Shown: positions 1 to 64,000 of the stretch, one piece after another | Position numbering within the stretch: the stretch's first letter is position 1 | Layout of the letters: every line of letters begins with the position of its first letter | NCBI RefSeq assembly: GCF_003260995.1 | Contig: NZ_CP030040.1 | Span: 2,961,176 to 3,025,175, forward strand | DNA length: 64,000 nt | Reading direction: 5' to 3' | Source: Acetobacterium sp. KB-1 | GTDB taxonomy: Bacteria; Bacillota; Clostridia; Eubacteriales; Eubacteriaceae | Position numbers and translations under genes: made by a program | Notes under the pieces: model-generated | The model's database searches: none | What the model was told of the DNA's origin: nothing | What the model saw: only the letters and a program-made list of their open reading frames with translations

Positions 1-154
1 TTCTGCCTTAATGGGGGCGCTTTTGTTGCTGGTCTCGGATACCTTTGCCCGAACGATTATTTCCCCCATTATATTGCCAGTGGGAGCAGTGACATCATTT
101 TTAGGGGCACCCCTGTTTTTGTATCTCTTACTTAAAGGAGGTAAACGTCGTTGA
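1..154 (+). CDS. FecCD-type ABC transporter permease, C-terminal end (partial)
   Basis: The first 154 bases carry an open frame without a start. Its translation ends in hydrophobic helices with the motif SDTFART and the stretch [14 protein letters not shown], typical of the last two transmembrane segments of FecCD/BtuC permeases for iron-siderophore, heme or cobalamin uptake. The stop codon (152-154) overlaps the TTG start of the ATPase gene (151) by three bases, so the two are translationally coupled. The gene starts upstream of the window. The family call is firm, the substrate unknown. Confidence 0.85.
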
Positions 155-903
155 ATTTACAAGTTGAAGGATTGGCTTTTGATTATCCTTGCCAAAACGT
201 CTTAAAAGGGATCTCTTTTTCCATGAAGCGCGGGGAATGTTTGGCGATACTGGGAACAAATGGCGCCGGGAAATCGACTTTGCTTAAGTGTATTAACAAA
301 ATCTTGAAGCCCCAGGGCGGGAGTGTCTTAATTGATCAGGAAAATATTAAAGCGTTTAAGCAGAGTGAGCTGGCCCAGAGAGTGGCTTATGTTTCTCAGA
401 GTAATCAAAGTACAACCACGACAGTTTTTGATTCGATTCTGATTGGTAGAAAACCTTATATCAAATGGGATGTGGGGAAGAATGATTTAAATATTGTCAA
501 TGAGACCATCAAGATGTTAAATTTGGAAAAATTTGCATTAAAAAATGTCGATGAGTTAAGCGGCGGCGAATATCAGAAGGTGTTAATTGGTCGGGCATTA
601 GCCCAGGAAACTGATGTGCTAATGCTGGATGAGCCAACGAGCAGCTTGGATCTAAAAAATCAATTGGAGGTGCTTCAATTGATCAAAGAAATTGCCTACC
701 TTAAAAATATCACGGCGGTGGTAACTATTCATGATCTGAATCTGGCATTACGCTTTGCCGATCAGTATATTTTACTAAAAGACGGTGTTATCCATGCTGC
801 CGGTGGGAAGGAGGTTATTACCGAAGCAAATATAAAAGAAGTATATGGGGTAGACGTAACGGTTGAGCAAGTCAACAATCGTTCGGTTGTGGTTCCAATA
901 TAA
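151..903 (+). CDS. ABC transporter ATP-binding protein, FecE/BtuD type
   Basis: This 250-residue cytoplasmic ATPase energises uptake of an iron complex or corrinoid together with the permease upstream and the binding protein downstream. Visible motifs are Walker [10 protein letters not shown] (residues 35-43), signature LSGGE (136-140), Walker B LMLDEP with Asp160, and the switch histidine in TIHD. The length is normal for the family. Translation starts at TTG (151), inside the end of the permease gene and preceded by AAAGGAGG, so coupled initiation is likely. An acetogen needs much cobalamin, so BtuD is as plausible as FecE; the sequence alone does not decide. Confidence 0.9.
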
Positions 904-921
904 AAGAAGCGAGGAGAAGCG

Positions 922-2016
922 ATGAAAAGAAAACGAATATTAGCTCTGGTGTTGTCGGCGGTGTTGATTTTAATGATGGCGGGCTGTTCTACCGAAGGGG
1001 GGACAACGGCAGATGAAATGATCACGGTTACCGATACCTTGGGTCGGACTGTCGAATTAGCAGGACCAGCGGAAAAAATTGTGGCAACCGGAGTTGGGGC
1101 CTTACGTTTATATACCTATGTTGGTGATGTAAAAAAAATTGTCGGAATTGAAGGCATTGATCAAAAGTCGTCAGTGGGCAAACCTTATGTTATTGCCAAC
1201 CCCAGTTTTACCAGCCTGACCACAATTGGGGCTGGTGGTCCGAATAGTACTCTCGATCCGGAACAGATTCTTAAGGTTGAGCCGGATGTTATCTTTACAA
1301 CCCTGGCCACCGATACTGCGGCAGCAGATGAACTTCAAAACAAAACGGGTATTCCGGTAATTGCTTTGAGCAGTGGTTCTTCGGGATTGTTTGATGATAC
1401 TCTTTATCAGTCGTTGGCAGTTATTGGCCAGGTTATGGGGACCGACGAAAGAGCAACGGAAGTGGTTGATTTTGTAAAAGGTTATGAAGCTGATTTAAAA
1501 AAGCGAACAGAAGGGATCGATGATGGTGCAAAGGTAACCTCCTATGTTGGGGCATTGGGATCTAAAGGCGCCCAGGGAATTGAAAGTACCCGAGCTTTGT
1601 ATCCGCCTTTTGTGGCTGTTGGTGCAATAAACGTTGTGGATCAGACGGGAAAAACCGGTAGTATGATGATTGATAAAGAACAATTGCTGCAATGGAATCC
1701 CAACAAGATATTCATCGATTTTGACGGGATTGAAAAAGTGAAAGCGGATATGTCGACAAATCCGGAATATTATCAAAGTCTCAGCGCTTTTAAAAACAAT
1801 GATGTTGAGATGATTCTACCTTATATTTTATATGGAACAAATGTTGAAGTCGCCATTGCTGATGCTTATTCAATTGGAAAGGTGCTCTATCCAGATCAGT
1901 TCAAGGATGTCGAGCCTGGTGATATTATGGATGAAGTGTCAATGGAATTATTAGGTGCCAAGGTTTATGACCAGATGGTTAAAGATTATGGTGCTTATGG
2001 AAAATTGCCAAAGTAA
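922..2016 (+). CDS. ABC transporter substrate-binding lipoprotein (iron complex/cobalamin family)
   Basis: A 364-residue extracellular lipoprotein that captures the ligand for the preceding permease and ATPase. The N-terminus has a basic start, a hydrophobic segment and a lipobox LMMAGC with lipidated Cys22. The mature part opens with ITVTDTLGRTVELAGPAEKIV, the usual beginning of periplasmic-binding-protein family 2 domains. The gene lies 18 bases after the ATPase gene and has a Shine-Dalgarno GAGGAGAAG. Ligand-specific residues cannot be read by eye. The operon ends here; a terminator just inside the insertion sequence (2091-2147) would now stop transcription. Confidence 0.85.
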   Translation: MKRKRILALVLSAVLILMMAGCSTEGGTTADEMITVTDTLGRTVELAGPAEKIVATGVGALRLYTYVGDVKKIVGIEGIDQKSSVGKPYVIANPSFTSLTTIGAGGPNSTLDPEQILKVEPDVIFTTLATDTAAADELQNKTGIPVIALSSGSSGLFDDTLYQSLAVIGQVMGTDERATEVVDFVKGYEADLKKRTEGIDDGAKVTSYVGALGSKGAQGIESTRALYPPFVAVGAINVVDQTGKTGSMMIDKEQLLQWNPNKIFIDFDGIEKVKADMSTNPEYYQSLSAFKNNDVEMILPYILYGTNVEVAIADAYSIGKVLYPDQFKDVEPGDIMDEVSMELLGAKVYDQMVKDYGAYGKLPK

Positions 2017-2029
2017 ATGATTGTCAAAA

Positions 2030-2057
2030 ATGGCCGGAATGGGGCTGTCGGGAAATG
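2030..2057. repeat. IS left terminal inverted repeat
   Basis: 28 bases beginning ATGGCCGGAATGG, the exact reverse complement of 4088-4115. It marks the downstream end of the element relative to the transposase. Confidence 0.92.
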
Positions 2058-2090
2058 ACGATTTTAGCCCCTGATTAAAAAATTTAACGA

Positions 2091-2147
2091 AACCCGCATG
2101 ATAAAATGGGATAGGCTTATCCGGAATCATGCGGGTTATTGTTTTTT
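2091..2147 (+). terminator. Intrinsic terminator inside left end of the IS
   Basis: A 12-bp stem (AACCCGCATGAT, 2091-2102, pairing with 2126-2137) followed by ATTGTTTTTT. On the plus strand it would stop read-through from the uptake operon into the element. On the minus strand the run after the stem is less T-rich but could end the transposase message. Confidence 0.8.
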
Positions 2148-2212
2148 GCAGAATTGTTTTTATTTTGAGGCAGCACAAAAAGAAAGTCTGACTTTTTGAG
2201 TTAAACTTTTTT

Positions 2213-3961
2213 CTAGGCGGCGTTCTGTTTCTTTTTACCAACGAATTTCTCAATCTCCCGATGGATAAAACGATGATATTTATTAAGATTACGTCCAAAA
2301 ACGTACAGCTGAAATTCCTTTTCAACTTTTTCACGGGAGCGGTAGTTGAAGCGCCTGAAGTTATTATTTTCCTTGATATCACCAAAATGACCTTCGGTCT
2401 GAATGGAACGGATCTGTCGATTAATGATGCCTTTTTCAGAACGAATATTTTCATCCGATTGGGCCTTGAGGTCCTCCCATTTCTGATTAACCTTCATCAC
2501 TTTATTTTTATCCGTATCCTTTATCGGGTCGTAGCGATAGAAGCACTCCGCTTTAAAATGGCATCCGCTGCAGTCGTCACAGGCGTAGACCTCAAATTTT
2601 CGTTCATACCCTTTTGTTATTCCGGTTTCTGTCCGGATATGGGACAAGAGCCGTCCATCGTGACAGCGGTAACAGCGGAGACCACCATGCATTATCACGG
2701 ACATATTGTAATGCTTCCCGATATCGTTATTCCAGGCTTTTGTTTTCATTTTTTCATGAGCCTGCAGCTTGATGTAACTGCTGATATGATTTTCTTTCAG
2801 AAAATCAAGATTTTTTTCGCTGCTGTAGCCACTGTCTGCCGTCACTTCTTCCGGATAGCATCCGAAAGCCTTCCGGTGTCTGTCAAGAACCGGAATCATG
2901 GTATCATAATCAGTACGATCATTGCTTATATAGCTGTGGATAATAAAGTAATTCTCCACGGCGATCTGGACATTATAAGCCGGTTTGAGCTGTCCGTTTC
3001 GCATATGGTCGTCTTTCATTCGCATGAAGGTTGCCTCGAAATCTGTTTTTGAATAGCTGTTGCGATCAGCGCCCATGATTTCAAAATGGTTTTTGTATTT
3101 CATCAGGCGTTCGCCGCAGCTTTCAATGGCTTCGTAAAGTTTCTGAAGCTCGGATTTCCGTTGTCCCTTCAAAACGGTAAACAAAATGTCTTCACCTTTT
3201 GCGATCGTGGTCAGATTTGTCTGTAGCTTCAGCAGTTCAAGGGGTGAGCAGTTTTCAATGGTGATGATGGCCTTGTTCGGAACTTTCTTTTCCCCGTGAA
3301 GTTTACGGTTACGGTTTTTTTCAATGACAGTTTTTACCCGCTCAATGCCTTCGATCACCAGCATCTCTTCTTTGCAAAAACCATATTTGTCGCCATATCC
3401 GCCGGATTTGAGCAATGCATTATAGGACGCATACAGTGTTTTGATCTGATCCAGAAGATTGGCCAGATGATAGTTGATGCTTCCCCGCCAGACAAAGGTA
3501 TAACGGTTGGCATTCGCTTCAATCTTTGTGCCGTCAATAAAAAGGGCTTTCAGGGACACCAATCCTTCTTTCTGCAGTCGACGCATGAACTGACAATGCA
3601 GCCCGGAAAGGATCTCACCAGTCAGACGGTATTTTATGAACTCATAAAATACATCCCGTCCTGGTTTAAGACCACCCGTCAGCCAGATGAAGGCAATATC
3701 GCGTCGACATAATTCTACGATCCGGTCAATTGCCTTAACACCCCGCATGTTGGCATAAACCAGCACTGCGAACAGCATAATCGGATTGTATCCTTTTCTT
3801 CCCTGATGTGAATATTTTTCCAGCAGGCTGGCATAGTTCAAGTCCTCCATAACTTTTTTCAGGGTAAAGACGGGATCGTCGGATGGCAAACCGATCTGAT
3901 ACAGATTGAAATTTATTTTTTGTTGTCCTTTTTCGAAAAATTCTGTATAATAAGTATTCAT
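2213..3961 (-). CDS. IS1182-family transposase (DDE)
   Basis: A 582-residue transposase that cuts and rejoins the element's ends. The N-terminal region (about 1-130) resembles the IS1182 DUF772 domain (SHQGRKGYNPIMLFAVLVYA). The acidic triad can be read in FIDGTKIEANANRYTF (Asp), TADSGYSS (Asp) and EGHFGDIKE (Glu). A Cys-rich insert (CDDCSGCHFKAEC) lies before the last catalytic block. The frame is intact, with no frameshift or premature stop. No Shine-Dalgarno precedes the ATG, and a TATAAT lies only 10 bases upstream, so the message may be nearly leaderless. The dense antisense ORFs over this gene are shadows. Confidence 0.93.
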   Translation of the reverse strand: MNTYYTEFFEKGQQKINFNLYQIGLPSDDPVFTLKKVMEDLNYASLLEKYSHQGRKGYNPIMLFAVLVYANMRGVKAIDRIVELCRRDIAFIWLTGGLKPGRDVFYEFIKYRLTGEILSGLHCQFMRRLQKEGLVSLKALFIDGTKIEANANRYTFVWRGSINYHLANLLDQIKTLYASYNALLKSGGYGDKYGFCKEEMLVIEGIERVKTVIEKNRNRKLHGEKKVPNKAIITIENCSPLELLKLQTNLTTIAKGEDILFTVLKGQRKSELQKLYEAIESCGERLMKYKNHFEIMGADRNSYSKTDFEATFMRMKDDHMRNGQLKPAYNVQIAVENYFIIHSYISNDRTDYDTMIPVLDRHRKAFGCYPEEVTADSGYSSEKNLDFLKENHISSYIKLQAHEKMKTKAWNNDIGKHYNMSVIMHGGLRCYRCHDGRLLSHIRTETGITKGYERKFEVYACDDCSGCHFKAECFYRYDPIKDTDKNKVMKVNQKWEDLKAQSDENIRSEKGIINRQIRSIQTEGHFGDIKENNNFRRFNYRSREKVEKEFQLYVFGRNLNKYHRFIHREIEKFVGKKKQNAA

Positions 3962-3966
3962 GTGTA

Positions 3967-3992
3967 GTTACATTATATTCTGTATATGTAAC
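3967..3992 (-). promoter_or_regulatory. Transposase promoter region with overlapping inverted repeat
   Basis: Minus-strand TATAAT at 3972-3977 lies 10 bases from the transposase ATG. It is embedded in an inverted repeat, GTTACAT (3967-3973) and ATGTAAC (3986-3992). This could be an operator or an RNA hairpin limiting transposase expression. No clear -35 box was found. Confidence 0.4.
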
Positions 3993-4031
3993 GGAGGGAA
4001 GATGGTTTTTTTAACCGTCTTTTTTCTTTGC

Positions 4032-4078
4032 CAAAAAATCAAAAGGGAGTCTGATGTTGTCCATCAAACTCCCTTTTT
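4032..4078 (-). terminator. Intrinsic terminator guarding the transposase from outside transcription
   Basis: Arms AAAAGGGAGT (4041-4050) and ACTCCCTTTT (4069-4078), with inner pairing GATG/CATC, form a strong hairpin. Read on the minus strand it is followed by GATTTTTTGG. It lies upstream of the transposase promoter, so its likely role is to block transcription entering from the yjdF side. Confidence 0.75.
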
Positions 4079-4087
4079 AGCTGAGGC

Positions 4088-4115
4088 CATTTCCCGACAG
4101 CCCCATTCCGGCCAT
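4088..4115. repeat. IS right terminal inverted repeat
   Basis: 28 bases, the exact reverse complement of 2030-2057. The element ends five bases before a TATAAT at 4121-4126 that probably belongs to the yjdF promoter. Confidence 0.92.
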
Positions 4116-4120
4116 CGTGT

Positions 4121-4236
4121 TATAATAACATCATAAGATAAAAACACAGTTCTGGTTGGTAGTCCAGACGCGGTTGATACCGTCAGTAACCTGCCTCCTA
4201 AGGTTGTCCGTTCTTTGTCACACATTCTAGGAGGAA
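4121..4236 (+). ncRNA. Structured 5' leader of yjdF, probable yjdF (azaaromatic) riboswitch
   Basis: After a TATAAT (4121-4126) the leader holds small hairpins in a row: CTGG/CCAG (4152-4166), CGGT/ACCG (about 4171-4182) and AACCT/AGGTT (4188-4205). They are followed by the Shine-Dalgarno CTAGGAGGAA, 7 bases from the ATG. Genes of the yjdF family are commonly preceded by the yjdF riboswitch class, which senses azaaromatic compounds. The position, size and following gene fit. I have not matched the conserved core to the published consensus, so the class is inferred from the gene and the leader architecture. Confidence 0.55.
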
Positions 4237-4242
4237 CTCGAT

Positions 4243-4662
4243 ATGGACAAAGTAACAGTTAAATTGACGGTTTTTTTTGACGCCCCCTTTTGGGTTGGCG
4301 TCTTTGAAAGCACAGATGGTGATAGGCTAAAAGTTGCCAAGGTAACCTTCGGCTCAGAACCCAAAGATGGGGAAATCTATGATTTTCTGCTTAAAAATTA
4401 CGACCAGCTTCAATTTAGCCAGCCGATTACGGATGAAAAAACGCTGGAAAAACGGATCAATCCCAAACGGATGAGGCGGAATATTAATCGGCAAATGGCA
4501 ACAAAAAGCATTGGTACCAAGGCTCAGCAGGCTTTAAAAGAAGAACAGGAAAACAAAAAGATGGCCCGGAAAGCGTTTAATCGGCAGAAAACAGAAGCAG
4601 AACGAAAACAACAATTTGAACTACGGCAGGAAAAGAAAAAGAAGAAACATCGGGGACATTAA
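4243..4662 (+). CDS. yjdF: YjdF family protein (DUF2992)
   Basis: A 139-residue soluble protein. The first 60 residues form a compact beta-rich region (KLTVFFDAPFWVGVFE, then KVTFGSEPKDGEIYDF). The C-terminal half is highly basic and helical (RMRRNINRQMATKSIGTKAQQALKEEQE, then RQEKKKKKHRGH). This layout and the N-terminal motif are characteristic of the YjdF/DUF2992 family, whose biochemical role is not established. It is a single-gene unit with a strong Shine-Dalgarno. The insertion sequence directly upstream may have replaced its -35 region. Confidence 0.85.
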   Translation: MDKVTVKLTVFFDAPFWVGVFESTDGDRLKVAKVTFGSEPKDGEIYDFLLKNYDQLQFSQPITDEKTLEKRINPKRMRRNINRQMATKSIGTKAQQALKEEQENKKMARKAFNRQKTEAERKQQFELRQEKKKKKHRGH

Positions 4663-4784
4663 TCAGGCCCGTGCAGAGCTAAAATAGTTAAAGAATACGC
4701 GTGAGTTTGTGATTAAGTTACGGATAAGTAGTTGAAAATGGTTATAATAAAGGTAAATACATTAACGATTAAGGAGATAAAGAT

Positions 4785-5096
4785 ATGAGTGCAGTAACAA
4801 TTACAAAAGACAATTTTCAGCAAGAGGTAATTAATTCAGATAAACCGGTATTACTCGACTTTTGGGCACCCTGGTGTGGTCCCTGTAAAATGGTGACTCC
4901 CATTATTGATGAAATTGCTGATGAGGTGTTCACTTTAAAGGTCGGAAAAATAAATGTCGATGAACAACAGGAACTGGCCGCTGAATTTAAGGTCATGAGC
5001 ATCCCCACCTTGGCAGTTATCAAAGGCGGTGTGGTGGTGAAAAAATCCGTGGGAGCAAAATCTAAAGCAGATATTCTAGATTTAGTAGCTGAATAG
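4785..5096 (+). CDS. trxA: Thioredoxin
   Basis: A 103-residue cytoplasmic dithiol oxidoreductase. The active site WCGPC has Cys31 and Cys34, the fold-defining cis-proline is in SIPTLAVI, and the length is typical for TrxA. It is preceded by AAGGAG with good spacing and a TATAAT at 4743-4748 without a clear -35, and followed at once by a terminator, so it is a single-gene unit. No thioredoxin reductase lies nearby. Confidence 0.93.
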   Translation: MSAVTITKDNFQQEVINSDKPVLLDFWAPWCGPCKMVTPIIDEIADEVFTLKVGKINVDEQQELAAEFKVMSIPTLAVIKGGVVVKKSVGAKSKADILDLVAE

Positions 5097-5100
5097 CAAT

Positions 5101-5142
5101 AAAAAAAGAGCAGTCACAAAAAAGTGATTGCTCTTTTTTTAT
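5101..5142 (+). terminator. Intrinsic terminator after trxA
   Basis: AAAAAAAGAGCAGTCAC pairs with GTGATTGCTCTTTTTTT around a short A-rich loop, ending in eight T's. It lies directly after the trxA stop codon. Confidence 0.9.
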
Positions 5143-5296
5143 TGCAGCAAGATCGGAACGGCAATGCTATTGGACAGAATTATAAAGATTGAGCGTGGCT
5201 TGTCTGCCATTTGATAGCAAAAAATCGTAACTTAGATCATCGTTACTTGATTTGTTGATAAAATAAGCTATGATAAATGAGAAAGGAGGAGGTTAA

Positions 5297-5746
5297 GTGA
5301 AAATAAAATTGACCCAACAGAAAGAACGAGACGAAATAGAGGTTGAAATAAAATATAGTGAGATGAATAGTGTGGTTAATCATCTGGTGAAGCGACTGGA
5401 AAATGCCAATTACAGTATCTGTGGAGATGAGAATGGTCGGCGCTATAAAATTGCTGTTGACGAAGTTTGTTATATTGAAAGTGTTGATCGAAAAACCTTT
5501 ATCTATTCGACCAACCAGGTTTTTCGAACTGAAAAAAAGCTTTATCAATTGCTGGAGGAATTGAAATATCACGATTTTGTACAGATTAGCAGATCAGTTA
5601 TTGTAAACATCAACGTGCTTGAAAGCATGAAAATGCTGGCGAACAGTAGAATTCAGGTAACCTTGCAAAATGGCGAAAAATTAAATGCTTCCAGGACATA
5701 TATTCCTTATATTAAAAAAGCATTTAGTCGGGAGGAAGAAAGTTGA
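5297..5746 (+). CDS. LytTR-family DNA-binding transcriptional regulator
   Basis: 149 residues with a C-terminal LytTR DNA-binding domain (about 45-145), recognisable from YKIAVDEVCYIESVDRKTFIYS, then LEELKYHDFVQISRSVIVNI and LQNGEKLNASRTY. There is no receiver domain; about 40 residues precede LytTR. The GTG start at 5297 is chosen for the strong AAAGGAGGAGG upstream. Stand-alone LytTR proteins next to DUF3021 membrane proteins are a recurring Firmicute pair, in which the membrane partner is thought to control the regulator. The gene overlaps the next by four bases. Confidence 0.85.
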   Translation: MKIKLTQQKERDEIEVEIKYSEMNSVVNHLVKRLENANYSICGDENGRRYKIAVDEVCYIESVDRKTFIYSTNQVFRTEKKLYQLLEELKYHDFVQISRSVIVNINVLESMKMLANSRIQVTLQNGEKLNASRTYIPYIKKAFSREEES

Positions 5747-6177
5747 AGAATTTTATCAAACAGTGTCTTTTAATTTTTTCACTGATTATCATTATGGCGT
5801 TTTTTGTTCCGGCGCTGGTATCTAACAAATGGGATGATTTCATTGTTATTCTGGAATTCTTACTGGTCACGGTGGTCGCGCGTTTAGGCCTGTTACTGAT
5901 AAACAAATACCTCAATGGACATCGCTATGTAGAAATCGGCTTGGAACTGGTGATGCTGCTAACCGTTGTATTTGCCTTTGGATGGGTGTTTAAATGGTAC
6001 ACACTGGAATATATATGGATTATCCCGGCAATGGTCATTCCTGCTTATCTCATTGGAAATGTATTGGATATTATTAAAATGAGACAGGATGTGGCCTACA
6101 TCAATCAACAAATTCAGTTTAGAAAAAAACGTCTAAACGTTAAAACAGACAGGAATGAAGAAGATGAAGCGAAATAA
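5743..6177 (+). CDS. DUF3021 family membrane protein
   Basis: A 144-residue protein with four predicted transmembrane helices (starting at about residues 7, 30, 65 and 90) and a charged cytoplasmic tail (QFRKKRLNVKTDRNEEDEAK). It starts at TTG in the overlap TTGA with the LytTR gene. DUF3021 proteins usually accompany LytTR regulators and may restrain them; this role is inferred from gene pairing. The next gene begins inside its last codons. Confidence 0.75.
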   Translation: MKNFIKQCLLIFSLIIIMAFFVPALVSNKWDDFIVILEFLLVTVVARLGLLLINKYLNGHRYVEIGLELVMLLTVVFAFGWVFKWYTLEYIWIIPAMVIPAYLIGNVLDIIKMRQDVAYINQQIQFRKKRLNVKTDRNEEDEAK

Positions 6178-7657
6178 ATACGGTTGCTTAAATTTTTGGG
6201 TTGCTTTATGCCTGATATTTTTTTTAATGCCCGGCAGTGTTATGGCCCAAAACGGTAACAAAGTGCAGCAGCAAGAAGATATAAACAAACTGGTAACAGC
6301 GGTGCTGGAAAAATCGAGGATTCCCAGTGCTGCCATTACCGTGATTCGCGGGACCGAAATAGATTACTTGTCGGAAGGGTTTATGGATTACAGCGGCAGT
6401 ATAAAAACAAATGAGCAGTCCTTATTTTTATTGGGATCAACTACAAAAGCCTTTACCGCTTTGGCAATTCTGCTATTGGAAGATCAGGGGAAACTATCGC
6501 TAAGTGATCCGGTTAGCCACTACATTCCATGGTTTACGGCTACCTATCAGGGTGAAACAATCGCACCGGAAGACTTGACCATTGCGGACTGTCTGTATCA
6601 GACCAGTGGCTATACCAATGATGAAAGAAAATATCCCAGCCCAACAGTGGAGATGACCTTAGCGGAAAATATTCGTAATTTGAGTAATCGTGAATTGGCA
6701 CTAGCACCGGGACAGCAGTTTTCTTATGCCAATACAAACTATAACTTACTGGGCCTGATTATTGAAGTTGTATCCAAACAGGATTATCAGCGTTTTATGA
6801 AGGAACAGATTTTACAGCCGATGGGGTTAACGCAGACTGACTGTTATTCGAACCAGATCAAAGAGAATAATGCATTGGTTCCTGGAACCAAGCTATATTT
6901 TGGAAATGCCACTCTATTTGAGACCCCGGCAATAAAAGGCCTTGTTCCGGGCGGATATTTGATATCAAACAGTATTGATATGGGGCGGTGGCTTCAAATA
7001 CAAATGGGGATCATTGAAATATCACCGCAGTTTACCAGAATCATAAAAAAGTCCCACATGGCCAATCCCGCCAGCATTGTCGATGAAAATACTTTCTATG
7101 CCGGGGGCTGGTTTATTGATGCGTTTAACGAAGTCATCTATCACTCGGGTGGGACGCCGAATTATTCGGCGAAAATCACGATGAAACCGAGTGATGGGAT
7201 CGGGGTATGTGTACTGACAAATCTAAACGCGTCAGCCAACACAAACGATTTGGCTGATAATATCCTGCTGATGCTTGAAGATAAAGAAACCACTCCGTAT
7301 CAGCATGATATCTGGTATTTAATCGATGTTATTTTTTCGACGGTTACATTTGTTAGTATACTACTGACGGGGGTGTTAATGGCAAAGCTTTTAATAATCA
7401 ACACTCAGATAAAAAATAACTACCGGAGAAAAACCCTGATCAATCGCAAAAGGTCTTTATGGATTATCATGGCGGGGCTGTGGTTAATAATCTCTGCTGC
7501 AATTATTATTATCCTACCGGTTATTTTTAAGAGTGATTGGCTGTTAATGAGGCTTTGGGCGCCAGTTAGTCTCTATTGTGGGGTCGTGATGCTGAGTATT
7601 TTTTCGCTGTTGTTATTTAGCACAGCTTTGATTAGCGCGAAATACCCCAAAGGATAA
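6164..7657 (+). CDS. Serine hydrolase, beta-lactamase/penicillin-binding-protein-like, membrane anchored
   Basis: A serine beta-lactamase-like protein (class C/AmpH type) with a cleavable signal peptide (LCLIFFLMPGSVMAQ). The catalytic motifs are SxxK in GSTTKAF, YxN in YANTNYN, and HSGG in place of KTG. After about residue 375, three hydrophobic helices fix it in the membrane. Such proteins act on peptidoglycan or other D-amino-acid peptides or esters; the substrate is unknown. The ATG at 6164 is preferred over 6155, because 6155 lies too close to AGGA. The gene overlaps the DUF3021 gene and is probably a target or partner of the LytTR system. Confidence 0.85.
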   Translation: MKRNKYGCLNFWVALCLIFFLMPGSVMAQNGNKVQQQEDINKLVTAVLEKSRIPSAAITVIRGTEIDYLSEGFMDYSGSIKTNEQSLFLLGSTTKAFTALAILLLEDQGKLSLSDPVSHYIPWFTATYQGETIAPEDLTIADCLYQTSGYTNDERKYPSPTVEMTLAENIRNLSNRELALAPGQQFSYANTNYNLLGLIIEVVSKQDYQRFMKEQILQPMGLTQTDCYSNQIKENNALVPGTKLYFGNATLFETPAIKGLVPGGYLISNSIDMGRWLQIQMGIIEISPQFTRIIKKSHMANPASIVDENTFYAGGWFIDAFNEVIYHSGGTPNYSAKITMKPSDGIGVCVLTNLNASANTNDLADNILLMLEDKETTPYQHDIWYLIDVIFSTVTFVSILLTGVLMAKLLIINTQIKNNYRRKTLINRKRSLWIIMAGLWLIISAAIIIILPVIFKSDWLLMRLWAPVSLYCGVVMLSIFSLLLFSTALISAKYPKG

Positions 7658-7728
7658 ATTAAACCATGCTCTGGTCGGGCCGGCTGCTAATGAGATCATT
7701 GTCACTTCGCGGCAAACAGGGCAGTCGG

Positions 7729-8403
7729 TTAAATAATTCGCTTCAATTGAACCTTATCAATCACTTCAATTTTACCCCGGGACAGGTTTACATAGCCTTC
7801 GTTCTCAAAGTATTTAAGCATTCGGGAAACCACTTCCCGGGCGGAACCCACATACTTGGCAATTTGCTCATGGGTCATATTAACCGTGTTCGAACCGGTT
7901 CGGGTCACCTCATCGAGTAGGAAGATGGTCAGACGTTTATCAAAACTCATAAAAAGAATTTGTTGCATCGCCCACATCACATCCGAAAAACGATCGATCA
8001 TGGATTTATATGAAAAATTTTCGGCGTAGATATTTTCGTTGCAGATCTGAGAAAAGACAGAGGACTTTAGCAAGAGCACGTCACAATCTGCTTCGACATC
8101 AATATGAACATCAAAGGTAATATTATCCAGGATACAAGAAGCTGATAAGATGCAGACCTCATCAGTGCCCAGTCGATAAAGGGTGATATCCCGGCCATCT
8201 TCTGATAGAATATAGGTACGTAATTCGCCGCTTTTGATCAGCAGTATTCCGACGCAGTCATTTTCGCCACGATGAATATTATCACCCCGTTTATAGCTTA
8301 CCGGCATGGCATTTTCCAAAAACATGGTTTTCTGATTTGGATTTAAATGATCCCAAAAGGTCAGGATCGTCTTAAGAAATGTAATATCGGATTCTTTTAG
8401 CAT
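7729..8403 (-). CDS. Crp/Fnr family transcriptional regulator
   Basis: 224 residues: a cyclic-nucleotide-binding-like beta barrel (about 20-125, MPVSYKRGDNIHRG and GILLIKSGELRTYI) and a C-terminal winged helix (MTHEQIAKYVGSAREVVSRMLKYFENEG, the Crp recognition helix). It lacks the N-terminal Cys cluster of Fnr but has Cys residues in DEVCILSASCIL, which could sense redox or bind a cofactor. The ATG at 8403 is chosen for GAGG six bases upstream; an in-frame GTG at 8421 is possible. TGTGA-type palindromes at 11546 and 26781 could be sites for a regulator of this family. Confidence 0.88.
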   Translation of the reverse strand: MLKESDITFLKTILTFWDHLNPNQKTMFLENAMPVSYKRGDNIHRGENDCVGILLIKSGELRTYILSEDGRDITLYRLGTDEVCILSASCILDNITFDVHIDVEADCDVLLLKSSVFSQICNENIYAENFSYKSMIDRFSDVMWAMQQILFMSFDKRLTIFLLDEVTRTGSNTVNMTHEQIAKYVGSAREVVSRMLKYFENEGYVNLSRGKIEVIDKVQLKRII

Positions 8404-8460
8404 TTTAATACCTCGTCTCACAATTTAAATTCTAGTATAGCACAGTTATTTTTATTCTAC

Positions 8461-8490
8461 TTTAAAAAATAGGGTATAAAGTGGTATGAT
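8461..8490 (+). promoter_or_regulatory. Promoter of the GNAT gene
   Basis: TTTAAA (8461-8466) and TATGAT (8485-8490) are 18 bases apart, 25 bases before the chosen ATG. The upstream in-frame ATG at 8486 lies inside this -10 box and is therefore unlikely to be the start. Confidence 0.5.
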
Positions 8491-8515
8491 AAAGCATCGA
8501 TATAAGGAGATTTTT

Positions 8516-9733
8516 ATGAACAAAGAGATAAGAAAAAATCTGGAACTAAAACGGCTGGAAGCCAAAGACTTTACTCAGTTTAATAATATTCTGAGGTATG
8601 CTTTTCAGGTGACGGATGAACAATTGTTAAAAGTGGGTTGGAAGCACGATGAAATTAAGCGGTCAAAATTTCCGATTCTGGAAAAAGCGGAGGTGATCGG
8701 CTGGTTTGAGGATGGACGGTTGGCGGCACAGATCGCCGTTTATCCACTTCAAGTCAATATTAGTGGCAGTATTTATGAGATGGGGTATATTACCGGAGTC
8801 GCGACCTATCCGGAATATATGGGGCTGGGACTGATGTCCGGGCTCATGAAAAAGAGCCTGGAAACCATGTATGAACGCAATCAGTGCATTTCTTTTTTAT
8901 TCCCTTATTCGCATCCGCTCTATCGTCACAAGGGTTGGGAGGTCGTATCCGATAAGATGACCTTTCATATCCGCGATCATCAGTTACCCCGCGATATTGA
9001 TGTACCGGGACGGGTGAAACGGGTGAAGGAGAACAGTCCGGATCTTATTGCCCTTCACGACGCCTTTGCCAGAAAAACCCATGGCTGTCTGATTCGTAAT
9101 GAACTGGTCTGGGAGGAATACTGGCGCTGGGATGTCGAAGATGTTACGGTGGCCATTTATTACGGCGTCGATGATCGGCCGCTGGGTTATCTGGTTTATC
9201 TGATTGAAAATGATGTGTTTCGCGTCAAAGAGATGGTTTATCTCAATCAGGAAGCCAGAAAAGGGCTATGGGGCTATATTGCCGCCCACGAATCGATGAT
9301 TAACGAGGTGATTGGCAGTAATTATAACAATCACACGATATCGTTTCTATTTGGAGATAGTGACATGAAAGAAACGATTCGTCCCTATATTATGGCTCGA
9401 ATCGTTGATTTTGAGGGGTTTATCAGTCAATACCATTTTGCCAACACGGACCTGAATGAGGCCATTACCTTTGATATTGTTGATCCGGTGCTGGAGTGGA
9501 ACAATCGCAGCTTTACCATCTCGTTTACAAAGGGAAATGACCCGGTTCTGGTTGATTTACCGTCAGAGAATCGGATCAAATTAGAAATCGGCATTTTAAC
9601 GTGTATGTTACTTGGTTATAAACGACCCACCTATCTTCAGCAGATTGAACGGATTGAAGCCAGCAAAAAAACAGTTTCTCTTCTGGAGACCATTATCGCC
9701 AATGAAAAGGTATATTTCTCGGACTATATTTAA
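8516..9733 (+). CDS. GNAT family N-acetyltransferase, Eis type
   Basis: 405 residues. The N-terminal GNAT domain carries the acetyl-CoA-binding stretch GVATYPEYMGLGLMSGLMKK (Q/RxxGxG/A-like) and is followed by a second GNAT-like domain and an SCP2-like C-terminal region, the layout of Eis-type acetyltransferases that modify amines of aminoglycosides or proteins. The substrate here is unknown. The ATG at 8516 has AAGGAG seven bases upstream. It is a single-gene unit, divergent from the Crp gene and followed by a terminator. Confidence 0.85.
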   Translation: MNKEIRKNLELKRLEAKDFTQFNNILRYAFQVTDEQLLKVGWKHDEIKRSKFPILEKAEVIGWFEDGRLAAQIAVYPLQVNISGSIYEMGYITGVATYPEYMGLGLMSGLMKKSLETMYERNQCISFLFPYSHPLYRHKGWEVVSDKMTFHIRDHQLPRDIDVPGRVKRVKENSPDLIALHDAFARKTHGCLIRNELVWEEYWRWDVEDVTVAIYYGVDDRPLGYLVYLIENDVFRVKEMVYLNQEARKGLWGYIAAHESMINEVIGSNYNNHTISFLFGDSDMKETIRPYIMARIVDFEGFISQYHFANTDLNEAITFDIVDPVLEWNNRSFTISFTKGNDPVLVDLPSENRIKLEIGILTCMLLGYKRPTYLQQIERIEASKKTVSLLETIIANEKVYFSDYI

Positions 9734-9738
9734 GGCAA

Positions 9739-9778
9739 AAAGAAAAACGGTTGATTAGCAATCGTTTTTCTTTTTTTT
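9739..9778 (+). terminator. Intrinsic terminator after the GNAT gene
   Basis: AGAAAAACGGTTG pairs with CAATCGTTTTTCT around ATTAG, followed by a long T run. It lies between two convergent genes; the A-rich 5' side also makes it usable from the minus strand. Confidence 0.85.
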
Positions 9779-9943
9779 CTACAATGAGGAACTGATCATA
9801 AAACCAAGAATGGCTCCATAAATGGCAGTTCGATGGGGCTTGGCAGTAATGGGACAAGTGCCGCTTTGACAGCCTACCAGTTTGTAGTAGAGGAGTCCCA
9901 AAGCGCCGCCCACAAGGGTTCCGATTATCATTTTAATATACAT
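9779..9943 (-). CDS. Small membrane protein, DUF6132-like
   Basis: A 54-residue ORF: a glycine-rich hydrophobic helix (IIGTLVGGALGLLYYKLVG), a loop CQSGTCPITAKPHR with two cysteines, and a second helix (AIYGAILGFMISSSL). It starts at ATG 9943 with AGGAG upstream, nine bases after the TlpA stop codon, so it is the last gene of the redox operon. The motif GCxSGTCPIT is that of DUF6132 proteins. Their function is unknown; the Cys pair beside CcdA/TlpA suggests a thiol role. Confidence 0.75.
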   Translation of the reverse strand: MYIKMIIGTLVGGALGLLYYKLVGCQSGTCPITAKPHRTAIYGAILGFMISSSL

Positions 9944-9952
9944 CGCATGCTC

Positions 9953-10519
9953 CTAATTTTTTATTGATTCAATGCCGGAAAGTAAGGTGGCTTCATCAAT
10001 GGCGCCACGATAGCCGCTGACAATTTTACCGTCGGGGCTAATAAATAAGGTGGTGGGGAGCGTTGAGACGCCATAGGCAATGCTGGCTTCCAATTCGGTA
10101 TCAAAATAAATGGGGAAGTCAAAGCCCTGATCGGTGATGTACATAAGGCCCTTTTCTTTTGTTTCCCGCTGCCCGTCCACCTGATTGATCATCAGAAAGA
10201 CCACTGCATCTTTTTGATTTTGATAGACCGTATTAAAGTGGGGCATCTCGCTTTTACAGGGTGGACACCAGGATGCCCAAAAATTGAGGACCACCGGTTT
10301 TCCGGCAAAATCAGACAGTTTAACCGGGTTGCCATCCTGATCAAACACCGTGAAATCAGGGGCTGCCTGGAGCTCATCGGCCTGAGAGGAACCGGTGTTA
10401 TTTGATGCCGGATCTTGCGGATTGAAGGTTTTTGACAAGATCGTGTACCCCCAATAAACGATGATTAAAAAAGCGGCAAAGACGACAATACCGATTATTG
10501 TTTTTGTTTGTTTAGTCAT
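9953..10519 (-). CDS. TlpA/ResA-type thioredoxin-like protein, membrane anchored
   Basis: 188 residues: one N-terminal transmembrane anchor (about 8-27), a Ser/Asn-rich linker, and an AlkC/TSA-TlpA thioredoxin fold exposed outside the membrane. The active site is WCPPC (Cys85, Cys88), with the cis-proline in VSTLPTTLFI. Such proteins pass electrons from CcdA to oxidised extracytoplasmic proteins. In an acetogen without obvious c-type cytochromes the target is probably not cytochrome c maturation. The gene is 10 bases after ccdA. Confidence 0.9.
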   Translation of the reverse strand: MTKQTKTIIGIVVFAAFLIIVYWGYTILSKTFNPQDPASNNTGSSQADELQAAPDFTVFDQDGNPVKLSDFAGKPVVLNFWASWCPPCKSEMPHFNTVYQNQKDAVVFLMINQVDGQRETKEKGLMYITDQGFDFPIYFDTELEASIAYGVSTLPTTLFISPDGKIVSGYRGAIDEATLLSGIESIKN

Positions 10520-10529
10520 AATGTACTCC

Positions 10530-11201
10530 TTAAAAAGTTAAAAGCGACAGAAAATAGCCCAGTAAACCAGTAGCCATCAGTAGACCGATGAGAACCAGCA
10601 GTCCGCCGGAAAGACGATTGATGATCCGATAATGGCGTTTAACAAAATCAAAGGTCGATTTCAACTGCTCAATTAAAATGGCAGAAACCATAAAGGGAAT
10701 ACCAAGGCCGAGGGAAAAGGATAAAAGCATCAGAATTCCCTTTAAGGTATCACCACTGGAGGCCGCCATCATTAGGGCTGAGCCTAAAAAGGCACCCACG
10801 CAGGGTGTCCAACCGATCGAAAAGACGATGCCAAAAAGCAGCGCTGAAAAGAAACTTGTCCGCGAATGATTCATGTTCATCTGACGGGTGGTGTTCAGAA
10901 AAGGGATATTCAGCACCTCCATAAAATTCAATCCAAAAAGGATGATGATGATACCGCCCCCCACATTGACAACAGTTTGATGCTCAATTAGCACACTGCC
11001 AATACGACCGGCAAAGGCACCAAGCAAAACAAAAACTACCGTAAAGCCGAGGACAAAGCCTAAAGCATTAAAAATTGCGGTACGTTTATTATCGGACTGG
11101 CTTTGGCCGGCAAAATAGGACACATAAATCGGCAGCATGGGCAAAAGACAAGGGGATATAAAGGTGACGATCCCTTCAAGGAATGTGATAAAATAGTCCA
11201 T
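10530..11201 (-). CDS. ccdA: CcdA-type transmembrane thiol-disulfide transporter
   Basis: 223 residues with six predicted transmembrane helices. The two conserved cysteines lie in FISPCLLPMLP (Cys18) and GWTPCVGAFLG (Cys134), the reducing pair of CcdA/DsbD-beta proteins. It carries reducing equivalents from cytoplasmic thioredoxin to an extracytoplasmic partner, here the adjacent TlpA-like protein. The length is typical. It is second in the operon, after the ferredoxin gene. Confidence 0.9.
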   Translation of the reverse strand: MDYFITFLEGIVTFISPCLLPMLPIYVSYFAGQSQSDNKRTAIFNALGFVLGFTVVFVLLGAFAGRIGSVLIEHQTVVNVGGGIIIILFGLNFMEVLNIPFLNTTRQMNMNHSRTSFFSALLFGIVFSIGWTPCVGAFLGSALMMAASSGDTLKGILMLLSFSLGLGIPFMVSAILIEQLKSTFDFVKRHYRIINRLSGGLLVLIGLLMATGLLGYFLSLLTF

Positions 11202-11225
11202 ACAGCCTCCTTTTCACAATGACAC

Positions 11226-11462
11226 TTATTTTAGTACCAGGGCATTCATCGGACAATAGTCAACACACTTACCGCAACGAATGCATTTTTCCATATCGAC
11301 TTTTGGGGCAGCAAAGCCTTCTTGAGATAGGGCATCAACAGGACAGACACGAACCGATGGGCAGGGGTGGTTTTGGGGACAGCGTTCCATCTTAACAATT
11401 AAATCAGCTTTAGGTGGTGCTGATTTGAACGTATTACTTGATTGATCAGGTGTTGTTATCAT
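11226..11462 (-). CDS. Ferredoxin-like 4Fe-4S protein with unusual N-terminal cluster motif
   Basis: A 78-residue protein. The C-terminal motif CIRCGKCVDYCP (Cys60, 63, 66, 70) is a standard 4Fe-4S motif. The N-terminal motif CPQNHPCPSVRVCP has only three cysteines (28, 34, 40), with His32 between the first two. Seven cysteines in total suggest one complete 4Fe-4S cluster and a second that is three-cysteine or histidine-liganded. It heads the CcdA/TlpA operon, so it may be an electron donor or sensor for it. Shine-Dalgarno GGAGG precedes the ATG. Confidence 0.85.
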   Translation of the reverse strand: MITTPDQSSNTFKSAPPKADLIVKMERCPQNHPCPSVRVCPVDALSQEGFAAPKVDMEKCIRCGKCVDYCPMNALVLK

Positions 11463-11545
11463 TTTATTTCCTCCAGATATAATTACATCTTGAACAAGTA
11501 AATCATCAAGATTTTATCATTCTATCAAAAAGGTGTGTTCATATC

Positions 11546-11560
11546 TGTGATTTAATCACA
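11546..11560. promoter_or_regulatory. TGTGA-type palindrome upstream of the ferredoxin operon
   Basis: TGTGATTTAATCACA is a near-perfect palindrome with 7-base arms, 84 bases upstream of the ferredoxin start, resembling Crp/Fnr-family sites. Crp consensus spacing is one base longer. The minus-strand promoter below it is not clear, TTGATA near 11526 being the best -35-like hexamer. The regulator at 7729-8403 is a candidate binder. Confidence 0.4.
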
Positions 11561-11620
11561 AATGAATAATTATTTGCTTAAAAAGGAACTTAAACGGTTA
11601 AAAATAAAAAACGCTAAATA

Positions 11621-11657
11621 AAAAAACAGTAGGTCCGGATGACCGTACTGTTTTTTT
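11621..11657 (+). terminator. Terminator-like hairpin in the ferredoxin-thi gap
   Basis: AAAAAACAGTA pairs with TACTGTTTTTT, with inner GGTC/GACC and one bulged G, followed by T7. No plus-strand gene precedes it within the gap. It may end a short transcript starting near 11570 or insulate the thi region; it also reads well on the minus strand. Confidence 0.65.
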
Positions 11658-11797
11658 ATATTAGGAATGAAAAGAAAAAGAGGAGATATTTATCTCTTGG
11701 GTATATCTTAGGCGGTGAACCTTTAGCCAAACTTTGAAAGAGGTTAAGTTTAAGTTAAATTAAGATTTTAGCAGGTTAGGGCGGAGGCGAATCACAG

Positions 11798-11826
11798 TTG
11801 ACAAGAATCAGGCGATATGATAATCT
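11798..11826 (+). promoter_or_regulatory. Probable thi operon promoter
   Basis: A consensus TTGACA (11798-11803) is followed by TAATCT after 17 bases (11821-11826), or GATAAT after 15 (11819-11824). Either start lies about 20 bases before the TPP aptamer. Confidence 0.55.
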
Positions 11827-11843
11827 GTAGCTAATTTAGAAAT

Positions 11844-11929
11844 TGGGGAGCTTATGCATTTAGGCTGAGAGGAAGTAAATCGCTACTTCGACCCATGCAC
11901 CTGATACGGATAATGCCGGCGTAGGGAGA
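11844..11929 (+). ncRNA. TPP riboswitch (THI element)
   Basis: The conserved parts of the thiamine pyrophosphate aptamer can be read in order: GGCTGAGAGG (11863-11872, the pyrimidine-sensing arm), ACCCATGCACCTGAT (11891-11904), and GGATAATGCCGGCGTAGGGA (11908-11927, pyrophosphate-sensing arm). The helper arm AAGTAAATCGCTACTT lies between. It precedes an intrinsic terminator and the thiamine salvage genes, so TPP binding should favour termination. Confidence 0.95.
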
Positions 11930-11941
11930 CCATCGAAATCG

Positions 11942-11968
11942 ACTGTGCATTCGTGTACAGTTTTTTTT
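11942..11968 (+). terminator. Riboswitch-controlled terminator
   Basis: CTGTGCA and TGTACAG form a 7-bp stem (one G-U pair) around a TTCG tetraloop, followed by T8. It lies 12 bases after the TPP aptamer and about 90 bases before thiM, and is the likely expression platform. Confidence 0.88.
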
Positions 11969-12055
11969 GTGTGCGTTTCAGATACCAATCAAGCGATGGT
12001 TTAACCATCTAAACGATAAAACCGTAAAATATATTGTAGTAGAAAGAAGGAAGAG

Positions 12056-12880
12056 ATGTTTAAAAAAATCTTAGAAAATGTTAGCAATTGTCCGCCGTTG
12101 GTTCATTGTATCACCAATTATGTAACGGTCAACGACTGTGCCAATAGTGTACTGGCTTGTGGCGGGGCACCGATTATGGCTGATGATATTAATGAGGTGG
12201 AAGAAATTATCTCCATTTGTAATGCCCTGGTCATCAATATCGGAACCCTTAATGAGCGAACCGTCGCGGCCATGATTATGGCCGGTAAAAAAGCCAATCG
12301 TCTCGGTCGGCCGGTGATTCTGGATCCGGTCGGTGCTGGTGCCTCTTCGCTACGGACGAACACGGTTTTTAAGCTGTTAAATGAGGTACAGTTTAGCGTC
12401 ATCCGGGGTAATGTTTCAGAAATTAAGACCATCGACCAGGGCAGTGGCACGACCAAAGGGGTCGATGCTGATATCAGCGATGCGGTGAATAAAGACAATT
12501 TGGATCAGATGATCGCTTTTGCCAAAGCCCTGAGCGAGAAAACGGGTGCCATCATTGCCATTACTGGCGCCATCGACATTGTCGCGGATCATCAGAAGGC
12601 CCTGGTAATCCGGAATGGACACCCGATGATGTCCCGGATTACCGGCACAGGCTGTATGCTTACAACGGTTATTGGCAGTTATTGCGGGGCCAATCCCGAG
12701 CAGTTGCTACTGGCTACCGCTGCTGCTGTTAGTTGTATGGGTTTGTGTGGGGAGCTGGCCTTTGAAAAGGTTCAGGCCCAGGAGGCCGGAACGGCATCCT
12801 TTCGAACCTCCCTCATCGATGCGATGAGTTTGATGAATATCGAAACATTAAAAGGAGGGATGAAGCTTGAAACTCGATAA
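12056..12880 (+). CDS. thiM: Hydroxyethylthiazole kinase
   Basis: A 274-residue ribokinase-like enzyme that phosphorylates the thiazole alcohol salvaged from thiamine breakdown. Supporting motifs are PPLVHCITNYVTVNDCAN near the N-terminus, NIGTL, ILDPVGAGAS, and the catalytic/anion-hole region ITGTGCMLTTVIG. The length is normal. It is the first gene after the TPP riboswitch and overlaps thiE by 14 bases. Confidence 0.95.
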   Translation: MFKKILENVSNCPPLVHCITNYVTVNDCANSVLACGGAPIMADDINEVEEIISICNALVINIGTLNERTVAAMIMAGKKANRLGRPVILDPVGAGASSLRTNTVFKLLNEVQFSVIRGNVSEIKTIDQGSGTTKGVDADISDAVNKDNLDQMIAFAKALSEKTGAIIAITGAIDIVADHQKALVIRNGHPMMSRITGTGCMLTTVIGSYCGANPEQLLLATAAAVSCMGLCGELAFEKVQAQEAGTASFRTSLIDAMSLMNIETLKGGMKLETR

Positions 12881-13505
12881 GCAGTCAATGCTACTTTATG
12901 CGGTGACTGACCGCAGTTGGCTGGGTGACAAAACCCTGGCCGATCAGGTTGAAGAAACCTTAAAAGGTGGCGCTACCTTTATCCAGCTACGGGAAAAAGA
13001 GCTGGATTTTGATGCGTTTGTAAAAGAGGCCCGGGCGATAAAAAAATTAACCGATGCCTACAACATTCCTTTTGTCATTAATGATGCCGTCGATGTTGCT
13101 CTGGCAGTGGATGCTGACGGGGTTCATGTGGGTCAGGATGATAGCGATGCCGGGGCGCTAAGAGAGCAGCTTGGCGATAAAATCATCGGAGTTTCGGCAG
13201 ATACGGTGGAACTGGCACGAAAAGCTGAAGCCGACGGTGCCGATTATATCGGGGTGGGAGCGATCTATTCCACAGCCACAAAAACCGATGCCGAAGTGGT
13301 GGCTTTTGAAACCATCGCCGCAATCTGCAAGGCGGTGACCATTCCGGTGGTTGCCATTGGTGGTCTGAACGAAACCAATATTCTTAGCTTAACAGGAACC
13401 GGAGTGGACGGGGTCGCCCTGGTCTCGGCAATCTTTTCTAAAAAAGATATCGTCAGTGCAACAAAAGCGCTGCGAAGCTTATCTGAAACCATGACAAAAC
13501 CATGA
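12867..13505 (+). CDS. thiE: Thiamine-phosphate synthase
   Basis: A 212-residue TIM-barrel enzyme joining HMP pyrophosphate and thiazole phosphate to thiamine phosphate. Motifs are FIQLREKELD, PFVINDAVDVAL, DGVHVGQDD, GVSADTVELARKAEADGADYIGVGAIYSTATKTDA and PVVAIGGLNETN. All phosphate-binding loops are present. It starts inside the end of thiM with GGAGG upstream and shares ATGA with the next gene. Confidence 0.95.
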   Translation: MKLDKQSMLLYAVTDRSWLGDKTLADQVEETLKGGATFIQLREKELDFDAFVKEARAIKKLTDAYNIPFVINDAVDVALAVDADGVHVGQDDSDAGALREQLGDKIIGVSADTVELARKAEADGADYIGVGAIYSTATKTDAEVVAFETIAAICKAVTIPVVAIGGLNETNILSLTGTGVDGVALVSAIFSKKDIVSATKALRSLSETMTKP

Positions 13506-14158
13506 AAAATGCACAGATGAATTTTTCGGGGATAATCTTTGATCTGGATGGGACGCTAATTGATTCGATGTCGGCTTGGGAAAATATCGGCAGCAGTTTT
13601 TTAAAAAAGCATGGGATTGATCCTCGCGAAGATTTAAATAAGGTCATAAAAACCATGAGCTTTGCCGAATCGGCCCGCTATTTTATCGCGGTTTACGGGG
13701 TGAAAATGACCGAAGAACAGGTGGGGGATGAAATCAATGGCATGATCCGGGAGAATTACGAAAAACATATCCGTTTAAAACCCTTTGTTAAGGAAACTTT
13801 GGATCAGTATTTAAACCAGGGTATAAAAATGGCAATCCTAACCGCTACCCACAAGTCCCTGACCGAATTGGTGTTGAGTCGATATGGTTTGCTTAGTCAT
13901 TTTGAATTTATCCTTACTTCCGGGATGGTTGGTTTGCCCAAAAGTCAGCCGGAGATTTATCACCAGGCGGCGAAACAACTGGCGTTGCCAAAACAGCAAA
14001 TCGCGATTTTCGAAGATGCCTTATACTGCATCCAGGCCGCCAGAGCGTCTGGTTGTTATCTTGTCGGGGTTTATGATGAATCCTCGAAAAATGACTGGGA
14101 TGAGATCAAAAACAGCTCGGATTGTACCATTATGAGTTTTAAGGAGTTGCTACGATGA
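13502..14158 (+). CDS. HAD-superfamily hydrolase within the thiamine operon
   Basis: 218 residues of the beta-phosphoglucomutase-like HAD group. Motif I is FDLDGTLIDS (nucleophile Asp14, Asp16), motif II is ILTATHKS, motif III is the Lys in GLPKSQPEIYHQAA, and motif IV is IFEDALYCIQAA. Overlap with thiE (ATGA) and thiD (ATGA) places it firmly in the pathway. Known HAD enzymes in such operons dephosphorylate thiamine phosphate or HMP phosphate; which applies here is inferred, not shown. Confidence 0.85.
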   Translation: MKNAQMNFSGIIFDLDGTLIDSMSAWENIGSSFLKKHGIDPREDLNKVIKTMSFAESARYFIAVYGVKMTEEQVGDEINGMIRENYEKHIRLKPFVKETLDQYLNQGIKMAILTATHKSLTELVLSRYGLLSHFEFILTSGMVGLPKSQPEIYHQAAKQLALPKQQIAIFEDALYCIQAARASGCYLVGVYDESSKNDWDEIKNSSDCTIMSFKELLR

Positions 14159-14961
14159 AAAAAGTCTTATCGATAGCCGGGTCAGATTCCAGCGGTGGCG
14201 CAGGCATCCAGGCCGATATCAAAACCATGATCGCCCATGGCAGCTACGGCATGACCGTGATCACCGTCTTAACGGCGCAAAACACCACCGGGGTATATGG
14301 CATTGCGGCGGTTGAAAGCACCTTTGTAGAAAATCAGATCGATTGTATTTTTAGCGATATTTTTCCTGATGCGGTTAAGATCGGAATGGTCTATAGTGCA
14401 GAGATCATTAGAAGTATTGCTAACAAACTTAAACATTACCAGGCGAAAAACATTGTCTTGGATCCGGTGATGGTGGCCACCAGTGGCGGCAGACTGTTAA
14501 GCGACGATAGCATTGAAGCTTTAAAAACAGAATTGATGCCACTGGCCGATTTGATCACCCCCAATATCCCCGAGGCCGAATGTCTGTGTGGCTTTGGCAT
14601 TTCTGCCAAAGCGGACATGGTCAGAGCAGCTAAAAAAATCGCCACAAGCTATGCCGGGAGTATTCTGATTAAGGGCGGGCATCTTTTTGAAAGTGCCGAT
14701 GATTTTTTGCTGATTCAAGATAAAAAGGGTCATGAAGAAGTTTGGTTTCCGGGAGTAAAAATTGATAATCCCAATACCCATGGTACCGGTTGTACTCTTT
14801 CCACGGCCATTGCCTGTAATCTTGCCACCGGGTACAAGATGGAATTGGCGGTAAAAAAAGCCAAGGATTATGTGTCCGGGGCATTGGCAGCCAATCTGGA
14901 TCTGGGAAAGGGCAACGGGCCCCTGGATCATGGTTTTCAACTGACCTCGGGATGCAAATAA
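14155..14961 (+). CDS. thiD: Hydroxymethylpyrimidine/phosphomethylpyrimidine kinase
   Basis: A 268-residue ribokinase-like enzyme phosphorylating HMP twice to HMP pyrophosphate. Motifs are AGSDSSGGAGIQADIKT at the N-terminus, TVLTAQNTTGVYGI, LDPVMVATSGG, and TPNIPEAECL. The catalytic region NTHGTGCTLSTAIACNLATG is near the C-terminus. It is the last gene of the operon, coupled to the HAD gene and followed by a strong terminator. Confidence 0.95.
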   Translation: MKKVLSIAGSDSSGGAGIQADIKTMIAHGSYGMTVITVLTAQNTTGVYGIAAVESTFVENQIDCIFSDIFPDAVKIGMVYSAEIIRSIANKLKHYQAKNIVLDPVMVATSGGRLLSDDSIEALKTELMPLADLITPNIPEAECLCGFGISAKADMVRAAKKIATSYAGSILIKGGHLFESADDFLLIQDKKGHEEVWFPGVKIDNPNTHGTGCTLSTAIACNLATGYKMELAVKKAKDYVSGALAANLDLGKGNGPLDHGFQLTSGCK

Positions 14962-14971
14962 AGAGAAGTAA

Positions 14972-15028
14972 AGCCAATTGTCAGCCGGGTTTTTAAAACG
15001 TGTTGGGGCTGAACAATTGGCTTTTTTT
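14972..15028 (+). terminator. Terminator after thiD (bidirectional)
   Basis: AGCCAATTGTTCAGCC-type arms (14972-14986 and 15006-15021) form a long stem, followed by CTTTTTTTAG. It overlaps the 3' end of the convergent GGDEF/HD-GYP gene. Confidence 0.85.
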
Positions 15029-17480
15029 AGGCTTTGGGCCATTCTTTTTGTAGTACTTTTTCAACAAAGATCTGGGCCAGCTTTTTATCAAATTGAAAAC
15101 CGGAGTTGTTTTTGATTTCGGCAATGGCTTCTTCGGCAGTAAAAACCCGGCTGTACGGACGTTCGGCGGTCATCGTGCAGTAGGCATCGGCGATGGCAAT
15201 AATCCGCCCCTGGATGGAGATTTCATCAGCCTTTAAGCCTTTGGGATAGCCTTGCCCATCCCAGCGTTCATGGTGTTCAAGTACAAACTTGGCAATTTCT
15301 GCCATCTCATTAACGGATCGAAGAATATGATAGCCAATTTCTGGATGGCGCTTTATTTCCGCCCATTCGGCATCGTTTAATTTTTCAGATTTATTTAAAA
15401 TCGCAGTGTCAATGGCAATTTCGCCAATATCATGCCGCAAACCGGCCATCCCCAGTTGATTGATGGCTTCAGTTTCAAAACCCAGTTCTCGGCCCATCGC
15501 CTGGCAATAGTCACAGACTAATTGAGAATGAATCAATTCATGGTGGCTTCGTTCGTAAATGGAATTGACAATTAACTCAATGGTAGCTTTTTTAATACTG
15601 GGACTGATGGTAAGTTTATGCTGGTACATGGCATCTTCAGCTCGTTTGAAAACATCGTTCAGGTCATCGGTGGGGGTTTCTTTAATGGCAAATCCCATCG
15701 AAACAGACAAAATAGTGCGGTCAATTCGGACCTTGGAAATGGCAGCATTGAGACGCTTAATAATGTTTTCCACACTTTGCAGTTCAGTTTTGGAAAGTAA
15801 GATTACAAACTCATCCCCACCAACGCGGGAGGTTATTTCATCATGTCGGCACTCATTTTTCAATATTTCGGCAAATTCCTTTAAGATTTTGTCTCCCATC
15901 TGATGGCCGTAAGCATCATTAATCAGCTTAAGCCCGTTAACATCAGCCATAATCAGGGCAATTGGAAGATTTCTGGGGCTATCCAGTCGGCGTAGCTCTT
16001 CTTCATAAAAGCGACGGTTGTAGAGTCCGGTTAATTGGTCGTGATAGCTTAGATAAAGAACCTTTGCCTCTGCCTGTTTTCTTTTGTCAATGTTGCGGCT
16101 GATTCCAACCAGTTCAATCTCACCATTTTTGTGGTAACGATATTTTGTCGAAACCTCAACCCAGATGAGACGTCCATTTTTACAAGGCTGCTGGATTTCA
16201 ATCAGGTGAGTATGAGCGGTTTTGGGGTTGGCAATGAACGTTTTGACATTTCTTTGTAAGTTAGCTCTGACCCGTTGAAGGGACTCGGTCGTCATGGCGT
16301 CTTCCAGCTTTTCAGCCATGGCTTCTTCAGAGGTGAGTCCCCTTAACTGAAAAATTGCTGGACTCATGTAGGTGAACTTATTCTGGGTAAGATTAAAAAG
16401 CCAAATCACATCAGAGGTGAATTCAGTTAAAAAACGGTATTTTTCTTCACTTTGGATAAGGGCATTCTCAGCATTTTTGCGATCTGTGATATCATCGATA
16501 ATACTGATAATATGAGGAGTGTCGTTCATTAAAAAAATTTTTGCAGAAACCGAACAAATTCGGATATCCCTGCTTTTGGTAACAAAATTAAGTTCAAAAT
16601 CATCAACTGACTGGTTAGTTGTGATTGCTTCCAGGAGTTTGTCCCGATCCGCAGGTTTTTCATAAAGATTAAGCTCCAACAGACTTTTATTTTGAACTTC
16701 ATCTTGACTAAATCCAGTAAAATTTATAAAACTGATGTTGAAATTCACGATTTTACCATCAGCAAGTGATGTAATCAGGCTGGCGTCAGGACTGAGGTTA
16801 AAGATTTGTTCAAACTGTTCTTTAGCGGACAAAACATCAGCGCCGAGGCGCTCATTAATCATCATGATAAAGGTAAAGCTCACAATCATGTTGATGATAA
16901 ATACCCCGGTAAAAGAGAAAACCTGAAAAAACGTTGGTGTAAGGGCATTAACTATGGGAGGGGAAAACAAGGCATAAAAAGATCGTAAAATTGCAAATAG
17001 GCCAGTGGAAGCAAATAGAAAAAGAAGCAGTGGCGCTTGCCTTGGGAGGTGGGTGTTGTTTCCTTTTCGAAGTGTATCGGCAATCAAAAGAGCAATTAAT
17101 CCAATTGAAAGGTAAACTGAAAAAATGCGAAGTGAAATGTTATCGAAAACAAACTGAAAATAGATCAGGGTTAAGAGACAAAAACCAAAAATAATGGGAG
17201 GAAGCCACTTGTTTTCAGGCAGATCTAAAAATTGAACCAGACCCTTGTATAGAAAAATAAGGGCCACCAGCAGCAGGGAATTACCGGCTACAACCGTAAT
17301 CAGAGCATTGATGGTGTTGGCCTGAAACATCACAAAAAGAAATCCCAGCGCAAAAAGGGAACAGCTAACGCCAATGTGATCAACACCGGGGTATTTAGAA
17401 GACAAAAACAGTATAAAAACAGCTTGAAAAATACTGGATAGAACTAAAACTAGGGCAATTGTAGCAAGATCAATGTTCAT
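15027..17480 (-). CDS. Membrane PAS-PAS-GGDEF-HD-GYP c-di-GMP protein
   Basis: 817 residues. About seven hydrophobic segments (1-215) form a sensor module. Two PAS domains follow (about 218-335 and 340-470), then a diguanylate cyclase domain with an intact GGDEF (near 552-556), then an HD-GYP phosphodiesterase domain with HDIGE (His683) and HHERWDGQGYP. The inhibitory site upstream of GGDEF reads RHDE rather than RxxD. Both domains look catalytically competent, so the protein could make or degrade c-di-GMP depending on its signal. It is closely related in layout to the 58160 and 50309 proteins. Confidence 0.9.
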   Translation of the reverse strand: MNIDLATIALVLVLSSIFQAVFILFLSSKYPGVDHIGVSCSLFALGFLFVMFQANTINALITVVAGNSLLLVALIFLYKGLVQFLDLPENKWLPPIIFGFCLLTLIYFQFVFDNISLRIFSVYLSIGLIALLIADTLRKGNNTHLPRQAPLLLFLFASTGLFAILRSFYALFSPPIVNALTPTFFQVFSFTGVFIINMIVSFTFIMMINERLGADVLSAKEQFEQIFNLSPDASLITSLADGKIVNFNISFINFTGFSQDEVQNKSLLELNLYEKPADRDKLLEAITTNQSVDDFELNFVTKSRDIRICSVSAKIFLMNDTPHIISIIDDITDRKNAENALIQSEEKYRFLTEFTSDVIWLFNLTQNKFTYMSPAIFQLRGLTSEEAMAEKLEDAMTTESLQRVRANLQRNVKTFIANPKTAHTHLIEIQQPCKNGRLIWVEVSTKYRYHKNGEIELVGISRNIDKRKQAEAKVLYLSYHDQLTGLYNRRFYEEELRRLDSPRNLPIALIMADVNGLKLINDAYGHQMGDKILKEFAEILKNECRHDEITSRVGGDEFVILLSKTELQSVENIIKRLNAAISKVRIDRTILSVSMGFAIKETPTDDLNDVFKRAEDAMYQHKLTISPSIKKATIELIVNSIYERSHHELIHSQLVCDYCQAMGRELGFETEAINQLGMAGLRHDIGEIAIDTAILNKSEKLNDAEWAEIKRHPEIGYHILRSVNEMAEIAKFVLEHHERWDGQGYPKGLKADEISIQGRIIAIADAYCTMTAERPYSRVFTAEEAIAEIKNNSGFQFDKKLAQIFVEKVLQKEWPKA

Positions 17481-17660
17481 GGCGGCCTCTCATAAGGTGA
17501 TGTCAAAAGAGCATAGATAGTTTAGTAATAGACAAACAATCAGTCATGGTTATTATATCCTGATTTGAGAAAAAGAAACACAAATTATAAAAAGACTGAT
17601 GAGAATAGTAAAATATGATAAGATTGGATTAGTAAAATCAAGAAGGAGGCTTGAAGATTT

Positions 17661-18707
17661 ATGAAGCAAAACATATCAGTGGTATACGCAATCCTGGCAG
17701 CACTACTTTTTGGGATCAATGCACCTTTTTCTAAGATTTTACTTGAAGAAATTGATCCCTTATTTCTGGCAGCACTTTTGTATCTGGGCGCAGGAACGGG
17801 TATGACGCTGCTGACGGTGTTTAATAAAAAACGTCGAAACGCGTCAAAAGAAGCCAGACTCACTAAAAAAGAAATGCCCTCGATTATTCTGATGATTTTG
17901 TTGGATATTGCAGCGCCGATTTTCCTGTTGATGGGGATCAAACTGACTAACTCCAGTACGGCGGCCCTGTTAGGAAATTTTGAGATCGCCGCAACAGCAG
18001 TGATTGCGATGATTTTCTTTAAAGAAGCCATTGGCAAACGAATGTGGATGGCCATCGTATTTATTTCTCTGGCCAGTGTTTTACTGACCATTAGCGATGT
18101 CACGGCGATAAATTTGTCGATTGGGGCGATTTTTGTGATGCTGTCTTGCGTTTGCTGGGGCTTTGAGAACAATTGTACCCGGAATCTATCGATTAAAGAT
18201 CCGGTTCAGGTGGTTGTCCTCAAAGGTTTCGGTTCCGGATTGGGGGCTTTACTCATCGCCTCTATCTGGGGCGAATTATCGGCTTCGCTGCTTTATATTA
18301 TTCTGGCCATGACCTTAGGTTTTGTGGCCTATGGCTTAAGTATTTTTTTCTATGTGAAAGCCCAACGGGGACTGGGAGCGGCCCGAACCAGCGCCTATTA
18401 TGCGGCAGCACCTTTTATGGGTGTCTTTATTTCCTGGCTGGTACTTAAGGAACCGATCACTTTTTCATTTCTAATTGCGTTAGTGATCATGGTTTTGGGA
18501 AGCTGGCTGGCGCTGTCGGAAAATCATGAACACCGCCATATTCATGATGAGGAGACCCACGATCACAGTCATAACCACGATGATGCGCATCATCTCCATA
18601 ATAACCATCCGCCGGTTAGTGGCGAACATTGCCATGAACATACCCACAATAGGACTGTTCACACCCATTGTCATCTGCCGGATGTTCACCATCGGCATCG
18701 GCATTAA
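17661..18707 (+). CDS. EamA/DMT-family transporter with histidine-rich C-terminal tail
   Basis: 348 residues: ten predicted transmembrane helices in two EamA repeats (about 1-285), then a hydrophilic tail of about 60 residues with 23 histidines plus Cys and Asp (for example HDHSHNHDDAHHLHNNH). DMT transporters are normally about 290 residues and export metabolites or amino acids. The tail suggests binding of Ni, Co, Zn or Cu and hence metal efflux or sensing, which is inference. The frame is intact. Shine-Dalgarno AGAAGGAGG precedes the ATG; the unit has a single gene. Confidence 0.85.
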   Translation: MKQNISVVYAILAALLFGINAPFSKILLEEIDPLFLAALLYLGAGTGMTLLTVFNKKRRNASKEARLTKKEMPSIILMILLDIAAPIFLLMGIKLTNSSTAALLGNFEIAATAVIAMIFFKEAIGKRMWMAIVFISLASVLLTISDVTAINLSIGAIFVMLSCVCWGFENNCTRNLSIKDPVQVVVLKGFGSGLGALLIASIWGELSASLLYIILAMTLGFVAYGLSIFFYVKAQRGLGAARTSAYYAAAPFMGVFISWLVLKEPITFSFLIALVIMVLGSWLALSENHEHRHIHDEETHDHSHNHDDAHHLHNNHPPVSGEHCHEHTHNRTVHTHCHLPDVHHRHRH

Positions 18708-18762
18708 GGATAGTAATAAAAATGATAGCGCTTTTTAGTTGACGAGAAGGTGATTTAGACAA

Positions 18763-18810
18763 AGAGAACTTAGTCAAGCTGTTTTACAGTAGTGGCTAAG
18801 TTCTTTTTTT
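18763..18810 (+). terminator. Terminator after the DMT gene
   Basis: AGAGAACTTAG (from 18763) pairs with CTAAGTTCTTTTTTT around a long loop and ends in T8. Its T run merges into the first operator palindrome of the next operon. Confidence 0.8.
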
Positions 18811-18877
18811 ACCGGTAAAAATAATAGTTGACAATTCGTAAAAACAGAGCTATACTGCAGTTACTTTACCGGTTAAA
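18806..18877 (+). promoter_or_regulatory. Promoter flanked by two palindromic operators (methyltransferase operon)
   Basis: A strong promoter, TTGACA (18828-18833) and TATACT (18851-18856) with a 17-base spacer, sits between two related palindromes: TTTTTACCGGTAAAAA (18806-18821) and TTTACCGGTTAAA (18865-18877). Centres are 55-57 bases apart, and the second lies at the expected start of transcription. The ACCGGT core with flanking T/A resembles operators of LacI-type repressors; that assignment is inference. No matching regulator gene is in the window. The leader from 18878 to 19084 holds no recognised element besides the Shine-Dalgarno AAAGGAG. Confidence 0.75.
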
Positions 18878-19084
18878 ATATTTGAACGGGTTTGGTGCAG
18901 ATGATTGAGTTAAGCTGGTACGAATAAATGGACTGATAAGAAAAGGACAAAAGCATTGTCAGCTAGTCGATGTAAACGATATTTTTATGACGCGTTTATC
19001 GTGTGAGTATGGATCAGAAAAATTAGCTGGAGCAATATATCGAAGAACGGTCAAATACAGACAAGATTAAAAAGGAGTAAGAAA

Positions 19085-19882
19085 ATGATTATTATTGGTG
19101 AAAAAATTAATGGCGCAATTCCTTCAACGGGGAAGGCCATTGCAGAAAAAGATGCCGCATTTATCCGGAATCTGGCAATCAAACAGGCGGAAGCCGGGGC
19201 AGATTTTATTGATGTCTGTGCATCGGTGGATGATGATATTGAACTGGAAACGATGAAATGGCTGATTGATATTGTTCAGGATGCAACGGATGTTCCAATT
19301 GCTGTCGATAGTCCTAATGTTTATACCTGTATTGAATCAATGAAGTATTGTAACAAACCAGGATTGTTTAATTCTGTCTCATTAGAAGGTGATAAGGTCG
19401 ACGTAGCCTTTAAAGTACTGGCAGATACCAAATGGGAGTGTGTAGCATTGTTAAATAGCGACAAAGGCATCCCTAAAACGGCCAAAGACCGTTTGGAGGT
19501 TTTCACCGACTTAATGGTAAAATGTCAGGAATACCGGATTGATCCATCCCGGATGCACATTGATCCCCTAATTGAAATGCTCTGTACCTCAGAAGATGGT
19601 ATTGCCATGGTTACCGAAGTCATACGGGAGATTAAAAAGCAATACCCAACCATTCATGTGACCGGTGCAATTAGCAATATTTCATTTAACTTGCCAGCCC
19701 GACGGATTGCCAATCAGGCCTTTGCGGTTTTAGCCATGAGTGCCGGGATGGACAGTTTTATTCTGGATCCACTTAATAAAGATATGATGGGGATGTTGTT
19801 TGCCACCGAAGCAATGATGGGTGAAGATGAATATTGTATGGAATATATTGGCGCTTTCCGAGAAGGTATTTTCGTTAAATAA
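19085..19882 (+). CDS. Methyltetrahydrofolate:corrinoid protein methyltransferase
   Basis: A 265-residue TIM-barrel pterin-binding enzyme (DHPS-like) that moves a methyl group between the corrinoid protein and tetrahydrofolate, feeding the Wood-Ljungdahl pathway. Motifs are IIIGEKINGAIPSTG, GADFIDVCAS, VPIAVDSPN, NSVSLEG and TGAISNISFNLPARR, as in MtgA and methyltransferase II proteins. It is the first of a three-gene operon with corrinoid protein and methyltransferase I. The ATG has AAAGGAG upstream. No substrate is implied by this protein itself. Confidence 0.9.
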   Translation: MIIIGEKINGAIPSTGKAIAEKDAAFIRNLAIKQAEAGADFIDVCASVDDDIELETMKWLIDIVQDATDVPIAVDSPNVYTCIESMKYCNKPGLFNSVSLEGDKVDVAFKVLADTKWECVALLNSDKGIPKTAKDRLEVFTDLMVKCQEYRIDPSRMHIDPLIEMLCTSEDGIAMVTEVIREIKKQYPTIHVTGAISNISFNLPARRIANQAFAVLAMSAGMDSFILDPLNKDMMGMLFATEAMMGEDEYCMEYIGAFREGIFVK

Positions 19883-20038
19883 GGGTGAAAAATTTTTAAG
19901 ACGGCCCTGCCTAAACGGGCTTTACAAGGGTAATAGTGGTTCGATTTTAATAAAGACTTACACGGCTAGGTTAACAAAAACCCGGAACGCACACAGGTTT
20001 TGGGTGAAAAAATAGTTTAAATCTAAGGAGAAATTAAC

Positions 20039-20668
20039 ATGTCAAAAATTGAAGATGTAAAAGTATTGGTAGAAACTGGTAAATCAAAGAAAGTTGCAGC
20101 AGCTGTACAGGAAGCCCTGGATGCCGGCGATAAAGCGCAGGACATTCTGGATGCAATGATTGCTTCTATGGGTGTGATTGGGGATAAGTTCTCATCCGGC
20201 GAAATCTTTGTTCCGGAAATGCTAATTGCTGCTAAAGCGATGTCCAAAGGTGTGGAAGTTTTAAAACCGGTGATGGCAGGAGATGGCTCCAGTTCACTGG
20301 GTACCTGTATCATGGGAACCGTTGCCGGAGACCTTCATGATATTGGTAAAAACCTGGTTGTGATGATGCTTGAAAGTGCCGGATTTGATATGATTGATCT
20401 GGGCGTTGACGTACCCGCAGATAAATTTGTAGAAGCCGTAAAAGAGAATGATAACGTTGTGCTAGTAGCGTGTTCAGGTCTTTTAACGACGACGATGCCG
20501 GCATTAAAAGAAGCGGTACAAACCGTGAAAGCGGCTTACCCGGAGATGAAGGTCATTGTCGGTGGAGCACCTGTTACTCAGGAATATGCCAATGAAATTG
20601 GCGCTGACGGTTACGCCCCGGATGCTGGTAGCTCGGCTGCAAAAGCGAAAGAATTAATCGGCGCGTAG
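20039..20668 (+). CDS. Corrinoid (B12-binding) methyl-carrier protein
   Basis: 209 residues: an N-terminal helical cap (about 1-85) and a B12-binding Rossmann domain with the base-off motif DLHDIGKN, in which His100 is the lower cobalt ligand (Asp98, Gly103 conserved). It shuttles the methyl group between the two flanking methyltransferases. The 157-base gap before it contains a modest hairpin (AAAACC/GGTTTT, about 19977-20002) that might tune relative expression. The length is typical for MtaC/MtgC/O-demethylase corrinoid proteins. Confidence 0.93.
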   Translation: MSKIEDVKVLVETGKSKKVAAAVQEALDAGDKAQDILDAMIASMGVIGDKFSSGEIFVPEMLIAAKAMSKGVEVLKPVMAGDGSSSLGTCIMGTVAGDLHDIGKNLVVMMLESAGFDMIDLGVDVPADKFVEAVKENDNVVLVACSGLLTTTMPALKEAVQTVKAAYPEMKVIVGGAPVTQEYANEIGADGYAPDAGSSAAKAKELIGA

Positions 20669-20714
20669 ACGCGAAAATACCCAAAAATAGCCTGCAAATA
20701 GAAAAGGAGAAATA

Positions 20715-21692
20715 ATGCTGACAATTAAAGAAAACTTACTCGAAACAATGAAGGGTGGCAACCCGGATCGTTTTGTCAAACAATATGAATTCATTGATCT
20801 GATCATGGAAGTACCGACTGGGGTTGAATTCAAATATGGTCAAACCTGGAAAGACCATTGGGGTATTACCTGGCAATGGCCGGAAGGTCAATTAGGAATG
20901 TTTCCGGTTCATCATGATGGCTTGGCGGTAATTCAGGATATTACCGAGTGGAAAGAGAACGTTAAAAAACCAGCCATTGCCACATCCGATGAAGCCTGGG
21001 CAGCGGCGCTTGCCCATGCCAATGCAGTTGATCGAAAAGAAAAATATGTCACCGCATTTTTCGCACCAGGTATCTTTGAAATGACCCACCATTTGATGGG
21101 CATGGAAAATGCCCTGATGGCTCTTTACGAAGAACCCGAAGCGATGCAGGAACTGATTGACTACTTGACCGAGTATGAGTTGGAATTTGCTGCAGTGATG
21201 ATGGAAAAACTTAAGCCAGAAGCCATTTTACATCACGATGACTGGGGTAGTCAAATTTCATCCTTTATTTCGCCAGATATGTTTGAAGAATTTTTTGTAC
21301 CATCATATAAAAAAATCTACCAGTTCTATAAAGACAATGGCGTCGAATTGATCATTCATCATAGTGACTCTTATGCTGCCAATTTAGTTCCTTACATGAT
21401 TGAAGTGGGAATCGATATTTGGCAGGGCGTTATGAATACTAATAATATCCCTGAACTGATCAAAGCGTATGGCGAAAAGATCACCTTTATGGGTGGACTC
21501 CACAGCGGTACTGTGGATTATCCCGGTTGGGAAAAAGAAGTGGTTAAAAAACAGGTGGAAGAAACCTGCCGTGCCAATGGCACCAAATATTTTATTCCCT
21601 GCCAGACATCTGGTCTGCCAATTGAAAATTTTGAAGGTGTTATAGCTTATATCGATGAATGCATTGATGAAATGAGCAAGGAAATGTTTTAG
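20715..21692 (+). CDS. UroD/MtaA-family methyltransferase, probable substrate:corrinoid methyltransferase I
   Basis: 325 residues of the uroporphyrinogen-decarboxylase-like methyltransferase family. Zinc-ligand candidates are in LIIHHSDSY and YFIPCQTSG, and the barrel motif HHDDWGSQ is visible. Beside a corrinoid protein and a methyl-THF methyltransferase it most likely demethylates a methoxylated compound (for example a methoxyaromatic), as methyltransferase I of acetogen O-demethylases does. The actual substrate cannot be read. A reductive activase for the corrinoid is not in the operon and must be elsewhere. Confidence 0.85.
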   Translation: MLTIKENLLETMKGGNPDRFVKQYEFIDLIMEVPTGVEFKYGQTWKDHWGITWQWPEGQLGMFPVHHDGLAVIQDITEWKENVKKPAIATSDEAWAAALAHANAVDRKEKYVTAFFAPGIFEMTHHLMGMENALMALYEEPEAMQELIDYLTEYELEFAAVMMEKLKPEAILHHDDWGSQISSFISPDMFEEFFVPSYKKIYQFYKDNGVELIIHHSDSYAANLVPYMIEVGIDIWQGVMNTNNIPELIKAYGEKITFMGGLHSGTVDYPGWEKEVVKKQVEETCRANGTKYFIPCQTSGLPIENFEGVIAYIDECIDEMSKEMF

Positions 21693-21703
21693 AAACCAAT
21701 TAC

Positions 21704-21743
21704 AAAAACCTGTATTGCGATTAAAGCGATACAGGTTTTTTTT
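21704..21743 (+). terminator. Terminator of the methyltransferase operon
   Basis: AAAACCTGTAT pairs with ATACAGGTTTT, with inner TGC/GCG, followed by T8. It lies 12 bases after the stop codon. Confidence 0.9.
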
Positions 21744-21929
21744 CGGCTTCTCTTAAATCTTCTGAGAATTTGAATAGCCGTTTGACGTTATTAAAAGCGT
21801 TAAAAAGTAGAAACGAATCATATCAGAGTAAAAACGTAAAATTGATCGTATACCATGTTTTATCACCGCAAGAAGGGGTAAAACTAATGATAACGTACGA
21901 TTTATTTTTTTATTTACAGAGAGGGTAAG

Positions 21930-23045
21930 ATGAAAAAGCATGAAATCTCAATTGTCGACGACGAACCCATCAATCTGATGATCTTAAAAAAATTACTAAG
22001 TCCCTCTTTTCTTGTTCGGGCCTATAAATCAGGAGAAGAATTGCTTCGGGCGGTTAATAAAGACCTTAAACCGGATCTGGTTCTGATGGATATTATGATG
22101 CCAGGAATGGATGGTTATGAAACCTTGTCGGAACTACGCAAAGATCCGGAAAATTTGGGGATACCAGTCATCTATATTTCGTCACTGGATAGCCTGATTG
22201 ATGAAGAGAAGGGGTTCCGGCTGGGGGCGGTTGACTATATTACCAAGCCCTTTCGGCCTGGGATTGTGCTGGCCCGGGTCAATGCTCATCTGGAACTGAA
22301 ACAGGCTCGGGATCGGCTTAAAAATCAGAATAAATGGCTGGAAGCAGAGGTCAAACGACGAATGGTAGAAAATCAGCTGATTCAGGATACGACCTTAAAT
22401 GTTTTTGCTGAATTAGTTGAAACCCGGGATAATGACACCGCTAACCATGTTATGCGCACGCAACACTATGTGCGGATTATCGCTAAGCGATTGCAAAAAA
22501 ACGAAAAATTCAAGAGTTACCTCCGTGACGATGTGATAGAACGTATTTCAAAAGCGGCACCGCTTCATGATATTGGGAAGATTGGGATTCCGGACGCCAT
22601 CCTTTTAAAACCGGGAAAGCTTAACTTCGAGGAATTTGAAGTGATGAAAACCCATTGTAAAATCGGTGGAAATGCGATTCGTTTGGCAATCAATAAAACC
22701 TTGGCGGTCAACAAAACAGAGGCGGAACAGGGCGAAATTACAGCGCTATCATTTTTGGAGGAGGCCGAGAAAATTATGAATTACCACCATGAGCGCTGGG
22801 ATGGAAAAGGCTACCCAGAAGAACTGTATGGGAATGAAATCCCTATTTCAGCACGAATTATGGCATTAGCTGATGTATTTGATGCCCTTACGACGGTACG
22901 GCCATATAAAAAAGCCTGGAGCATGGATTCGGTGGTCGACTATATTATCGAACAAAAAGGGATGCAGTTTGATCCAGATGTGGTGGAAGCTTTTGAAATA
23001 GAGATTGAGGCTTTCAGACAAGTCATGCATCAGGAGCCAGAATAA
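21930..23045 (+). CDS. Response regulator with HD-GYP output (c-di-GMP phosphodiesterase)
   Basis: 371 residues: an N-terminal receiver domain (about 5-122) with Asp54 in LVLMDIMMPGMDG and the acidic pair in SIVDDEPIN, a linker helix, then an HD-GYP domain with LHDIGKIGIPDAIL and YHHERWDGKGYP. An insertion of about 20 residues (NKTLAVNKTEAEQGEITALS) lies between the two metal-binding blocks. Phosphorylation probably comes from the hybrid kinase encoded 28 bases downstream. Confidence 0.92.
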   Translation: MKKHEISIVDDEPINLMILKKLLSPSFLVRAYKSGEELLRAVNKDLKPDLVLMDIMMPGMDGYETLSELRKDPENLGIPVIYISSLDSLIDEEKGFRLGAVDYITKPFRPGIVLARVNAHLELKQARDRLKNQNKWLEAEVKRRMVENQLIQDTTLNVFAELVETRDNDTANHVMRTQHYVRIIAKRLQKNEKFKSYLRDDVIERISKAAPLHDIGKIGIPDAILLKPGKLNFEEFEVMKTHCKIGGNAIRLAINKTLAVNKTEAEQGEITALSFLEEAEKIMNYHHERWDGKGYPEELYGNEIPISARIMALADVFDALTTVRPYKKAWSMDSVVDYIIEQKGMQFDPDVVEAFEIEIEAFRQVMHQEPE

Positions 23046-23073
23046 ACATTAAAGAGCAGAAAGAGAAGGGGTT

Positions 23074-26000
23074 GTGAGTGATATGGCGGGTCAGGATAAT
23101 TCAGGGTTGGTAAAACAGAATAAATTATTTGAAGCTTTTTTTGAAATGGTACCGGATCTTTTGTTTTTAACGGATGCACAGGGGATAATTCTGGAATATC
23201 GGGCAAAAAAAGCCTCGGATCTTTACATCCCGCCAGAAGCATTTATAAACAAAAAAATCAATACTGTTTTGCCGGCGAATGTCAATGACTTATTTACCCA
23301 TGCCATGCTAATGGCCAGAACGACAGGTCAAATGCAGACCTTTGAGTATGATTTGTCCAATTCCGATGGGAAGCATCACTTTGAATGTCGCTTAAGTTGG
23401 TTGGCTGAAAGTGAAAATTTTGTGGAAGTGATTCGGGATATATCCGAGCGCTATCAGATGGAGGAAGATCTTAAGAATGCTCGAAAATTGTTAGAACAAC
23501 GTTTAGTGGAACGTGAAGTCGAGCAAAAATTTATTGTTGACCAACTTTATCTTCATACCCAGCTGATTCGAGAAATCAGTCAGATGGAGTCGGGGATCAA
23601 TGGTGATATTAATCGGTTTGCAAAAGAAATAACTGAGCTTTTGGGTAATCGCCTGGAAACGGATCGGGTTTCTATCTGGCAATATAAAAATGAAATGACA
23701 ATGATGGAATGTCTGGACCTTTATGTAAAAAAAGAAAAAACCCACATCCGAAAAATGACGATGAACATGGTCGATCAGCCGCTGACATTTGAGCATCTCA
23801 TCAAAAACAGATATATGATTGTTGATAAAGAATCGGCTGAACCGCAGGAAAAGGATTACTGGCAGGCTTATATGAAACCGTTAGGTGGAACCACTCTACT
23901 GGTTTGCAGTATTTTATGCAATGGCAGGTCGATTGGTTCGATTGGCTTTATGCATGTAAATAAAAACCATGCGTGGGGAAGTGACGAGATCACCTTTAGC
24001 TGTCATATTGCTGATCAAATCGGAACGGCTTTTTTAAACCAGGAACGCATTGAGATTACAAAGGCACTGCGCCAAAGTGAAGCTTTTTTAAATCGTGCGC
24101 AGGAGGTTTCAAAAACTGGACACTGGCATTTTGACATCAATGCGAACAATTTGACCTGGTCTAATGAAACCTATCGTATTTTTGGTGTCGATATGGGGAA
24201 GCCGCAAACCTATGAAACGTATATGGATCTTGTCTATCCAGAGGATCGTAATAAAATCGCTGAAACTTGGCAGGAAAAATCGGTGCAGGGTCGGTCGTTT
24301 ACCATACTTCATCGAATTATTTCAGGGGATGAAGTGCGCTGGGTGGAAGAACGATCAGAATTTGAGTTTGATTCTGATGGCGCGCCTGTCGCCAGTTGGG
24401 GAACCGTTGCTGATGTAACCGAGAAGATGAAATATCTGGAGGAATTGGAGAGTTATCAGAAGCATCTTGAGGAAATGGTTGTTTCTCGCACTACCGAGTT
24501 GGAAATGGCAAAACTTGAAGCAGAAGCTGCCAGTCAGGCAAAAAGTTCGTTTTTATCTAATATGAGTCATGAAATTCGAACGCCTATGAATGCAATCATC
24601 GGCCTGGCTCATCTAATTAAGCGTGATCCTCTAACCATGCGGCAGGAGGAACAGCTTGGTAAGTTGACCGAGGCAGCGAATCACTTGTTGCAGATCATAA
24701 ATGATGTGCTGGATCTTTCGAAAATAGAGGCCGGAAAAATGCGAATGGATGCCCATGATTTTGAGCCCGACCGGGAAATCAACAGCGTGTGTAATATTTT
24801 GGGTGATCAAGTGGCTAAAAAAAATCTCAATTTACTGGTGGATGTTGATCATATTCCGACGGTTTTGCGGGGAGATTCGGTTCGCTTTGGACAAATTTTG
24901 CTTAATCTAATGAGCAATGCAGTGAAATTTACTGAAACAGGGTGCATCAAGGTTGTGGCCCGGATTATGAAGCAGGAAAAAAAACAGATTCGACTGCGGT
25001 TTGAAGTGTGGGATACTGGGATTGGGATGTCAAAAGAACAGCTAAAAAACCTGTTCCAGGATTTTGTCCAGGCTGATGAATCAATGACCCGTTTGTATGG
25101 GGGAACTGGTCTGGGGTTGGCGATTAGCTATCGTTTGGTAAAATTTTTAGGTGGGGAAATTGGGGCTAAAAGTGAGCTGGGTCAGGGAAGTCAGTTCTGG
25201 TTTGAGTTGCCCTTTGAAATATCGACAGCGCTTCCTAAAAATAGAATCAGCATGAAATCTTCGAAGGAAATGCGGGTTCTGGTGATTGATGACATGCCAG
25301 AAGCCCGGGATCTGATGATCAGTATGCTATCTGATTTTGGAATCCAGTGTGAGGCGGTCAGTTCGGGAAGTGAAGGATTAGCCGCGGTGGTGCAAGCTGA
25401 CCAGATGATGAACCCCTATCGACTGGTATTGATGGATCTCAAAATGCCGGTTATGGATGGTATTGACACAGCACTGATGCTTCAATCGCTGGAACTGAAA
25501 ACCAGGCCGACAGTTTATCTGATTACCGGCTATGGCAATCAGATATCCTATGAAGAAGCGCAGCGTGCCGGAATCAGCCGGATTCTGATCAAACCGATGA
25601 CACCATCAACCCTTAATGATGCATTAATGGAACTGCTTGAAAATAATCGCGTATCAAAGATGCCATCATCGCTAAACGAATTAGAGGATCATTTGAAAAC
25701 TTACGAGCAGATGAGGATACTGATTGTTGAGGATAATCTGATTAATCAGGAAATTGTCGGGCAGCTTCTGGAACCCTTTAAACTTGTGATTGAGTTAGCC
25801 CAAAATGGTCAGGAAGCAATTGATAAAATTAAACAAGCTAAGTTTGATTTGATTTTGATGGATGTTCAGATGCCAGTAATGGATGGGTTGGAGGCGACGG
25901 CACGGATTAGAGCGATGCCGGGTTGGGAAACGGTACCTATTTTAGCGATGACGGCCAATGCTTTTGAAGAAGATCGGCGTCTTTGTATTGAGGCAGGGAT

Positions 26001-26757
26001 GAACGACCATCTGGTAAAACCGGTGGAACCGGAGATTTTATACAAATGTTTGATCAAGTGGCTGCCGATAAAAAAAACTGAAGGTGAAAATGAAGCGCCA
26101 GAAAATAGTGATAAAAATGAAACACCGAGAAAGAATTCATTAGCAGAACGAGAGCAACAGAATCGGTTAGAAGTCCTTTGGCAGGTGGAAGGATTGAATG
26201 TGGAAGCTGGTCTGAAAATTCTTGGTGGTGATGCCGCCGTCTATTTGCGGTTGATCCGGCAGTTTGGTCAAAAATGTCAGACGGACGCAACAAATCTCCT
26301 GAAGCAGGTGTCCGAGCAGGATGACCAAAGCATTATGCAAACGGCTCATTCAATTAAGGGTGTGGCTGGAAATTTGGGTGCTGAAAAAATACAGGAGCAG
26401 GCGGCTGAATTGGAACAGACAATAAAGGCCCAGTCGTTAAACGATCAATCTGAGAAGTTAATTAATAACTTTGTCGCAGAATTAAGACATTTTGCGGATG
26501 CTTTGCCGAGAGAAAGAGTTTTCTCCGAGAACCAACAAAATGACAAAGGAAACGATGCTCAAATTGATACAATTAAGAACAAGTTGGCAGTTTTGCTTGA
26601 AAATAATGACACTGACGCTGATGATTTATTTGAGAAGCACAAAGACTTGTTGATTGTTAACTTAGGCGATGCGGGATTTGATCTGGAAAGACAGATTCAT
26701 GAATTTGATTACCAGGATGCTCTGAAGACTTTGCGACAGGTTCAAAAGAAAAAATGA
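23074..26757 (+). CDS. Hybrid sensor histidine kinase (PAS-GAF-PAS-HisKA-HATPase-REC-REC-HPt)
   Basis: 1227 residues, with no transmembrane segment seen. Order: PAS (about 15-135), GAF-like region (about 170-325), PAS (about 335-450), coiled coil, HisKA with His499 in NMSHEIRTPMNA, HATPase (NLMSNAVKF, GTGLGLAIS), receiver 1 with Asp788, receiver 2 with Asp930, and HPt with His1092 (TAHSIKGVAGN). All phosphorelay residues are present. The likely final acceptor is the neighbouring HD-GYP response regulator. Start GTG 23074, with AGAAGGGG upstream. The cytoplasmic GAF/PAS layout suggests an internal ligand or redox signal. Confidence 0.92.
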   Translation: MSDMAGQDNSGLVKQNKLFEAFFEMVPDLLFLTDAQGIILEYRAKKASDLYIPPEAFINKKINTVLPANVNDLFTHAMLMARTTGQMQTFEYDLSNSDGKHHFECRLSWLAESENFVEVIRDISERYQMEEDLKNARKLLEQRLVEREVEQKFIVDQLYLHTQLIREISQMESGINGDINRFAKEITELLGNRLETDRVSIWQYKNEMTMMECLDLYVKKEKTHIRKMTMNMVDQPLTFEHLIKNRYMIVDKESAEPQEKDYWQAYMKPLGGTTLLVCSILCNGRSIGSIGFMHVNKNHAWGSDEITFSCHIADQIGTAFLNQERIEITKALRQSEAFLNRAQEVSKTGHWHFDINANNLTWSNETYRIFGVDMGKPQTYETYMDLVYPEDRNKIAETWQEKSVQGRSFTILHRIISGDEVRWVEERSEFEFDSDGAPVASWGTVADVTEKMKYLEELESYQKHLEEMVVSRTTELEMAKLEAEAASQAKSSFLSNMSHEIRTPMNAIIGLAHLIKRDPLTMRQEEQLGKLTEAANHLLQIINDVLDLSKIEAGKMRMDAHDFEPDREINSVCNILGDQVAKKNLNLLVDVDHIPTVLRGDSVRFGQILLNLMSNAVKFTETGCIKVVARIMKQEKKQIRLRFEVWDTGIGMSKEQLKNLFQDFVQADESMTRLYGGTGLGLAISYRLVKFLGGEIGAKSELGQGSQFWFELPFEISTALPKNRISMKSSKEMRVLVIDDMPEARDLMISMLSDFGIQCEAVSSGSEGLAAVVQADQMMNPYRLVLMDLKMPVMDGIDTALMLQSLELKTRPTVYLITGYGNQISYEEAQRAGISRILIKPMTPSTLNDALMELLENNRVSKMPSSLNELEDHLKTYEQMRILIVEDNLINQEIVGQLLEPFKLVIELAQNGQEAIDKIKQAKFDLILMDVQMPVMDGLEATARIRAMPGWETVPILAMTANAFEEDRRLCIEAGMNDHLVKPVEPEILYKCLIKWLPIKKTEGENEAPENSDKNETPRKNSLAEREQQNRLEVLWQVEGLNVEAGLKILGGDAAVYLRLIRQFGQKCQTDATNLLKQVSEQDDQSIMQTAHSIKGVAGNLGAEKIQEQAAELEQTIKAQSLNDQSEKLINNFVAELRHFADALPRERVFSENQQNDKGNDAQIDTIKNKLAVLLENNDTDADDLFEKHKDLLIVNLGDAGFDLERQIHEFDYQDALKTLRQVQKKK

Positions 26758-26780
26758 CAATGCTAAATACCTGGGAAAGA

Positions 26781-26800
26781 TTTGTGAAGTTGTTCACAAA
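26781..26800. promoter_or_regulatory. Crp-like palindrome
   Basis: TTTGTGAAGTTGTTCACAAA is a perfect inverted repeat of 8-base arms and contains TGTGA-N6-TCACA, the spacing of Crp sites. It lies 23 bases after the kinase gene and about 92 bases upstream of the -35 of the polyamine promoter, so it may be an activator site for that promoter or a hairpin in the kinase message. No T run follows it. Confidence 0.4.
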
Positions 26801-26891
26801 GAATTAAAAGTTTAGAATGACAGATAAACATTTAAAGTGCTTAAGAGTCGTGGCGATTATGTTAGAAACCGGTTAAATTTGCAAATATTTC

Positions 26892-26920
26892 TTGATTTTC
26901 ACAATTTTTTATAGTACAAT
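26892..26920 (+). promoter_or_regulatory. Promoter of the polyamine operon leader
   Basis: TTGATT (26892-26897) and TACAAT (26915-26920) with a 17-base spacer. Transcription would start near 26927, giving a leader of about 470 bases before speD. Confidence 0.65.
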
Positions 26921-26926
26921 TCGACT

Positions 26927-27341
26927 CGAATGACAGAAATAGATTTATGTCTATTTGGCGTATTCATAAGCAAAATTTATGGATACAGCAAAGAATTATT
27001 TTGACCATTTTTTTATCTGAATAACTCGGGGATAAAGAAATAAAATGCCATACGGACAGCTAGGTCAAATGCCGATTGGCAACTTTCGTTGCCTTATTGA
27101 TTGAGTATTAGCTCAAATTTTATAAGTTGGTTACTTAAAACCGTGTGCGTTTTTGCACATCACACTTGTGAAACAATCAATAAGAGTAGTAAAAGTAAGT
27201 TCTTGCTATATAGACTCTAATTTCTGCGTTTTGGATCATTAAATAGACGGTGCGGTCATGCGCTCGTTTAATACAAATCAGTAGAAATAAACTCAAGTGG
27301 ATGAACAGCAGATGCTGATGGATCACTTGGGTTTTTTGTTT
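26927..27341 (+). ncRNA. Long structured leader of the polyamine operon, unclassified (candidate riboswitch/attenuator)
   Basis: Between a promoter and speD lies about 470 bases without a convincing ORF but with clear RNA structure: a wobble-paired stem GTATTCATAA/TTATGGATAC (about 26960-26986); hairpin GGCAAC-TTTC-GTTGCC (27078-27093); a long-range 11-bp perfect pairing (27093-27103 with 27174-27184) enclosing smaller hairpins such as TGTGC/GCACA; and finally an intrinsic terminator (27291-27341). CACTTG at 27163-27168 is complementary to CAAGTG in the terminator's 5' arm, so an antiterminator is possible. I do not recognise a known riboswitch class. Confidence 0.6.
27291..27341 (+). terminator. 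Attenuator-type terminator before speD
   Basis: ACTCAAGTG (27291-27299) pairs with CACTTGGGT (27324-27332, G-U wobble included), with inner hairpin CAGCA/TGCTG, followed by GTTTTTTGTTTT. It sits about 54 bases upstream of the speD start, inside the operon leader, so it should decide whether the operon is transcribed. Confidence 0.82.
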
Positions 27342-27394
27342 TATTAAATCATTACAGCACAATTACAATGCAAAAAATGGAAACGGGGTGGATT

Positions 27395-28189
27395 ATGGAT
27401 AATAAATTAAAGTTGAATGGTTTTAACAATTTGACAAAATCGTTGAGTTTTAACATTTACGATGTATGCTATGCCAAGAGCGAGCGCGAACAACGGGACT
27501 ATATTGCCTATATTGATGAGCAGTATAACTCGGACCGCTTAACTAAAATTTTATATCGTGTTACTGAGATGATTGGGGCCCGGGTGCTCAACGTATCCAA
27601 GCAGGATTATGATCCTCAGGGGGCGAGCGTCACCTTTTTAATTGCCGAAGAAACCTTTTTAAGAGAATATCGGGAAGACTCTGTTAAACAGACCGATTTA
27701 CAGGGCGATACGGTGGTGGCCCATCTGGATAAAAGCCATGTAACGGTCCATACTTATCCGGAATATCATCCGGACACTTCTATTGCTACCTTTCGGGTGG
27801 ACATTGATGTGGCTACTTGTGGCGAAATTACGCCTCTGAGCACTCTGGATTTTCTGATTGGCAGTTTTGATTCGGACATTATTACCATGGATTATCGGGT
27901 CCGGGGATTTACCCGGGATGTCAGCGGAAAAAAACTCTTTATGGATCATAAGATCACCTCAATCCAGGATTATGTTGATGATAAAACACTAAAGGAATAT
28001 GACGCCATTGATATTAACGTTTATCAATCCAATCTTTTTCATACTAAGATGATGTTAAAAGAAATCATCCTCCAAAATTATCTCTTCAATACGGATGCTT
28101 ATGAGCTGCCGCCACGAACGCGGCTACAGATTACCGAAAACCTGCGTCGCGAAATGATCGAAATTTTCAGCGGTAGTAACGTGTATTAA
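27395..28189 (+). CDS. speD: S-adenosylmethionine decarboxylase proenzyme
   Basis: 264 residues from the ATG at 27395, close to the length of the E. coli-type (class 1A) enzyme. The self-cleavage site that creates the pyruvoyl group is [12 protein letters not shown], with Ser114. The enzyme makes decarboxylated SAM, the aminopropyl donor for SpeE, encoded in the same operon. The upstream in-frame ATG (27368) is less likely, since GGGGTGG lies at the right distance from 27395. It is the first gene after the terminator-bearing leader. Confidence 0.93.
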
Positions 28190-28240
28190 CAAATAAGCGA
28201 CTAATTGTTGCCAGTTTTTATGCAGACGATGATCCGGATT

Positions 28241-28297
28241 GTAGGGGCGGGTATTACCCGCCCGGAAATTTGGCGGGTGGTTGATAACCGCCCCTTG
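28241..28297. repeat. REP-like two-hairpin palindromic element
   Basis: GTAGGGGCGGGTATTACCC and the following CGCCC form one GC-rich hairpin (28244-28263); GGCGGGTGGTTGATAACCGCC forms a second (28272-28292). The borders AGGGGCGG and CCGCCCCT are mutually inverted. A related single-hairpin copy is at 31590-31613. The GC richness contrasts with the surroundings, as for dispersed REP/BIME-like repeats. Confidence 0.7.
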
Positions 28298-28368
28298 AGT
28301 TATTTAAACAGCCGCTGCCTATTATTGCTGCTAAGCTGCTGTATTCAGATTAGGGAAGGAATAAAAAC

Positions 28369-29823
28369 GTGCCAAAATTAAATCAGGAACGGATGCCGAT
28401 ATTGGCGGCACTTAATGAGTTTAAGAGAAATCGGCTGGTGCCCTTTGATGTGCCCGGCCATAAACGGGGCAAGGGAAATCCCGAATTAACGGAGTTTTTA
28501 GGGGAACGTTGTATGACGCTTGATGTCAATTCGATGAAGCCGCTGGATAATCTTTGCCATCCGGTTTCGGTGATCAAAGAGGCTGAGGAACTGGCGGCGG
28601 ATGCCTTTGGGGCCAAGCAGGCGTTTTTTATGGTCAATGGCACAACATCTGCCGTTCAGACGATGGTGCTGTCGGCCTGTAAAAAAGGGGAAAAGATTAT
28701 TCTGCCCCGAAATGTCCACCGCAGCGTCATTAATGCGATGATCCTGGGTGGAGCTATCCCGGTTTATGTAAATCCCGAAACCAACCATGAAATCGGTATT
28801 TCATTGGGGATGACCCTTGTAGCGGTAGAAGAAGCGATCCGGGAGAACCCCGATGCCAAAGCGATCTTAGTCAACAATCCCACCTACTATGGGGTTTGTT
28901 CAAACCTGAAAGCGATCACCGAACTGGCTCACGCCGCCGGTATGCTGGTGCTGGCGGATGAGGCCCACGGTACCCATTTCTATTTTGGCGAAAATATGCC
29001 CATCAGTGGGATGGCGGCGGGAGCGGATATGGCATCGGTCAGTATGCATAAATCCGGTGGGTCGCTGACTCAAAGCTCCTTTTTACTCGTGGGTGAGGGC
29101 ATGAACGCTGGTTATGTGCGCCAGATTATCAATCTGACCCAGACCACCAGCGGTTCCTATCTGCTGCTTTCCAGCCTCGATATTTCGCGCAAAAATCTGG
29201 CGGTGAATGGCAAACAAATCTTTGCCAAGGTAACTGAAATGGCCCAATATGCCCGGGATGAAATTAATCAGATCGGTGATTACTACGCTTACTCGAGAGA
29301 GTTGATTAACGGCGATACTGTTTATGACTTTGATGCCACCAAGCTGTCGATTAATACCCTTCATGTCGGTCTGGCTGGAATTGAAGTGTATAGTATTCTT
29401 CGTGATGAATACGACATTCAGGTGGAATTTGGCGATGTCGGCAATATTCTGGCCTATATTTCAGTGGGAGACAGTCGGCGGAATCTGGAACGTCTGGTTT
29501 CAGCTCTGGCCGAAATTCGTCGGATCTATAAAAAAGATAAGGCTGGGATGCTGCAATATGAATACATTAACCCCGCGGTGGCTGTCGCCCCTCAGGAAGC
29601 CTTTTATGCCGATAAGGAAGCCTTACCGCTGGAAAAAAGCGGCGGTCGGATCTGTAGTGAATTTGTAATGGCTTATCCGCCGGGGATTCCGATTCTGGCA
29701 CCCGGGGAAAGAATTACGACAGAAATTCTTGACGCCATTGAATACCTAAAAGATAAGGGCTGTTTTTTAACCGGTCCCGAAGATATGGAAATAAAAAATC
29801 TCAATGTGCTAAAGGAGGATTAA
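28369..29823 (+). CDS. speA: Arginine/lysine/ornithine decarboxylase, probably arginine decarboxylase
   Basis: A 484-residue PLP enzyme of the Orn/Lys/Arg decarboxylase class (Bacillus SpeA length). N-terminal VPFDVPGHKRGKG, ADEAHGTHFYFG with the PLP-contacting Asp and His, and SMHKSGGSLTQSS with Schiff-base Lys228. The C-terminal region has PPGIPILAPGERIT. The presence of agmatinase in the operon indicates arginine as substrate (agmatine to putrescine); lysine decarboxylase is the alternative. Start GTG 28369 with GGAAGGA upstream. Confidence 0.85.
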   Translation: MPKLNQERMPILAALNEFKRNRLVPFDVPGHKRGKGNPELTEFLGERCMTLDVNSMKPLDNLCHPVSVIKEAEELAADAFGAKQAFFMVNGTTSAVQTMVLSACKKGEKIILPRNVHRSVINAMILGGAIPVYVNPETNHEIGISLGMTLVAVEEAIRENPDAKAILVNNPTYYGVCSNLKAITELAHAAGMLVLADEAHGTHFYFGENMPISGMAAGADMASVSMHKSGGSLTQSSFLLVGEGMNAGYVRQIINLTQTTSGSYLLLSSLDISRKNLAVNGKQIFAKVTEMAQYARDEINQIGDYYAYSRELINGDTVYDFDATKLSINTLHVGLAGIEVYSILRDEYDIQVEFGDVGNILAYISVGDSRRNLERLVSALAEIRRIYKKDKAGMLQYEYINPAVAVAPQEAFYADKEALPLEKSGGRICSEFVMAYPPGIPILAPGERITTEILDAIEYLKDKGCFLTGPEDMEIKNLNVLKED

Positions 29824-30675
29824 ATGGAACTATGGTTTTCAGAAAAACATACCCCCAGCGTCAAATTTTCCATTCAGGTGGATCGTCAGCTTTACTGCGG
29901 ACAAAGTGAATTTCAGCGGATTGATGTCTTTGACTCCAAAGAATTTGGCCGTTTTTTAACCCTGGACGGGTTTATGATGCTGACCGAAAAAGATGAATTT
30001 ATCTATCATGAAATGATGGTGCACATTCCCATGGCGGTTCATCCCGCTCCGAAAAAGGTGTTGATTATCGGCGGCGGTGATGGTGGTGCCATCCGCGAGC
30101 TGGTGCGTTACCCTTCGGTTTTACACATTGATCTGGTCGAAATTGACGAGCTGGTGGTGGAAGTCTGCAAAACGCATCTGCCCCAAACCGCCTGCTGCTT
30201 TGCCGATGAGCGGTTAACGGTCCATTATCAGGATGGTCTGAAATTTATTCGCCGTTGTGAAAATGAATATGACCTGATCATTGTCGATTCGACCGATCCC
30301 TTTGGTCCTGGCGAAGGCCTGTTTACCAAAGAGTTTTATGGTAATTGCTATAAGGCACTAAAAGAAGACGGGATCATGGTCAATCAGCACGAAAGTGCAT
30401 TTTATCTGGATGATGCCGTGGCGATGCAGCGGGCCCATAAGCGCATTGTCGAGTCCTTTCCGATCAGCCGGGTCTATCAGGCTCACATCCCCACCTATCC
30501 CTCAGGACACTGGCTGTTTGGCTTTGCCTCAAAAAAATACCATCCAATTGAGGACTTAAAGGCCGTGAAATGGAATGCCCTGGGTTTTAAAACCCGCTAT
30601 TATAACACCCGGTTGCATGTGGGGGCCTTTGCTTTGCCAAACTATGTGGAGGAACTGTTAAAAGATGTTGAATAA
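29824..30675 (+). CDS. speE: Spermidine synthase (aminopropyltransferase)
   Basis: 283 residues. N-terminal beta domain (MELWFSEKHTPSVKFSIQ), SAM-like nucleotide-binding loop IIGGGDGGAIRE, DLVEIDELVVEVCK, the catalytic region LIIVDSTDPFGPGEGLF, and HESAFY. It transfers an aminopropyl group from decarboxylated SAM to putrescine. The start is three bases after the speA stop, with AAAGGAGG inside the speA end; the end overlaps speB by 11 bases. Confidence 0.93.
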   Translation: MELWFSEKHTPSVKFSIQVDRQLYCGQSEFQRIDVFDSKEFGRFLTLDGFMMLTEKDEFIYHEMMVHIPMAVHPAPKKVLIIGGGDGGAIRELVRYPSVLHIDLVEIDELVVEVCKTHLPQTACCFADERLTVHYQDGLKFIRRCENEYDLIIVDSTDPFGPGEGLFTKEFYGNCYKALKEDGIMVNQHESAFYLDDAVAMQRAHKRIVESFPISRVYQAHIPTYPSGHWLFGFASKKYHPIEDLKAVKWNALGFKTRYYNTRLHVGAFALPNYVEELLKDVE

Positions 30676-31513
30676 AAATATTGAGACTTTTTTAGGTTGT
30701 GACAACGACTATGGAGAATCGGGCATTGTCGTTTTTGGCGCCCCCTTTGATTCCACCACATCCTTCCGTCCCGGTACCCGTTTTGCCAGCAAAACGATGC
30801 GGGGGGAATCCTACGGATTAGAAACCTACAGCCCCTATCAGGATAAGGATCTGGAAGATTTAGCTATTTTTGACGGCGGTGATCTGGAGCTCTGTTTTGG
30901 TGATACCCAAAAGGCGCTGGCAGTGATTGAAAGTTATACCACCCGGGTATTAAGAGATGAAAAGACCCCAGTGATGATTGGCGGTGAGCATCTGGTGACC
31001 CTGGGAGCAGTTCGGGCAGTGGCCCGGAAATATCGGGATCTCCATGTGATCCATTTTGATGCCCATGCTGATCTGCGCGATGATTATCTGGGGGTGACCC
31101 TGTCCCATGCGACGGTGCTGCACCGGGTCTGGGATTTAATTGGCGATAACCGGATCTATCAATTCGGGATTCGCTCAGGCGAACGCAGTGAGTTCCAGTG
31201 GGGCAAAGATCACGTCATCACCCAGAAATTTAATTTTAATGGTCTGGCTGAAGTGGTCAAAAAACTACAGGGCAAGCCAGTCTATTTCACCCTCGATCTG
31301 GATATATTAGATCCGTCCGTTTTTCCAGGCACCGGTACCCCGGAGCCTGGCGGTGTCGGTTTTTTAGAGCTGCTTGAAGCGATCCAAAAAATCGGAGAAC
31401 TGAATATTGTCGGTTGTGATATTGACGAGTTATCGCCGGTCTATGACCAGAGCGGTGCTTCCACTGCGGTGGCCTGCAAGGTGTTGCGGGAACTCTTATT
31501 GGTAATTGGCTAA
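30665..31513 (+). CDS. speB: Agmatinase (ureohydrolase)
   Basis: 282 residues of the arginase/agmatinase family. The binuclear Mn site is visible in IGGEHLVTLG, HFDAHADLRDDYLG and TLDLDILDP, and EPGGVGFLELLEAI follows. It converts agmatine to putrescine and urea, completing arginine-to-putrescine conversion with SpeA. The start lies inside the end of speE. Confidence 0.92.
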   Translation: MLNKNIETFLGCDNDYGESGIVVFGAPFDSTTSFRPGTRFASKTMRGESYGLETYSPYQDKDLEDLAIFDGGDLELCFGDTQKALAVIESYTTRVLRDEKTPVMIGGEHLVTLGAVRAVARKYRDLHVIHFDAHADLRDDYLGVTLSHATVLHRVWDLIGDNRIYQFGIRSGERSEFQWGKDHVITQKFNFNGLAEVVKKLQGKPVYFTLDLDILDPSVFPGTGTPEPGGVGFLELLEAIQKIGELNIVGCDIDELSPVYDQSGASTAVACKVLRELLLVIG

Positions 31514-31589
31514 TCGTTGTGGATGATCACCGATAGGCAAAAGGACAAACACTCTCTTCACCATTAAGATAGCGTGTAATGATAGAATA

Positions 31590-31613
31590 GTAGGGGCGAG
31601 CATTGCTCGCCCG
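31590..31613. repeat. REP-like palindromic hairpin
   Basis: GTAGGGGCGAGCATTGCTCG and the following CCCG form a perfect 8-bp GC-rich stem (31594-31601 with 31605-31612). It shares GTAGGGGCG...CGCCCG with the element at 28241 and lies in the other large gap of the same operon, between speB and the dehydrogenase gene. Confidence 0.7.
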
Positions 31614-31652
31614 AACTTTGATAGTACTTATAAATAACAGGAGGAACAAATT

Positions 31653-32852
31653 ATGGGAAAAGCATTAATTATCGGTTGCGGCGGCGTAGCCAGTGTGGCC
31701 ATTCATAAATGCTGTCAAAACAGCGAGGTGTTTTCAGAAATCTGTATTGCCAGCCGGACCAAAAGCAAGTGCGATGCACTAAAAGCAAAACTTGATGGCG
31801 GGGCGACAAAAATCACCACTGCCCAGGTCAATGCTGATCACGTTGATGAGCTGATTGCGCTGATTGAAGAGGTAAAGCCCGACGTAGTATTAAATTTGGC
31901 TCTGCCTTATCAGGATTTGACTATTATGGATGCCTGTCTGGCCACCAAAACCCATTACGTCGATACGGCCAATTACGAGCCCGAAGATACCGCCAAATTT
32001 GAATATAAATGGCAGTGGGAATACCGGGAACGCTTTGAAAAAGCCGGAATTACGGCACTGTTGGGGAGCGGCTTTGACCCGGGTGTGACCGGCGTTTTCT
32101 CGGCCTATGCGATGAAACATCAATTTGATGAGATTAATTACATCGATATTCTCGATGCCAACGCCGGTGATCATGGCTATCCCTTTGCGACCAACTTCAA
32201 TCCGGAAATTAATATTCGGGAAGTCACTGCCAACGGCAGCTATTGGGAAGAGGGACAGTGGATTGAAACCGAGCCGATGGAAATCAAGCGGGTTTATAAT
32301 TTTCCCGAAATTGGAGCTAAAGACATGTATCTGCTCCACCACGAGGAATTGGAATCACTGGGACAAAATATCAAGGGGATCAAACGGATTCGCTTCTTTA
32401 TGACCTTTGGACAAAGCTATCTAACCCATCTCAAATGCCTGGAAAACGTCGGCATGACCGCCATAGAGCCGATTGAATTTGATGGCAAGATGATTGTACC
32501 GCTGCAGTTTTTAGCCGCTGTACTACCAGATCCTTCGACCCTGGGCCCCCGAACCAAAGGAAAAACAAATATCGGTTGCATCTTCCAGGGCAAAAAAGAG
32601 GGTAAGGATAAAACCTACTACCTTTACAATGTCTGTGATCACGAAGAATGCTACAAAGAGGTTGGTTCTCAGGCGATCTCTTATACGACCGGAGTACCAG
32701 CGATGATCGGTGCGATGTTGGTGATGACCGGCCAGTGGCAAAAACCCGGTGTTTACAATATTGAAGAGTTCGATCCCGATCCATTTATGGAAGCGTTAAA
32801 CAAATGGGGATTGCCCTGGCAGGAAAGTTTTGCACCAGAGCTGGTTGATTAA
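31653..32852 (+). CDS. Carboxynorspermidine/carboxyspermidine dehydrogenase (saccharopine dehydrogenase family)
   Basis: 399 residues. The N-terminal Rossmann motif is IIGCGGVASVAIHKC, followed by ICIASRTKSKCDAL, VVLNLALPYQDLTIMDACL, DTANYE and the family signature LGSGFDPGVTGVF. It condenses a diamine with aspartate semialdehyde reductively (putrescine gives carboxyspermidine). The partner decarboxylase follows directly. The assignment is by family and operon context; saccharopine dehydrogenase proper is unlikely in this operon. Confidence 0.88.
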   Translation: MGKALIIGCGGVASVAIHKCCQNSEVFSEICIASRTKSKCDALKAKLDGGATKITTAQVNADHVDELIALIEEVKPDVVLNLALPYQDLTIMDACLATKTHYVDTANYEPEDTAKFEYKWQWEYRERFEKAGITALLGSGFDPGVTGVFSAYAMKHQFDEINYIDILDANAGDHGYPFATNFNPEINIREVTANGSYWEEGQWIETEPMEIKRVYNFPEIGAKDMYLLHHEELESLGQNIKGIKRIRFFMTFGQSYLTHLKCLENVGMTAIEPIEFDGKMIVPLQFLAAVLPDPSTLGPRTKGKTNIGCIFQGKKEGKDKTYYLYNVCDHEECYKEVGSQAISYTTGVPAMIGAMLVMTGQWQKPGVYNIEEFDPDPFMEALNKWGLPWQESFAPELVD

Positions 32853-32868
32853 GGATGGTCAAACACGG

Positions 32869-34005
32869 ATGGAATTAAAGGACGCCTTCAAGGAGCTGCC
32901 CACCCCCTGCTATCTTGTCGATGAAAGCCTGCTGATTAAAAACTTAAAAATTCTCGACCAGGTTCAAAAAGCCACGGGTTGTAAGATTTTACTGGCTCAA
33001 AAAGCTTTTTCGATGTTTTCGCTTTACCCCCTGATCGGTCGCTACCTGGCCGGCACCACGGCCAGCGGACTCTTTGAAGCCCGCCTGGGTCATGAGGAAA
33101 TGGGTGGTGAAACCCATGTCTTTGCCACCGCCTACCGGGAAGATGAGTTTGAGCAAATCACTAAACTCTGTGACCATATCGTTTTTAATTCCTTTAACCA
33201 GTGGCAAAAATACAAGGATGCTGCACTCGAAGCCGGCCGGGAATGCGGGATTCGGATCAATCCGGAATGCTCCACTCAGGATCACGCCATTTATGATCCC
33301 TGTTCACCGGGATCAAGGATGGGGGTAACCCGGGCCCAGTTTGTGCCGGAGCTGCTTGAAGGGATCAGTGGTCTGCATTTTCATACCTTGTGCGAACAGA
33401 ATGCCGATGCCTTGGAACAAACCCTGAAAGCGGTTGAAGAACAGTTTGGCGAATTTCTCCCGCAGTTGAAATGGCTCAACTGCGGGGGTGGGCATCACAT
33501 CACCCGGGATGACTATGATGTTGATAAACTGATTGCTACCATCAAGCGGATTCAGGAAACCTACGGGCTAAAGGTCTATCTGGAACCGGGCGAAGCAGTG
33601 GCTCTTAACACCGGGTTTCTGGTGACGACGGTGTTGGATTTAGTTGATAACGGGGTTCACAACGTTATCCTCGATACCTCCGCCGCCTGTCATATGCCGG
33701 ACGTGCTGGAAATGCCCTACCGGCCAACTATTATTGGGGCCGCCTTGCCGGGTCAAAAACCCTTTACCTATCGACTGGGCGGACCGACCTGCCTGGCCGG
33801 GGATATTATCGGTGACTACGCCTTTGATGAGCCGCTTAAAATTGGGGATCGACTGGTATTCTGTGACATGGCCATTTATTCGATGGTTAAAAATAACACC
33901 TTTAACGGTATGAATCTCCCCGCGATTGCCATATTTACCCAGGAAAAAACCATCCAGATGGTGAAACAGTTTGGATATATGGATTTTAAAAACCGATTGT
34001 CTTGA
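32869..34005 (+). CDS. nspC: Carboxynorspermidine/carboxyspermidine decarboxylase
   Basis: 378 residues, an alanine-racemase-fold PLP decarboxylase. KDAFKELPTPCYLVDESLL opens the protein, the Schiff-base Lys is in ILLAQKAFSMF, HFHTLCEQ and NCGGGHHITR line the site, and the C-terminal block has LGGPTCLAGDIIGDYAF. It decarboxylates carboxyspermidine to spermidine (or the nor-homologue). The ATG at 32869 is chosen because AAGGATGG lies upstream; a TTG at 32830 would overlap the dehydrogenase gene. Confidence 0.9.
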   Translation: MELKDAFKELPTPCYLVDESLLIKNLKILDQVQKATGCKILLAQKAFSMFSLYPLIGRYLAGTTASGLFEARLGHEEMGGETHVFATAYREDEFEQITKLCDHIVFNSFNQWQKYKDAALEAGRECGIRINPECSTQDHAIYDPCSPGSRMGVTRAQFVPELLEGISGLHFHTLCEQNADALEQTLKAVEEQFGEFLPQLKWLNCGGGHHITRDDYDVDKLIATIKRIQETYGLKVYLEPGEAVALNTGFLVTTVLDLVDNGVHNVILDTSAACHMPDVLEMPYRPTIIGAALPGQKPFTYRLGGPTCLAGDIIGDYAFDEPLKIGDRLVFCDMAIYSMVKNNTFNGMNLPAIAIFTQEKTIQMVKQFGYMDFKNRLS

Positions 34006-34024
34006 AAGACAGTCGGTTTTTTTT
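33989..34024 (+). terminator. Terminator of the polyamine operon
   Basis: AACCGATTGTCTT pairs with AGACAGTCGGTT (one G-U) around a GAAA-type loop, followed by T8. The stem includes the nspC stop codon. Confidence 0.9.
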
Positions 34025-34116
34025 AAGGAATTTAGCTATTATCCGGATGAGTCTTTATGGTATAATAGCTCAAATAAGAATTATTCTAGGATGATTAGAT
34101 AGCGAACAGGAGAAAC

Positions 34117-34695
34117 ATGATGATACATAAATTTGACCAAAAAAATAAACAAAAGCTAGATAATGAGTGGCGTCGGGAAAACCTGCCACCGGTTGAAACA
34201 TTGAAAAATTTAGGCCTTAAAGAAACCGATAGTTTTGCTGATATCGGCTGTGGAATTGGATATTTCACCATTCCGGCAGCAAAGATGATCGGCAACAACA
34301 ATGCCTATGCACTGGATACCTCACCAGAAATGCTGGAGGAGCTTGAACTTCGCAGCAAAGCAGCGGGTATCAAAAATATTGAGATCGTAAAAACCCAGGA
34401 TCTGGATCTGATGATTCCCGATGCGTCGGTCAGCTTTGGATTGATGGTCAATGTGATTCATGAAATAGTTGATAAAAACCAATTTCTGGAAGAAAGCAGC
34501 CGGATTTTAAGACCCGGAGGAAAGCTGGCCATTGTTGATTGGGAAAAAGCAGAAACAAAAACGGGTCCTCCTATTGATCATCGGATTGGCAGTGATGAGG
34601 TGAAAACCATGCTAGCAGAGATTGGCTTTGAATGTCAGGAGATGATCAATATTGCCGAAACCTTCTATGGCCTGGTTTTTGTGAAAAATAATTAG
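34117..34695 (+). CDS. Class I SAM-dependent methyltransferase (UbiE-like)
   Basis: 192 residues. SAM-binding motif I is FADIGCGIGYFTIPAA, motif post-I is YALDTSPEMLEEL, and a later motif is RILRPGGKLAIVDWEK. The substrate is unknown; the small size resembles arsenite- or small-molecule methyltransferases, but no Cys triad is present. GGAGAAAC precedes the ATG, and an ATG three bases downstream is equally possible. The thioesterase gene follows within 20 bases. Confidence 0.85.
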   Translation: MMIHKFDQKNKQKLDNEWRRENLPPVETLKNLGLKETDSFADIGCGIGYFTIPAAKMIGNNNAYALDTSPEMLEELELRSKAAGIKNIEIVKTQDLDLMIPDASVSFGLMVNVIHEIVDKNQFLEESSRILRPGGKLAIVDWEKAETKTGPPIDHRIGSDEVKTMLAEIGFECQEMINIAETFYGLVFVKNN

Positions 34696-34714
34696 AATAA
34701 ACATGGGAGATCTG

Positions 34715-35104
34715 ATGGAGAAAGAAATGATTGAGATTATAAAAAACGATCAGTTTGCCAAACTTGTTGGATTGGAATTGGTAAAGGTTGAACTGGGATA
34801 TGCCGAAGTAAGAATGGTGATCACAGAAAAGCATTTAAATGGGGTTGGCATCGTCCAGGGAGGCGCTCTCTTCACCCTGGCGGATTTTGCCTTTGCGGCG
34901 GCGGCAAACGCCGACGGTAAAGTGACCATCGGTATCAATGCCAATATCACCTATTCCAAACCAGCCAAGGGAAAAACGCTACTGGCCAAAGCCATGGAAA
35001 CCTCTTCCAGCCGAAGCCTTTGCAACTATACTGTAGATATTTTTGATGAAGACAATGCGGTGTTGGTTGCGAAATTTAATGCGACCGGGTTTATTAAGAA
35101 CTAA
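34715..35104 (+). CDS. PaaI-family hotdog-fold acyl-CoA thioesterase
   Basis: 129 residues forming a single hotdog domain. The family motif is NGVGIVQGGALFTLADFAFA, with the catalytic Asp in LADF, followed by INANITYSKPAKGKTLLAKA. It hydrolyses an acyl-CoA thioester; the substrate is unknown. The ATG at 34715 is preferred because GGGAG lies five bases upstream; the ATG at 34703 lacks a ribosome site. It ends the unit with the methyltransferase gene. Confidence 0.85.
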   Translation: MEKEMIEIIKNDQFAKLVGLELVKVELGYAEVRMVITEKHLNGVGIVQGGALFTLADFAFAAAANADGKVTIGINANITYSKPAKGKTLLAKAMETSSSRSLCNYTVDIFDEDNAVLVAKFNATGFIKN

Positions 35105-35153
35105 AGTGTTAGGATAAAGCTTTAAAAAATAGAGCTTAAAAAGCATCGTAATT

Positions 35154-35185
35154 AAAAAGTGATGGGTTAGCCATCACTTTTTTTT
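35154..35185. terminator. Bidirectional terminator between the thioesterase and OB-fold genes
   Basis: AAAAAGTGATGG and CCATCACTTTTT around GTTAG give a 12-bp stem with A and T runs on both sides. It serves the plus-strand thioesterase unit and the convergent minus-strand Trk operon. Confidence 0.9.
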
Positions 35186-35670
35186 ATGACCTGATAATAG
35201 ATCAGGCCAAAAACCGAAGCCAGAAATACCAGCACAAGTCCGATGACGATTTTTGGAAATGGTACGGTTTCAGTGGTGGCATAACCGGCCGTCACTATCG
35301 CAATGGAAGCACTATGAATATCGACATCGCCGCCATGTTCAACACAGGCCCGGTTAAACACGCCGGTAACCTGGAGCTGGTCGCCGATATGCTTATAATC
35401 CCCGAAAAATCTAATGCGTTGGGCATCGTTAAGAGGCATCCAGATGCCCATGGCATTACTGCCGTCATTGATATTGACCCAGGCATAATCACCCCTTTCC
35501 ATCGCTTCGCCAATGGCTTCACCGATGACGGTGACGGTTTTACCGTCCATTGCTTCAGCATTTTCCACCAGTTGATTTAGCTCGATCACATCGGCGGCCA
35601 AGACCCCACCACTGAGACAGAAAAGCAGACCAACCGTAAGAATCGTCGTTTTTATTAGTTTGTCCAACAT
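35167..35670 (-). CDS. Exported OB-fold-like protein with C-terminal membrane anchor
   Basis: 167 residues: signal peptide (ILTVGLLFCLSGGVLAAD), a soluble domain (about 27-130) of alternating strands (GKTVTVIGEAIGEAMERGDYAWVNINDG, then DQLQVTGVFNRACVEHGGDVDIHS) that looks like a nucleic-acid-type OB fold, and one C-terminal helix (FPKIVIGLVLVFLASVFGLIYY). It would be displayed outside the membrane. The start overlaps the end of trkH by 16 bases, so it is the last gene of the Trk operon. The function is unknown. Confidence 0.7.
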   Translation of the reverse strand: MLDKLIKTTILTVGLLFCLSGGVLAADVIELNQLVENAEAMDGKTVTVIGEAIGEAMERGDYAWVNINDGSNAMGIWMPLNDAQRIRFFGDYKHIGDQLQVTGVFNRACVEHGGDVDIHSASIAIVTAGYATTETVPFPKIVIGLVLVFLASVFGLIYYQVIKKSDG

Positions 35671-37181
35671 TTTTTTATGCCTCCAATGATGAAGCCGATG
35701 AGGGCGAAAACAGAAAGAAATTCCAGTCGGCCCAGATACATGGCAATAATATCGTAAATTTTCATAACTGCCGGCATGTCGGCGGTGGTGACACCAATGG
35801 ATAAGCCCACATTTCCGGTAATGGAGGCGGATTCAAAGGCGGCACTGGCCAACGGATAGCCGCAAAAAGTTCCGATTAAGGTTCCCAGGGCAAAGGTGAT
35901 CAGATAACAAATGACAATCAAGGCAGAGGCCTTCACCAGGCTATCCGCCAGAATTTGGTCCTTAATGTGGTGGAAGCGAAAGACCTTGACATTGCGCTCG
36001 GAAGACAGTAAGCGCTTCACATCAGCAAGGATACTTTTAAAGAGGATGCCAATCCGTAATCCCTTAAAGCCGCCCGCGGTGGAACAGGCCGAGCCACCAA
36101 TCAGCATTGCAATGATGAGAATCAGGATACCGAAGTCACCCCACTCCAGTGCGAATTGTCGGGCATAAACTGAACCAAACCCGGTGGTAGTATGGGCCGA
36201 CAAGACATTGTAAACAACGCGCCGAAACATAACAACGGCATCGGCGTAAACACCAGTCCGGGACAGCCACAAGACAGCCATCGCACTGGTCAGAAACGTG
36301 GTGATAAAAAAGCTCTGAGTTTCGATGTTTTTTACCAATTCTTTTCTATTGCCAGAAAGAATCGCGTAGTGCAGGCCAAAATTCAGTGAACCCAGGATAA
36401 AAAAGATGAGGGTCAGGGTCTCATAAGAAAAGCTGTGGTAATACATCATGTTCTGGGTATAAGGGGCAAAACCGCCGGTACTCCAGGAGGATGCAAAAAT
36501 AAACAGCCCGTTAAAAAAAGCCGACAGCGGAGCAAGACCGATAGACATTCCGATAAACCAAAATGCGGCAGTTCCAATAAACAGATAAACCATACTGATT
36601 TTCCAGATGATCTGGGCCGTTCCTTTAACATTGGGGACCAGGTCGATATCTTTGGCTTCTCCCACATAAAAGATATAGGCACCGCCGGTATCTTTTAGTA
36701 AAAAAGTCAGCGCCAGTACAATCATTCCCTGACCGCCAATAAAAGTGAGCATATGACGCCACAGGTTCAAACTGAGTGAGATGTGATCCAGATCCTGGGT
36801 TAATACCAGTCCGGTGGTGGTAAAACCGCTCATGACATCAAAGCAGGCATCCAGAATCGAATTGACATGACCGCTGAGTAGATAGGGAATAGCACATAAA
36901 AACATTAAAATAATCCAGGAAAGCGAGGCGACCACAAAACCGTGTTTCCACTGGACCATGGTTTTATTAAGACGCGTCTCCTTTCCGATTAAAATGAGGG
37001 AGATTCCCAGAATAACGGAGATTGCCATGGTGATGACAAAGTCCCAGAAAGGGTTCCATTCTTGTAGGGCCGCTGCTATTAAGATGGGGAGGACCATGAG
37101 CAGGGCGATCCCCAAAATAACATAACCGATATAGTAACTGATGATAAAGATGCTGTAAAAACGTCCGTTAAAAGTATTCAT
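35655..37181 (-). CDS. trkH: TrkH-family potassium uptake channel subunit
   Basis: A 508-residue membrane protein with about ten helices and four pore loops of the Trk/Ktr family, for example MSGFTTTGLVLTQ, SSWSTGGFAPYT, SAHTTTGFGSVYA, and ASITGNVGLSIG. The selectivity-filter glycines are present, and GGSACSTAGGFKGLR precedes a conserved cytoplasmic loop. It conducts potassium inward under control of the two TrkA-type RCK proteins encoded upstream. It is preceded after seven bases by the 33-residue ORF and has no good ribosome site, so its translation is probably coupled. Confidence 0.92.
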   Translation of the reverse strand: MNTFNGRFYSIFIISYYIGYVILGIALLMVLPILIAAALQEWNPFWDFVITMAISVILGISLILIGKETRLNKTMVQWKHGFVVASLSWIILMFLCAIPYLLSGHVNSILDACFDVMSGFTTTGLVLTQDLDHISLSLNLWRHMLTFIGGQGMIVLALTFLLKDTGGAYIFYVGEAKDIDLVPNVKGTAQIIWKISMVYLFIGTAAFWFIGMSIGLAPLSAFFNGLFIFASSWSTGGFAPYTQNMMYYHSFSYETLTLIFFILGSLNFGLHYAILSGNRKELVKNIETQSFFITTFLTSAMAVLWLSRTGVYADAVVMFRRVVYNVLSAHTTTGFGSVYARQFALEWGDFGILILIIAMLIGGSACSTAGGFKGLRIGILFKSILADVKRLLSSERNVKVFRFHHIKDQILADSLVKASALIVICYLITFALGTLIGTFCGYPLASAAFESASITGNVGLSIGVTTADMPAVMKIYDIIAMYLGRLEFLSVFALIGFIIGGIKKCWTN

Positions 37182-37188
37182 GGCAATT

Positions 37189-37290
37189 CTAAATCAGCAC
37201 AAGGGTCAGAATAAAAAACAGCAGCACATAGATTGATACTGACAGTAGTTCCATTATCAGTCCCAGCAGTTTATTTCTTCGTGATTCCAT
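37189..37290 (-). CDS. 33-residue single-helix membrane protein between trkA and trkH
   Basis: A small ORF coding MESRRNKLLGLIMELLSVSI followed by a hydrophobic run ending LTLVLI. A basic N-terminus plus one membrane helix is the pattern of small channel- or pump-associated subunits such as KdpF. The ATG lies one base after the trkA stop, and the last trkA codons supply the Shine-Dalgarno GGAGGA. The ORF ends seven bases before trkH. The tight coupling supports a real gene; the function is inferred only from position. Confidence 0.65.
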   Translation of the reverse strand: MESRRNKLLGLIMELLSVSIYVLLFFILTLVLI

Positions 37291-37291
37291 G

Positions 37292-37957
37292 CTATTTTCC
37301 TCCCCGGGATAGATTGTTTTTTAATTGTATTAAAGCAGCCTTATTGGTAATCACAAGGACCTTGTCATTTTCCAGAAACTGCGTATCGCCTCTGGGGTAA
37401 ATGACTTTTTCATCCCTGAGGATGGAAGTAATCACGCATTCGGCAGGCAAATCCATGTTACGGAGAAATTGATTGGCCCAGCTGTCATCGGCATGAACGA
37501 TGATTTCCACAAGAATCATGGCACCACGTTCGAAGGTGTGGATGAGTTTGAAATAATCCTTATCAAATTCATATTCGATGAGATTGGCAATCACCTCAGT
37601 GCTGCAGACCGTCTTATCCACGCCCAGGGCTTTGAACATGGATGTATTTTTGGGGTTATTGATTCGGGCGATTGTTTTGTTGATATTAAAGCTGACCTTG
37701 GCAATTTCGCAAATCACCAGATTTTCTTCATCGGTTCCGGTGACAGCGGCAATGATCTCGGCCTCCTGAATGCCGGCGTCTTTTAATACTTCCGGATCGG
37801 TGCCGTCGCCGCAAATGATTTCGGTGTCAATGTCTTCGGCGATTTTTTGGCAAATGACACTCTTTCTTTCAATTAAGACGACCTGATAGCCTCTTTTTTT
37901 TAGGGTTTTAAGCAGATAATAGCCTACTTTTCCGCCGCCGATAATGATTGATTTCAT
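37292..37957 (-). CDS. trkA: TrkA-type potassium transport regulator (RCK)
   Basis: 221 residues: an N-terminal nucleotide-binding domain (SIIIGGGKVGYYLLKTLKKRG, then ICGDGTDPEVLKDAGI and ITAVTGTDEENL-like region) and a C-terminal RCK_C domain (about 140-221). It is a peripheral regulator that binds NAD(H) or ATP and gates TrkH. A four-base ATGA overlap joins it to the second TrkA-like gene. Confidence 0.9.
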   Translation of the reverse strand: MKSIIIGGGKVGYYLLKTLKKRGYQVVLIERKSVICQKIAEDIDTEIICGDGTDPEVLKDAGIQEAEIIAAVTGTDEENLVICEIAKVSFNINKTIARINNPKNTSMFKALGVDKTVCSTEVIANLIEYEFDKDYFKLIHTFERGAMILVEIIVHADDSWANQFLRNMDLPAECVITSILRDEKVIYPRGDTQFLENDKVLVITNKAALIQLKNNLSRGGK

Positions 37958-38607
37958 AGTACTGTCTCCTTAGCCAGAGATGTAATGAGTTTAGCTCTGT
38001 CTTTTTTTAAAATCGTGCAGATAATTTTTGCGCCATAGGGAACCAGGGCATCTTTTGGGGGAAAAGTAAAACGATTTTCTACCATTAAGCCGGATAGAAT
38101 ACAGTTATATTTTTCTTCAATACTTTTTACCGTGCAAGGCTTATGTTTTTTAACGGTCAGTTCAATAATTTCAGTGTCCTTCCCGATAATAGCAAGGACT
38201 TCGACATTTTTTTCTGAAATCTTCCGCTTTAGGATCTCCACCCCTAACTGGGTGGGACAAATGGTCTCAATGTCCAGCATGTCATAAATATATTTGCGAC
38301 TGGGGTCCCCGACTCGGGCGATGATACGGGGCACGTTATAGATTTTTTTGGCAATCAGAGACACGGTAATGTTGAGATTGTCATCAGAAGTTACCGCCAA
38401 AATATAATCAGCTTGTTTAATTCCGGCCTTCAGTAAACGGTCGTTGTCATATTCAACACCTTTGAACCGGGAACCGTTAAAACCACTACCAAGGACACTT
38501 AATTTTTCGCCGTCATGGTCGATGACGGAAATGTCATGCCCGCCAATTGATAATTCTTTGGCCAAGGTACTGCCCAGCCTGCCGCAGCCAACAATAATGA
38601 TATACAT
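37954..38607 (-). CDS. TrkA-type potassium transport regulator (RCK), second copy
   Basis: 217 residues with the nucleotide-binding start YIIIVGCGRLGSTLAKELS, acidic ISVIDHDGEKL, YILAVTSDDNLN, and a C-terminal RCK_C domain. With the downstream TrkA it may form a heteromeric ring replacing the fused two-repeat TrkA of proteobacteria. It is first in the Trk operon, divergent from the flavoprotein gene. Confidence 0.9.
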   Translation of the reverse strand: MYIIIVGCGRLGSTLAKELSIGGHDISVIDHDGEKLSVLGSGFNGSRFKGVEYDNDRLLKAGIKQADYILAVTSDDNLNITVSLIAKKIYNVPRIIARVGDPSRKYIYDMLDIETICPTQLGVEILKRKISEKNVEVLAIIGKDTEIIELTVKKHKPCTVKSIEEKYNCILSGLMVENRFTFPPKDALVPYGAKIICTILKKDRAKLITSLAKETVL

Positions 38608-38752
38608 AATTTTCTCCTAAGATGAAACTGAGATGAAGGATAAATGGAGTAGTTATACGATTCTTTATCCTACAAAAAAATTAACACAGATTCTATAAAG
38701 TTTGTATAAAGATATTGATGTCTTATATAAATTTAATATTAAAGGGTAGACG

Positions 38753-38780
38753 TTGAAAAAAAACGGTCATTCGTTATAAT
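38753..38780 (+). promoter_or_regulatory. Promoter of the flavoprotein gene
   Basis: TTGAAA (38753-38758) and TATAAT (38775-38780) with a 16-base spacer. An in-frame ATG at 38779 overlaps the -10 box, which rules it out as the start. Confidence 0.7.
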
Positions 38781-38814
38781 GAGGCAGAGGCGTTCGTTTG
38801 AGAGAGGAAAAAAA

Positions 38815-39525
38815 ATGAAGATAACAGTAATCAATGGAACCATGCGCCATGGTAGCACCTGGCATTGTAAGGATTTGCTACTTGAAAAGATTTCGCAATT
38901 AGAAGAAACCCAGGTCAGGGAGTTTTATCTGCCCAAAGACATGTCGGATTTTTGTATTGGTTGTTTTTCCTGCTTCTTAAAAGGGGAAGACAGTTGCCCA
39001 CATGCAGACCAGATCCGGCCCATTGTTGCGGCTTTGGAAGAGGCGGATCTGGTGATCTTAACCTCGTCGGTTTATGCACTGGATGTTACCGGTTCGTTAA
39101 AAGCCTTGCTGGATCACCTGTGTTTTATGTGGATCAGCCATCGCCCCAATCCGAAAATGTTTAATACAGTGGGGATCAGTTTTGCCACAACTGCCGGAGC
39201 AGGTCTTGCTCATACCACTAAAACGATGCAGAATAGTCTTAAATTCTGGGGGGTAAAAAAACGGTTTGTCAGCAAGCAGGCCGTCGCGGCGATGAAGTGG
39301 AACGATATATCCGAGAAAAAGCAGCATCAAATTGAAAGAGAGATGGTGCAATTGGCAAAAAAAGCCACCGCAGCGGTGGCTAATATTGAGCACAGCAGCG
39401 CCCCCTTATTTAGAAAAATTATGTTTAAGGTGATGAGGACGATGATGAAAAAGAAGGATTGGAACCCCACCGATCGCAATCATTGGGAAGCCAATGGCTG
39501 GTTAAGCGGGACCAAGCCCTTTTAA
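38815..39525 (+). CDS. NAD(P)H-dependent FMN reductase/flavodoxin-like protein
   Basis: 236 residues with a flavodoxin-like fold: ITVINGTMRHGSTWHCKDLL (phosphate-binding loop for FMN), a motif CIGCFSCFLKGEDSCPHAD with four cysteines, and LVILTSSVYALDVTGSLKALLDHL. The Cys-rich motif is typical of iron-sulfur flavoprotein-like NADPH-FMN reductases. The ATG at 38815 follows GAGAGGAAA. It ends two bases before the convergent DUF6179 gene, with no terminator between them. Confidence 0.82.
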   Translation: MKITVINGTMRHGSTWHCKDLLLEKISQLEETQVREFYLPKDMSDFCIGCFSCFLKGEDSCPHADQIRPIVAALEEADLVILTSSVYALDVTGSLKALLDHLCFMWISHRPNPKMFNTVGISFATTAGAGLAHTTKTMQNSLKFWGVKKRFVSKQAVAAMKWNDISEKKQHQIEREMVQLAKKATAAVANIEHSSAPLFRKIMFKVMRTMMKKKDWNPTDRNHWEANGWLSGTKPF

Positions 39526-39527
39526 AA

Positions 39528-40889
39528 TCAGACGACCTCGATGGTTGTTGTCATGCCAAGAATCTTGGCCAGCCGGTCCTGGGGCAGCGTGCGCAGATAA
39601 GCATCCAGATTTTTTTGCAGCCGGATTTCAGAAGGCGAATAATCAATGGCGTCAATGGTTGGGTGGAGGGGATGACGTTTGGTTAGTGCCGCCAGTTCAA
39701 TGTCCTCCAGTAGATCAAAGACCATAGCCGCTTCAATGGGATCAAGTTCCCCGGCGATAAGCAGATCTTCCATATCAGCCAGGGTTTTAATATGCTCTTT
39801 AATAATAGCCAGCTTGTCGTCAAAGAAGCGGCAGGATAAAAACTCCGTAACCAGTTCCCGATAGGTCGCATCATCCATTTTAATGCCCATATTGTAGTGA
39901 ACAAGGGGTTTAATGGTGGGATTATAGCGGGGCACAAAGGTCTTGTTAAGTGAGTGAGTGGCGAGTCCCTTGTAAACAGAAGTGGTGATTTTGGGAATAC
40001 TGGCGCTCAGGTATTTTTTAAGCGATGGATTGGTGATAAAAAGAGCCGTCATCACTTCCTGGGCAGCGGCTTTTAATTGCGCTTGTATTTGTGTCAGGCT
40101 CAGATTTTTTAGTTTATTCTCCAGAATGTTAAGATCAGTTGGTCTAAAATCCAATGGCAGTAGGGGAGCGTTTAGTAATTGACGACCTAAAGCATTTAAA
40201 AAAACCTGTTCACAGATATTATCAAGGAGATTTTGGTAGCCAATATCATAACCACTCATGACTTCGTGGATGATATTGGCATCAAAGTACGAACAAAACA
40301 AGTTTTCATAATACAGGCTCTCTAAATACTTGATGACAAACTCAACCCCGGCCAGATCCGTAACCGGATGGATCAGTTGATAGTCGATGTTGCTGGGGAT
40401 TTCATGGGCATGAAAATTAATTTCATAGGTTTCGAAAAAGGGCGAAAAACCCTGGTCGATGGTGATCGTGTAGGCATGGTTCGGGGTTTTAAGCTTGGAT
40501 TTGCAAACCCGATTATAAAAATAACGGGCCACGTTTACTTTTCGTTTTAGTACCAGTAAGCCATATTCGTAGAGCTTTTCAATGGGTTCATTTTCAATAT
40601 CGACGAGAGCGGCGTCCACATCGGGTAATGATTTAAGGTAGATGCCGATGGTAAACAGATTAGAAGCCATGATTCCCTGGGCGATTTCAACCCGGACCGA
40701 GCTGCTTTCTCCCTTGGTGAAGCGCTCGGTACAGTCGGCCAGAAGTTTAAGACATTCCATTTGAACGCGCTCAGATTCTTTAGGGCTGAGGACACCCTTT
40801 AAATAGGCCTCCTGAAGCAGCGACTGAAAATAAAATTCGCCACTCAGCTTATCGGCATTAACTTTGGTCTGTTTTTTTAGATTATTCAT
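39528..40889 (-). CDS. DUF6179-like protein of unknown function
   Basis: About 453 residues, mostly helical, with no transmembrane segment or signal peptide. No catalytic motif is recognised. Conserved-looking blocks are ADKLSGEFYFQSLLQEAY at the start and DAIDYSPSEIRLQKNLDAYL near the end. It follows and slightly overlaps the DUF6323-like gene, and three consecutive ATG codons (40887-40895) overlap that gene's end; 40889 has the best spacing to GCGAGG. The family name is from memory of the pairing and not verified. Confidence 0.55.
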   Translation of the reverse strand: MNNLKKQTKVNADKLSGEFYFQSLLQEAYLKGVLSPKESERVQMECLKLLADCTERFTKGESSSVRVEIAQGIMASNLFTIGIYLKSLPDVDAALVDIENEPIEKLYEYGLLVLKRKVNVARYFYNRVCKSKLKTPNHAYTITIDQGFSPFFETYEINFHAHEIPSNIDYQLIHPVTDLAGVEFVIKYLESLYYENLFCSYFDANIIHEVMSGYDIGYQNLLDNICEQVFLNALGRQLLNAPLLPLDFRPTDLNILENKLKNLSLTQIQAQLKAAAQEVMTALFITNPSLKKYLSASIPKITTSVYKGLATHSLNKTFVPRYNPTIKPLVHYNMGIKMDDATYRELVTEFLSCRFFDDKLAIIKEHIKTLADMEDLLIAGELDPIEAAMVFDLLEDIELAALTKRHPLHPTIDAIDYSPSEIRLQKNLDAYLRTLPQDRLAKILGMTTTIEVV

Positions 40890-41379
40890 CATCATCCTCG
40901 CTTTCCAATATTTTTTCAGTTTCATAAAGATCGTTGTAATCGGGGTCGAGTCCCAGGCGGATATTTTTAGCCATTCGTTCCAGTTCCCGAAATTTAAGCT
41001 GATCCAGCGATCCCTGACAAACCCCGTTAAAATACTTTTTCATATAACCGATAAGATCATCATCGTTCATTAAATCCAGGGTTTCATTCTTAAAATAATA
41101 AAATATCTCAACGAGGTCATTTAAAAACTCGGCATAGCGGTACTGGGAGAGATAGGGGGAATCGGCAAAGGTCAGAATAACTTTTTCGATGATTCCGCCG
41201 CCAAATTCAACCCGGCCAAAATTTTTAAGAGAATCGGATCGGGTTTCGACCAGTTCCAGCGCCTGTTCTTCGGATAACACCAGCGCATAGTCGGCAGTAA
41301 TCTTATTGCATAACAGTATTTCCGAAACAGCCTGTTTTTCGATCAGAAAATTATCAAACAGCATCAGCTCAAACGACAT
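40882..41379 (-). CDS. DUF6323-like acidic protein of unknown function
   Basis: 165 residues, soluble, ending in a strongly acidic tail (ILESEDDDE). N-terminal MSFELMLFDNFLIEKQAVSEIL, then LVLSEEQALELVETRSDSLKNFGRVEFGGGIIEK. No known enzymatic motif. It forms an overlapping two-gene unit with the DUF6179-like gene; such co-occurrence suggests a shared complex. Its GGGAGG ribosome site is about seven bases upstream of the ATG. Confidence 0.6.
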   Translation of the reverse strand: MSFELMLFDNFLIEKQAVSEILLCNKITADYALVLSEEQALELVETRSDSLKNFGRVEFGGGIIEKVILTFADSPYLSQYRYAEFLNDLVEIFYYFKNETLDLMNDDDLIGYMKKYFNGVCQGSLDQLKFRELERMAKNIRLGLDPDYNDLYETEKILESEDDDE

Positions 41380-41416
41380 ATGGTTACCTCCCGGGCATAA
41401 AACAAAAGATTACCTA

Positions 41417-41445
41417 TTGACAAAACTGCCAAGATATGGTATCAT
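41417..41445 (+). promoter_or_regulatory. Strong promoter without a downstream gene
   Basis: Consensus TTGACA (41417-41422) and TATCAT (41440-41445) with a 17-base spacer, on the plus strand in a 365-base gap. It is followed after about 125 bases by an intrinsic terminator and no ORF of note. Confidence 0.7.
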
Positions 41446-41451
41446 TTATTT

Positions 41452-41570
41452 GTAAAATGATAAAATGGATTATTTGCGTGTATGTTACTAATAATATCAC
41501 GAAAAACTGAATAAATCAATGATCTTTAATACAAAACAGGTGTTGTTTAAGAAACAGCACCTGTTTTTTT
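41452..41570 (+). ncRNA. Candidate small RNA (about 120 nt)
   Basis: The interval between the promoter at 41417-41445 and the terminator at 41534-41570 would give a transcript of about 120 bases. The only ORF is 17 codons from an ATG near 41458 without a ribosome site. The 5' part is AT-rich (ATAAAATGGATTATTTGCG); the 3' end is the terminator hairpin. It lies between the DUF6323-like gene and the kdp operon. Its identity is unknown. Confidence 0.5.
41534..41570 (+). terminator. Intrinsic terminator of the orphan transcript
   Basis: AAACAGGTGTTGTTT (41534-41548) pairs over 15 positions with AAACAGCACCTGTTT around a three-base loop, followed by a T run. No plus-strand gene lies upstream for more than a kilobase. 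Confidence 0.88.
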
Positions 41571-41744
41571 GTCGTTCATCGCCTAAAAATAATCTCAGAT
41601 GGCTGTTTCTTGCTGCCCTGATGGAACGGCGCCAATGTTCTTAATGTAATCTTTATCTTCTGATAGTAATTCGATATGCCAAATTAATTGCAAAATAAAT
41701 ATAATTAAATCACAAAGAATGTAAAAACTCAGGAGGAAAAGAAA

Positions 41745-42143
41745 ATGGATAAAAAGATGGATCAAAAAAAAGCCTTTGAAGAATATATGGCTTCTGCAAA
41801 AAGGGATTTAAAAACTGGAGATTATTTTTTGGCCGAAGAAAAAATAAAAAAAGCGATGAATGAAAATCCCCACTCCCCAGCGGTACATAACCTATACGGA
41901 ATTCTGGAAGAATTGTTGAAGGAAGAAAATTTAGCGCATAAGCATTATCGGGCCGCCATTGCTCTGGACCCCGCCTATAAACCGGCGATGCGGAATTTAG
42001 AAAGAATTTCTACCTTTGAAGAGCGGACCAGAAAAGGACATATTGATTTTGGAGATGAGCCAGAACAGCCCGAGGAAGACCTGTATATCATCGAATACGA
42101 CCGAAACCATGTGGGTCATTTGCATAAAAAAAATAGGAAGTGA
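41745..42143 (+). CDS. TPR-repeat protein heading the kdp operon
   Basis: 132 residues with two or three tetratricopeptide repeats (about 10-95: YFLAEEKIKKAMNENPHSPAVHNLYGIL, then AHKHYRAAIALDPAYKPAMRNL), followed by an acidic stretch and a basic end (HKKNRK). It has no signal peptide. It starts the kdp operon: GGAGGAAAAG precedes the ATG, and kdpF follows in five bases. A TATAAT-like box lies at 41700-41705. A scaffolding or regulatory role in Kdp is inferred from position only. Confidence 0.75.
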   Translation: MDKKMDQKKAFEEYMASAKRDLKTGDYFLAEEKIKKAMNENPHSPAVHNLYGILEELLKEENLAHKHYRAAIALDPAYKPAMRNLERISTFEERTRKGHIDFGDEPEQPEEDLYIIEYDRNHVGHLHKKNRK

Positions 42144-42148
42144 AAGAG

Positions 42149-42238
42149 ATGAACGTCGTTTTAGTCCTTTCAGGGCTCATCGCACTGCTACTGCTTTTTT
42201 ATTTGGTTTTTGTTTTATTTAAGGGTGAAGAATTATGA
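42149..42238 (+). CDS. kdpF: KdpF subunit of the potassium-transporting ATPase
   Basis: 29 residues with one hydrophobic helix ([21 protein letters not shown]) and the end KGEEL. This size, composition and position immediately before kdpA match KdpF, which stabilises the KdpABC complex. Its TGA overlaps the kdpA ATG (ATGA). It is too short for usual ORF calling. Confidence 0.85.
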
Positions 42239-43923
42239 GTGAAATGTTAATAACCAACAGCCTGTATCTGGTTGTGCTGGTGGCGCTTTCAATTCCTTTG
42301 GGTAACTATATAGCAAAGGTAATGACCGGGCAGCAGGTATTCTTGTCCCGGTTGATTTTACCGGCTGAACAAATGGTGTACCGTTTAATGGGCATCCGGG
42401 AAGAAGATGAGATGAGTCCCAGGCACTATGCCGTGGCGGTGATGGTGTTTAGCGGTTTGGGATTGGGTTCTTTGTTTGCGCTGCAAATGCTCCAAGGCAA
42501 TCTGCCCTTTAATCCGCAAAATTTCGCTGCACCATCCTGGCATCTGGCCTTTAATACCGCGGCAAGTTTTGTGTCAAATACGAACTGGCAGGCTTATTCC
42601 GGAGAATCAAGTCTCTCCTATCTGACTCAGGCGTTGGGTTTGGGGGTATGGAATTTTTTATCGGCAGCAACTGGAATTGCGGTATTATTTGCCCTGATCA
42701 GAGGGTTTAGCCGCACTAAAAAAAGGACTATTGGAAATTTTTGGACAGACCTGATCAGAGTCAATTTCTATGTCCTGATTCCCTTATCGCTCGTGCTGGC
42801 ACTGGTGTTGGTCTCGCAGGGGGTCGTACAGACAATCAGTCCTTATCACGAAATTGTAGCACTGGAAACCGGTATGACCCAAACCGTCCCCCTGGGACCG
42901 GCAGCCAGTCAAATTGCCATTAAACAGTTGGGCACCAACGGCGGCGGCTTTTTTGGGACGAACTCAGCTTTCCCCCTGGAAAATCCCACCGCTCTTACCA
43001 ATTTTTTAGAGCTTTTATCGATTCTGCTGATTCCGGCATCACTTTGTGTGGCCTTTGGAAAAGCTGTGGGGGACATTAAACAGGGGCGCACCATCTATCT
43101 GGTTATGTTAATCCTGTTTATCTGCTCGTTGGCTGCGGTCACCATCAGTGAAACCGTTGGGGCTCCGATTCTTCAGGGGGTGATAAGCACAGGCAATCTG
43201 GAGGGTAAAGAAATCATTCATGGTATTGGGACATCGGCTTTATGGGGAACCGCAACCACGGCAGCGTCTAATGGATCGGTCAATGCCATGCACGACAGTT
43301 TTACACCGCTTTCTGGTTTGGTCCTGATGTTTTTAATGCAGCTCGGCGAGGTTGTTTTCGGCGGTGTTGGCAGTGGTCTATATGGTATGATTGGCTTTGT
43401 GATTCTCACCGTTTTTATTGCCGGACTGATGGTTGGACGGACACCCGAATACCTGGGTAAAAAGGTCGAACCCTTTGATATGAAAATGGTTTGTCTGATT
43501 GTGTTAGTTCCGCCGGTTTTTACCCTACTGGGAACCGCACTGGCAGTTTTAATGCCCCAGGCCAGCGACTGGCTGACAAATTCGGGCCCCCATGGGTTTT
43601 CAGAGATACTCTATGCCTTTACCTCGATGGGCAATAATAATGGCAGTGCCTTTGGTGGGTTTGCGGCCGACACCGTGTTTACCAATGTGGTTGGCGGATT
43701 GATCATGCTGATTGTACGATTGGTGCCATTGGTGGCAGTGGTCTTTCTGGCCGGAAATTTATCGAACAAGAAGTTGGTGGCTAAAACCGAGGGAACCCTT
43801 TCAACCAGCAACACCCTGTTTGTCGGTTTGTTGATTGCCATTGTCCTGTTAATCGGGGCACTGAGTTTTTTGCCGGCATTGGCCTTAGGGCCGATTGCAG
43901 ATTATTTTACAGCCGTCATATGA
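42235..43923 (+). CDS. kdpA: Potassium-transporting ATPase subunit A (KdpA)
   Basis: 562 residues, the channel-like potassium-binding subunit with about ten helices. The four selectivity-filter loops are recognisable: [61 protein letters not shown], and [17 protein letters not shown]. The length agrees with the family. Together with KdpF, B and C it forms a high-affinity K+ pump used at low potassium. Confidence 0.96.
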
Positions 43924-43944
43924 GGCTGATTGGAGTTTATTGAT

Positions 43945-46002
43945 ATGGAAGATAATGCGTTAAAGAAAGATATTCTAATGGATGCAATTAGGCAATCGGT
44001 TACTAAATTGTCACCGCGGATACAATTAAAAAATCCGGTGATGTTTGTGGTTTTCATCGGGGCGATTATGACTACCGTTCTTTACTTTCTGAGCTTTGCC
44101 AAGATTAACGACGAAGGGGCTGGCTATACCCTGGCCATTGCCTTGATTCTCTGGTTTACGGTTTTATTTGCAAATTTTGCCGAAGCCATTGCCGAAGGTC
44201 GCGGCCGGGCTCAGGCGGATAGTTTGCGCAGTGCCCGAAAAGATGTTACCGCGCGAAAACTGAAATCGCCATCTGATTTGGAAGTGTATACGGAAATTTC
44301 ATCAAGTAGTTTGAAAAAGGACGATGTCGTTTATGTGAAATCCGGTGAGCAGATTCCCATGGATGGGGATGTGATTGAAGGCGCGGCCTCAGTGGATGAA
44401 AGTGCCATTACCGGCGAATCGGCGCCGGTGATCCGGGAGTCGGGCGGGGATCGCAGCGCGGTTACCGGGGGTACCACCTTACTATCGGACTGGCTGGTGA
44501 TTCAAGTGACAGCAGAAGCCGGCGAGAGCTTTTTGGATAAAATGATTGCCATGGTTGAGGGCGCATCGCGAAAAAAAACCCCCAATGAAATTGCCTTGCA
44601 GATCCTGCTGGTGGCCTTGACCATTATCTTTCTGGTGGTAAGTGCGACCTTGTTGCCCTTTTCCTATTTTGCCAGCGAACAGGCTGGCGTCGGGGCCGGA
44701 ATTTCGATTACCAATGTCATTGCGCTGCTGGTTTGCCTGGCACCAACAACCATTGGGGCTCTGCTGTCATCCATCGGGATTGCCGGGATGAGTCGGTTGA
44801 ATCAGGCTAATGTGCTGGCCATGAGTGGCCGGGCCATTGAGGCGGCCGGGGATGTGGATGTGTTATTGCTGGATAAAACCGGAACCATTACCCTGGGTAA
44901 TCGTCAGGCCAGTGTCTTTATTCCACTAACCGGCATCACCGAAAAAGAACTGGCCGACGCCGCCCAATTGTCTTCGCTGGCTGATGAGACAGCGGAAGGG
45001 CGAAGCATTGTAGTGCTGGCCAAGAAGCGGTTTGATCTGCGGGGGCGGGACATCAACGCCCTGGGCGCCAGCTTTGTGGCATTTACGGCCAAAACCAGAA
45101 TGAGCGGCATCGATTTTCAGGGATATGAGATTCGCAAAGGGGCGGCTGAAGCCGTAAAAGCCTATGTTTTGGCTAACGGCGGTAGTTATCCGGAGGAATG
45201 CAGGTTGGTTGTCAACAAAGTGGCAAACGATGGGGGAACCCCGCTGGTGGTGGCCCAAAAAAATCAGGTATTGGGTGTGATCTACCTTAAGGATGTTGTC
45301 AAGAATGGGGTTAAAGAACGCTTTGAAGATTTGCGTAAAATGGGGATCAAAACCATCATGATTACCGGTGACAATCCCATGACGGCGGCGGCGATTGCGG
45401 CCGAGGCGGGGGTGGACGATTTTCTGGCCGAAGCAACTCCGGAAGCTAAGTTGACACTGATCCGGGATTATCAGGCGAAGGGCCATCTGGTCGCGATGAC
45501 CGGGGACGGAACCAATGATGCCCCGGCACTGGCTCAGGCCGATGTGGCGGTGGCCATGAATACCGGAACTCAGGCCGCTAAAGAAGCCGGAAATATGGTG
45601 GACCTGGATTCCAGCCCCACCAAACTGATTGATATAGTACGAATCGGAAAACAGCTTTTGATGACCAGAGGCGCACTGACAACCTTCAGTGTCGCCAATG
45701 ACGTGGCCAAATATTTTGCCATCATTCCGGTTTTGTTTTTCAGCATCTATCCGCAATTGGTGGGACTCAATATAATGGGACTGACCAGTGCCAAAAGTGC
45801 CATCCTGTCGGCGATAATCTATAATGCCCTGATTATTATTGCTTTGATTCCGCTGGCTTTAAAGGGGGTCAAGTATCGGGAAGTGTCGGCGGGAAAACTG
45901 TTGCAAAGAAATCTGCTGATTTATGGTTTAGGCGGTTTACTGGCTCCGTTTGTGGCCATAAAATTACTGGACATGCTGTTAACTGTCCTGGGTTTGGTGT
46001 GA
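43945..46002 (+). CDS. kdpB: Potassium-transporting ATPase ATP-binding subunit (KdpB)
   Basis: 685 residues, a P-type ATPase. The phosphorylated Asp310 is in [14 protein letters not shown], the dephosphorylation motif is ITGESAPV, the hinge has [12 protein letters not shown], and [21 protein letters not shown] binds Mg. The serine in TGES and all P-type motifs are intact. The ATG at 43945 is chosen because TTGGAG lies nine bases upstream; a TTG at 43930 is the alternative. Confidence 0.96.
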
Positions 46003-46012
46003 GGTGAAGACG

Positions 46013-46588
46013 ATGGAAAAAAGCAGCAAAGAATCCATAGTGTCAAAATTACGGCCAGTATTGGTCAGCTTTTTGGTGCTGACTCTGATTTGTGGGGTGA
46101 TTTATCCGGTTATTGTAACAAGTATTGCACAAATTGCATTTCCAAATCAGGCAAATGGTAGTATCATTACAGTAACACAAGAAAACAAAACATCAATCGA
46201 TGTGGGTTCAGCCCTGATCGGTCAGGTCTTTACAGAACCCCAATATCTGATTGGCAGGCCCCAGGGAACATCTCAGTTATCGCCAGTTAGTGAAGAGCAA
46301 AAGGCGCTGATCGAGGAGCGGGTGGTCTGGTGGCAGGCCCTTGATCCCCAAAATACCGGAGCGATTCCCAGTGATCTGGTGACCGCATCGGGAAGCGGGG
46401 TCGATCCCAATATCTCGCCGGAAGCGGCAGAATATCAGGTAAAACGAATTGCCCAGGCACGGAATATGTCAGAAAAAGCGGTCCGTGAAGTAATCACCCG
46501 CTATACAACGGGAAAACTGCTGGGCCTCTGGGGAGAGCCAGGCGTCAACGTATTAAAGGTGAATTTGGCCCTGGATGGACGCATTTAG
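46013..46588 (+). CDS. kdpC: Potassium-transporting ATPase subunit C (KdpC)
   Basis: 191 residues: one N-terminal transmembrane helix (VLVSFLVLTLICGVIYPVIV) followed by an extracytoplasmic domain with FPNQANGSII, IGQVFTEPQYLIGRPQGTSQLSPVSEEQ, and TASGSGVDPNISPEAA. It stabilises the Kdp complex. ATG 46013 has GAGGTGA five bases upstream. Confidence 0.95.
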   Translation: MEKSSKESIVSKLRPVLVSFLVLTLICGVIYPVIVTSIAQIAFPNQANGSIITVTQENKTSIDVGSALIGQVFTEPQYLIGRPQGTSQLSPVSEEQKALIEERVVWWQALDPQNTGAIPSDLVTASGSGVDPNISPEAAEYQVKRIAQARNMSEKAVREVITRYTTGKLLGLWGEPGVNVLKVNLALDGRI

Positions 46589-46683
46589 TAATGATATAGA
46601 TAATTGAGAACGTGCCGTGAGCTTTATGATCAGTTTCGCAATTGTCTAAATAAAATAACGAGATGAAGGTGGGGGATTAAGCG

Positions 46684-49389
46684 GTGGATTTTAGTGATAC
46701 CCGTCCGAATCCGGATGATATTTTAGAAGATCTGTTTATCAAAGAACAAAATAAAAAGGGGCGGCTGGAAATTTTTTTTGGGTATGCGGCCGGAGTCGGA
46801 AAAACCTATGCGATGCTTGATGATGCCCAGGAGCAGATGCGATGTGGGGTTGATGTACTGGTGGGGTATGTGGAAGAACATACTCGACCGGAAACCATCC
46901 AGATTATGAGTGGATTGCCGACCCTGGCACCTAAAATAGTCGAATACCGAAAGATTAAGCTGAAGGAATTTGATTTGGATGCCGCCCTCAAGCGCAGGCC
47001 AGAATTAATTCTGGTGGATGAGTTGGCGCATACTAATGCTCCGGGAATGCGCAACAAAAAAAGATATCAGGATGTTGAAGAACTTCTTAATGCGGGGATC
47101 GATGTTTTTACCACGGTCAATGTACAGCATTTGGAGAGCCTGAACGATGTGGTCCAGAAGATCACCCAGATTGATGTGAAAGAAACCATCCCGGATGATA
47201 TCTTCAATCAGGCTGATAAGATTCGCCTGATTGATATTGAACCCGATGAATTACTAAGGCGTTTTGAAAGCGGCAAAGTTTACCGGCCGGAACGCACCCA
47301 AAAAGCCCTGGAAAACTTTTTTACCCGGGAAAATCTCCGCTTGCTGCGGGAAATCGCGATGCGGCAAGCTGCCAATCGGATCAGTGCTGATAATCAAAAT
47401 GAGCCTCGACTGTCAAAAAAAATGGCTAATATCAAGCTAATGGTCTGTATCAGTGCATCACCTTCATCCGCTCGTTGCATTCGCTGGACAAATCGAACCG
47501 CGGAAGCTTTTCGAGCGCCCTGGACAGCGGTCTATGTTGAAGATTTGGATAGTGATGCCATGACCAATGCGGAAAAAGATTCGGCTCGGGATAATCTGGT
47601 CTTGGCGGAGCGGCTAGGGGCTGAGATCGTTACCCTCAATGGTAACGATGTGGCCACCGTAATTGCCGAATATGCGAAGTTATCGGGGATTACCAATATC
47701 GTGATCGGTAAAAGTCGGAACAAAAAATCACTGATCAGTTATTTTAAAGCGAGTCTTGAAGAAAAACTGATTGCGCTGTTGCCCAGCATTGAAATTCACA
47801 TTATCCCCGGTAGTTCCGGGAAGAATAGGAGGGTACCGTATCAGCATCGGCGACTGCGAATCCGCAGGAATCTGTTTTTGTCCTGGCAGGATGGACTTAA
47901 AACTCTGCTGATTATTGTGGCGGCAACCTTTATTTCATTAATACTTCAGGCGCTCAAGATCAGTGATCAGAATATTATTATGGTTTATATTTTATCGGTG
48001 CTGATTATTTCCAGAGTAACCGTCGGCTATCTTTACGGGATTCTGGGCTCCTGCCTGACGGTGCTGGTTTTTAATTTCTTTTTTACCATTCCTTATTATA
48101 CTTTGCATGCCATCCAGGCGGGGTATCCCATTACCTTTGTGATTATGTTGTTGGTCGCACTGATTACCAGTGCCCTGACGGTCCGGATAAAAACCCAGGT
48201 CCGCCTGGCGGTAGAACGGGAACACCGCACGGAGGTACTCTATGAGATCAATAAAAAGTTACTAGCATCGCGAGATTTAGAAGAAACCATCGAGCTGATC
48301 AATACCTACATGGTTAAGATATTTGGTCGGTCAGCGATCTTTTACCGTCAGGACCCGGAAGATCATCACTCTGAGAACTTTCTCCAGTCACCATTGGATG
48401 GCGATGCTTCTTTTCTGATGTCAGAAAGTGAACGGGCGGTAGCACATTGGGTCTTTATGAATAAAAAATGTGCCGGAGCCGGAACGGATACCCTGATGGG
48501 GGCAAGGGCCTTCTATATGCCCATTGTCGCTCAAACAAAGGTATTGGGGGTTATCGGTTTGTCTTGTGTTAATGGCATTCTTAACCAAAACAATCGGTTG
48601 TTTTTAAGAATGATTGCTTCACAAGTTGAGATGGCTCTGGAACGGCATTACCTTTCTGGTGAACAGCGACGGATGCTGATTGAATCTGAAAAGGAAAAAA
48701 TGCGAAGCAATCTGCTCCGGGGGATCTCTCATGATCTGCGAACACCACTCACCGGAATTTTAGGGGCGAGTTCGGCGATTCTGGAAAACAGCAGTACCAT
48801 GGATCAGGAAACCCATGATACACTAATCGCCAACATCCGGGAGGATTCCCAGTGGCTGATTCGGATGGTAGAAAATCTGCTGTCGGTTACAAGAATTAAC
48901 GCGGGACCAATGAATGTGACCAAAACCCCAGAGGCGGTCGAAGAAATTGTAGCCGAGGCGATCAGTCGGATTCGCAAACGCTTTATCAATCGAAAAATTA
49001 TTGTGAGAGTGCCGGAACAGTTGTTGATTGTCCCCATGGATGGCACTTTGATTGAGCAGGTGATGATCAACCTGCTTGAAAATGCGATAAAGTTTTCACC
49101 GGAGGACTCGGTCATTGCGGTTGAGGTGAAAAAAGTCGCGAACGAAGCGGTGTTTGAAGTAAGAGACCAGGGTAAAGGCATTAGTAACCAGGAATTGCCC
49201 TATCTTTTTGAGACCGCTGTACCCGATGGTAAGCGGAGTGCGGATTCGTCCCGCGGCATGGGGATTGGGCTGTCCATTTGTAACTCCATTGTCAAGGCGC
49301 ATCATGGCAAAATGGAAGCTGAAAATGAAGTGCAGGGTGGTGCAGTTTTTCGATTCACCTTACCATTGCAGGAGGAAAAAAATGGATAA
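46684..49389 (+). CDS. kdpD: Potassium sensor histidine kinase KdpD
   Basis: 901 residues. N-terminal KdpD domain with Walker A GYAAGVGKT (33-41) and ELAHTNAPG; universal-stress-protein-like domain (about 250-365); four transmembrane helices (about 400-500); GAF-like region; HisKA with His683 in GISHDLRTPLTG; HATPase with LLENAIKFS and GMGIGLSIC. The GTG start follows GGTGGGGG. It senses low potassium or turgor and phosphorylates KdpE. The 95-base gap after kdpC holds no terminator. Confidence 0.95.
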   Translation: MDFSDTRPNPDDILEDLFIKEQNKKGRLEIFFGYAAGVGKTYAMLDDAQEQMRCGVDVLVGYVEEHTRPETIQIMSGLPTLAPKIVEYRKIKLKEFDLDAALKRRPELILVDELAHTNAPGMRNKKRYQDVEELLNAGIDVFTTVNVQHLESLNDVVQKITQIDVKETIPDDIFNQADKIRLIDIEPDELLRRFESGKVYRPERTQKALENFFTRENLRLLREIAMRQAANRISADNQNEPRLSKKMANIKLMVCISASPSSARCIRWTNRTAEAFRAPWTAVYVEDLDSDAMTNAEKDSARDNLVLAERLGAEIVTLNGNDVATVIAEYAKLSGITNIVIGKSRNKKSLISYFKASLEEKLIALLPSIEIHIIPGSSGKNRRVPYQHRRLRIRRNLFLSWQDGLKTLLIIVAATFISLILQALKISDQNIIMVYILSVLIISRVTVGYLYGILGSCLTVLVFNFFFTIPYYTLHAIQAGYPITFVIMLLVALITSALTVRIKTQVRLAVEREHRTEVLYEINKKLLASRDLEETIELINTYMVKIFGRSAIFYRQDPEDHHSENFLQSPLDGDASFLMSESERAVAHWVFMNKKCAGAGTDTLMGARAFYMPIVAQTKVLGVIGLSCVNGILNQNNRLFLRMIASQVEMALERHYLSGEQRRMLIESEKEKMRSNLLRGISHDLRTPLTGILGASSAILENSSTMDQETHDTLIANIREDSQWLIRMVENLLSVTRINAGPMNVTKTPEAVEEIVAEAISRIRKRFINRKIIVRVPEQLLIVPMDGTLIEQVMINLLENAIKFSPEDSVIAVEVKKVANEAVFEVRDQGKGISNQELPYLFETAVPDGKRSADSSRGMGIGLSICNSIVKAHHGKMEAENEVQGGAVFRFTLPLQEEKNG

Positions 49390-50089
49390 TAAATCAGTCA
49401 TACTGATTGTCGAGGATGAGGCGGGGATTGCTAACTTTATTGCGGCCGTATTAAAAGCAAATGATTATAAAATGATCAAGGCAATCACCGGGAAAGAGGC
49501 GATTTCAATGACCGCATCCTATTCGCCGGATCTGATTCTGCTTGATTTGGGTCTGCCGGATATGGATGGCATGGATGTGTTAAAAACCATCCGGGTCTGG
49601 TCGAATATACCAATTGTTGTGGTGTCCGCTCGCGGACATGAGCGAGAAAAGGTGGAAGCCCTGGATCTGGGAGCAGATGATTATATCACCAAGCCCTTTG
49701 GTACGGCCGAGTTACTGGCAAGAATCCGAACAGGAATACGGCACAGCCCTAAAAACAGGGGCGAAAACGCGCTGGAAGCGACCAGTCTGGTGATTGGTGA
49801 GCTGACCATTGATTATGATAAACGGATGGTTTCGGTGGGCGGGAAGGCGGTTCATTTTACCCCTAATGAATACAAAATTATGATGCTGCTATCAAAAAAT
49901 GTCGGGAAAGTTCTGACCCATGATTATATTATCCGGGAGGTTTGGGGACCCTATACCAACGAGATTCAGGCTCTGCGGGTGAATATGGCCAACATTCGCA
50001 GAAAAATTGAAGAAAATCCGGCCGAACCCCGATATATTGTCACCCAGGTTGGCGTCGGTTATCGGATGGTAGAAGAGCTGGAAGGCTAA
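49382..50089 (+). CDS. kdpE: KdpE response regulator
   Basis: 235 residues: receiver domain with the acidic pair in LIVEDEAGI, phospho-acceptor Asp55 in LLDLGLPDMDG and Lys in ITKPFG, then an OmpR-type winged helix (HFTPNEYKIMMLLSKNVGKVLTHDYIIREVWG). It activates the kdp promoter. The ATG at 49382 lies in the end of kdpD with GGAGGA upstream; the longer in-frame ORF to 49208 lacks a ribosome site. Confidence 0.95.
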   Translation: MDNKSVILIVEDEAGIANFIAAVLKANDYKMIKAITGKEAISMTASYSPDLILLDLGLPDMDGMDVLKTIRVWSNIPIVVVSARGHEREKVEALDLGADDYITKPFGTAELLARIRTGIRHSPKNRGENALEATSLVIGELTIDYDKRMVSVGGKAVHFTPNEYKIMMLLSKNVGKVLTHDYIIREVWGPYTNEIQALRVNMANIRRKIEENPAEPRYIVTQVGVGYRMVEELEG

Positions 50090-50112
50090 GAAAAATTGAT
50101 AAATAAAAGCTG

Positions 50113-50156
50113 CCAATTGAATTGCTTAAAAAGTTTTCAATTGGTTTTTTTATTTT
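50113..50156 (+). terminator. Terminator of the kdp operon
   Basis: CCAATTGAA (50113-50121) pairs with TTCAATTGG (50136-50144), followed by T7 and ATTTT. Confidence 0.88.
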
Positions 50157-50210
50157 CCAGGAATAAATAAACAGATCAGCATTCGCATTTCTTGATTTTT
50201 ATTAAATAGA

Positions 50211-50240
50211 TTGACGATCAAGGCTTAAAAATGGCATACT
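50211..50240 (+). promoter_or_regulatory. Promoter of the PAS-GGDEF-HD-GYP gene
   Basis: TTGACG (50211-50216) and CATACT (50235-50240) with an 18-base spacer, 69 bases before the start codon. Confidence 0.6.
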
Positions 50241-50308
50241 AGAACTAATTGAAATCTGAAAATAAAATTGAGGTATTGTCTAATAAAGATGATTGAAGAA
50301 GGAAAACT

Positions 50309-52192
50309 ATGGAAATAACAGCACTGAATATTGCAATTGCCCTGCTTATTCTTTTTTTGTTTGGTTTGGGGCTGTACTTGATTCTCAAAAAAGGCCGAAA
50401 AAGAAAAAAAGAACGGGAAATTCGCCGTTTTAATGAGCTGGTTCAAACTTTCATCGAGTCTGAGGAGATACCGGTATCCCTGAAAGATGATGCGCTTAAT
50501 TATATCTTTGTCAATTTGGCGATGGAAGACTTTTATGGGATCAGTTCAGAAGCAATCATCGGATTAGATGATTTTGAAATTCTGGACGATAAGATGGCCA
50601 TGAAAGAAAGAAAAACCGATAAAAAAGTATTGGCGACAAAAACCTTTGTGACCGATGAAATGCTGTGGCGTGGTAAGATTTTTAAAACCACTAAATTTCC
50701 GGTTGATCTGCTTAATGGAAAGTTTGGTGTCGGAGCCTATATCCGCAGCGCATCAGAAAAGAACCGCGAGAAATATTTAAAAACCCTGATGTCAATCAGT
50801 GATGGGGTCATGATTGTGGATCCCATGGGTAAGATTGAGATGCTCAACAGCACCGCCGCAGAAATGACTGGCTGGACGGCCAGAGAAGCGATGGGAAAAC
50901 ACTATTCCCAGGTTTTTGTTCTGGAGGATGAAAAGAAGAGCGGCGTCGTCCCAGATCCGATTGCAGAAGCTTTTAGAGACAATACCATGAAAGAATTTGA
51001 CAGCCAGGTGGTACTTGTTTCCAGAGATGGAAAGAAATATCACCTGGAAGATAGTATTGCCCCAATCAGTGATGATGAGGGGCAGATTGATGGGGCAATT
51101 GTTATTTTCAGAGACGTCACCGAAATAAAAGGAAAAAGGGACGCCATGGAGTATAACAGTTTCCATGATGCCCTAACCGGTTTGTATAACCGGCGGTTTT
51201 TTGAAGAAGAACTGATCCGTCTGGATACCGAAAGAAATCTACCGTTATCCGTGATTATTGGTGATGTCGACAGTTTAAAGCTGACAAACGATATTTTTGG
51301 TCATGAAGCCGGCGATGAACTGATTAAAAGGGTTTCTGAAATATTTAAAAAGGTTTGTCGGGCGGATGATATTATTGCCCGCTGGGGAGGAGATGAATTC
51401 GCCATCTTACTGCCACAAACCGAAAAGAAAGACGCTCAAAAACTCTCGGATCGGATTAGAGATAATTTCAGCAAGGAAAAAATTAAATCGATTCAGGGAA
51501 ATGTATCCCTGGGCGTGGCAACCAAGTATCAACCGGAAGAGAATATTGAAGTCATTATTGCCAGTGCGGAAGACAATATGTATATGAAAAAAACCCTGAA
51601 TCGGGGGAAAAAGAAGGAAGATGCCTTTAATATTATTCTGGATAAGTTATATGGTGAATTGCCGGTTGAAGCTGAGCATGCCAGAAAGACCAGCGAAGTG
51701 TGTAAAAAAATTGCCCGCAAAATGAAGCTGCCTGAAGCTGAAATCAATAAGGTATCCAAGGCCGCCTACCTCCATGATATTGGTAAAGTGGCACTCGATA
51801 AAGAAGTGGCCAGCAAAAATGAATATGTGATTGACGAAACCTTTAAAGAAATGAAAATGCACCCGGTGGTAGGTTATCGGATTTTGAACGCCTTTGATCA
51901 TACGATGGATCTGGCTAATGTTGTGTTGGGACATCATGAACGTTGGGATGGAACCGGGTATCCCCAGGGACTCAAGGGCAAAGAGATACCCAAACTCTCC
52001 CGGATTATTGCCGTCGGCGAACGTTTTGATGATATGACAACAGATACCGACTATCGGAGTGCGATAGGGAGCAATGAAGCCTTAGAAGAAATGAAACGCA
52101 ATGTCGGCACCCATTACGATCCTGAAGTGGTCGAAGCCCTGGAAAAAGTGATAATTGAAGAAGCGGTTGCTACCGTCAGACTAAGCCGATAA
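50309..52192 (+). CDS. PAS-GGDEF-HD-GYP c-di-GMP protein, membrane anchored
   Basis: 627 residues: one N-terminal transmembrane helix (about 7-27), PAS-like region (about 40-150), PAS (about 155-275), GGDEF domain with RADDIIARWGGDEF (intact inhibitory RxxD and active GGDEF), and HD-GYP with LHDIGKVALDKEV and HHERWDGTGYPQG. Both activities look possible. Sequence blocks such as LTGLYNRRFFEEELIRLD are shared with the 15027 and 58160 proteins, which points to paralogues. Shine-Dalgarno GAAGGAAAA. Confidence 0.9.
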   Translation: MEITALNIAIALLILFLFGLGLYLILKKGRKRKKEREIRRFNELVQTFIESEEIPVSLKDDALNYIFVNLAMEDFYGISSEAIIGLDDFEILDDKMAMKERKTDKKVLATKTFVTDEMLWRGKIFKTTKFPVDLLNGKFGVGAYIRSASEKNREKYLKTLMSISDGVMIVDPMGKIEMLNSTAAEMTGWTAREAMGKHYSQVFVLEDEKKSGVVPDPIAEAFRDNTMKEFDSQVVLVSRDGKKYHLEDSIAPISDDEGQIDGAIVIFRDVTEIKGKRDAMEYNSFHDALTGLYNRRFFEEELIRLDTERNLPLSVIIGDVDSLKLTNDIFGHEAGDELIKRVSEIFKKVCRADDIIARWGGDEFAILLPQTEKKDAQKLSDRIRDNFSKEKIKSIQGNVSLGVATKYQPEENIEVIIASAEDNMYMKKTLNRGKKKEDAFNIILDKLYGELPVEAEHARKTSEVCKKIARKMKLPEAEINKVSKAAYLHDIGKVALDKEVASKNEYVIDETFKEMKMHPVVGYRILNAFDHTMDLANVVLGHHERWDGTGYPQGLKGKEIPKLSRIIAVGERFDDMTTDTDYRSAIGSNEALEEMKRNVGTHYDPEVVEALEKVIIEEAVATVRLSR

Positions 52193-52194
52193 TA

Positions 52195-52240
52195 TGGATA
52201 AAAAATAAAGGCCGCAGTAATTATTTGTTACTGCGGCCTT
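52195..52240 (-). terminator. Terminator between convergent c-di-GMP genes
   Basis: AAGGCCGCAGTAA (52208-52220) pairs perfectly with TTACTGCGGCCTT (52228-52240). Read on the minus strand it is followed by TATTTTTTATCC. It overlaps the stop codon of the minus-strand gene; the plus-strand side lacks a good T run. Confidence 0.8.
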
Positions 52241-53724
52241 AAATGTTGTTCGATGACTTTGCAGAAAATTTTAACCATACCGGGATCAAACTGAGAGCCA
52301 GCGCAGGAAATGATTTCATTGATGGCTGTTTCGGGGGAGAGTGCTGCCCGGTAGGGACGGTCATTGGTCATGGCGTCATAAGAATCCACAATCGCTAATA
52401 CCCGGCACTCAATGGGGATATCCTCACCGACGAGGCCTAAGGGATAGCCGCTACCATCCCATTTTTCCTGATGTTTTAAAATCAGGTGGGAAATTTCCTT
52501 CAATTCGGATGATTCGTTGGCAATCCGTTCACCGATGGCACAATGGGTTTTCATCACCTTCCATTCATCCGGGGTTAAAGCACCGGGCTTTTTTAGAATG
52601 CTATCGGGAATTCCGACCTTGCCGATGTCATGAAATTTAGTCAGTAACTGAATTCGGTCCATCACATTCTGGGGTAATCGCAGGGCCTGACCGATCAGGG
52701 TGGCCAGGGTGTCCATTCGACTGGTATGACCTTCGGTGATATAATCTTTGGCTTCCAGGGCTTTCATCAGGGTTTTTACCAGATTGTTCCGGGTGCTGGA
52801 TTCTTTTAGCAGTTTGTTTTGATACATATTATTGTCGGCTTCCTGAAAGAGAAAATTAGTATTGACCAGGCCGGAAGCGTGATGGGAATAGCCGTAGGAA
52901 AGGGAGATTTTAAAGGTTGCATCCGGCAACTCATTTAAACATTTTAAATGGCCATTCATCTTTTCAAGTGCCGCTTCGAGGGTCTCTGGTAGTTGATTTT
53001 TGACAATCACGGCAAATTCGTCGCCGCCCACCCGGGAAACAATTCCCATCGATTGAAAACATCGGCTGATGACCTGGCTGGCCGAGACAATGACCTGATC
53101 CCCCATTAAATGCCCGAGGGTATCATTGACAAACTTAAGTCCATCAATATCCAATAGTAAGATGGTTAATTTTTCGATGTTACGGTTGTTAATCTGGGCC
53201 AACTCGGTTTCGAAAAAGCGGCGGTTGGTAATGTGGGTCAGGGTGTCTTTCTCCGCCAGATCCCGGAGCTTTTTTTCCATATTCACCCGTTCGGTCATAT
53301 CCCGAATCATGATCAGGACCTCATCAAAGGTTGAGATTTGAACCCGAACTTCAAAATAGTGAAGAGCGTTTTGAAAGGGCATGGAAAAATAATAATCAGA
53401 CAAAACCCGGGTACACGAAACGACTTCGATAACTTGTTTGAGATCAGTCATCAGAATCTGGTTTCCCATGATCGCCACTAGCGCGTAGGAGCCAGTGTGC
53501 GAAGAAGGATTCAGCGGCGTAATCTGCCCCTGGTCATTGCTAATGAGTAAAATATCAGGAATTGTGGCAATTAATGCCTGTGTTCGGCTGTGGATCCGCT
53601 CCAGATCGACCAGTTTTGTTTGCAGCTGGGCGTAGTAGTTTTTCTTAAAGGAGTTCTCGCCCAGACCGATAATTGATTCCCGGGTAAGCTCTTTTTTATT
53701 CTTAGGTTTGTAAGACTCGTCCAT
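52228..53724 (-). CDS. PAS-GGDEF-HD-GYP protein, co-transcribed with an iron alcohol dehydrogenase
   Basis: 498 residues, cytoplasmic: a PAS-like N-terminal region (about 35-150), GGDEF domain with SRVGGDEFAVIV, and HD-GYP domain with KFHDIGKVGIPDSIL and KHQEKWDGSGYP. The second histidine of the usual HHE is replaced (HQE), though the HD and GYP parts remain. The gene overlaps the upstream dehydrogenase gene by 23 bases, so expression is coupled. Confidence 0.9.
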   Translation of the reverse strand: MDESYKPKNKKELTRESIIGLGENSFKKNYYAQLQTKLVDLERIHSRTQALIATIPDILLISNDQGQITPLNPSSHTGSYALVAIMGNQILMTDLKQVIEVVSCTRVLSDYYFSMPFQNALHYFEVRVQISTFDEVLIMIRDMTERVNMEKKLRDLAEKDTLTHITNRRFFETELAQINNRNIEKLTILLLDIDGLKFVNDTLGHLMGDQVIVSASQVISRCFQSMGIVSRVGGDEFAVIVKNQLPETLEAALEKMNGHLKCLNELPDATFKISLSYGYSHHASGLVNTNFLFQEADNNMYQNKLLKESSTRNNLVKTLMKALEAKDYITEGHTSRMDTLATLIGQALRLPQNVMDRIQLLTKFHDIGKVGIPDSILKKPGALTPDEWKVMKTHCAIGERIANESSELKEISHLILKHQEKWDGSGYPLGLVGEDIPIECRVLAIVDSYDAMTNDRPYRAALSPETAINEIISCAGSQFDPGMVKIFCKVIEQHLRPQ

Positions 53725-54871
53725 AAATAATTCTCACCTCTTCTTTTGTCAAAATCCTGGGATTGGTTACCATACAGGGATCATTTAAGGCATTTTCCAC
53801 TAAATAGGCCACGGTGCTTTCTTTTAAATTTTCCACCTTAATATGGGCTGGAATAGTTAAGTTTTCCCGCATTGAAACGATCCGGTTAATAATCATCTCA
53901 AGCAGTAGCGTATCATTGACGTTATCCACGGACAAGCCTAATTGTCTGGCAATGTCCCGATAGCGGTCGGGAACCGTTTCAAAATTAATGCGGATGATGT
54001 GCTCAAGCAAAATGCTGTTACACTCACCATGAGGTAAATCCAGAAGACCGCCCATCGAGTGGGACATCGCGTGGACGGCGCCGAGGCTGGCGTTGGAAAA
54101 AGCCAAACCAGCCTGGAGGGAACCAAGCATTAGCTCATACATGGTCTCGATGCTTCGCTGCGGCATTACTGATTTTTCAATGACCTGATTAATCAGACGG
54201 ATGGACTCCAGCGCATGAACGTCGGTAAGGGCCGAATGGGTACTCGATACATAGGCTTCAATGGCGTGTGTCAGAGCGTCCATGGCAGTGCAGGCGGTTA
54301 AATAGCGGTCCATCGACATCAGTGGAATGGGGTCAATCAGGGCCAGATCGGGCACCACTTTTTTGCTGATAATGGCCCGTTTAATATGGGCGGCGCTATC
54401 CTTGATAATGGCAAACTGGGAAACATCCGCGGAAGAACCGGCAGTGGTGGGAATACCGATCAGCGGTGGCCCCGGCATCCTCACTTCGTCAACCCCTTCG
54501 TAGTCCAGAATATTGCCGCCATTTGAGGCCACAATGCTGATGCATTTAGCACAGTCGATCGCGCTGCCGCCGCCGATGGCGATAATCAAGTCACAACCCA
54601 GTGATAAAAAAAGATCAGCGCCGCGCATCGCTTCATGATCTTTAGGATTGGGGGTTATGTCATCAAAAAAGAAGAGTTTTTTTACATGAGGACGGATCAG
54701 ATTAATGGTGTCACGGAACCATTCAAAGTTCTGAAGCGCCTTATCGGTGACAATCATCGGTTTTTTAGCATTAAAATGAGAGATATAACGCCCAATCAAC
54801 AATCGGGCGTCGACACCGATGATTATTTCCGGGATTACAAATTTCCTTAGTTCCAATAGGGTTTTAGGCAT
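53702..54871 (-). CDS. Iron-containing alcohol dehydrogenase
   Basis: 389 residues of the group III (iron-dependent) dehydrogenases. NAD-binding motifs are AIGGGSAIDCAK and IPTTAGSSADVS. The metal ligands are the Asp and His in DALTHAIEAYVS, and the His residues in HAMSHSMGGLLDLPHGECNS. The substrate (alcohol, diol or lactaldehyde) is unknown. It is first in a two-gene operon with the c-di-GMP protein. Confidence 0.9.
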   Translation of the reverse strand: MPKTLLELRKFVIPEIIIGVDARLLIGRYISHFNAKKPMIVTDKALQNFEWFRDTINLIRPHVKKLFFFDDITPNPKDHEAMRGADLFLSLGCDLIIAIGGGSAIDCAKCISIVASNGGNILDYEGVDEVRMPGPPLIGIPTTAGSSADVSQFAIIKDSAAHIKRAIISKKVVPDLALIDPIPLMSMDRYLTACTAMDALTHAIEAYVSSTHSALTDVHALESIRLINQVIEKSVMPQRSIETMYELMLGSLQAGLAFSNASLGAVHAMSHSMGGLLDLPHGECNSILLEHIIRINFETVPDRYRDIARQLGLSVDNVNDTLLLEMIINRIVSMRENLTIPAHIKVENLKESTVAYLVENALNDPCMVTNPRILTKEEVRIIYGRVLQT

Positions 54872-54910
54872 AATAATAACCTCTCATTCTGATGGAGTAG
54901 CAGTTACTTT

Positions 54911-54939
54911 AGTATAACAGCTGAGGTTCTATCTGTAAA
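54911..54939 (-). promoter_or_regulatory. Promoter of the alcohol dehydrogenase operon
   Basis: On the minus strand TTTACA (54934-54939) and TATACT (54911-54916) with a 17-base spacer, about 40 bases upstream of the start codon. Confidence 0.7.
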
Positions 54940-55092
54940 CATTTCTTAGTGGTGTTAATACAAGCAGCCAAAGGTGGGGGTATCGATACTTAAATACCCG
55001 AGTCCGGTAAAAATTAACGAAAAATTAACACGTTGCTAATATTAATAGCTGCCTCCCATGGATATAATTTGTGACATCAACTATGGGGAGGA

Positions 55093-56856
55093 ATGTGTTT
55101 GGATATCAATCAGAATAAAGAAGAAGAGCGGTTGAGAGGGGAGCTCTTAGAAATACTCTACCAGAAAAAAATCACAACCGTTTTTCAACCCATCGTATCG
55201 TTGCTTGACGGAACCATCCATGGCTATGAAGCCCTTAGCCGGGGACCAACCGATTCGCTGCTTCACACCCCGGATGTACTGTTTAAATGCGCCCAGAAGT
55301 TTAATAAACTTTGGGAGCTGGAATTTCTCTGTCGTTCAAAAGCCTTTGAGGCGGCCTTTAAAATAGAAAGTGAATTCAAACTTTTTTTAAATGTCAACCC
55401 TAATATCATGCAGGATGTCCAATTCAGAAAAGGGTTTACCAAGGAATATCTGGATAAATTTGCCATCGACCCCAAACGGATTATCTTTGAAATTACCGAG
55501 AGCGAAGCCATTAATCATCTTGCTGACTTTATTAAAACGATTGACAACTATAAGGAACAGGACTACCGGATTGCCATTGATGATGCCGGTGCTGGTTATT
55601 CGGGCCTTAACCTGATCTCGGATATTCATCCTAATTATATTAAGCTGGATATGAAATTGATCCGGGATATCGACAAAGACACAACCAAGCAATCTCTGGT
55701 AAGGTGCCTGAATGAGTTTTCAGAATATACAGAAACGGCACTGATTGCCGAGGGGATTGAGACAAAGGAAGAATTGCTGACACTGATCGAAATTGGGGTG
55801 CAGTATGGCCAGGGGTACTTTATTCAAAGACCAAATGGAATTCTAAATTCAATCTCTAAGGATGTGGTTGAAATCGTGAGAGAAGAGAATGCCAATAAAA
55901 GAAAATTGTTGGACAATCGGGTACTTAATGACCGCATTGAGTCGATCTGTAAACTGGAGCAAACTATATCACCGGATATTCTCGTTTCACAGGTTCACGA
56001 AATGTTTAAGGAAAACGAAACCCTCTCCGGGTTTTGCGTGGTCAAAGATCTGCTTCCGATTGGGGTGATTACCCGAAACGCATTGTATAAGCGAATTAGC
56101 GGACAATACGGGTATATTCTTTATGCCAATAAACCGGTTAGCACGATCATGGATACGGATTTTATGCATGTGGATTACCTGGAGACCATTGACATCGTCG
56201 GAAAGGAGGCGATGCAGCGGGATTTTAATAAGATCTATGACTTTATTGTGGTGACCCGGAAAGATCAGTTTCAGGGAACAGTAACAGTCAAAGATTTGAT
56301 GGAAAAACTCATCGAAATCGAGTTTGTTTATGCCAAGCATCTAAACCCCTTATCTGAACTTCCCGGCAATTTGATGATTGAACAGCAGCTGGAAAAGGCC
56401 CTTAAAGAAAAAGATAAAAGAACCATTCTCTATTTTGATCTGGATAATTTTAAAGCCTATAATGATCTTTATGGGTTTGAAAATGGGGACCGGGTATTAA
56501 AGGAGTTTGCCGAGATTTTAAAAACCCGGATTCCACCGGAACACTTCATTGGTCACATTGGTGGGGATGATTTTATTGCCATTGTGCCCAAAAAGAAAAC
56601 TGAACAATTGTGCATCAGTGTCATTCACACGTTTAATGAAGCGGTGGTAAAATACTATAACAAAGAAGATATTGAGAAAGGTTATATCACCTCCAAGGAC
56701 CGCAAAGATGTCGAGGAAAATTTTCCCTTTCTCTCGGTTTCCATTGCGGGGGTAGCCTGCGATCACAGTAAAACGGTTTTTGAACTGGCCGAAACAGCCG
56801 CCAAAATAAAAAAGAAATGCAAGAAAAAACAGGGCAGCAATTACCTGCTGAGTTAA
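55093..56856 (+). CDS. EAL-CBS-GGDEF c-di-GMP protein
   Basis: 587 residues, soluble. The N-terminal EAL phosphodiesterase domain (about 15-255) has GYEALSRG, LNVNPN, FEITES, IDDAGAGYSG, IKLDMKLIR and AEGIET, all metal and catalytic residues. A CBS-like pair (about 285-420, with GVITRNAL and TVTVKDLM) links it to a C-terminal GGDEF-type domain reading GHIGGDDF, an altered active site. It is probably a phosphodiesterase with a regulatory cyclase-like domain. GGGGAGG lies close to ATG 55093, and the TTG at 55099 has better spacing. A TATAAT is at 55063-55068. Confidence 0.9.
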   Translation: MCLDINQNKEEERLRGELLEILYQKKITTVFQPIVSLLDGTIHGYEALSRGPTDSLLHTPDVLFKCAQKFNKLWELEFLCRSKAFEAAFKIESEFKLFLNVNPNIMQDVQFRKGFTKEYLDKFAIDPKRIIFEITESEAINHLADFIKTIDNYKEQDYRIAIDDAGAGYSGLNLISDIHPNYIKLDMKLIRDIDKDTTKQSLVRCLNEFSEYTETALIAEGIETKEELLTLIEIGVQYGQGYFIQRPNGILNSISKDVVEIVREENANKRKLLDNRVLNDRIESICKLEQTISPDILVSQVHEMFKENETLSGFCVVKDLLPIGVITRNALYKRISGQYGYILYANKPVSTIMDTDFMHVDYLETIDIVGKEAMQRDFNKIYDFIVVTRKDQFQGTVTVKDLMEKLIEIEFVYAKHLNPLSELPGNLMIEQQLEKALKEKDKRTILYFDLDNFKAYNDLYGFENGDRVLKEFAEILKTRIPPEHFIGHIGGDDFIAIVPKKKTEQLCISVIHTFNEAVVKYYNKEDIEKGYITSKDRKDVEENFPFLSVSIAGVACDHSKTVFELAETAAKIKKKCKKKQGSNYLLS

Positions 56857-56858
56857 TT

Positions 56859-56892
56859 AAAAAAACGGATGCGCATGGCGCGTCTTTTTTTT
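56859..56892 (+). terminator. Terminator after the EAL-GGDEF gene
   Basis: GATGCGC and GCGCGTC form a 7-bp stem (one G-U) extended by A/T runs on both sides, ending in T8. Confidence 0.8.
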
Positions 56893-56947
56893 GATGGAAC
56901 TGTTTTTCGCGACAATTTTATGATATGATTTATAAGCGAGGTTTAAA

Positions 56948-57247
56948 ATGAATATTTATAAACTCCCCGGGTTACCCAGTGACGATGAAGAGGTCGCCAT
57001 TCTGGCGCAGAATGATCGGGTTCGGATTGAACGGATTATCAGTACTGGTCAGCAATCAAACTGGTACGATCAGGAAGAAACCGAATACGTGATTCTGCTT
57101 GAAGGCAGGGCCCAACTGTCATTTGGAGAAAATCAAACCATTACGCTTGAAAAAGGGGACACCCTGTTAATCCCACCGCACCAAAAGCATCGGGTCGCCT
57201 ATACCTCAACCGATCCGCCCTGTATTTGGCTGTGTGTGTTTTATTAA
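56948..57247 (+). CDS. Small cupin-domain protein
   Basis: 99 residues, a single cupin barrel. The motifs EYVILLEGRAQLSF and LEKGDTLLIPPHQKHRV carry metal-ligand candidates, but the usual first HxH is replaced (DQEETEYV), so metal binding is uncertain. The function is unknown; it precedes the CDGSH protein by 74 bases, so co-transcription is possible. The upstream AGCGAGG is a good ribosome site. Confidence 0.8.
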   Translation: MNIYKLPGLPSDDEEVAILAQNDRVRIERIISTGQQSNWYDQEETEYVILLEGRAQLSFGENQTITLEKGDTLLIPPHQKHRVAYTSTDPPCIWLCVFY

Positions 57248-57321
57248 GATTCGTAGTAATGGCAAAAACCATCAGCATTTAAAATAAATTTAATACCATC
57301 GGTTAAGCACGGAGAATAATA

Positions 57322-57993
57322 ATGGAAAATAAAAGCATTAAAATTATAAAAAATGGCCCTTACGTAGTCACCGGGAGCATCAAACTGACGGAGAAGGTAA
57401 TTACTTCCCAGGGAAAGGGGTATGTTTATACAGCAGGACGAAATCTTCCCCAGGCCCAAACCTATACCCTGTGTCGGTGCGGAAAGTCGAAAAATCCGCC
57501 TTTTTGTGATGGTGAACATTCAAAATGCGCGTTTCATGGTGAGGAGACAGCATCGAAAGCTGCTTTTTTAGATCGGGCCGAGTTTCTTATCGGAGCAGAT
57601 CTGGATATGAGAGATGACCACCGTTGCGCCTTTGCAAGATTCTGTCATCGAAATGATGGAACGGCCTGGGAACTGATCAAACAGTCGGATGATCCCAGAC
57701 TCAAGGAGGAAGCCATTAAGGCTGCCAGTGAATGCCCGGCAGGTCGCCTGGTTGCATTCGAAAAAAATGGCACGGCCATCGAACCCGAATATGAACCGGA
57801 GATTGTGATTCTTCAGGGCCCTGAACGGAGGGTGAGTTGTGGTATCTTTGTCAAAGGAAGGATTCCTCTTCTATCGGCGGATGGCCACCCGTATGAAAGA
57901 CAAAATCGGTTTGTTTTATGTCGCTGCGGCGAATCGGTTAACAAGCCTTTTTGTGATGCCACCCATGTACACATCAAATATCAGGATGGATAA
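57322..57993 (+). CDS. Double CDGSH iron-sulfur protein with central 4Fe-4S-like domain
   Basis: 223 residues. Two CDGSH-type [2Fe-2S] motifs, CRCGKSKNPPFCDGEH (about 51-66) and CRCGESVNKPFCDATH (about 198-213), flank a central region with CAFARFC and ECPAGRLVAFE that resembles the divergent 4Fe-4S domain (DUF1271-like). All Cys3His ligands of both CDGSH sites are present. A cytoplasmic redox role is likely; the partner is unknown. The next feature is a very long hairpin. Confidence 0.85.
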   Translation: MENKSIKIIKNGPYVVTGSIKLTEKVITSQGKGYVYTAGRNLPQAQTYTLCRCGKSKNPPFCDGEHSKCAFHGEETASKAAFLDRAEFLIGADLDMRDDHRCAFARFCHRNDGTAWELIKQSDDPRLKEEAIKAASECPAGRLVAFEKNGTAIEPEYEPEIVILQGPERRVSCGIFVKGRIPLLSADGHPYERQNRFVLCRCGESVNKPFCDATHVHIKYQDG

Positions 57994-58016
57994 TCATTCC
58001 GGGATGGAGACATTAA

Positions 58017-58073
58017 AAAAGACATCATACCAGACAAAGGTTTCTTTAACCTTTGTCTGGTATGATGTCTTTT
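58017..58073. terminator. Perfect 26-bp hairpin after the CDGSH gene
   Basis: Bases 58017-58042 are the exact reverse complement of 58048-58073, with a five-base loop (TCTTT). The right arm ends in CTTTT, giving a short T run on the plus strand and, by symmetry, on the minus strand. This is far longer than the other terminators in the window. It probably ends the CDGSH transcript, but could be a small mobile-repeat or an RNA-processing site. Confidence 0.65.
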
Positions 58074-58159
58074 CAGCCAAAAATAATTAATTTGTCCTGG
58101 GATGGGTTGATCTGTGAGTGTGAAGAATTGACCCGTTGCGCTCTGGAATGAGGAAATGT

Positions 58160-60565
58160 ATGAATCTTCAAAACGTTTTGCTAAATACCATCGTCTTTTC
58201 GTTGCCAATTATTGCTGTCATTTATATTTTTGTGGGAATCAAACTCTTAAAACAAAAAGTGGATGGACAGTTTAATTATTTTTCCGCCCTGATGTTTGCT
58301 GCAGCAATTTATGCATTGGGCTATTTTCTTTCACTTAATTCTCAAACAATCGAAATGATGATTTTTGCCAGAAATTTTGCCAACCTGGGTGTGATTTTTA
58401 TTCCAACATTTGGGATATTATTTGTTGCTCAATTTGTGAAAAAGAAAATACCGGGGAAGATTAAGTTTTTATTAGCTGCTGTATCTTGCTTTCTGTGGAC
58501 CATTTATATCACCAATCCCCTTCATCAGTTGGCTTTTAACTGGGTGGAACTGATAAAGGTCAATGGTTTTTCGGTCGCCAGTACCTCAAAAAACATCGGT
58601 TATTATCTGATTTTGGGTTATTATACTATTTTTATCGTCTTTACAATGATGGCATTGATGATGGCAATCAAAAAATCAACCTCCCGAAACCTGATAAAAA
58701 GCTATCGCTTTGTCCTTTTGACCACTCAGATCTCCTGGCTTGCAGTGCTGGTGATTCTGATTGGCCTTGATAAATACGTTGACCCCACCCCCGTGGTGAT
58801 TCTGGTGATTCTAGCCATGATCGGGGTGGATGAGGTTAAAAACGATCTGTTTGAGTTAGAAATAAATCGTTGGAAACAAACGTTTTGGAATCTTGGGGAG
58901 GTCGCATTTCTGATAAATTCCGACCGTGAGATTATTTGTATGAACCCCGTTGCTAGCCTTTTTTATGAGAAAAAAAAGGAAAATATCGCAGAAATCTTAG
59001 CGATTCTTGATCAGGGCGATCACAAACGAAAACCGGTAAAAATAAAAATCGGCAAGGATGACCGATGGCTCTATGTCAATAAGAACAATTTTGATACCAA
59101 GCGAAAGCTGGTAAGCTATATGCTGGTCGATTTTACCGAACGGCACCAGACTGAACTTGCCTTAAAAGAAAGTGAAGAACGTCACCGCTTATTAATTACC
59201 CAAATGTCTCAGGGGTTGGCAGTGCATGAGGTGCTCTTTGATAAGTCCGGAAGTCCGGTTGATTTTTTATACCTTGATGCCAATGATAGTTATGAAAAGC
59301 TGGTAGGCTTGAAGCGCCAGGAAATCATCGGAAAAACAGCGCTGGAGATAAAACCGGAGATGGATAAAAAATGGATAAAAAAATTCGGTCAGGTGGCGAT
59401 GACCGGCCAACCAATTACATTTGAACATTATGATAAATATGTGGATAAATATTTTGAAATGGTTGCCTATTCGCCCCGGTTTAAACAGTTTGCCGTGATT
59501 ATCTCGGATGTTACCGATCGAATACAAGCGGAGAAGGAAATTCGTTACCTCAGTTATCATGATTATCTGACCGGCCTCTATAACCGGCGGTTTTATGAAG
59601 AAGAACTAAAACGGTTGGACATGCCAGAAAATTTACCAATCACCCTGATCATGGCAGATGTCAATGGACTAAAGCTGATTAATGATTCGTTTGGCCATGT
59701 CATGGGAGATGAGCTCTTAAAAAAGTCGGCCCGGTTGATAAAAGAAGCGATTCCTGAAAACAATATTGTCGCCAGGTTAGGAGGAGATGAATTTATCGTG
59801 ATTCTGCCGCGGACCGATATTTTTCAGGCCGTTGATATCATCAATGATCTGAAAGCTAAAACCGCCAATCAAAAAATCGGTGCGTTTGAGATTTCCATTT
59901 CGTTTGGGTATGAAATCAAGGAAATGGAAGACCAGGATATCCAGGATATTTTTAAACGGGCAGAAGATGACATGTATCGGCATAAGCTTTATGAAAGTGC
60001 CAGCATCAAGAATAAAACCATTGAGCTGATTATGAATACCCTCTATGAAAAGAGCAGCCGCGAAATGCTTCATTCGAGGCGAGTAAGCGAACTCTGCAGA
60101 TCGATTGCTGTTGAGATGAACCTCAGCAAGGATGCAGTCAATCAGATTGGCACAGCCGGTTTGATGCATGATATTGGAAAAATGGGAATTGATGAGAGGA
60201 TATTGAATAAGCTTGGTCATCTGGACTTTGAGGAGTGGCAGGAAATGCAACGTCATCCGGAAATTGGCTATCGGATTCTGAGTTCTTCCAATGAATTTTC
60301 AGAAATGTCCAAGTATGTGTACCAACATCATGAACGCTGGGATGGGAAGGGTTATCCTAAAAAATTAAAGCGAGAGGAAATATCGATTCAGGCACGGATT
60401 ATTGGGGTGGCAGACGCCTACGATGCAATGACTGGTGATCGAACGTATCGCAAAGGGCTAACCCTAACAGAAGCGGTCAGTGAGTTAAAAAGAAATGCCG
60501 GCACGCAGTTTGATCCGGCAGTGACACGCATCTTTGTGGAAAAAGTTCTGGGTGAGAACTTTTAA
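58160..60565 (+). CDS. 7TM-PAS-GGDEF-HD-GYP c-di-GMP protein
   Basis: 801 residues. Seven or so N-terminal helices (1-225) match the 7TM sensor region of some histidine kinases (histidine kinase N-terminal 7TM), followed by a short PAS-like region (about 240-330), PAS (about 340-460), GGDEF with VARLGGDEFIVIL, and HD-GYP with MHDIGKMGIDERIL and QHHERWDGKGYP. The inhibitory RxxD is absent (ENNI). The start at ATG 58160 has AGGA five bases upstream. It is closely related to the 15027 protein. Confidence 0.9.
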   Translation: MNLQNVLLNTIVFSLPIIAVIYIFVGIKLLKQKVDGQFNYFSALMFAAAIYALGYFLSLNSQTIEMMIFARNFANLGVIFIPTFGILFVAQFVKKKIPGKIKFLLAAVSCFLWTIYITNPLHQLAFNWVELIKVNGFSVASTSKNIGYYLILGYYTIFIVFTMMALMMAIKKSTSRNLIKSYRFVLLTTQISWLAVLVILIGLDKYVDPTPVVILVILAMIGVDEVKNDLFELEINRWKQTFWNLGEVAFLINSDREIICMNPVASLFYEKKKENIAEILAILDQGDHKRKPVKIKIGKDDRWLYVNKNNFDTKRKLVSYMLVDFTERHQTELALKESEERHRLLITQMSQGLAVHEVLFDKSGSPVDFLYLDANDSYEKLVGLKRQEIIGKTALEIKPEMDKKWIKKFGQVAMTGQPITFEHYDKYVDKYFEMVAYSPRFKQFAVIISDVTDRIQAEKEIRYLSYHDYLTGLYNRRFYEEELKRLDMPENLPITLIMADVNGLKLINDSFGHVMGDELLKKSARLIKEAIPENNIVARLGGDEFIVILPRTDIFQAVDIINDLKAKTANQKIGAFEISISFGYEIKEMEDQDIQDIFKRAEDDMYRHKLYESASIKNKTIELIMNTLYEKSSREMLHSRRVSELCRSIAVEMNLSKDAVNQIGTAGLMHDIGKMGIDERILNKLGHLDFEEWQEMQRHPEIGYRILSSSNEFSEMSKYVYQHHERWDGKGYPKKLKREEISIQARIIGVADAYDAMTGDRTYRKGLTLTEAVSELKRNAGTQFDPAVTRIFVEKVLGENF

Positions 60566-60638
60566 ATAGACTGGTTTTAAGAAGTGTGAGTTAAGACAAC
60601 TAAATTAATCCCGTCGATAATGGTAAGATAAGCTGAAG

Positions 60639-60662
60639 GAGTCTGGAATCAGGCTCTTTTTT
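60639..60662 (+). terminator. Terminator after the 7TM-GGDEF-HD-GYP gene
   Basis: GAGTCTG pairs with CAGGCTC (one G-U) around GAAT, followed by T6. The inverted repeat GTGTAAAAT/ATTTTACAC (60663-60697) lies just beyond it. Confidence 0.75.
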
Positions 60663-60706
60663 GTGTAAAATTAACGCCGATATCATTGATTTTACACCCA
60701 ATTCGC

Positions 60707-60735
60707 TTCATATTAAGATTCATTTCTGATATAAT
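60707..60735 (+). promoter_or_regulatory. Promoter of uvsE
   Basis: TTCATA (60707-60712) and TATAAT (60730-60735) with a 17-base spacer. The leader to the uvsE ATG is about 135 bases. Confidence 0.65.
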
Positions 60736-60852
60736 GAAAAAATCATTTACAATAGTATTATCAAACCGATTTTGCCTGCGCAACAGCAGGGCATGTTGGA
60801 TCAGTTTTATGCTGCGGCTAAAAACTTTGGTGATCAGGTCATCTGTGAATAA
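60730..60852 (+). pseudogene. Possible gene remnant upstream of uvsE
   Basis: An open frame without a normal start codon reads protein-like (KPILPAQQQGMLDQFYAAAK, then NFGDQVICE, stop at 60850-60852). Its composition resembles the C-terminus of a soluble protein, while the overlapping frame continuous with uvsE is unlikely to be coding before 60878. It may be a remnant of a deleted gene or a chance ORF in the leader. Confidence 0.25.
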
Positions 60853-60877
60853 ATGGTCGATAGGAAAGAAGGTTGTT

Positions 60878-62137
60878 ATGAGGATAGGATACGCATGTTT
60901 AACGGTGGGAGTACCCAATACTGAACTTAAAACGTGCTTGCTTAAAAATGTTACCGATGAAAAATTGACGGAGTTGATCAAGCATAATTTAAATGCACTG
61001 GAAAATATGATTGACTACAATATTAATAACCGGGTTGAATTATTTAGAATCAGTTCATCCCTGATCCCCTTTGGATCAAATCCGGTTAACCGGATCATCT
61101 GGTGGGAAGTATTTGAAAAGCAGTTAAAAAAGATCGCAAAGAAAATAGCCAAAAGCGGGATGCGGGTTTCCATGCATCCGGGACAATACACCGTTTTAAA
61201 TTCACCCGATGAAAAGATCGTGTCTAACGCCATTGCCGACCTTAATTATCACGCCCGGATTATGGACAGCCTTGGGCTGGGGCCGGAGAATAAAATTATC
61301 CTCCACGTAGGTGGGGTTTATAATGATAAGAAACAGGCGATCAAACGATTTCTAAAAAATTATGATGGCTTGGATGAAACTGTCAAGAAACGACTGATCA
61401 TTGAAAATGATGATAAATCCTACACCATCAGTGATGTTGTAATCATTGGGAAAGCACTGGATATTCCGGTTGTCTTTGATAACCTCCATCATAAGGTGAA
61501 TCCCTGTGATACAAATCAGCCGGACACGTATTGGATCGATATTTGTAAAACCACCTGGAAAAGTCAGGATGGCAATCAGAAGATTCATTATTCCCAACAA
61601 AATCCCGAAAAAAAAACTGGTTCCCACTCTAAAACAATAGCGATAACAGCGTTTATGGCGTTCTATGAAGCGATAAAGGACAGAGATCTGGACATCATGC
61701 TGGAAGTCAAAGATAAAAATCTGTCGGCCATAAAATGTATCAATTGCACAATCGGGGAAAAAGAAATAAATCAATTAGAACATGAGTGGAGCAAGTATAA
61801 ATATGCCGTGCTGGAACGGTCCCCGCTTGACTATCTGGAGATTAGAAAACTACTTAATAACAAAGAGCGTTACCCCTGCATCGAGTTTTATAATCTTATT
61901 GAAACCTCTTTCCAGAAAGAAACGACGATTGGAAACTCCATTAACGTGGCCCAGCACATTTGGGGATATTTCAGAACCCTGGCATTGCCCAGTGAAAAGA
62001 AGTATTTTTTAAAATTGTTGGATCAATATGAGAAAGGGGAGGCTTCGATTAAAAAGGTAAAGAAAAATTTGTGGAAAATGACCGTTAAGTACGACCAGAC
62101 CTACCTGTTGGACTCCTACTATTATGTAATTATTTGA
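60878..62137 (+). CDS. uvsE: UV damage endonuclease (UvsE/UVDE)
   Basis: 419 residues, a TIM-barrel endonuclease that nicks DNA 5' of UV photoproducts. It opens with MRIGYACLTVGVPN, the family N-terminus, and has RISSSLIPFGSNP, SMHPGQYTVLNSP, HVGGVYNDKK, IENDD and FDNLHHKVN, with the metal-binding His, Glu and Asp residues. The C-terminal part (about 300-419) is longer than in short homologues. ATG 60878 follows AAGAAGG. In anaerobes it offers light-independent repair of photoproducts. Confidence 0.92.
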   Translation: MRIGYACLTVGVPNTELKTCLLKNVTDEKLTELIKHNLNALENMIDYNINNRVELFRISSSLIPFGSNPVNRIIWWEVFEKQLKKIAKKIAKSGMRVSMHPGQYTVLNSPDEKIVSNAIADLNYHARIMDSLGLGPENKIILHVGGVYNDKKQAIKRFLKNYDGLDETVKKRLIIENDDKSYTISDVVIIGKALDIPVVFDNLHHKVNPCDTNQPDTYWIDICKTTWKSQDGNQKIHYSQQNPEKKTGSHSKTIAITAFMAFYEAIKDRDLDIMLEVKDKNLSAIKCINCTIGEKEINQLEHEWSKYKYAVLERSPLDYLEIRKLLNNKERYPCIEFYNLIETSFQKETTIGNSINVAQHIWGYFRTLALPSEKKYFLKLLDQYEKGEASIKKVKKNLWKMTVKYDQTYLLDSYYYVII

Positions 62138-62204
62138 AAAAATAAAGTGGATTGTTTTTAAGTAAGGCTTAAATAATAAATGAGAAAGTGGTGTAGGAAA
62201 GATT

Positions 62205-63206
62205 ATGCTAACTGTCGAAATCAAAGAATTGATTGTGTATCTAAGGAATATTGTATCGGAAGAAAAACCGGATGATGGTTTTTTAGAAAAATACGGAGAT
62301 GATCCGGACTTTATTGAACTTGATAACGCAGCGCGGGAGATTCGAAACAACTGCAAAAAACACTTTGAAATGATCTTTGACTTGTTTCCTGACCCGACCA
62401 TTATTACGACTATGGATGAGGGCAAGCTATTGACCTATAATCAGGCCTTTTTAAAGCTGATCAAGACCCGGGGAAGGACAATTTTTGATGAGTCGGTAAA
62501 TATTTCTGATCTGTATTTCGAATTGGATAAGAGAGAGCAATTAGTTGCAGAATTAAAACGAACGGGTATCAGCGAAAATATGGAGATCATGGTTAAGGAT
62601 GTAAATGATGAAATGTTTGTCGGCCTGGTTTCGGCTCAGGCGATTAACATCGAAGGGACACCTCATATTCTGAGTGTAATTCGGGATATTACCGAAATTA
62701 AACGTTTAGAAGCTGAAATTAAACAGTTATCAATCAAGGATAAATTGACGCAGGTGTTTAATCGTCCTAAACTTGATACGTTTCTCCAATGCGAACTGGA
62801 ACGTTCTGAACGGACCAGGGCCCCTTTTTCAATCGTCCTGGTGGATGTCGATTCGCTCAGACAGATTAATGATACCTATGGAAATCCGGTCGGAGATAAA
62901 GTACTGGTGGCAATTGCCGATATCCTGAAACAAAATATTCGGGTGACGGATGTTGTTGGCAGATGGAGTGGTGAAGAATTTTTGATTATTCTACCCGATA
63001 CCGATAAAAAAGGGGCCGTAACCCTGGCGGAAAAGATTCGCACCATTGTTGAAAACACCAATTTTGAGACCGTTTTAAAGCTAACGTCGAGTTTTGGGGT
63101 ATCAACCTATCGTCAGGACTTGTTGCCGGCAACCCTGATTTCCAGAGCCCATGTGGCCCGGAGTCGGGCCAAAGAAAAAGGAAAAAACCGAGTGGAGTGG
63201 CAATAA
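62205..63206 (+). CDS. PAS-GGDEF diguanylate cyclase
   Basis: 333 residues, soluble. A helical N-terminus (1-55), a PAS domain (about 58-165, LTYNQAFLKLIKTRG, then ILSVIRDITEIKRLE) and a GGDEF domain (about 175-333). The active site reads GRWSGEEFLII, an SGEEF variant, and the inhibitory site RVTD is intact. It probably makes c-di-GMP. The gene for a response regulator starts 42 bases downstream, so the two may form one signalling unit. Confidence 0.9.
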   Translation: MLTVEIKELIVYLRNIVSEEKPDDGFLEKYGDDPDFIELDNAAREIRNNCKKHFEMIFDLFPDPTIITTMDEGKLLTYNQAFLKLIKTRGRTIFDESVNISDLYFELDKREQLVAELKRTGISENMEIMVKDVNDEMFVGLVSAQAINIEGTPHILSVIRDITEIKRLEAEIKQLSIKDKLTQVFNRPKLDTFLQCELERSERTRAPFSIVLVDVDSLRQINDTYGNPVGDKVLVAIADILKQNIRVTDVVGRWSGEEFLIILPDTDKKGAVTLAEKIRTIVENTNFETVLKLTSSFGVSTYRQDLLPATLISRAHVARSRAKEKGKNRVEWQ

Positions 63207-63248
63207 TTAAAGCGTCGAAATTAAAAATTGAATTTCTTGAGGTGACAG

Positions 63249-64000
63249 GTGGATACGAGGCAATTAAAGATTTTAGTGATTGATGACAACCGGGATAATG
63301 TGATTGTCTTAAAAGCTCTGATACAGGATGCATTTCCGGAAGTCCGGGTTTTAGCGGCTTTTGGTGGCAAGGCGGGATTTGATATGGCGGCATCGGAAGA
63401 TCCGGATGTTATTTTCATGGATATTATTATGCCGGAAATGGATGGCTTTGACGTCTGTCGACAATTAAAAGCCAGACCCGATCTGGCAGATATCCCGGTG
63501 GTTTTTGTGACGGCTTCCCGGGGCGATAAGGAACATCGAATTCTGGCGCTGGAATGCGGAGGGGAAGGGTTTTTATCCAAACCCTTTGATGAGCAGGAAC
63601 TGATTTCTCAAATTAGGGCAATGGAAAAGATCAGACGGGCCAATCTTCGTAAACGTAACGAAAAAAAGCGGCTTGATAACCGGGTCAGAAAACAAAATGC
63701 GGCATTAAAGGCGGCCCATGCCCGAACGCTGAAACTCCTTAAATCGCTGGAAAAGGAAAATGAAGCCAGGAAAAAAAGCGAAAAAGCTCTGGTTGAAGCT
63801 CAAAAGTTGGCGCGTTTAGGGAGTTATGAGTATCACTTGAAAAGCGGGGAAATCGGTTATTCGGAGGAAGTTTTAAATATCTTCGGAATCCACTCAGAGG
63901 AGCAAATCAGGACAAAAGAACAGTTAATCAGGCTGGTTCATCCAGACGACATTGCTTCTGTACTGGAAAATATTAAAAAGGTGATGTTAGAAAAATCCGC
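63249..64000 (+). CDS. Response regulator with PAS domain, truncated at window end
   Basis: About 250 residues are visible: a receiver domain (about 6-122) with acidic pair LVIDDNRDN, phospho-acceptor Asp58 in FMDIIMPEMDG and Lys in LSKPFDE; a long coiled coil (about 130-185, NEKKRLDNRVRKQNAALKAA); and the beginning of a PAS domain (LARLGSYEYHLKSGEIGYSE). The C-terminal output lies beyond the window; a kinase or GGDEF is plausible. GTG 63249 follows AGGTG. Confidence 0.85.
   Translation, partial: MDTRQLKILVIDDNRDNVIVLKALIQDAFPEVRVLAAFGGKAGFDMAASEDPDVIFMDIIMPEMDGFDVCRQLKARPDLADIPVVFVTASRGDKEHRILALECGGEGFLSKPFDEQELISQIRAMEKIRRANLRKRNEKKRLDNRVRKQNAALKAAHARTLKLLKSLEKENEARKKSEKALVEAQKLARLGSYEYHLKSGEIGYSEEVLNIFGIHSEEQIRTKEQLIRLVHPDDIASVLENIKKVMLEKS

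Follow-up and report, generated by a model that had tools for sequence, protein, structure and literature searches.

Leader between a histidine kinase gene and a polyamine operon

What kind of RNA precedes the polyamine operon of Acetobacterium sp. KB-1, and what does it respond to? In the window, the stretch of 64,000 nucleotides of contig NZ_CP030040.1 that was analyzed here, a leader (26892-27394) is flanked by the gene of a hybrid histidine kinase (23074-26757) and by an operon that encodes SpeD, an Orn/Lys/Arg decarboxylase, a spermidine synthase, an arginase-family protein of the agmatinase type, a saccharopine-dehydrogenase-type protein and an nspC-type decarboxylase. Judged by its place and its relatives, the saccharopine-dehydrogenase-type gene encodes a carboxyspermidine dehydrogenase. 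The operon (27395-34005) holds both spermidine routes, speD/speE and dehydrogenase/nspC. A preliminary description, made from the letters of the window, had regarded the leader as a long structured RNA of no known class, with a good promoter and a terminator, controlling this operon. Its coordinates were all right on direct reading of the sequence, and the 11-bp pairing that it pointed out, CTTATTGATTG (27093-27103) with CAATCAATAAG (27174-27184), is perfect. The genome is a single contig of 3.99 Mb with one copy of the RNA. Elsewhere in the window, Rfam models of the azaaromatic (yjdF) riboswitch (4128-4226, + strand, 81.9 bits) and the TPP riboswitch (11834-11945, + strand, 58.3 bits) matched.

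Rfam describes part of the leader as a small RNA

Positions 27002-27075 matched Rfam family RF02440, 'Streptococcus sRNA SpF59 (ldcC RNA)', with 51.8 bits, above the gathering score of 37.2. The label 'unclassified' therefore had to be given up for the first domain of the RNA, which belongs to a family that Rfam types as an sRNA, with no ligand named. No other match on the same strand, including the SAM family and T-box, was obtained for 26850-27450 at E values up to 1; a match to Atu_C9 on the opposite strand was rejected as chance (15.4 bits versus a gathering score of 40). RF02440 is a 54-nt model typed Gene/sRNA, whereas the RNA in the window is about 300 nt long, lies in cis and has a terminator behind it. 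In an Rfam scan of 17 diverse loci, seven matched RF02440 and ten (L054, L102, L105, L110, L129, L140 and L175-L178) did not, so that, judged from these sequences, the family seems to model a peripheral domain that is absent in some lineages. L054, L102, L105, L110, L129 and L140 have the RNA core without the RF02440 domain, and the Rfam model misses them.

We take SP0916 of pneumococcus to be the lysine decarboxylase gene. In published work, the F59 RNA (also srn235, SN20 or Spd_sr49) is an sRNA that lies between SP0915 and SP0916 and has a length given as 82 to 327 nt, which fits a terminated leader; it is listed with a lung phenotype. One paper names the gene cadA, without the SP0916 tag. 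The word 'polyamine' is absent from two of these sRNA reports that were searched for it. A full-text search of the literature accessible here returned no riboswitch description of the RNA and did not reveal where the alias 'ldcC RNA' comes from. The alias shows that somebody had already connected the RNA with ldcC.

The RNA family is widespread in Bacillota

RF02440 was present in 16 of 61 relatives and exceeded its gathering score in 18 genomes of a phylum-wide sample of 398. When the matches were aligned, conservation extended about 145 nt past the Rfam model, to ...GAGTAGTAAAAGT..TTGCTATATAGACTCT. Scanning GTDB species genomes with a pattern of this 3' hairpin gave at least 119 stretches, a set biased towards an intact hairpin E; among 32 full-length loci found by RF02440 alone, 26 carry the exact pattern. 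The matches listed include the genera Faecalibacterium, Blautia, Gemmiger, Paenibacillus, Neobacillus, Heyndrickxia, Kurthia and Phascolarctobacterium, which belong to the classes Clostridia, Bacilli and Negativicutes. The pattern had no match in viral contigs, and blastn with the window element returned nothing in phage records and one match in plasmid records, on a 2.7-Mb Paenibacillus replicon.

R1, a covariance model of 149 positions for the core, found the RNA in 16 of the 61 relatives and in 24 of the 398 genomes, namely the 18 with RF02440 and six more; some of its source loci came from the scanned sample, and their recovery is by construction. Its four weakest matches (L175-L178, 49-54 bits) are absent from the model and all precede speD. 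The leader is a member of a widespread regulatory RNA family that has been catalogued only in part.

Several copies depart from the common form. L175 and L178 (around 1550-1670), both before speD, are very short: they keep ACTTGTGAA...AATAAGAGTAGTAAAAGT..TTGCTATATAGACTCT, lack P2, hairpin A and the P3 5' strand, and may represent either a minimal switch or a decaying copy. A genome of the same genus (G006) has a second, divergent copy with an altered hairpin E, also before speD (L194, the same site as L002). L019 also has a c-di-GMP-I riboswitch (2514-2605, + strand, 78.4 bits), at a distance of about 1 kb.

The leader folds into a pseudoknotted RNA of about 300 nt

The interval between promoter and speD is occupied by a folded RNA of about 300 nt (about 26922-27238) and then a terminator (Table 1). 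Its structure was traced manually on the alignment before the pairs were counted; RNAalifold, given a MAFFT alignment of the core, returned no more than part of P3 and hairpin E. The full RNA comprises a closing helix, P1, a long-range pseudoknot and nine further helices, with compensatory changes in most of them. The segment 26927-27240 folds at -89.2 kcal/mol. Its dinucleotide shuffles averaged -60.0 ± 4.8 kcal/mol, and none of the 100 reached the energy of the segment (z = -6.06), so an ordinary untranslated stretch was rejected. The free minimum-energy fold of the leader in the window contains P1, P2, P4, the terminator, seven of the eight tested P3 pairs and seven pairs of the pseudoknot strand; hairpins A and E are missing from it. 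The leader is therefore long and structured, as had been proposed, and the structured RNA is larger than that proposal, extending to P1 and the pseudoknot.

Table 1. Features of the leader RNA, its promoter and its first gene, in window coordinates
Feature	Position	Strand	Evidence
Promoter: -35 TTGATT 26892-26897, 17-nt spacer, -10 TACAAT 26915-26920	26892-26920	+	sequence and relatives
P1, 5' strand, core CAGAAAT 26934-26940	26922-26941	+	partner-exchange test
Pseudoknot, 5' strand, AGCAAAGAATT	26987-26997	+	partner exchange, run length, A2 pair counts
P2 domain: P2 27000-27006/27063-27069, P2b 27007-27017/27031-27041, loop with CCATACGGACAG	27000-27069	+	Rfam, A2
Hairpin A, GGCAAC/GTTGCC, 27078-27083/27088-27093	27078-27093	+	A1 double changes, 6 of 6 pairs
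P3, 27095-27103/27174-27182, enclosing hairpin B, P4 and hairpins C and D	27095-27182	+	A1 counts
Hairpin B	27103-27105/27112-27114	+	double changes on A1
P4, TTTTATAAGT 27118-27127 / ACTTGTGAAA 27164-27173; 3' strand is the proposed switching strand	27118-27173	+	A1 counts
Hairpin C	27129-27132/27139-27142	+	double changes on A1
Hairpin D	27145-27148/27155-27158	+	double changes on A1
CACTTG, able to pair in P4 or, as antiterminator, with terminator CAAGTG 27294-27299	27163-27168	+	complementarity
Hairpin E, AGAGT 27183-27187 / ACTCT 27214-27218	27183-27218	+	nearly invariant on A1
Pseudoknot, 3' strand, AGTTCTTGCT, in hairpin E loop	27198-27207	+	pairs with 26987-26997
P1, 3' strand, core ATTTCTG 27220-27226	27219-27238	+	partner-exchange test
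Intrinsic terminator with T-run	about 27289-27338	+	-19.6 kcal/mol; relatives
Ribosome-binding site of speD, ACGGGGTGG	27383-27391	+	by eye
speD, first controlled gene	27395-28189	+	Pfam AdoMet_dc, 54.5 bits (cut-off 25)

Pairing was counted on two alignments: A1, a core alignment of 69 sequences out of 94 non-redundant cores, and A2, with 46 of 55 sequences, which covers the pseudoknot, P2, P2b and an inner P2 stem. On A1, 92.6% of cells pair, compared with 37.5-43.1% when partners were slid, and double changes occur in 18 pairs, compared with 9.1 ± 1.3 in shuffles (0 of 500 as high). P3 is 99.5% paired, with no double changes, and P4 has 98.3% of cells paired, with double changes in two of its ten pairs. 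Because P3 and hairpin E hardly vary, covariation tests both of them poorly; by eye, the divergent loci L176 and L194 have possible compensatory forms of hairpin E. On A2, 88.0% of cells pair, compared with 23.4-49.4% after sliding, and double changes are found in 117 cells, compared with 41 in shuffles (0 of 500), while the count of pairs with a double change, 10 versus 8.3, was not clearly above the shuffles (62 of 500 as high). All five P2b pairs have double changes, and pseudoknot pair 17/355 is UA in 20 sequences, GC in nine, AU in five and GU in five.

P1 and the pseudoknot were examined by exchanging partners among copies, using 92 of 150 loci with a script-placed P2, reduced to 72 distinct copies; about ten of these loci (for example L027, L066, L094, L102, L119 and L153) have a misplaced P2 and were kept as noise. 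With their own partners the P1 strands reached -11.48 kcal/mol in this alignment-free test, compared with -8.49 ± 0.27 kcal/mol after exchange, and the pseudoknot strands -8.99 versus -6.96 ± 0.24 kcal/mol, both beyond all 300 permutations, which ignore relatedness. The uninterrupted run of the pseudoknot was 7.49, compared with 6.16 ± 0.16 and a maximum of 6.65 in 1000 such permutations. An inner stem of hairpin E that competes with the pseudoknot has zero double changes, and covariation links the pseudoknot strand to the 5' linker, so the inner stem is not claimed. These results supply, from A1, A2 and the P1 and pseudoknot tests, the covariation among relatives that the preliminary description had made its own decisive check.

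The variation among copies also bears on a further explanation, in which translating a short frame in the leader causes attenuation or the leader senses tRNA as a T-box does. A short frame, ATGCCGATTGGC..., was seen by eye inside the window element, where it occurs by chance, but its ATG is not conserved, the lengths of loops and hairpins vary irrespective of frame, and the Rfam search at E values up to 1 returned no T-box; we give this explanation almost no credence.

The RNA precedes polyamine genes at all classified sites

Genes behind the RNA were tallied for 157 loci, which represent 151 distinct sites; 146 have enough downstream DNA, and the remaining five have at most 152 nt. The tally omits L001 and L002 (the L012 and L194 sites), L008 and L017 (where the contig stops within the RNA), duplicate sites and L191, which also lies before speD. 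At 146 of 146 sites the next gene is a polyamine gene on the same strand, beginning 82-472 nt past the RNA: speD at 64, a Lys/Orn/Arg decarboxylase of the ODC/LDC/ADC fold at 41, a carboxyspermidine-dehydrogenase-type gene at 23 and potA at 18. The RNA does not, therefore, behave as a stand-alone sRNA gene, and control of a polyamine operon, as first suggested for the window, agrees with the genes at these sites. Eight of ten tested PotA proteins reached a curated NCBIfam cut-off, either for a spermidine/putrescine ATPase or for potA; two more are truncated where the locus ends and had the same best model. In eight dehydrogenase-first loci with 5.5-7.9 kb downstream, nspC is present and speD, speE and the decarboxylase are absent from that DNA; speD- and speE-type genes are located elsewhere in seven of seven such genomes tested. 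The common denominator of the four gene classes is polyamine supply.

The leader might be bound by a protein, such as an RNA-binding antiterminator, instead of a metabolite. Large conserved leaders are in general able to bind proteins, but no regulator gene is common to the loci within the classified downstream DNA, and the size, pseudoknot and wide conservation of the RNA would be more like those of metabolite aptamers. We regard a protein ligand as improbable.

Promoter, terminator and a conserved antiterminator complement

Place and hexamers of the promoter were confirmed; on its own sequence it is weak rather than good, with 9 of 12 positions matching and an average of 3.1 such sites in shuffles of the region. 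In relatives, a promoter with at least 10 of 12 matches was found in 46 of 72 distinct copies, compared with 4.3 of 72 in mononucleotide shuffles, at a median of 52 nt upstream of P2, so that transcription probably starts near the P1 strand. The terminator before speD likewise stood up: it folds stably, runs into T's and is kept in relatives, where a hairpin of -10 kcal/mol or better with a T-run lies between RNA and gene at 139 of 140 sites, compared with 21-33 when these stretches are dinucleotide-shuffled. A simple terminator scanner with a loop limit of 8 nt missed the true terminator and listed only hairpin A. Since this scanner missed the terminator and the window promoter is weak taken alone, support for both comes from the relatives.

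The complementarity of CACTTG to the 5' arm of the terminator was also confirmed, and it is general: the conserved ACUUGUG segment makes at least six contiguous pairs with the terminator 5' arm at 99 of 128 sites (speD, 41/54; decarboxylase, 30/37; dehydrogenase, 22/23; potA, 6/14). The controls were at first seven hand-picked offsets and later all 43 along the RNA, of which ACUUGUG is the maximum; the next, at +40, reaches 50 of 128 and the others 35 or fewer. Offset +40 is the strand of hairpin E and the pseudoknot, which at those 50 sites complements the terminator arm too. Exchanging terminators among loci lowered the mean antiterminator run only from 6.61 to 6.39 ± 0.09 pairs, as expected because the ACUUGUG segment is nearly fixed. 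Single loci do co-vary, with GCUUG opposite CAAGC in L031 and AAACUUG opposite CAAGUUU in L005.

At eight of the 14 tested potA-type sites (L041, L067, L108, L135 and others), the terminator has no CAAGT antiterminator partner. In Paenibacillus copies (L022, L043, L051 and others), an upstream TTGGAAAG can pair, by eye, with a local CTTTCCAA or with CTTTCC past the RNA; perhaps this is a second switching helix.

A trans-acting small RNA, as filed in Rfam, would be a terminated leader that base-pairs elsewhere. Its own promoter and terminator would suit such an RNA, as would the pneumococcal sRNA annotation, which is listed with a lung phenotype. The RNA nevertheless always stands in line before polyamine genes, and an antiterminator complement at 99 of 128 sites makes sense in cis only. 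We consider a purely trans-acting RNA very unlikely; an additional role in trans may exist beside the role in cis.

A proposed polyamine-responsive OFF switch

The leader combines a conserved, covarying structure before metabolically related genes with a terminator/antiterminator platform, as a riboswitch does. We have high confidence in its cis-regulatory role and its architecture. It is most likely a cis-acting, pseudoknotted riboswitch of about 300 nt that binds a polyamine, with spermidine as first and putrescine as second candidate, and acts as an OFF switch by ending transcription ahead of the operon.

With little polyamine available, ACUUG (within 27163-27168) would pair with CAAGU of the terminator 5' arm (27294-27299); the antiterminator pairing would block the terminator, and polymerase would continue into speD. 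With ample polyamine, the fold that binds it would keep ACUUGUGAAA (27164-27173) in P4, the terminator would form and transcription would end before speD. Because ACUUGUGAAA also forms the 3' strand of P4, the P4 and antiterminator pairings are mutually exclusive, and a ligand that stabilizes P4 would free the terminator; from this we infer the bound state and the direction of the switch.

Among the ligands first listed (a polyamine, SAM, decarboxylated SAM or arginine), a polyamine is favored because copies precede potABCD and SAM-independent spermidine operons; the other three are less favored. We infer direct binding and the identity of the ligand, with moderate confidence that the leader senses polyamine directly and with lower confidence that the ligand is spermidine rather than putrescine. 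The same cis leader could instead respond to SAM, decarboxylated SAM, methylthioadenosine, arginine, lysine, agmatine or cadaverine, since the two genes that most often come first, speD (64 of 146 sites) and the decarboxylase gene (41), encode enzymes that use SAM or a basic amino acid. Against this, polyamine import by PotABCD (18 copies) and the dehydrogenase-nspC branch (23 copies) make no direct use of SAM, arginine or lysine, and the Rfam search at E values up to 1 gave no SAM-family match. One argument, that decarboxylated SAM is beyond the reach of dehydrogenase-first genomes, failed, as speD- and speE-type genes occur in 7/7 and decarboxylated SAM is made there; the case against SAM-type ligands is weaker for it, and we slightly lowered the standing of the polyamine reading and raised that of this alternative, which we still judge unlikely.

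Polyamine riboswitches have long been sought. On the polyamine reading, the family is probably the main natural class of them: an aptamer of about 300 nt with a pseudoknot, unrelated to SAM-I, that sets polyamine synthesis and import in many Bacillota, has so far been known as an sRNA-labeled fragment and has reduced forms without the Rfam domain in some lineages. Genes of both synthesis and import would then share one candidate switch, the pneumococcal sRNA with the lung phenotype would be recast as a terminated leader, and the RF02440 model, now 54 nt, should be extended to about 300 nt. A further question is how a folded RNA distinguishes one polyamine from a large pool that is loosely bound to RNA.

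Comparison with known polyamine RNAs

Other RNA motifs precede polyamine genes. The potE and odc1 motifs (PMC8632094) and the speF motif (PMC11477304) are reported from Veillonella or alphaproteobacteria and are weakly supported or uORF-based; these descriptions set them apart from the RNA in the window, for which Rfam gave the one same-strand family described above. The validated bacterial class found in print is the SAM-I-derived spermidine riboswitch (Salvail et al. 2023, PMC10853860), which turns OFF ldcC, speE, speB and similar genes by termination, has a four-stem SAM-I fold and is narrowly distributed, with 13 representatives in its alignment; the present family is far commoner. Both are terminator-bearing leaders of polyamine genes, and they would work alike. 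Unlike the SAM-I-derived RNA, the RNA in the window has different helices and its family is also found before potABCD. A SAM-I variant was rejected because of these helices and because 26850-27450 gave no SAM-family match in Rfam at E values up to 1; by the tests made, the RNA lies outside the SAM-I-derived class. The same authors state that there must surely be more classes of polyamine riboswitch (PMC10853860).
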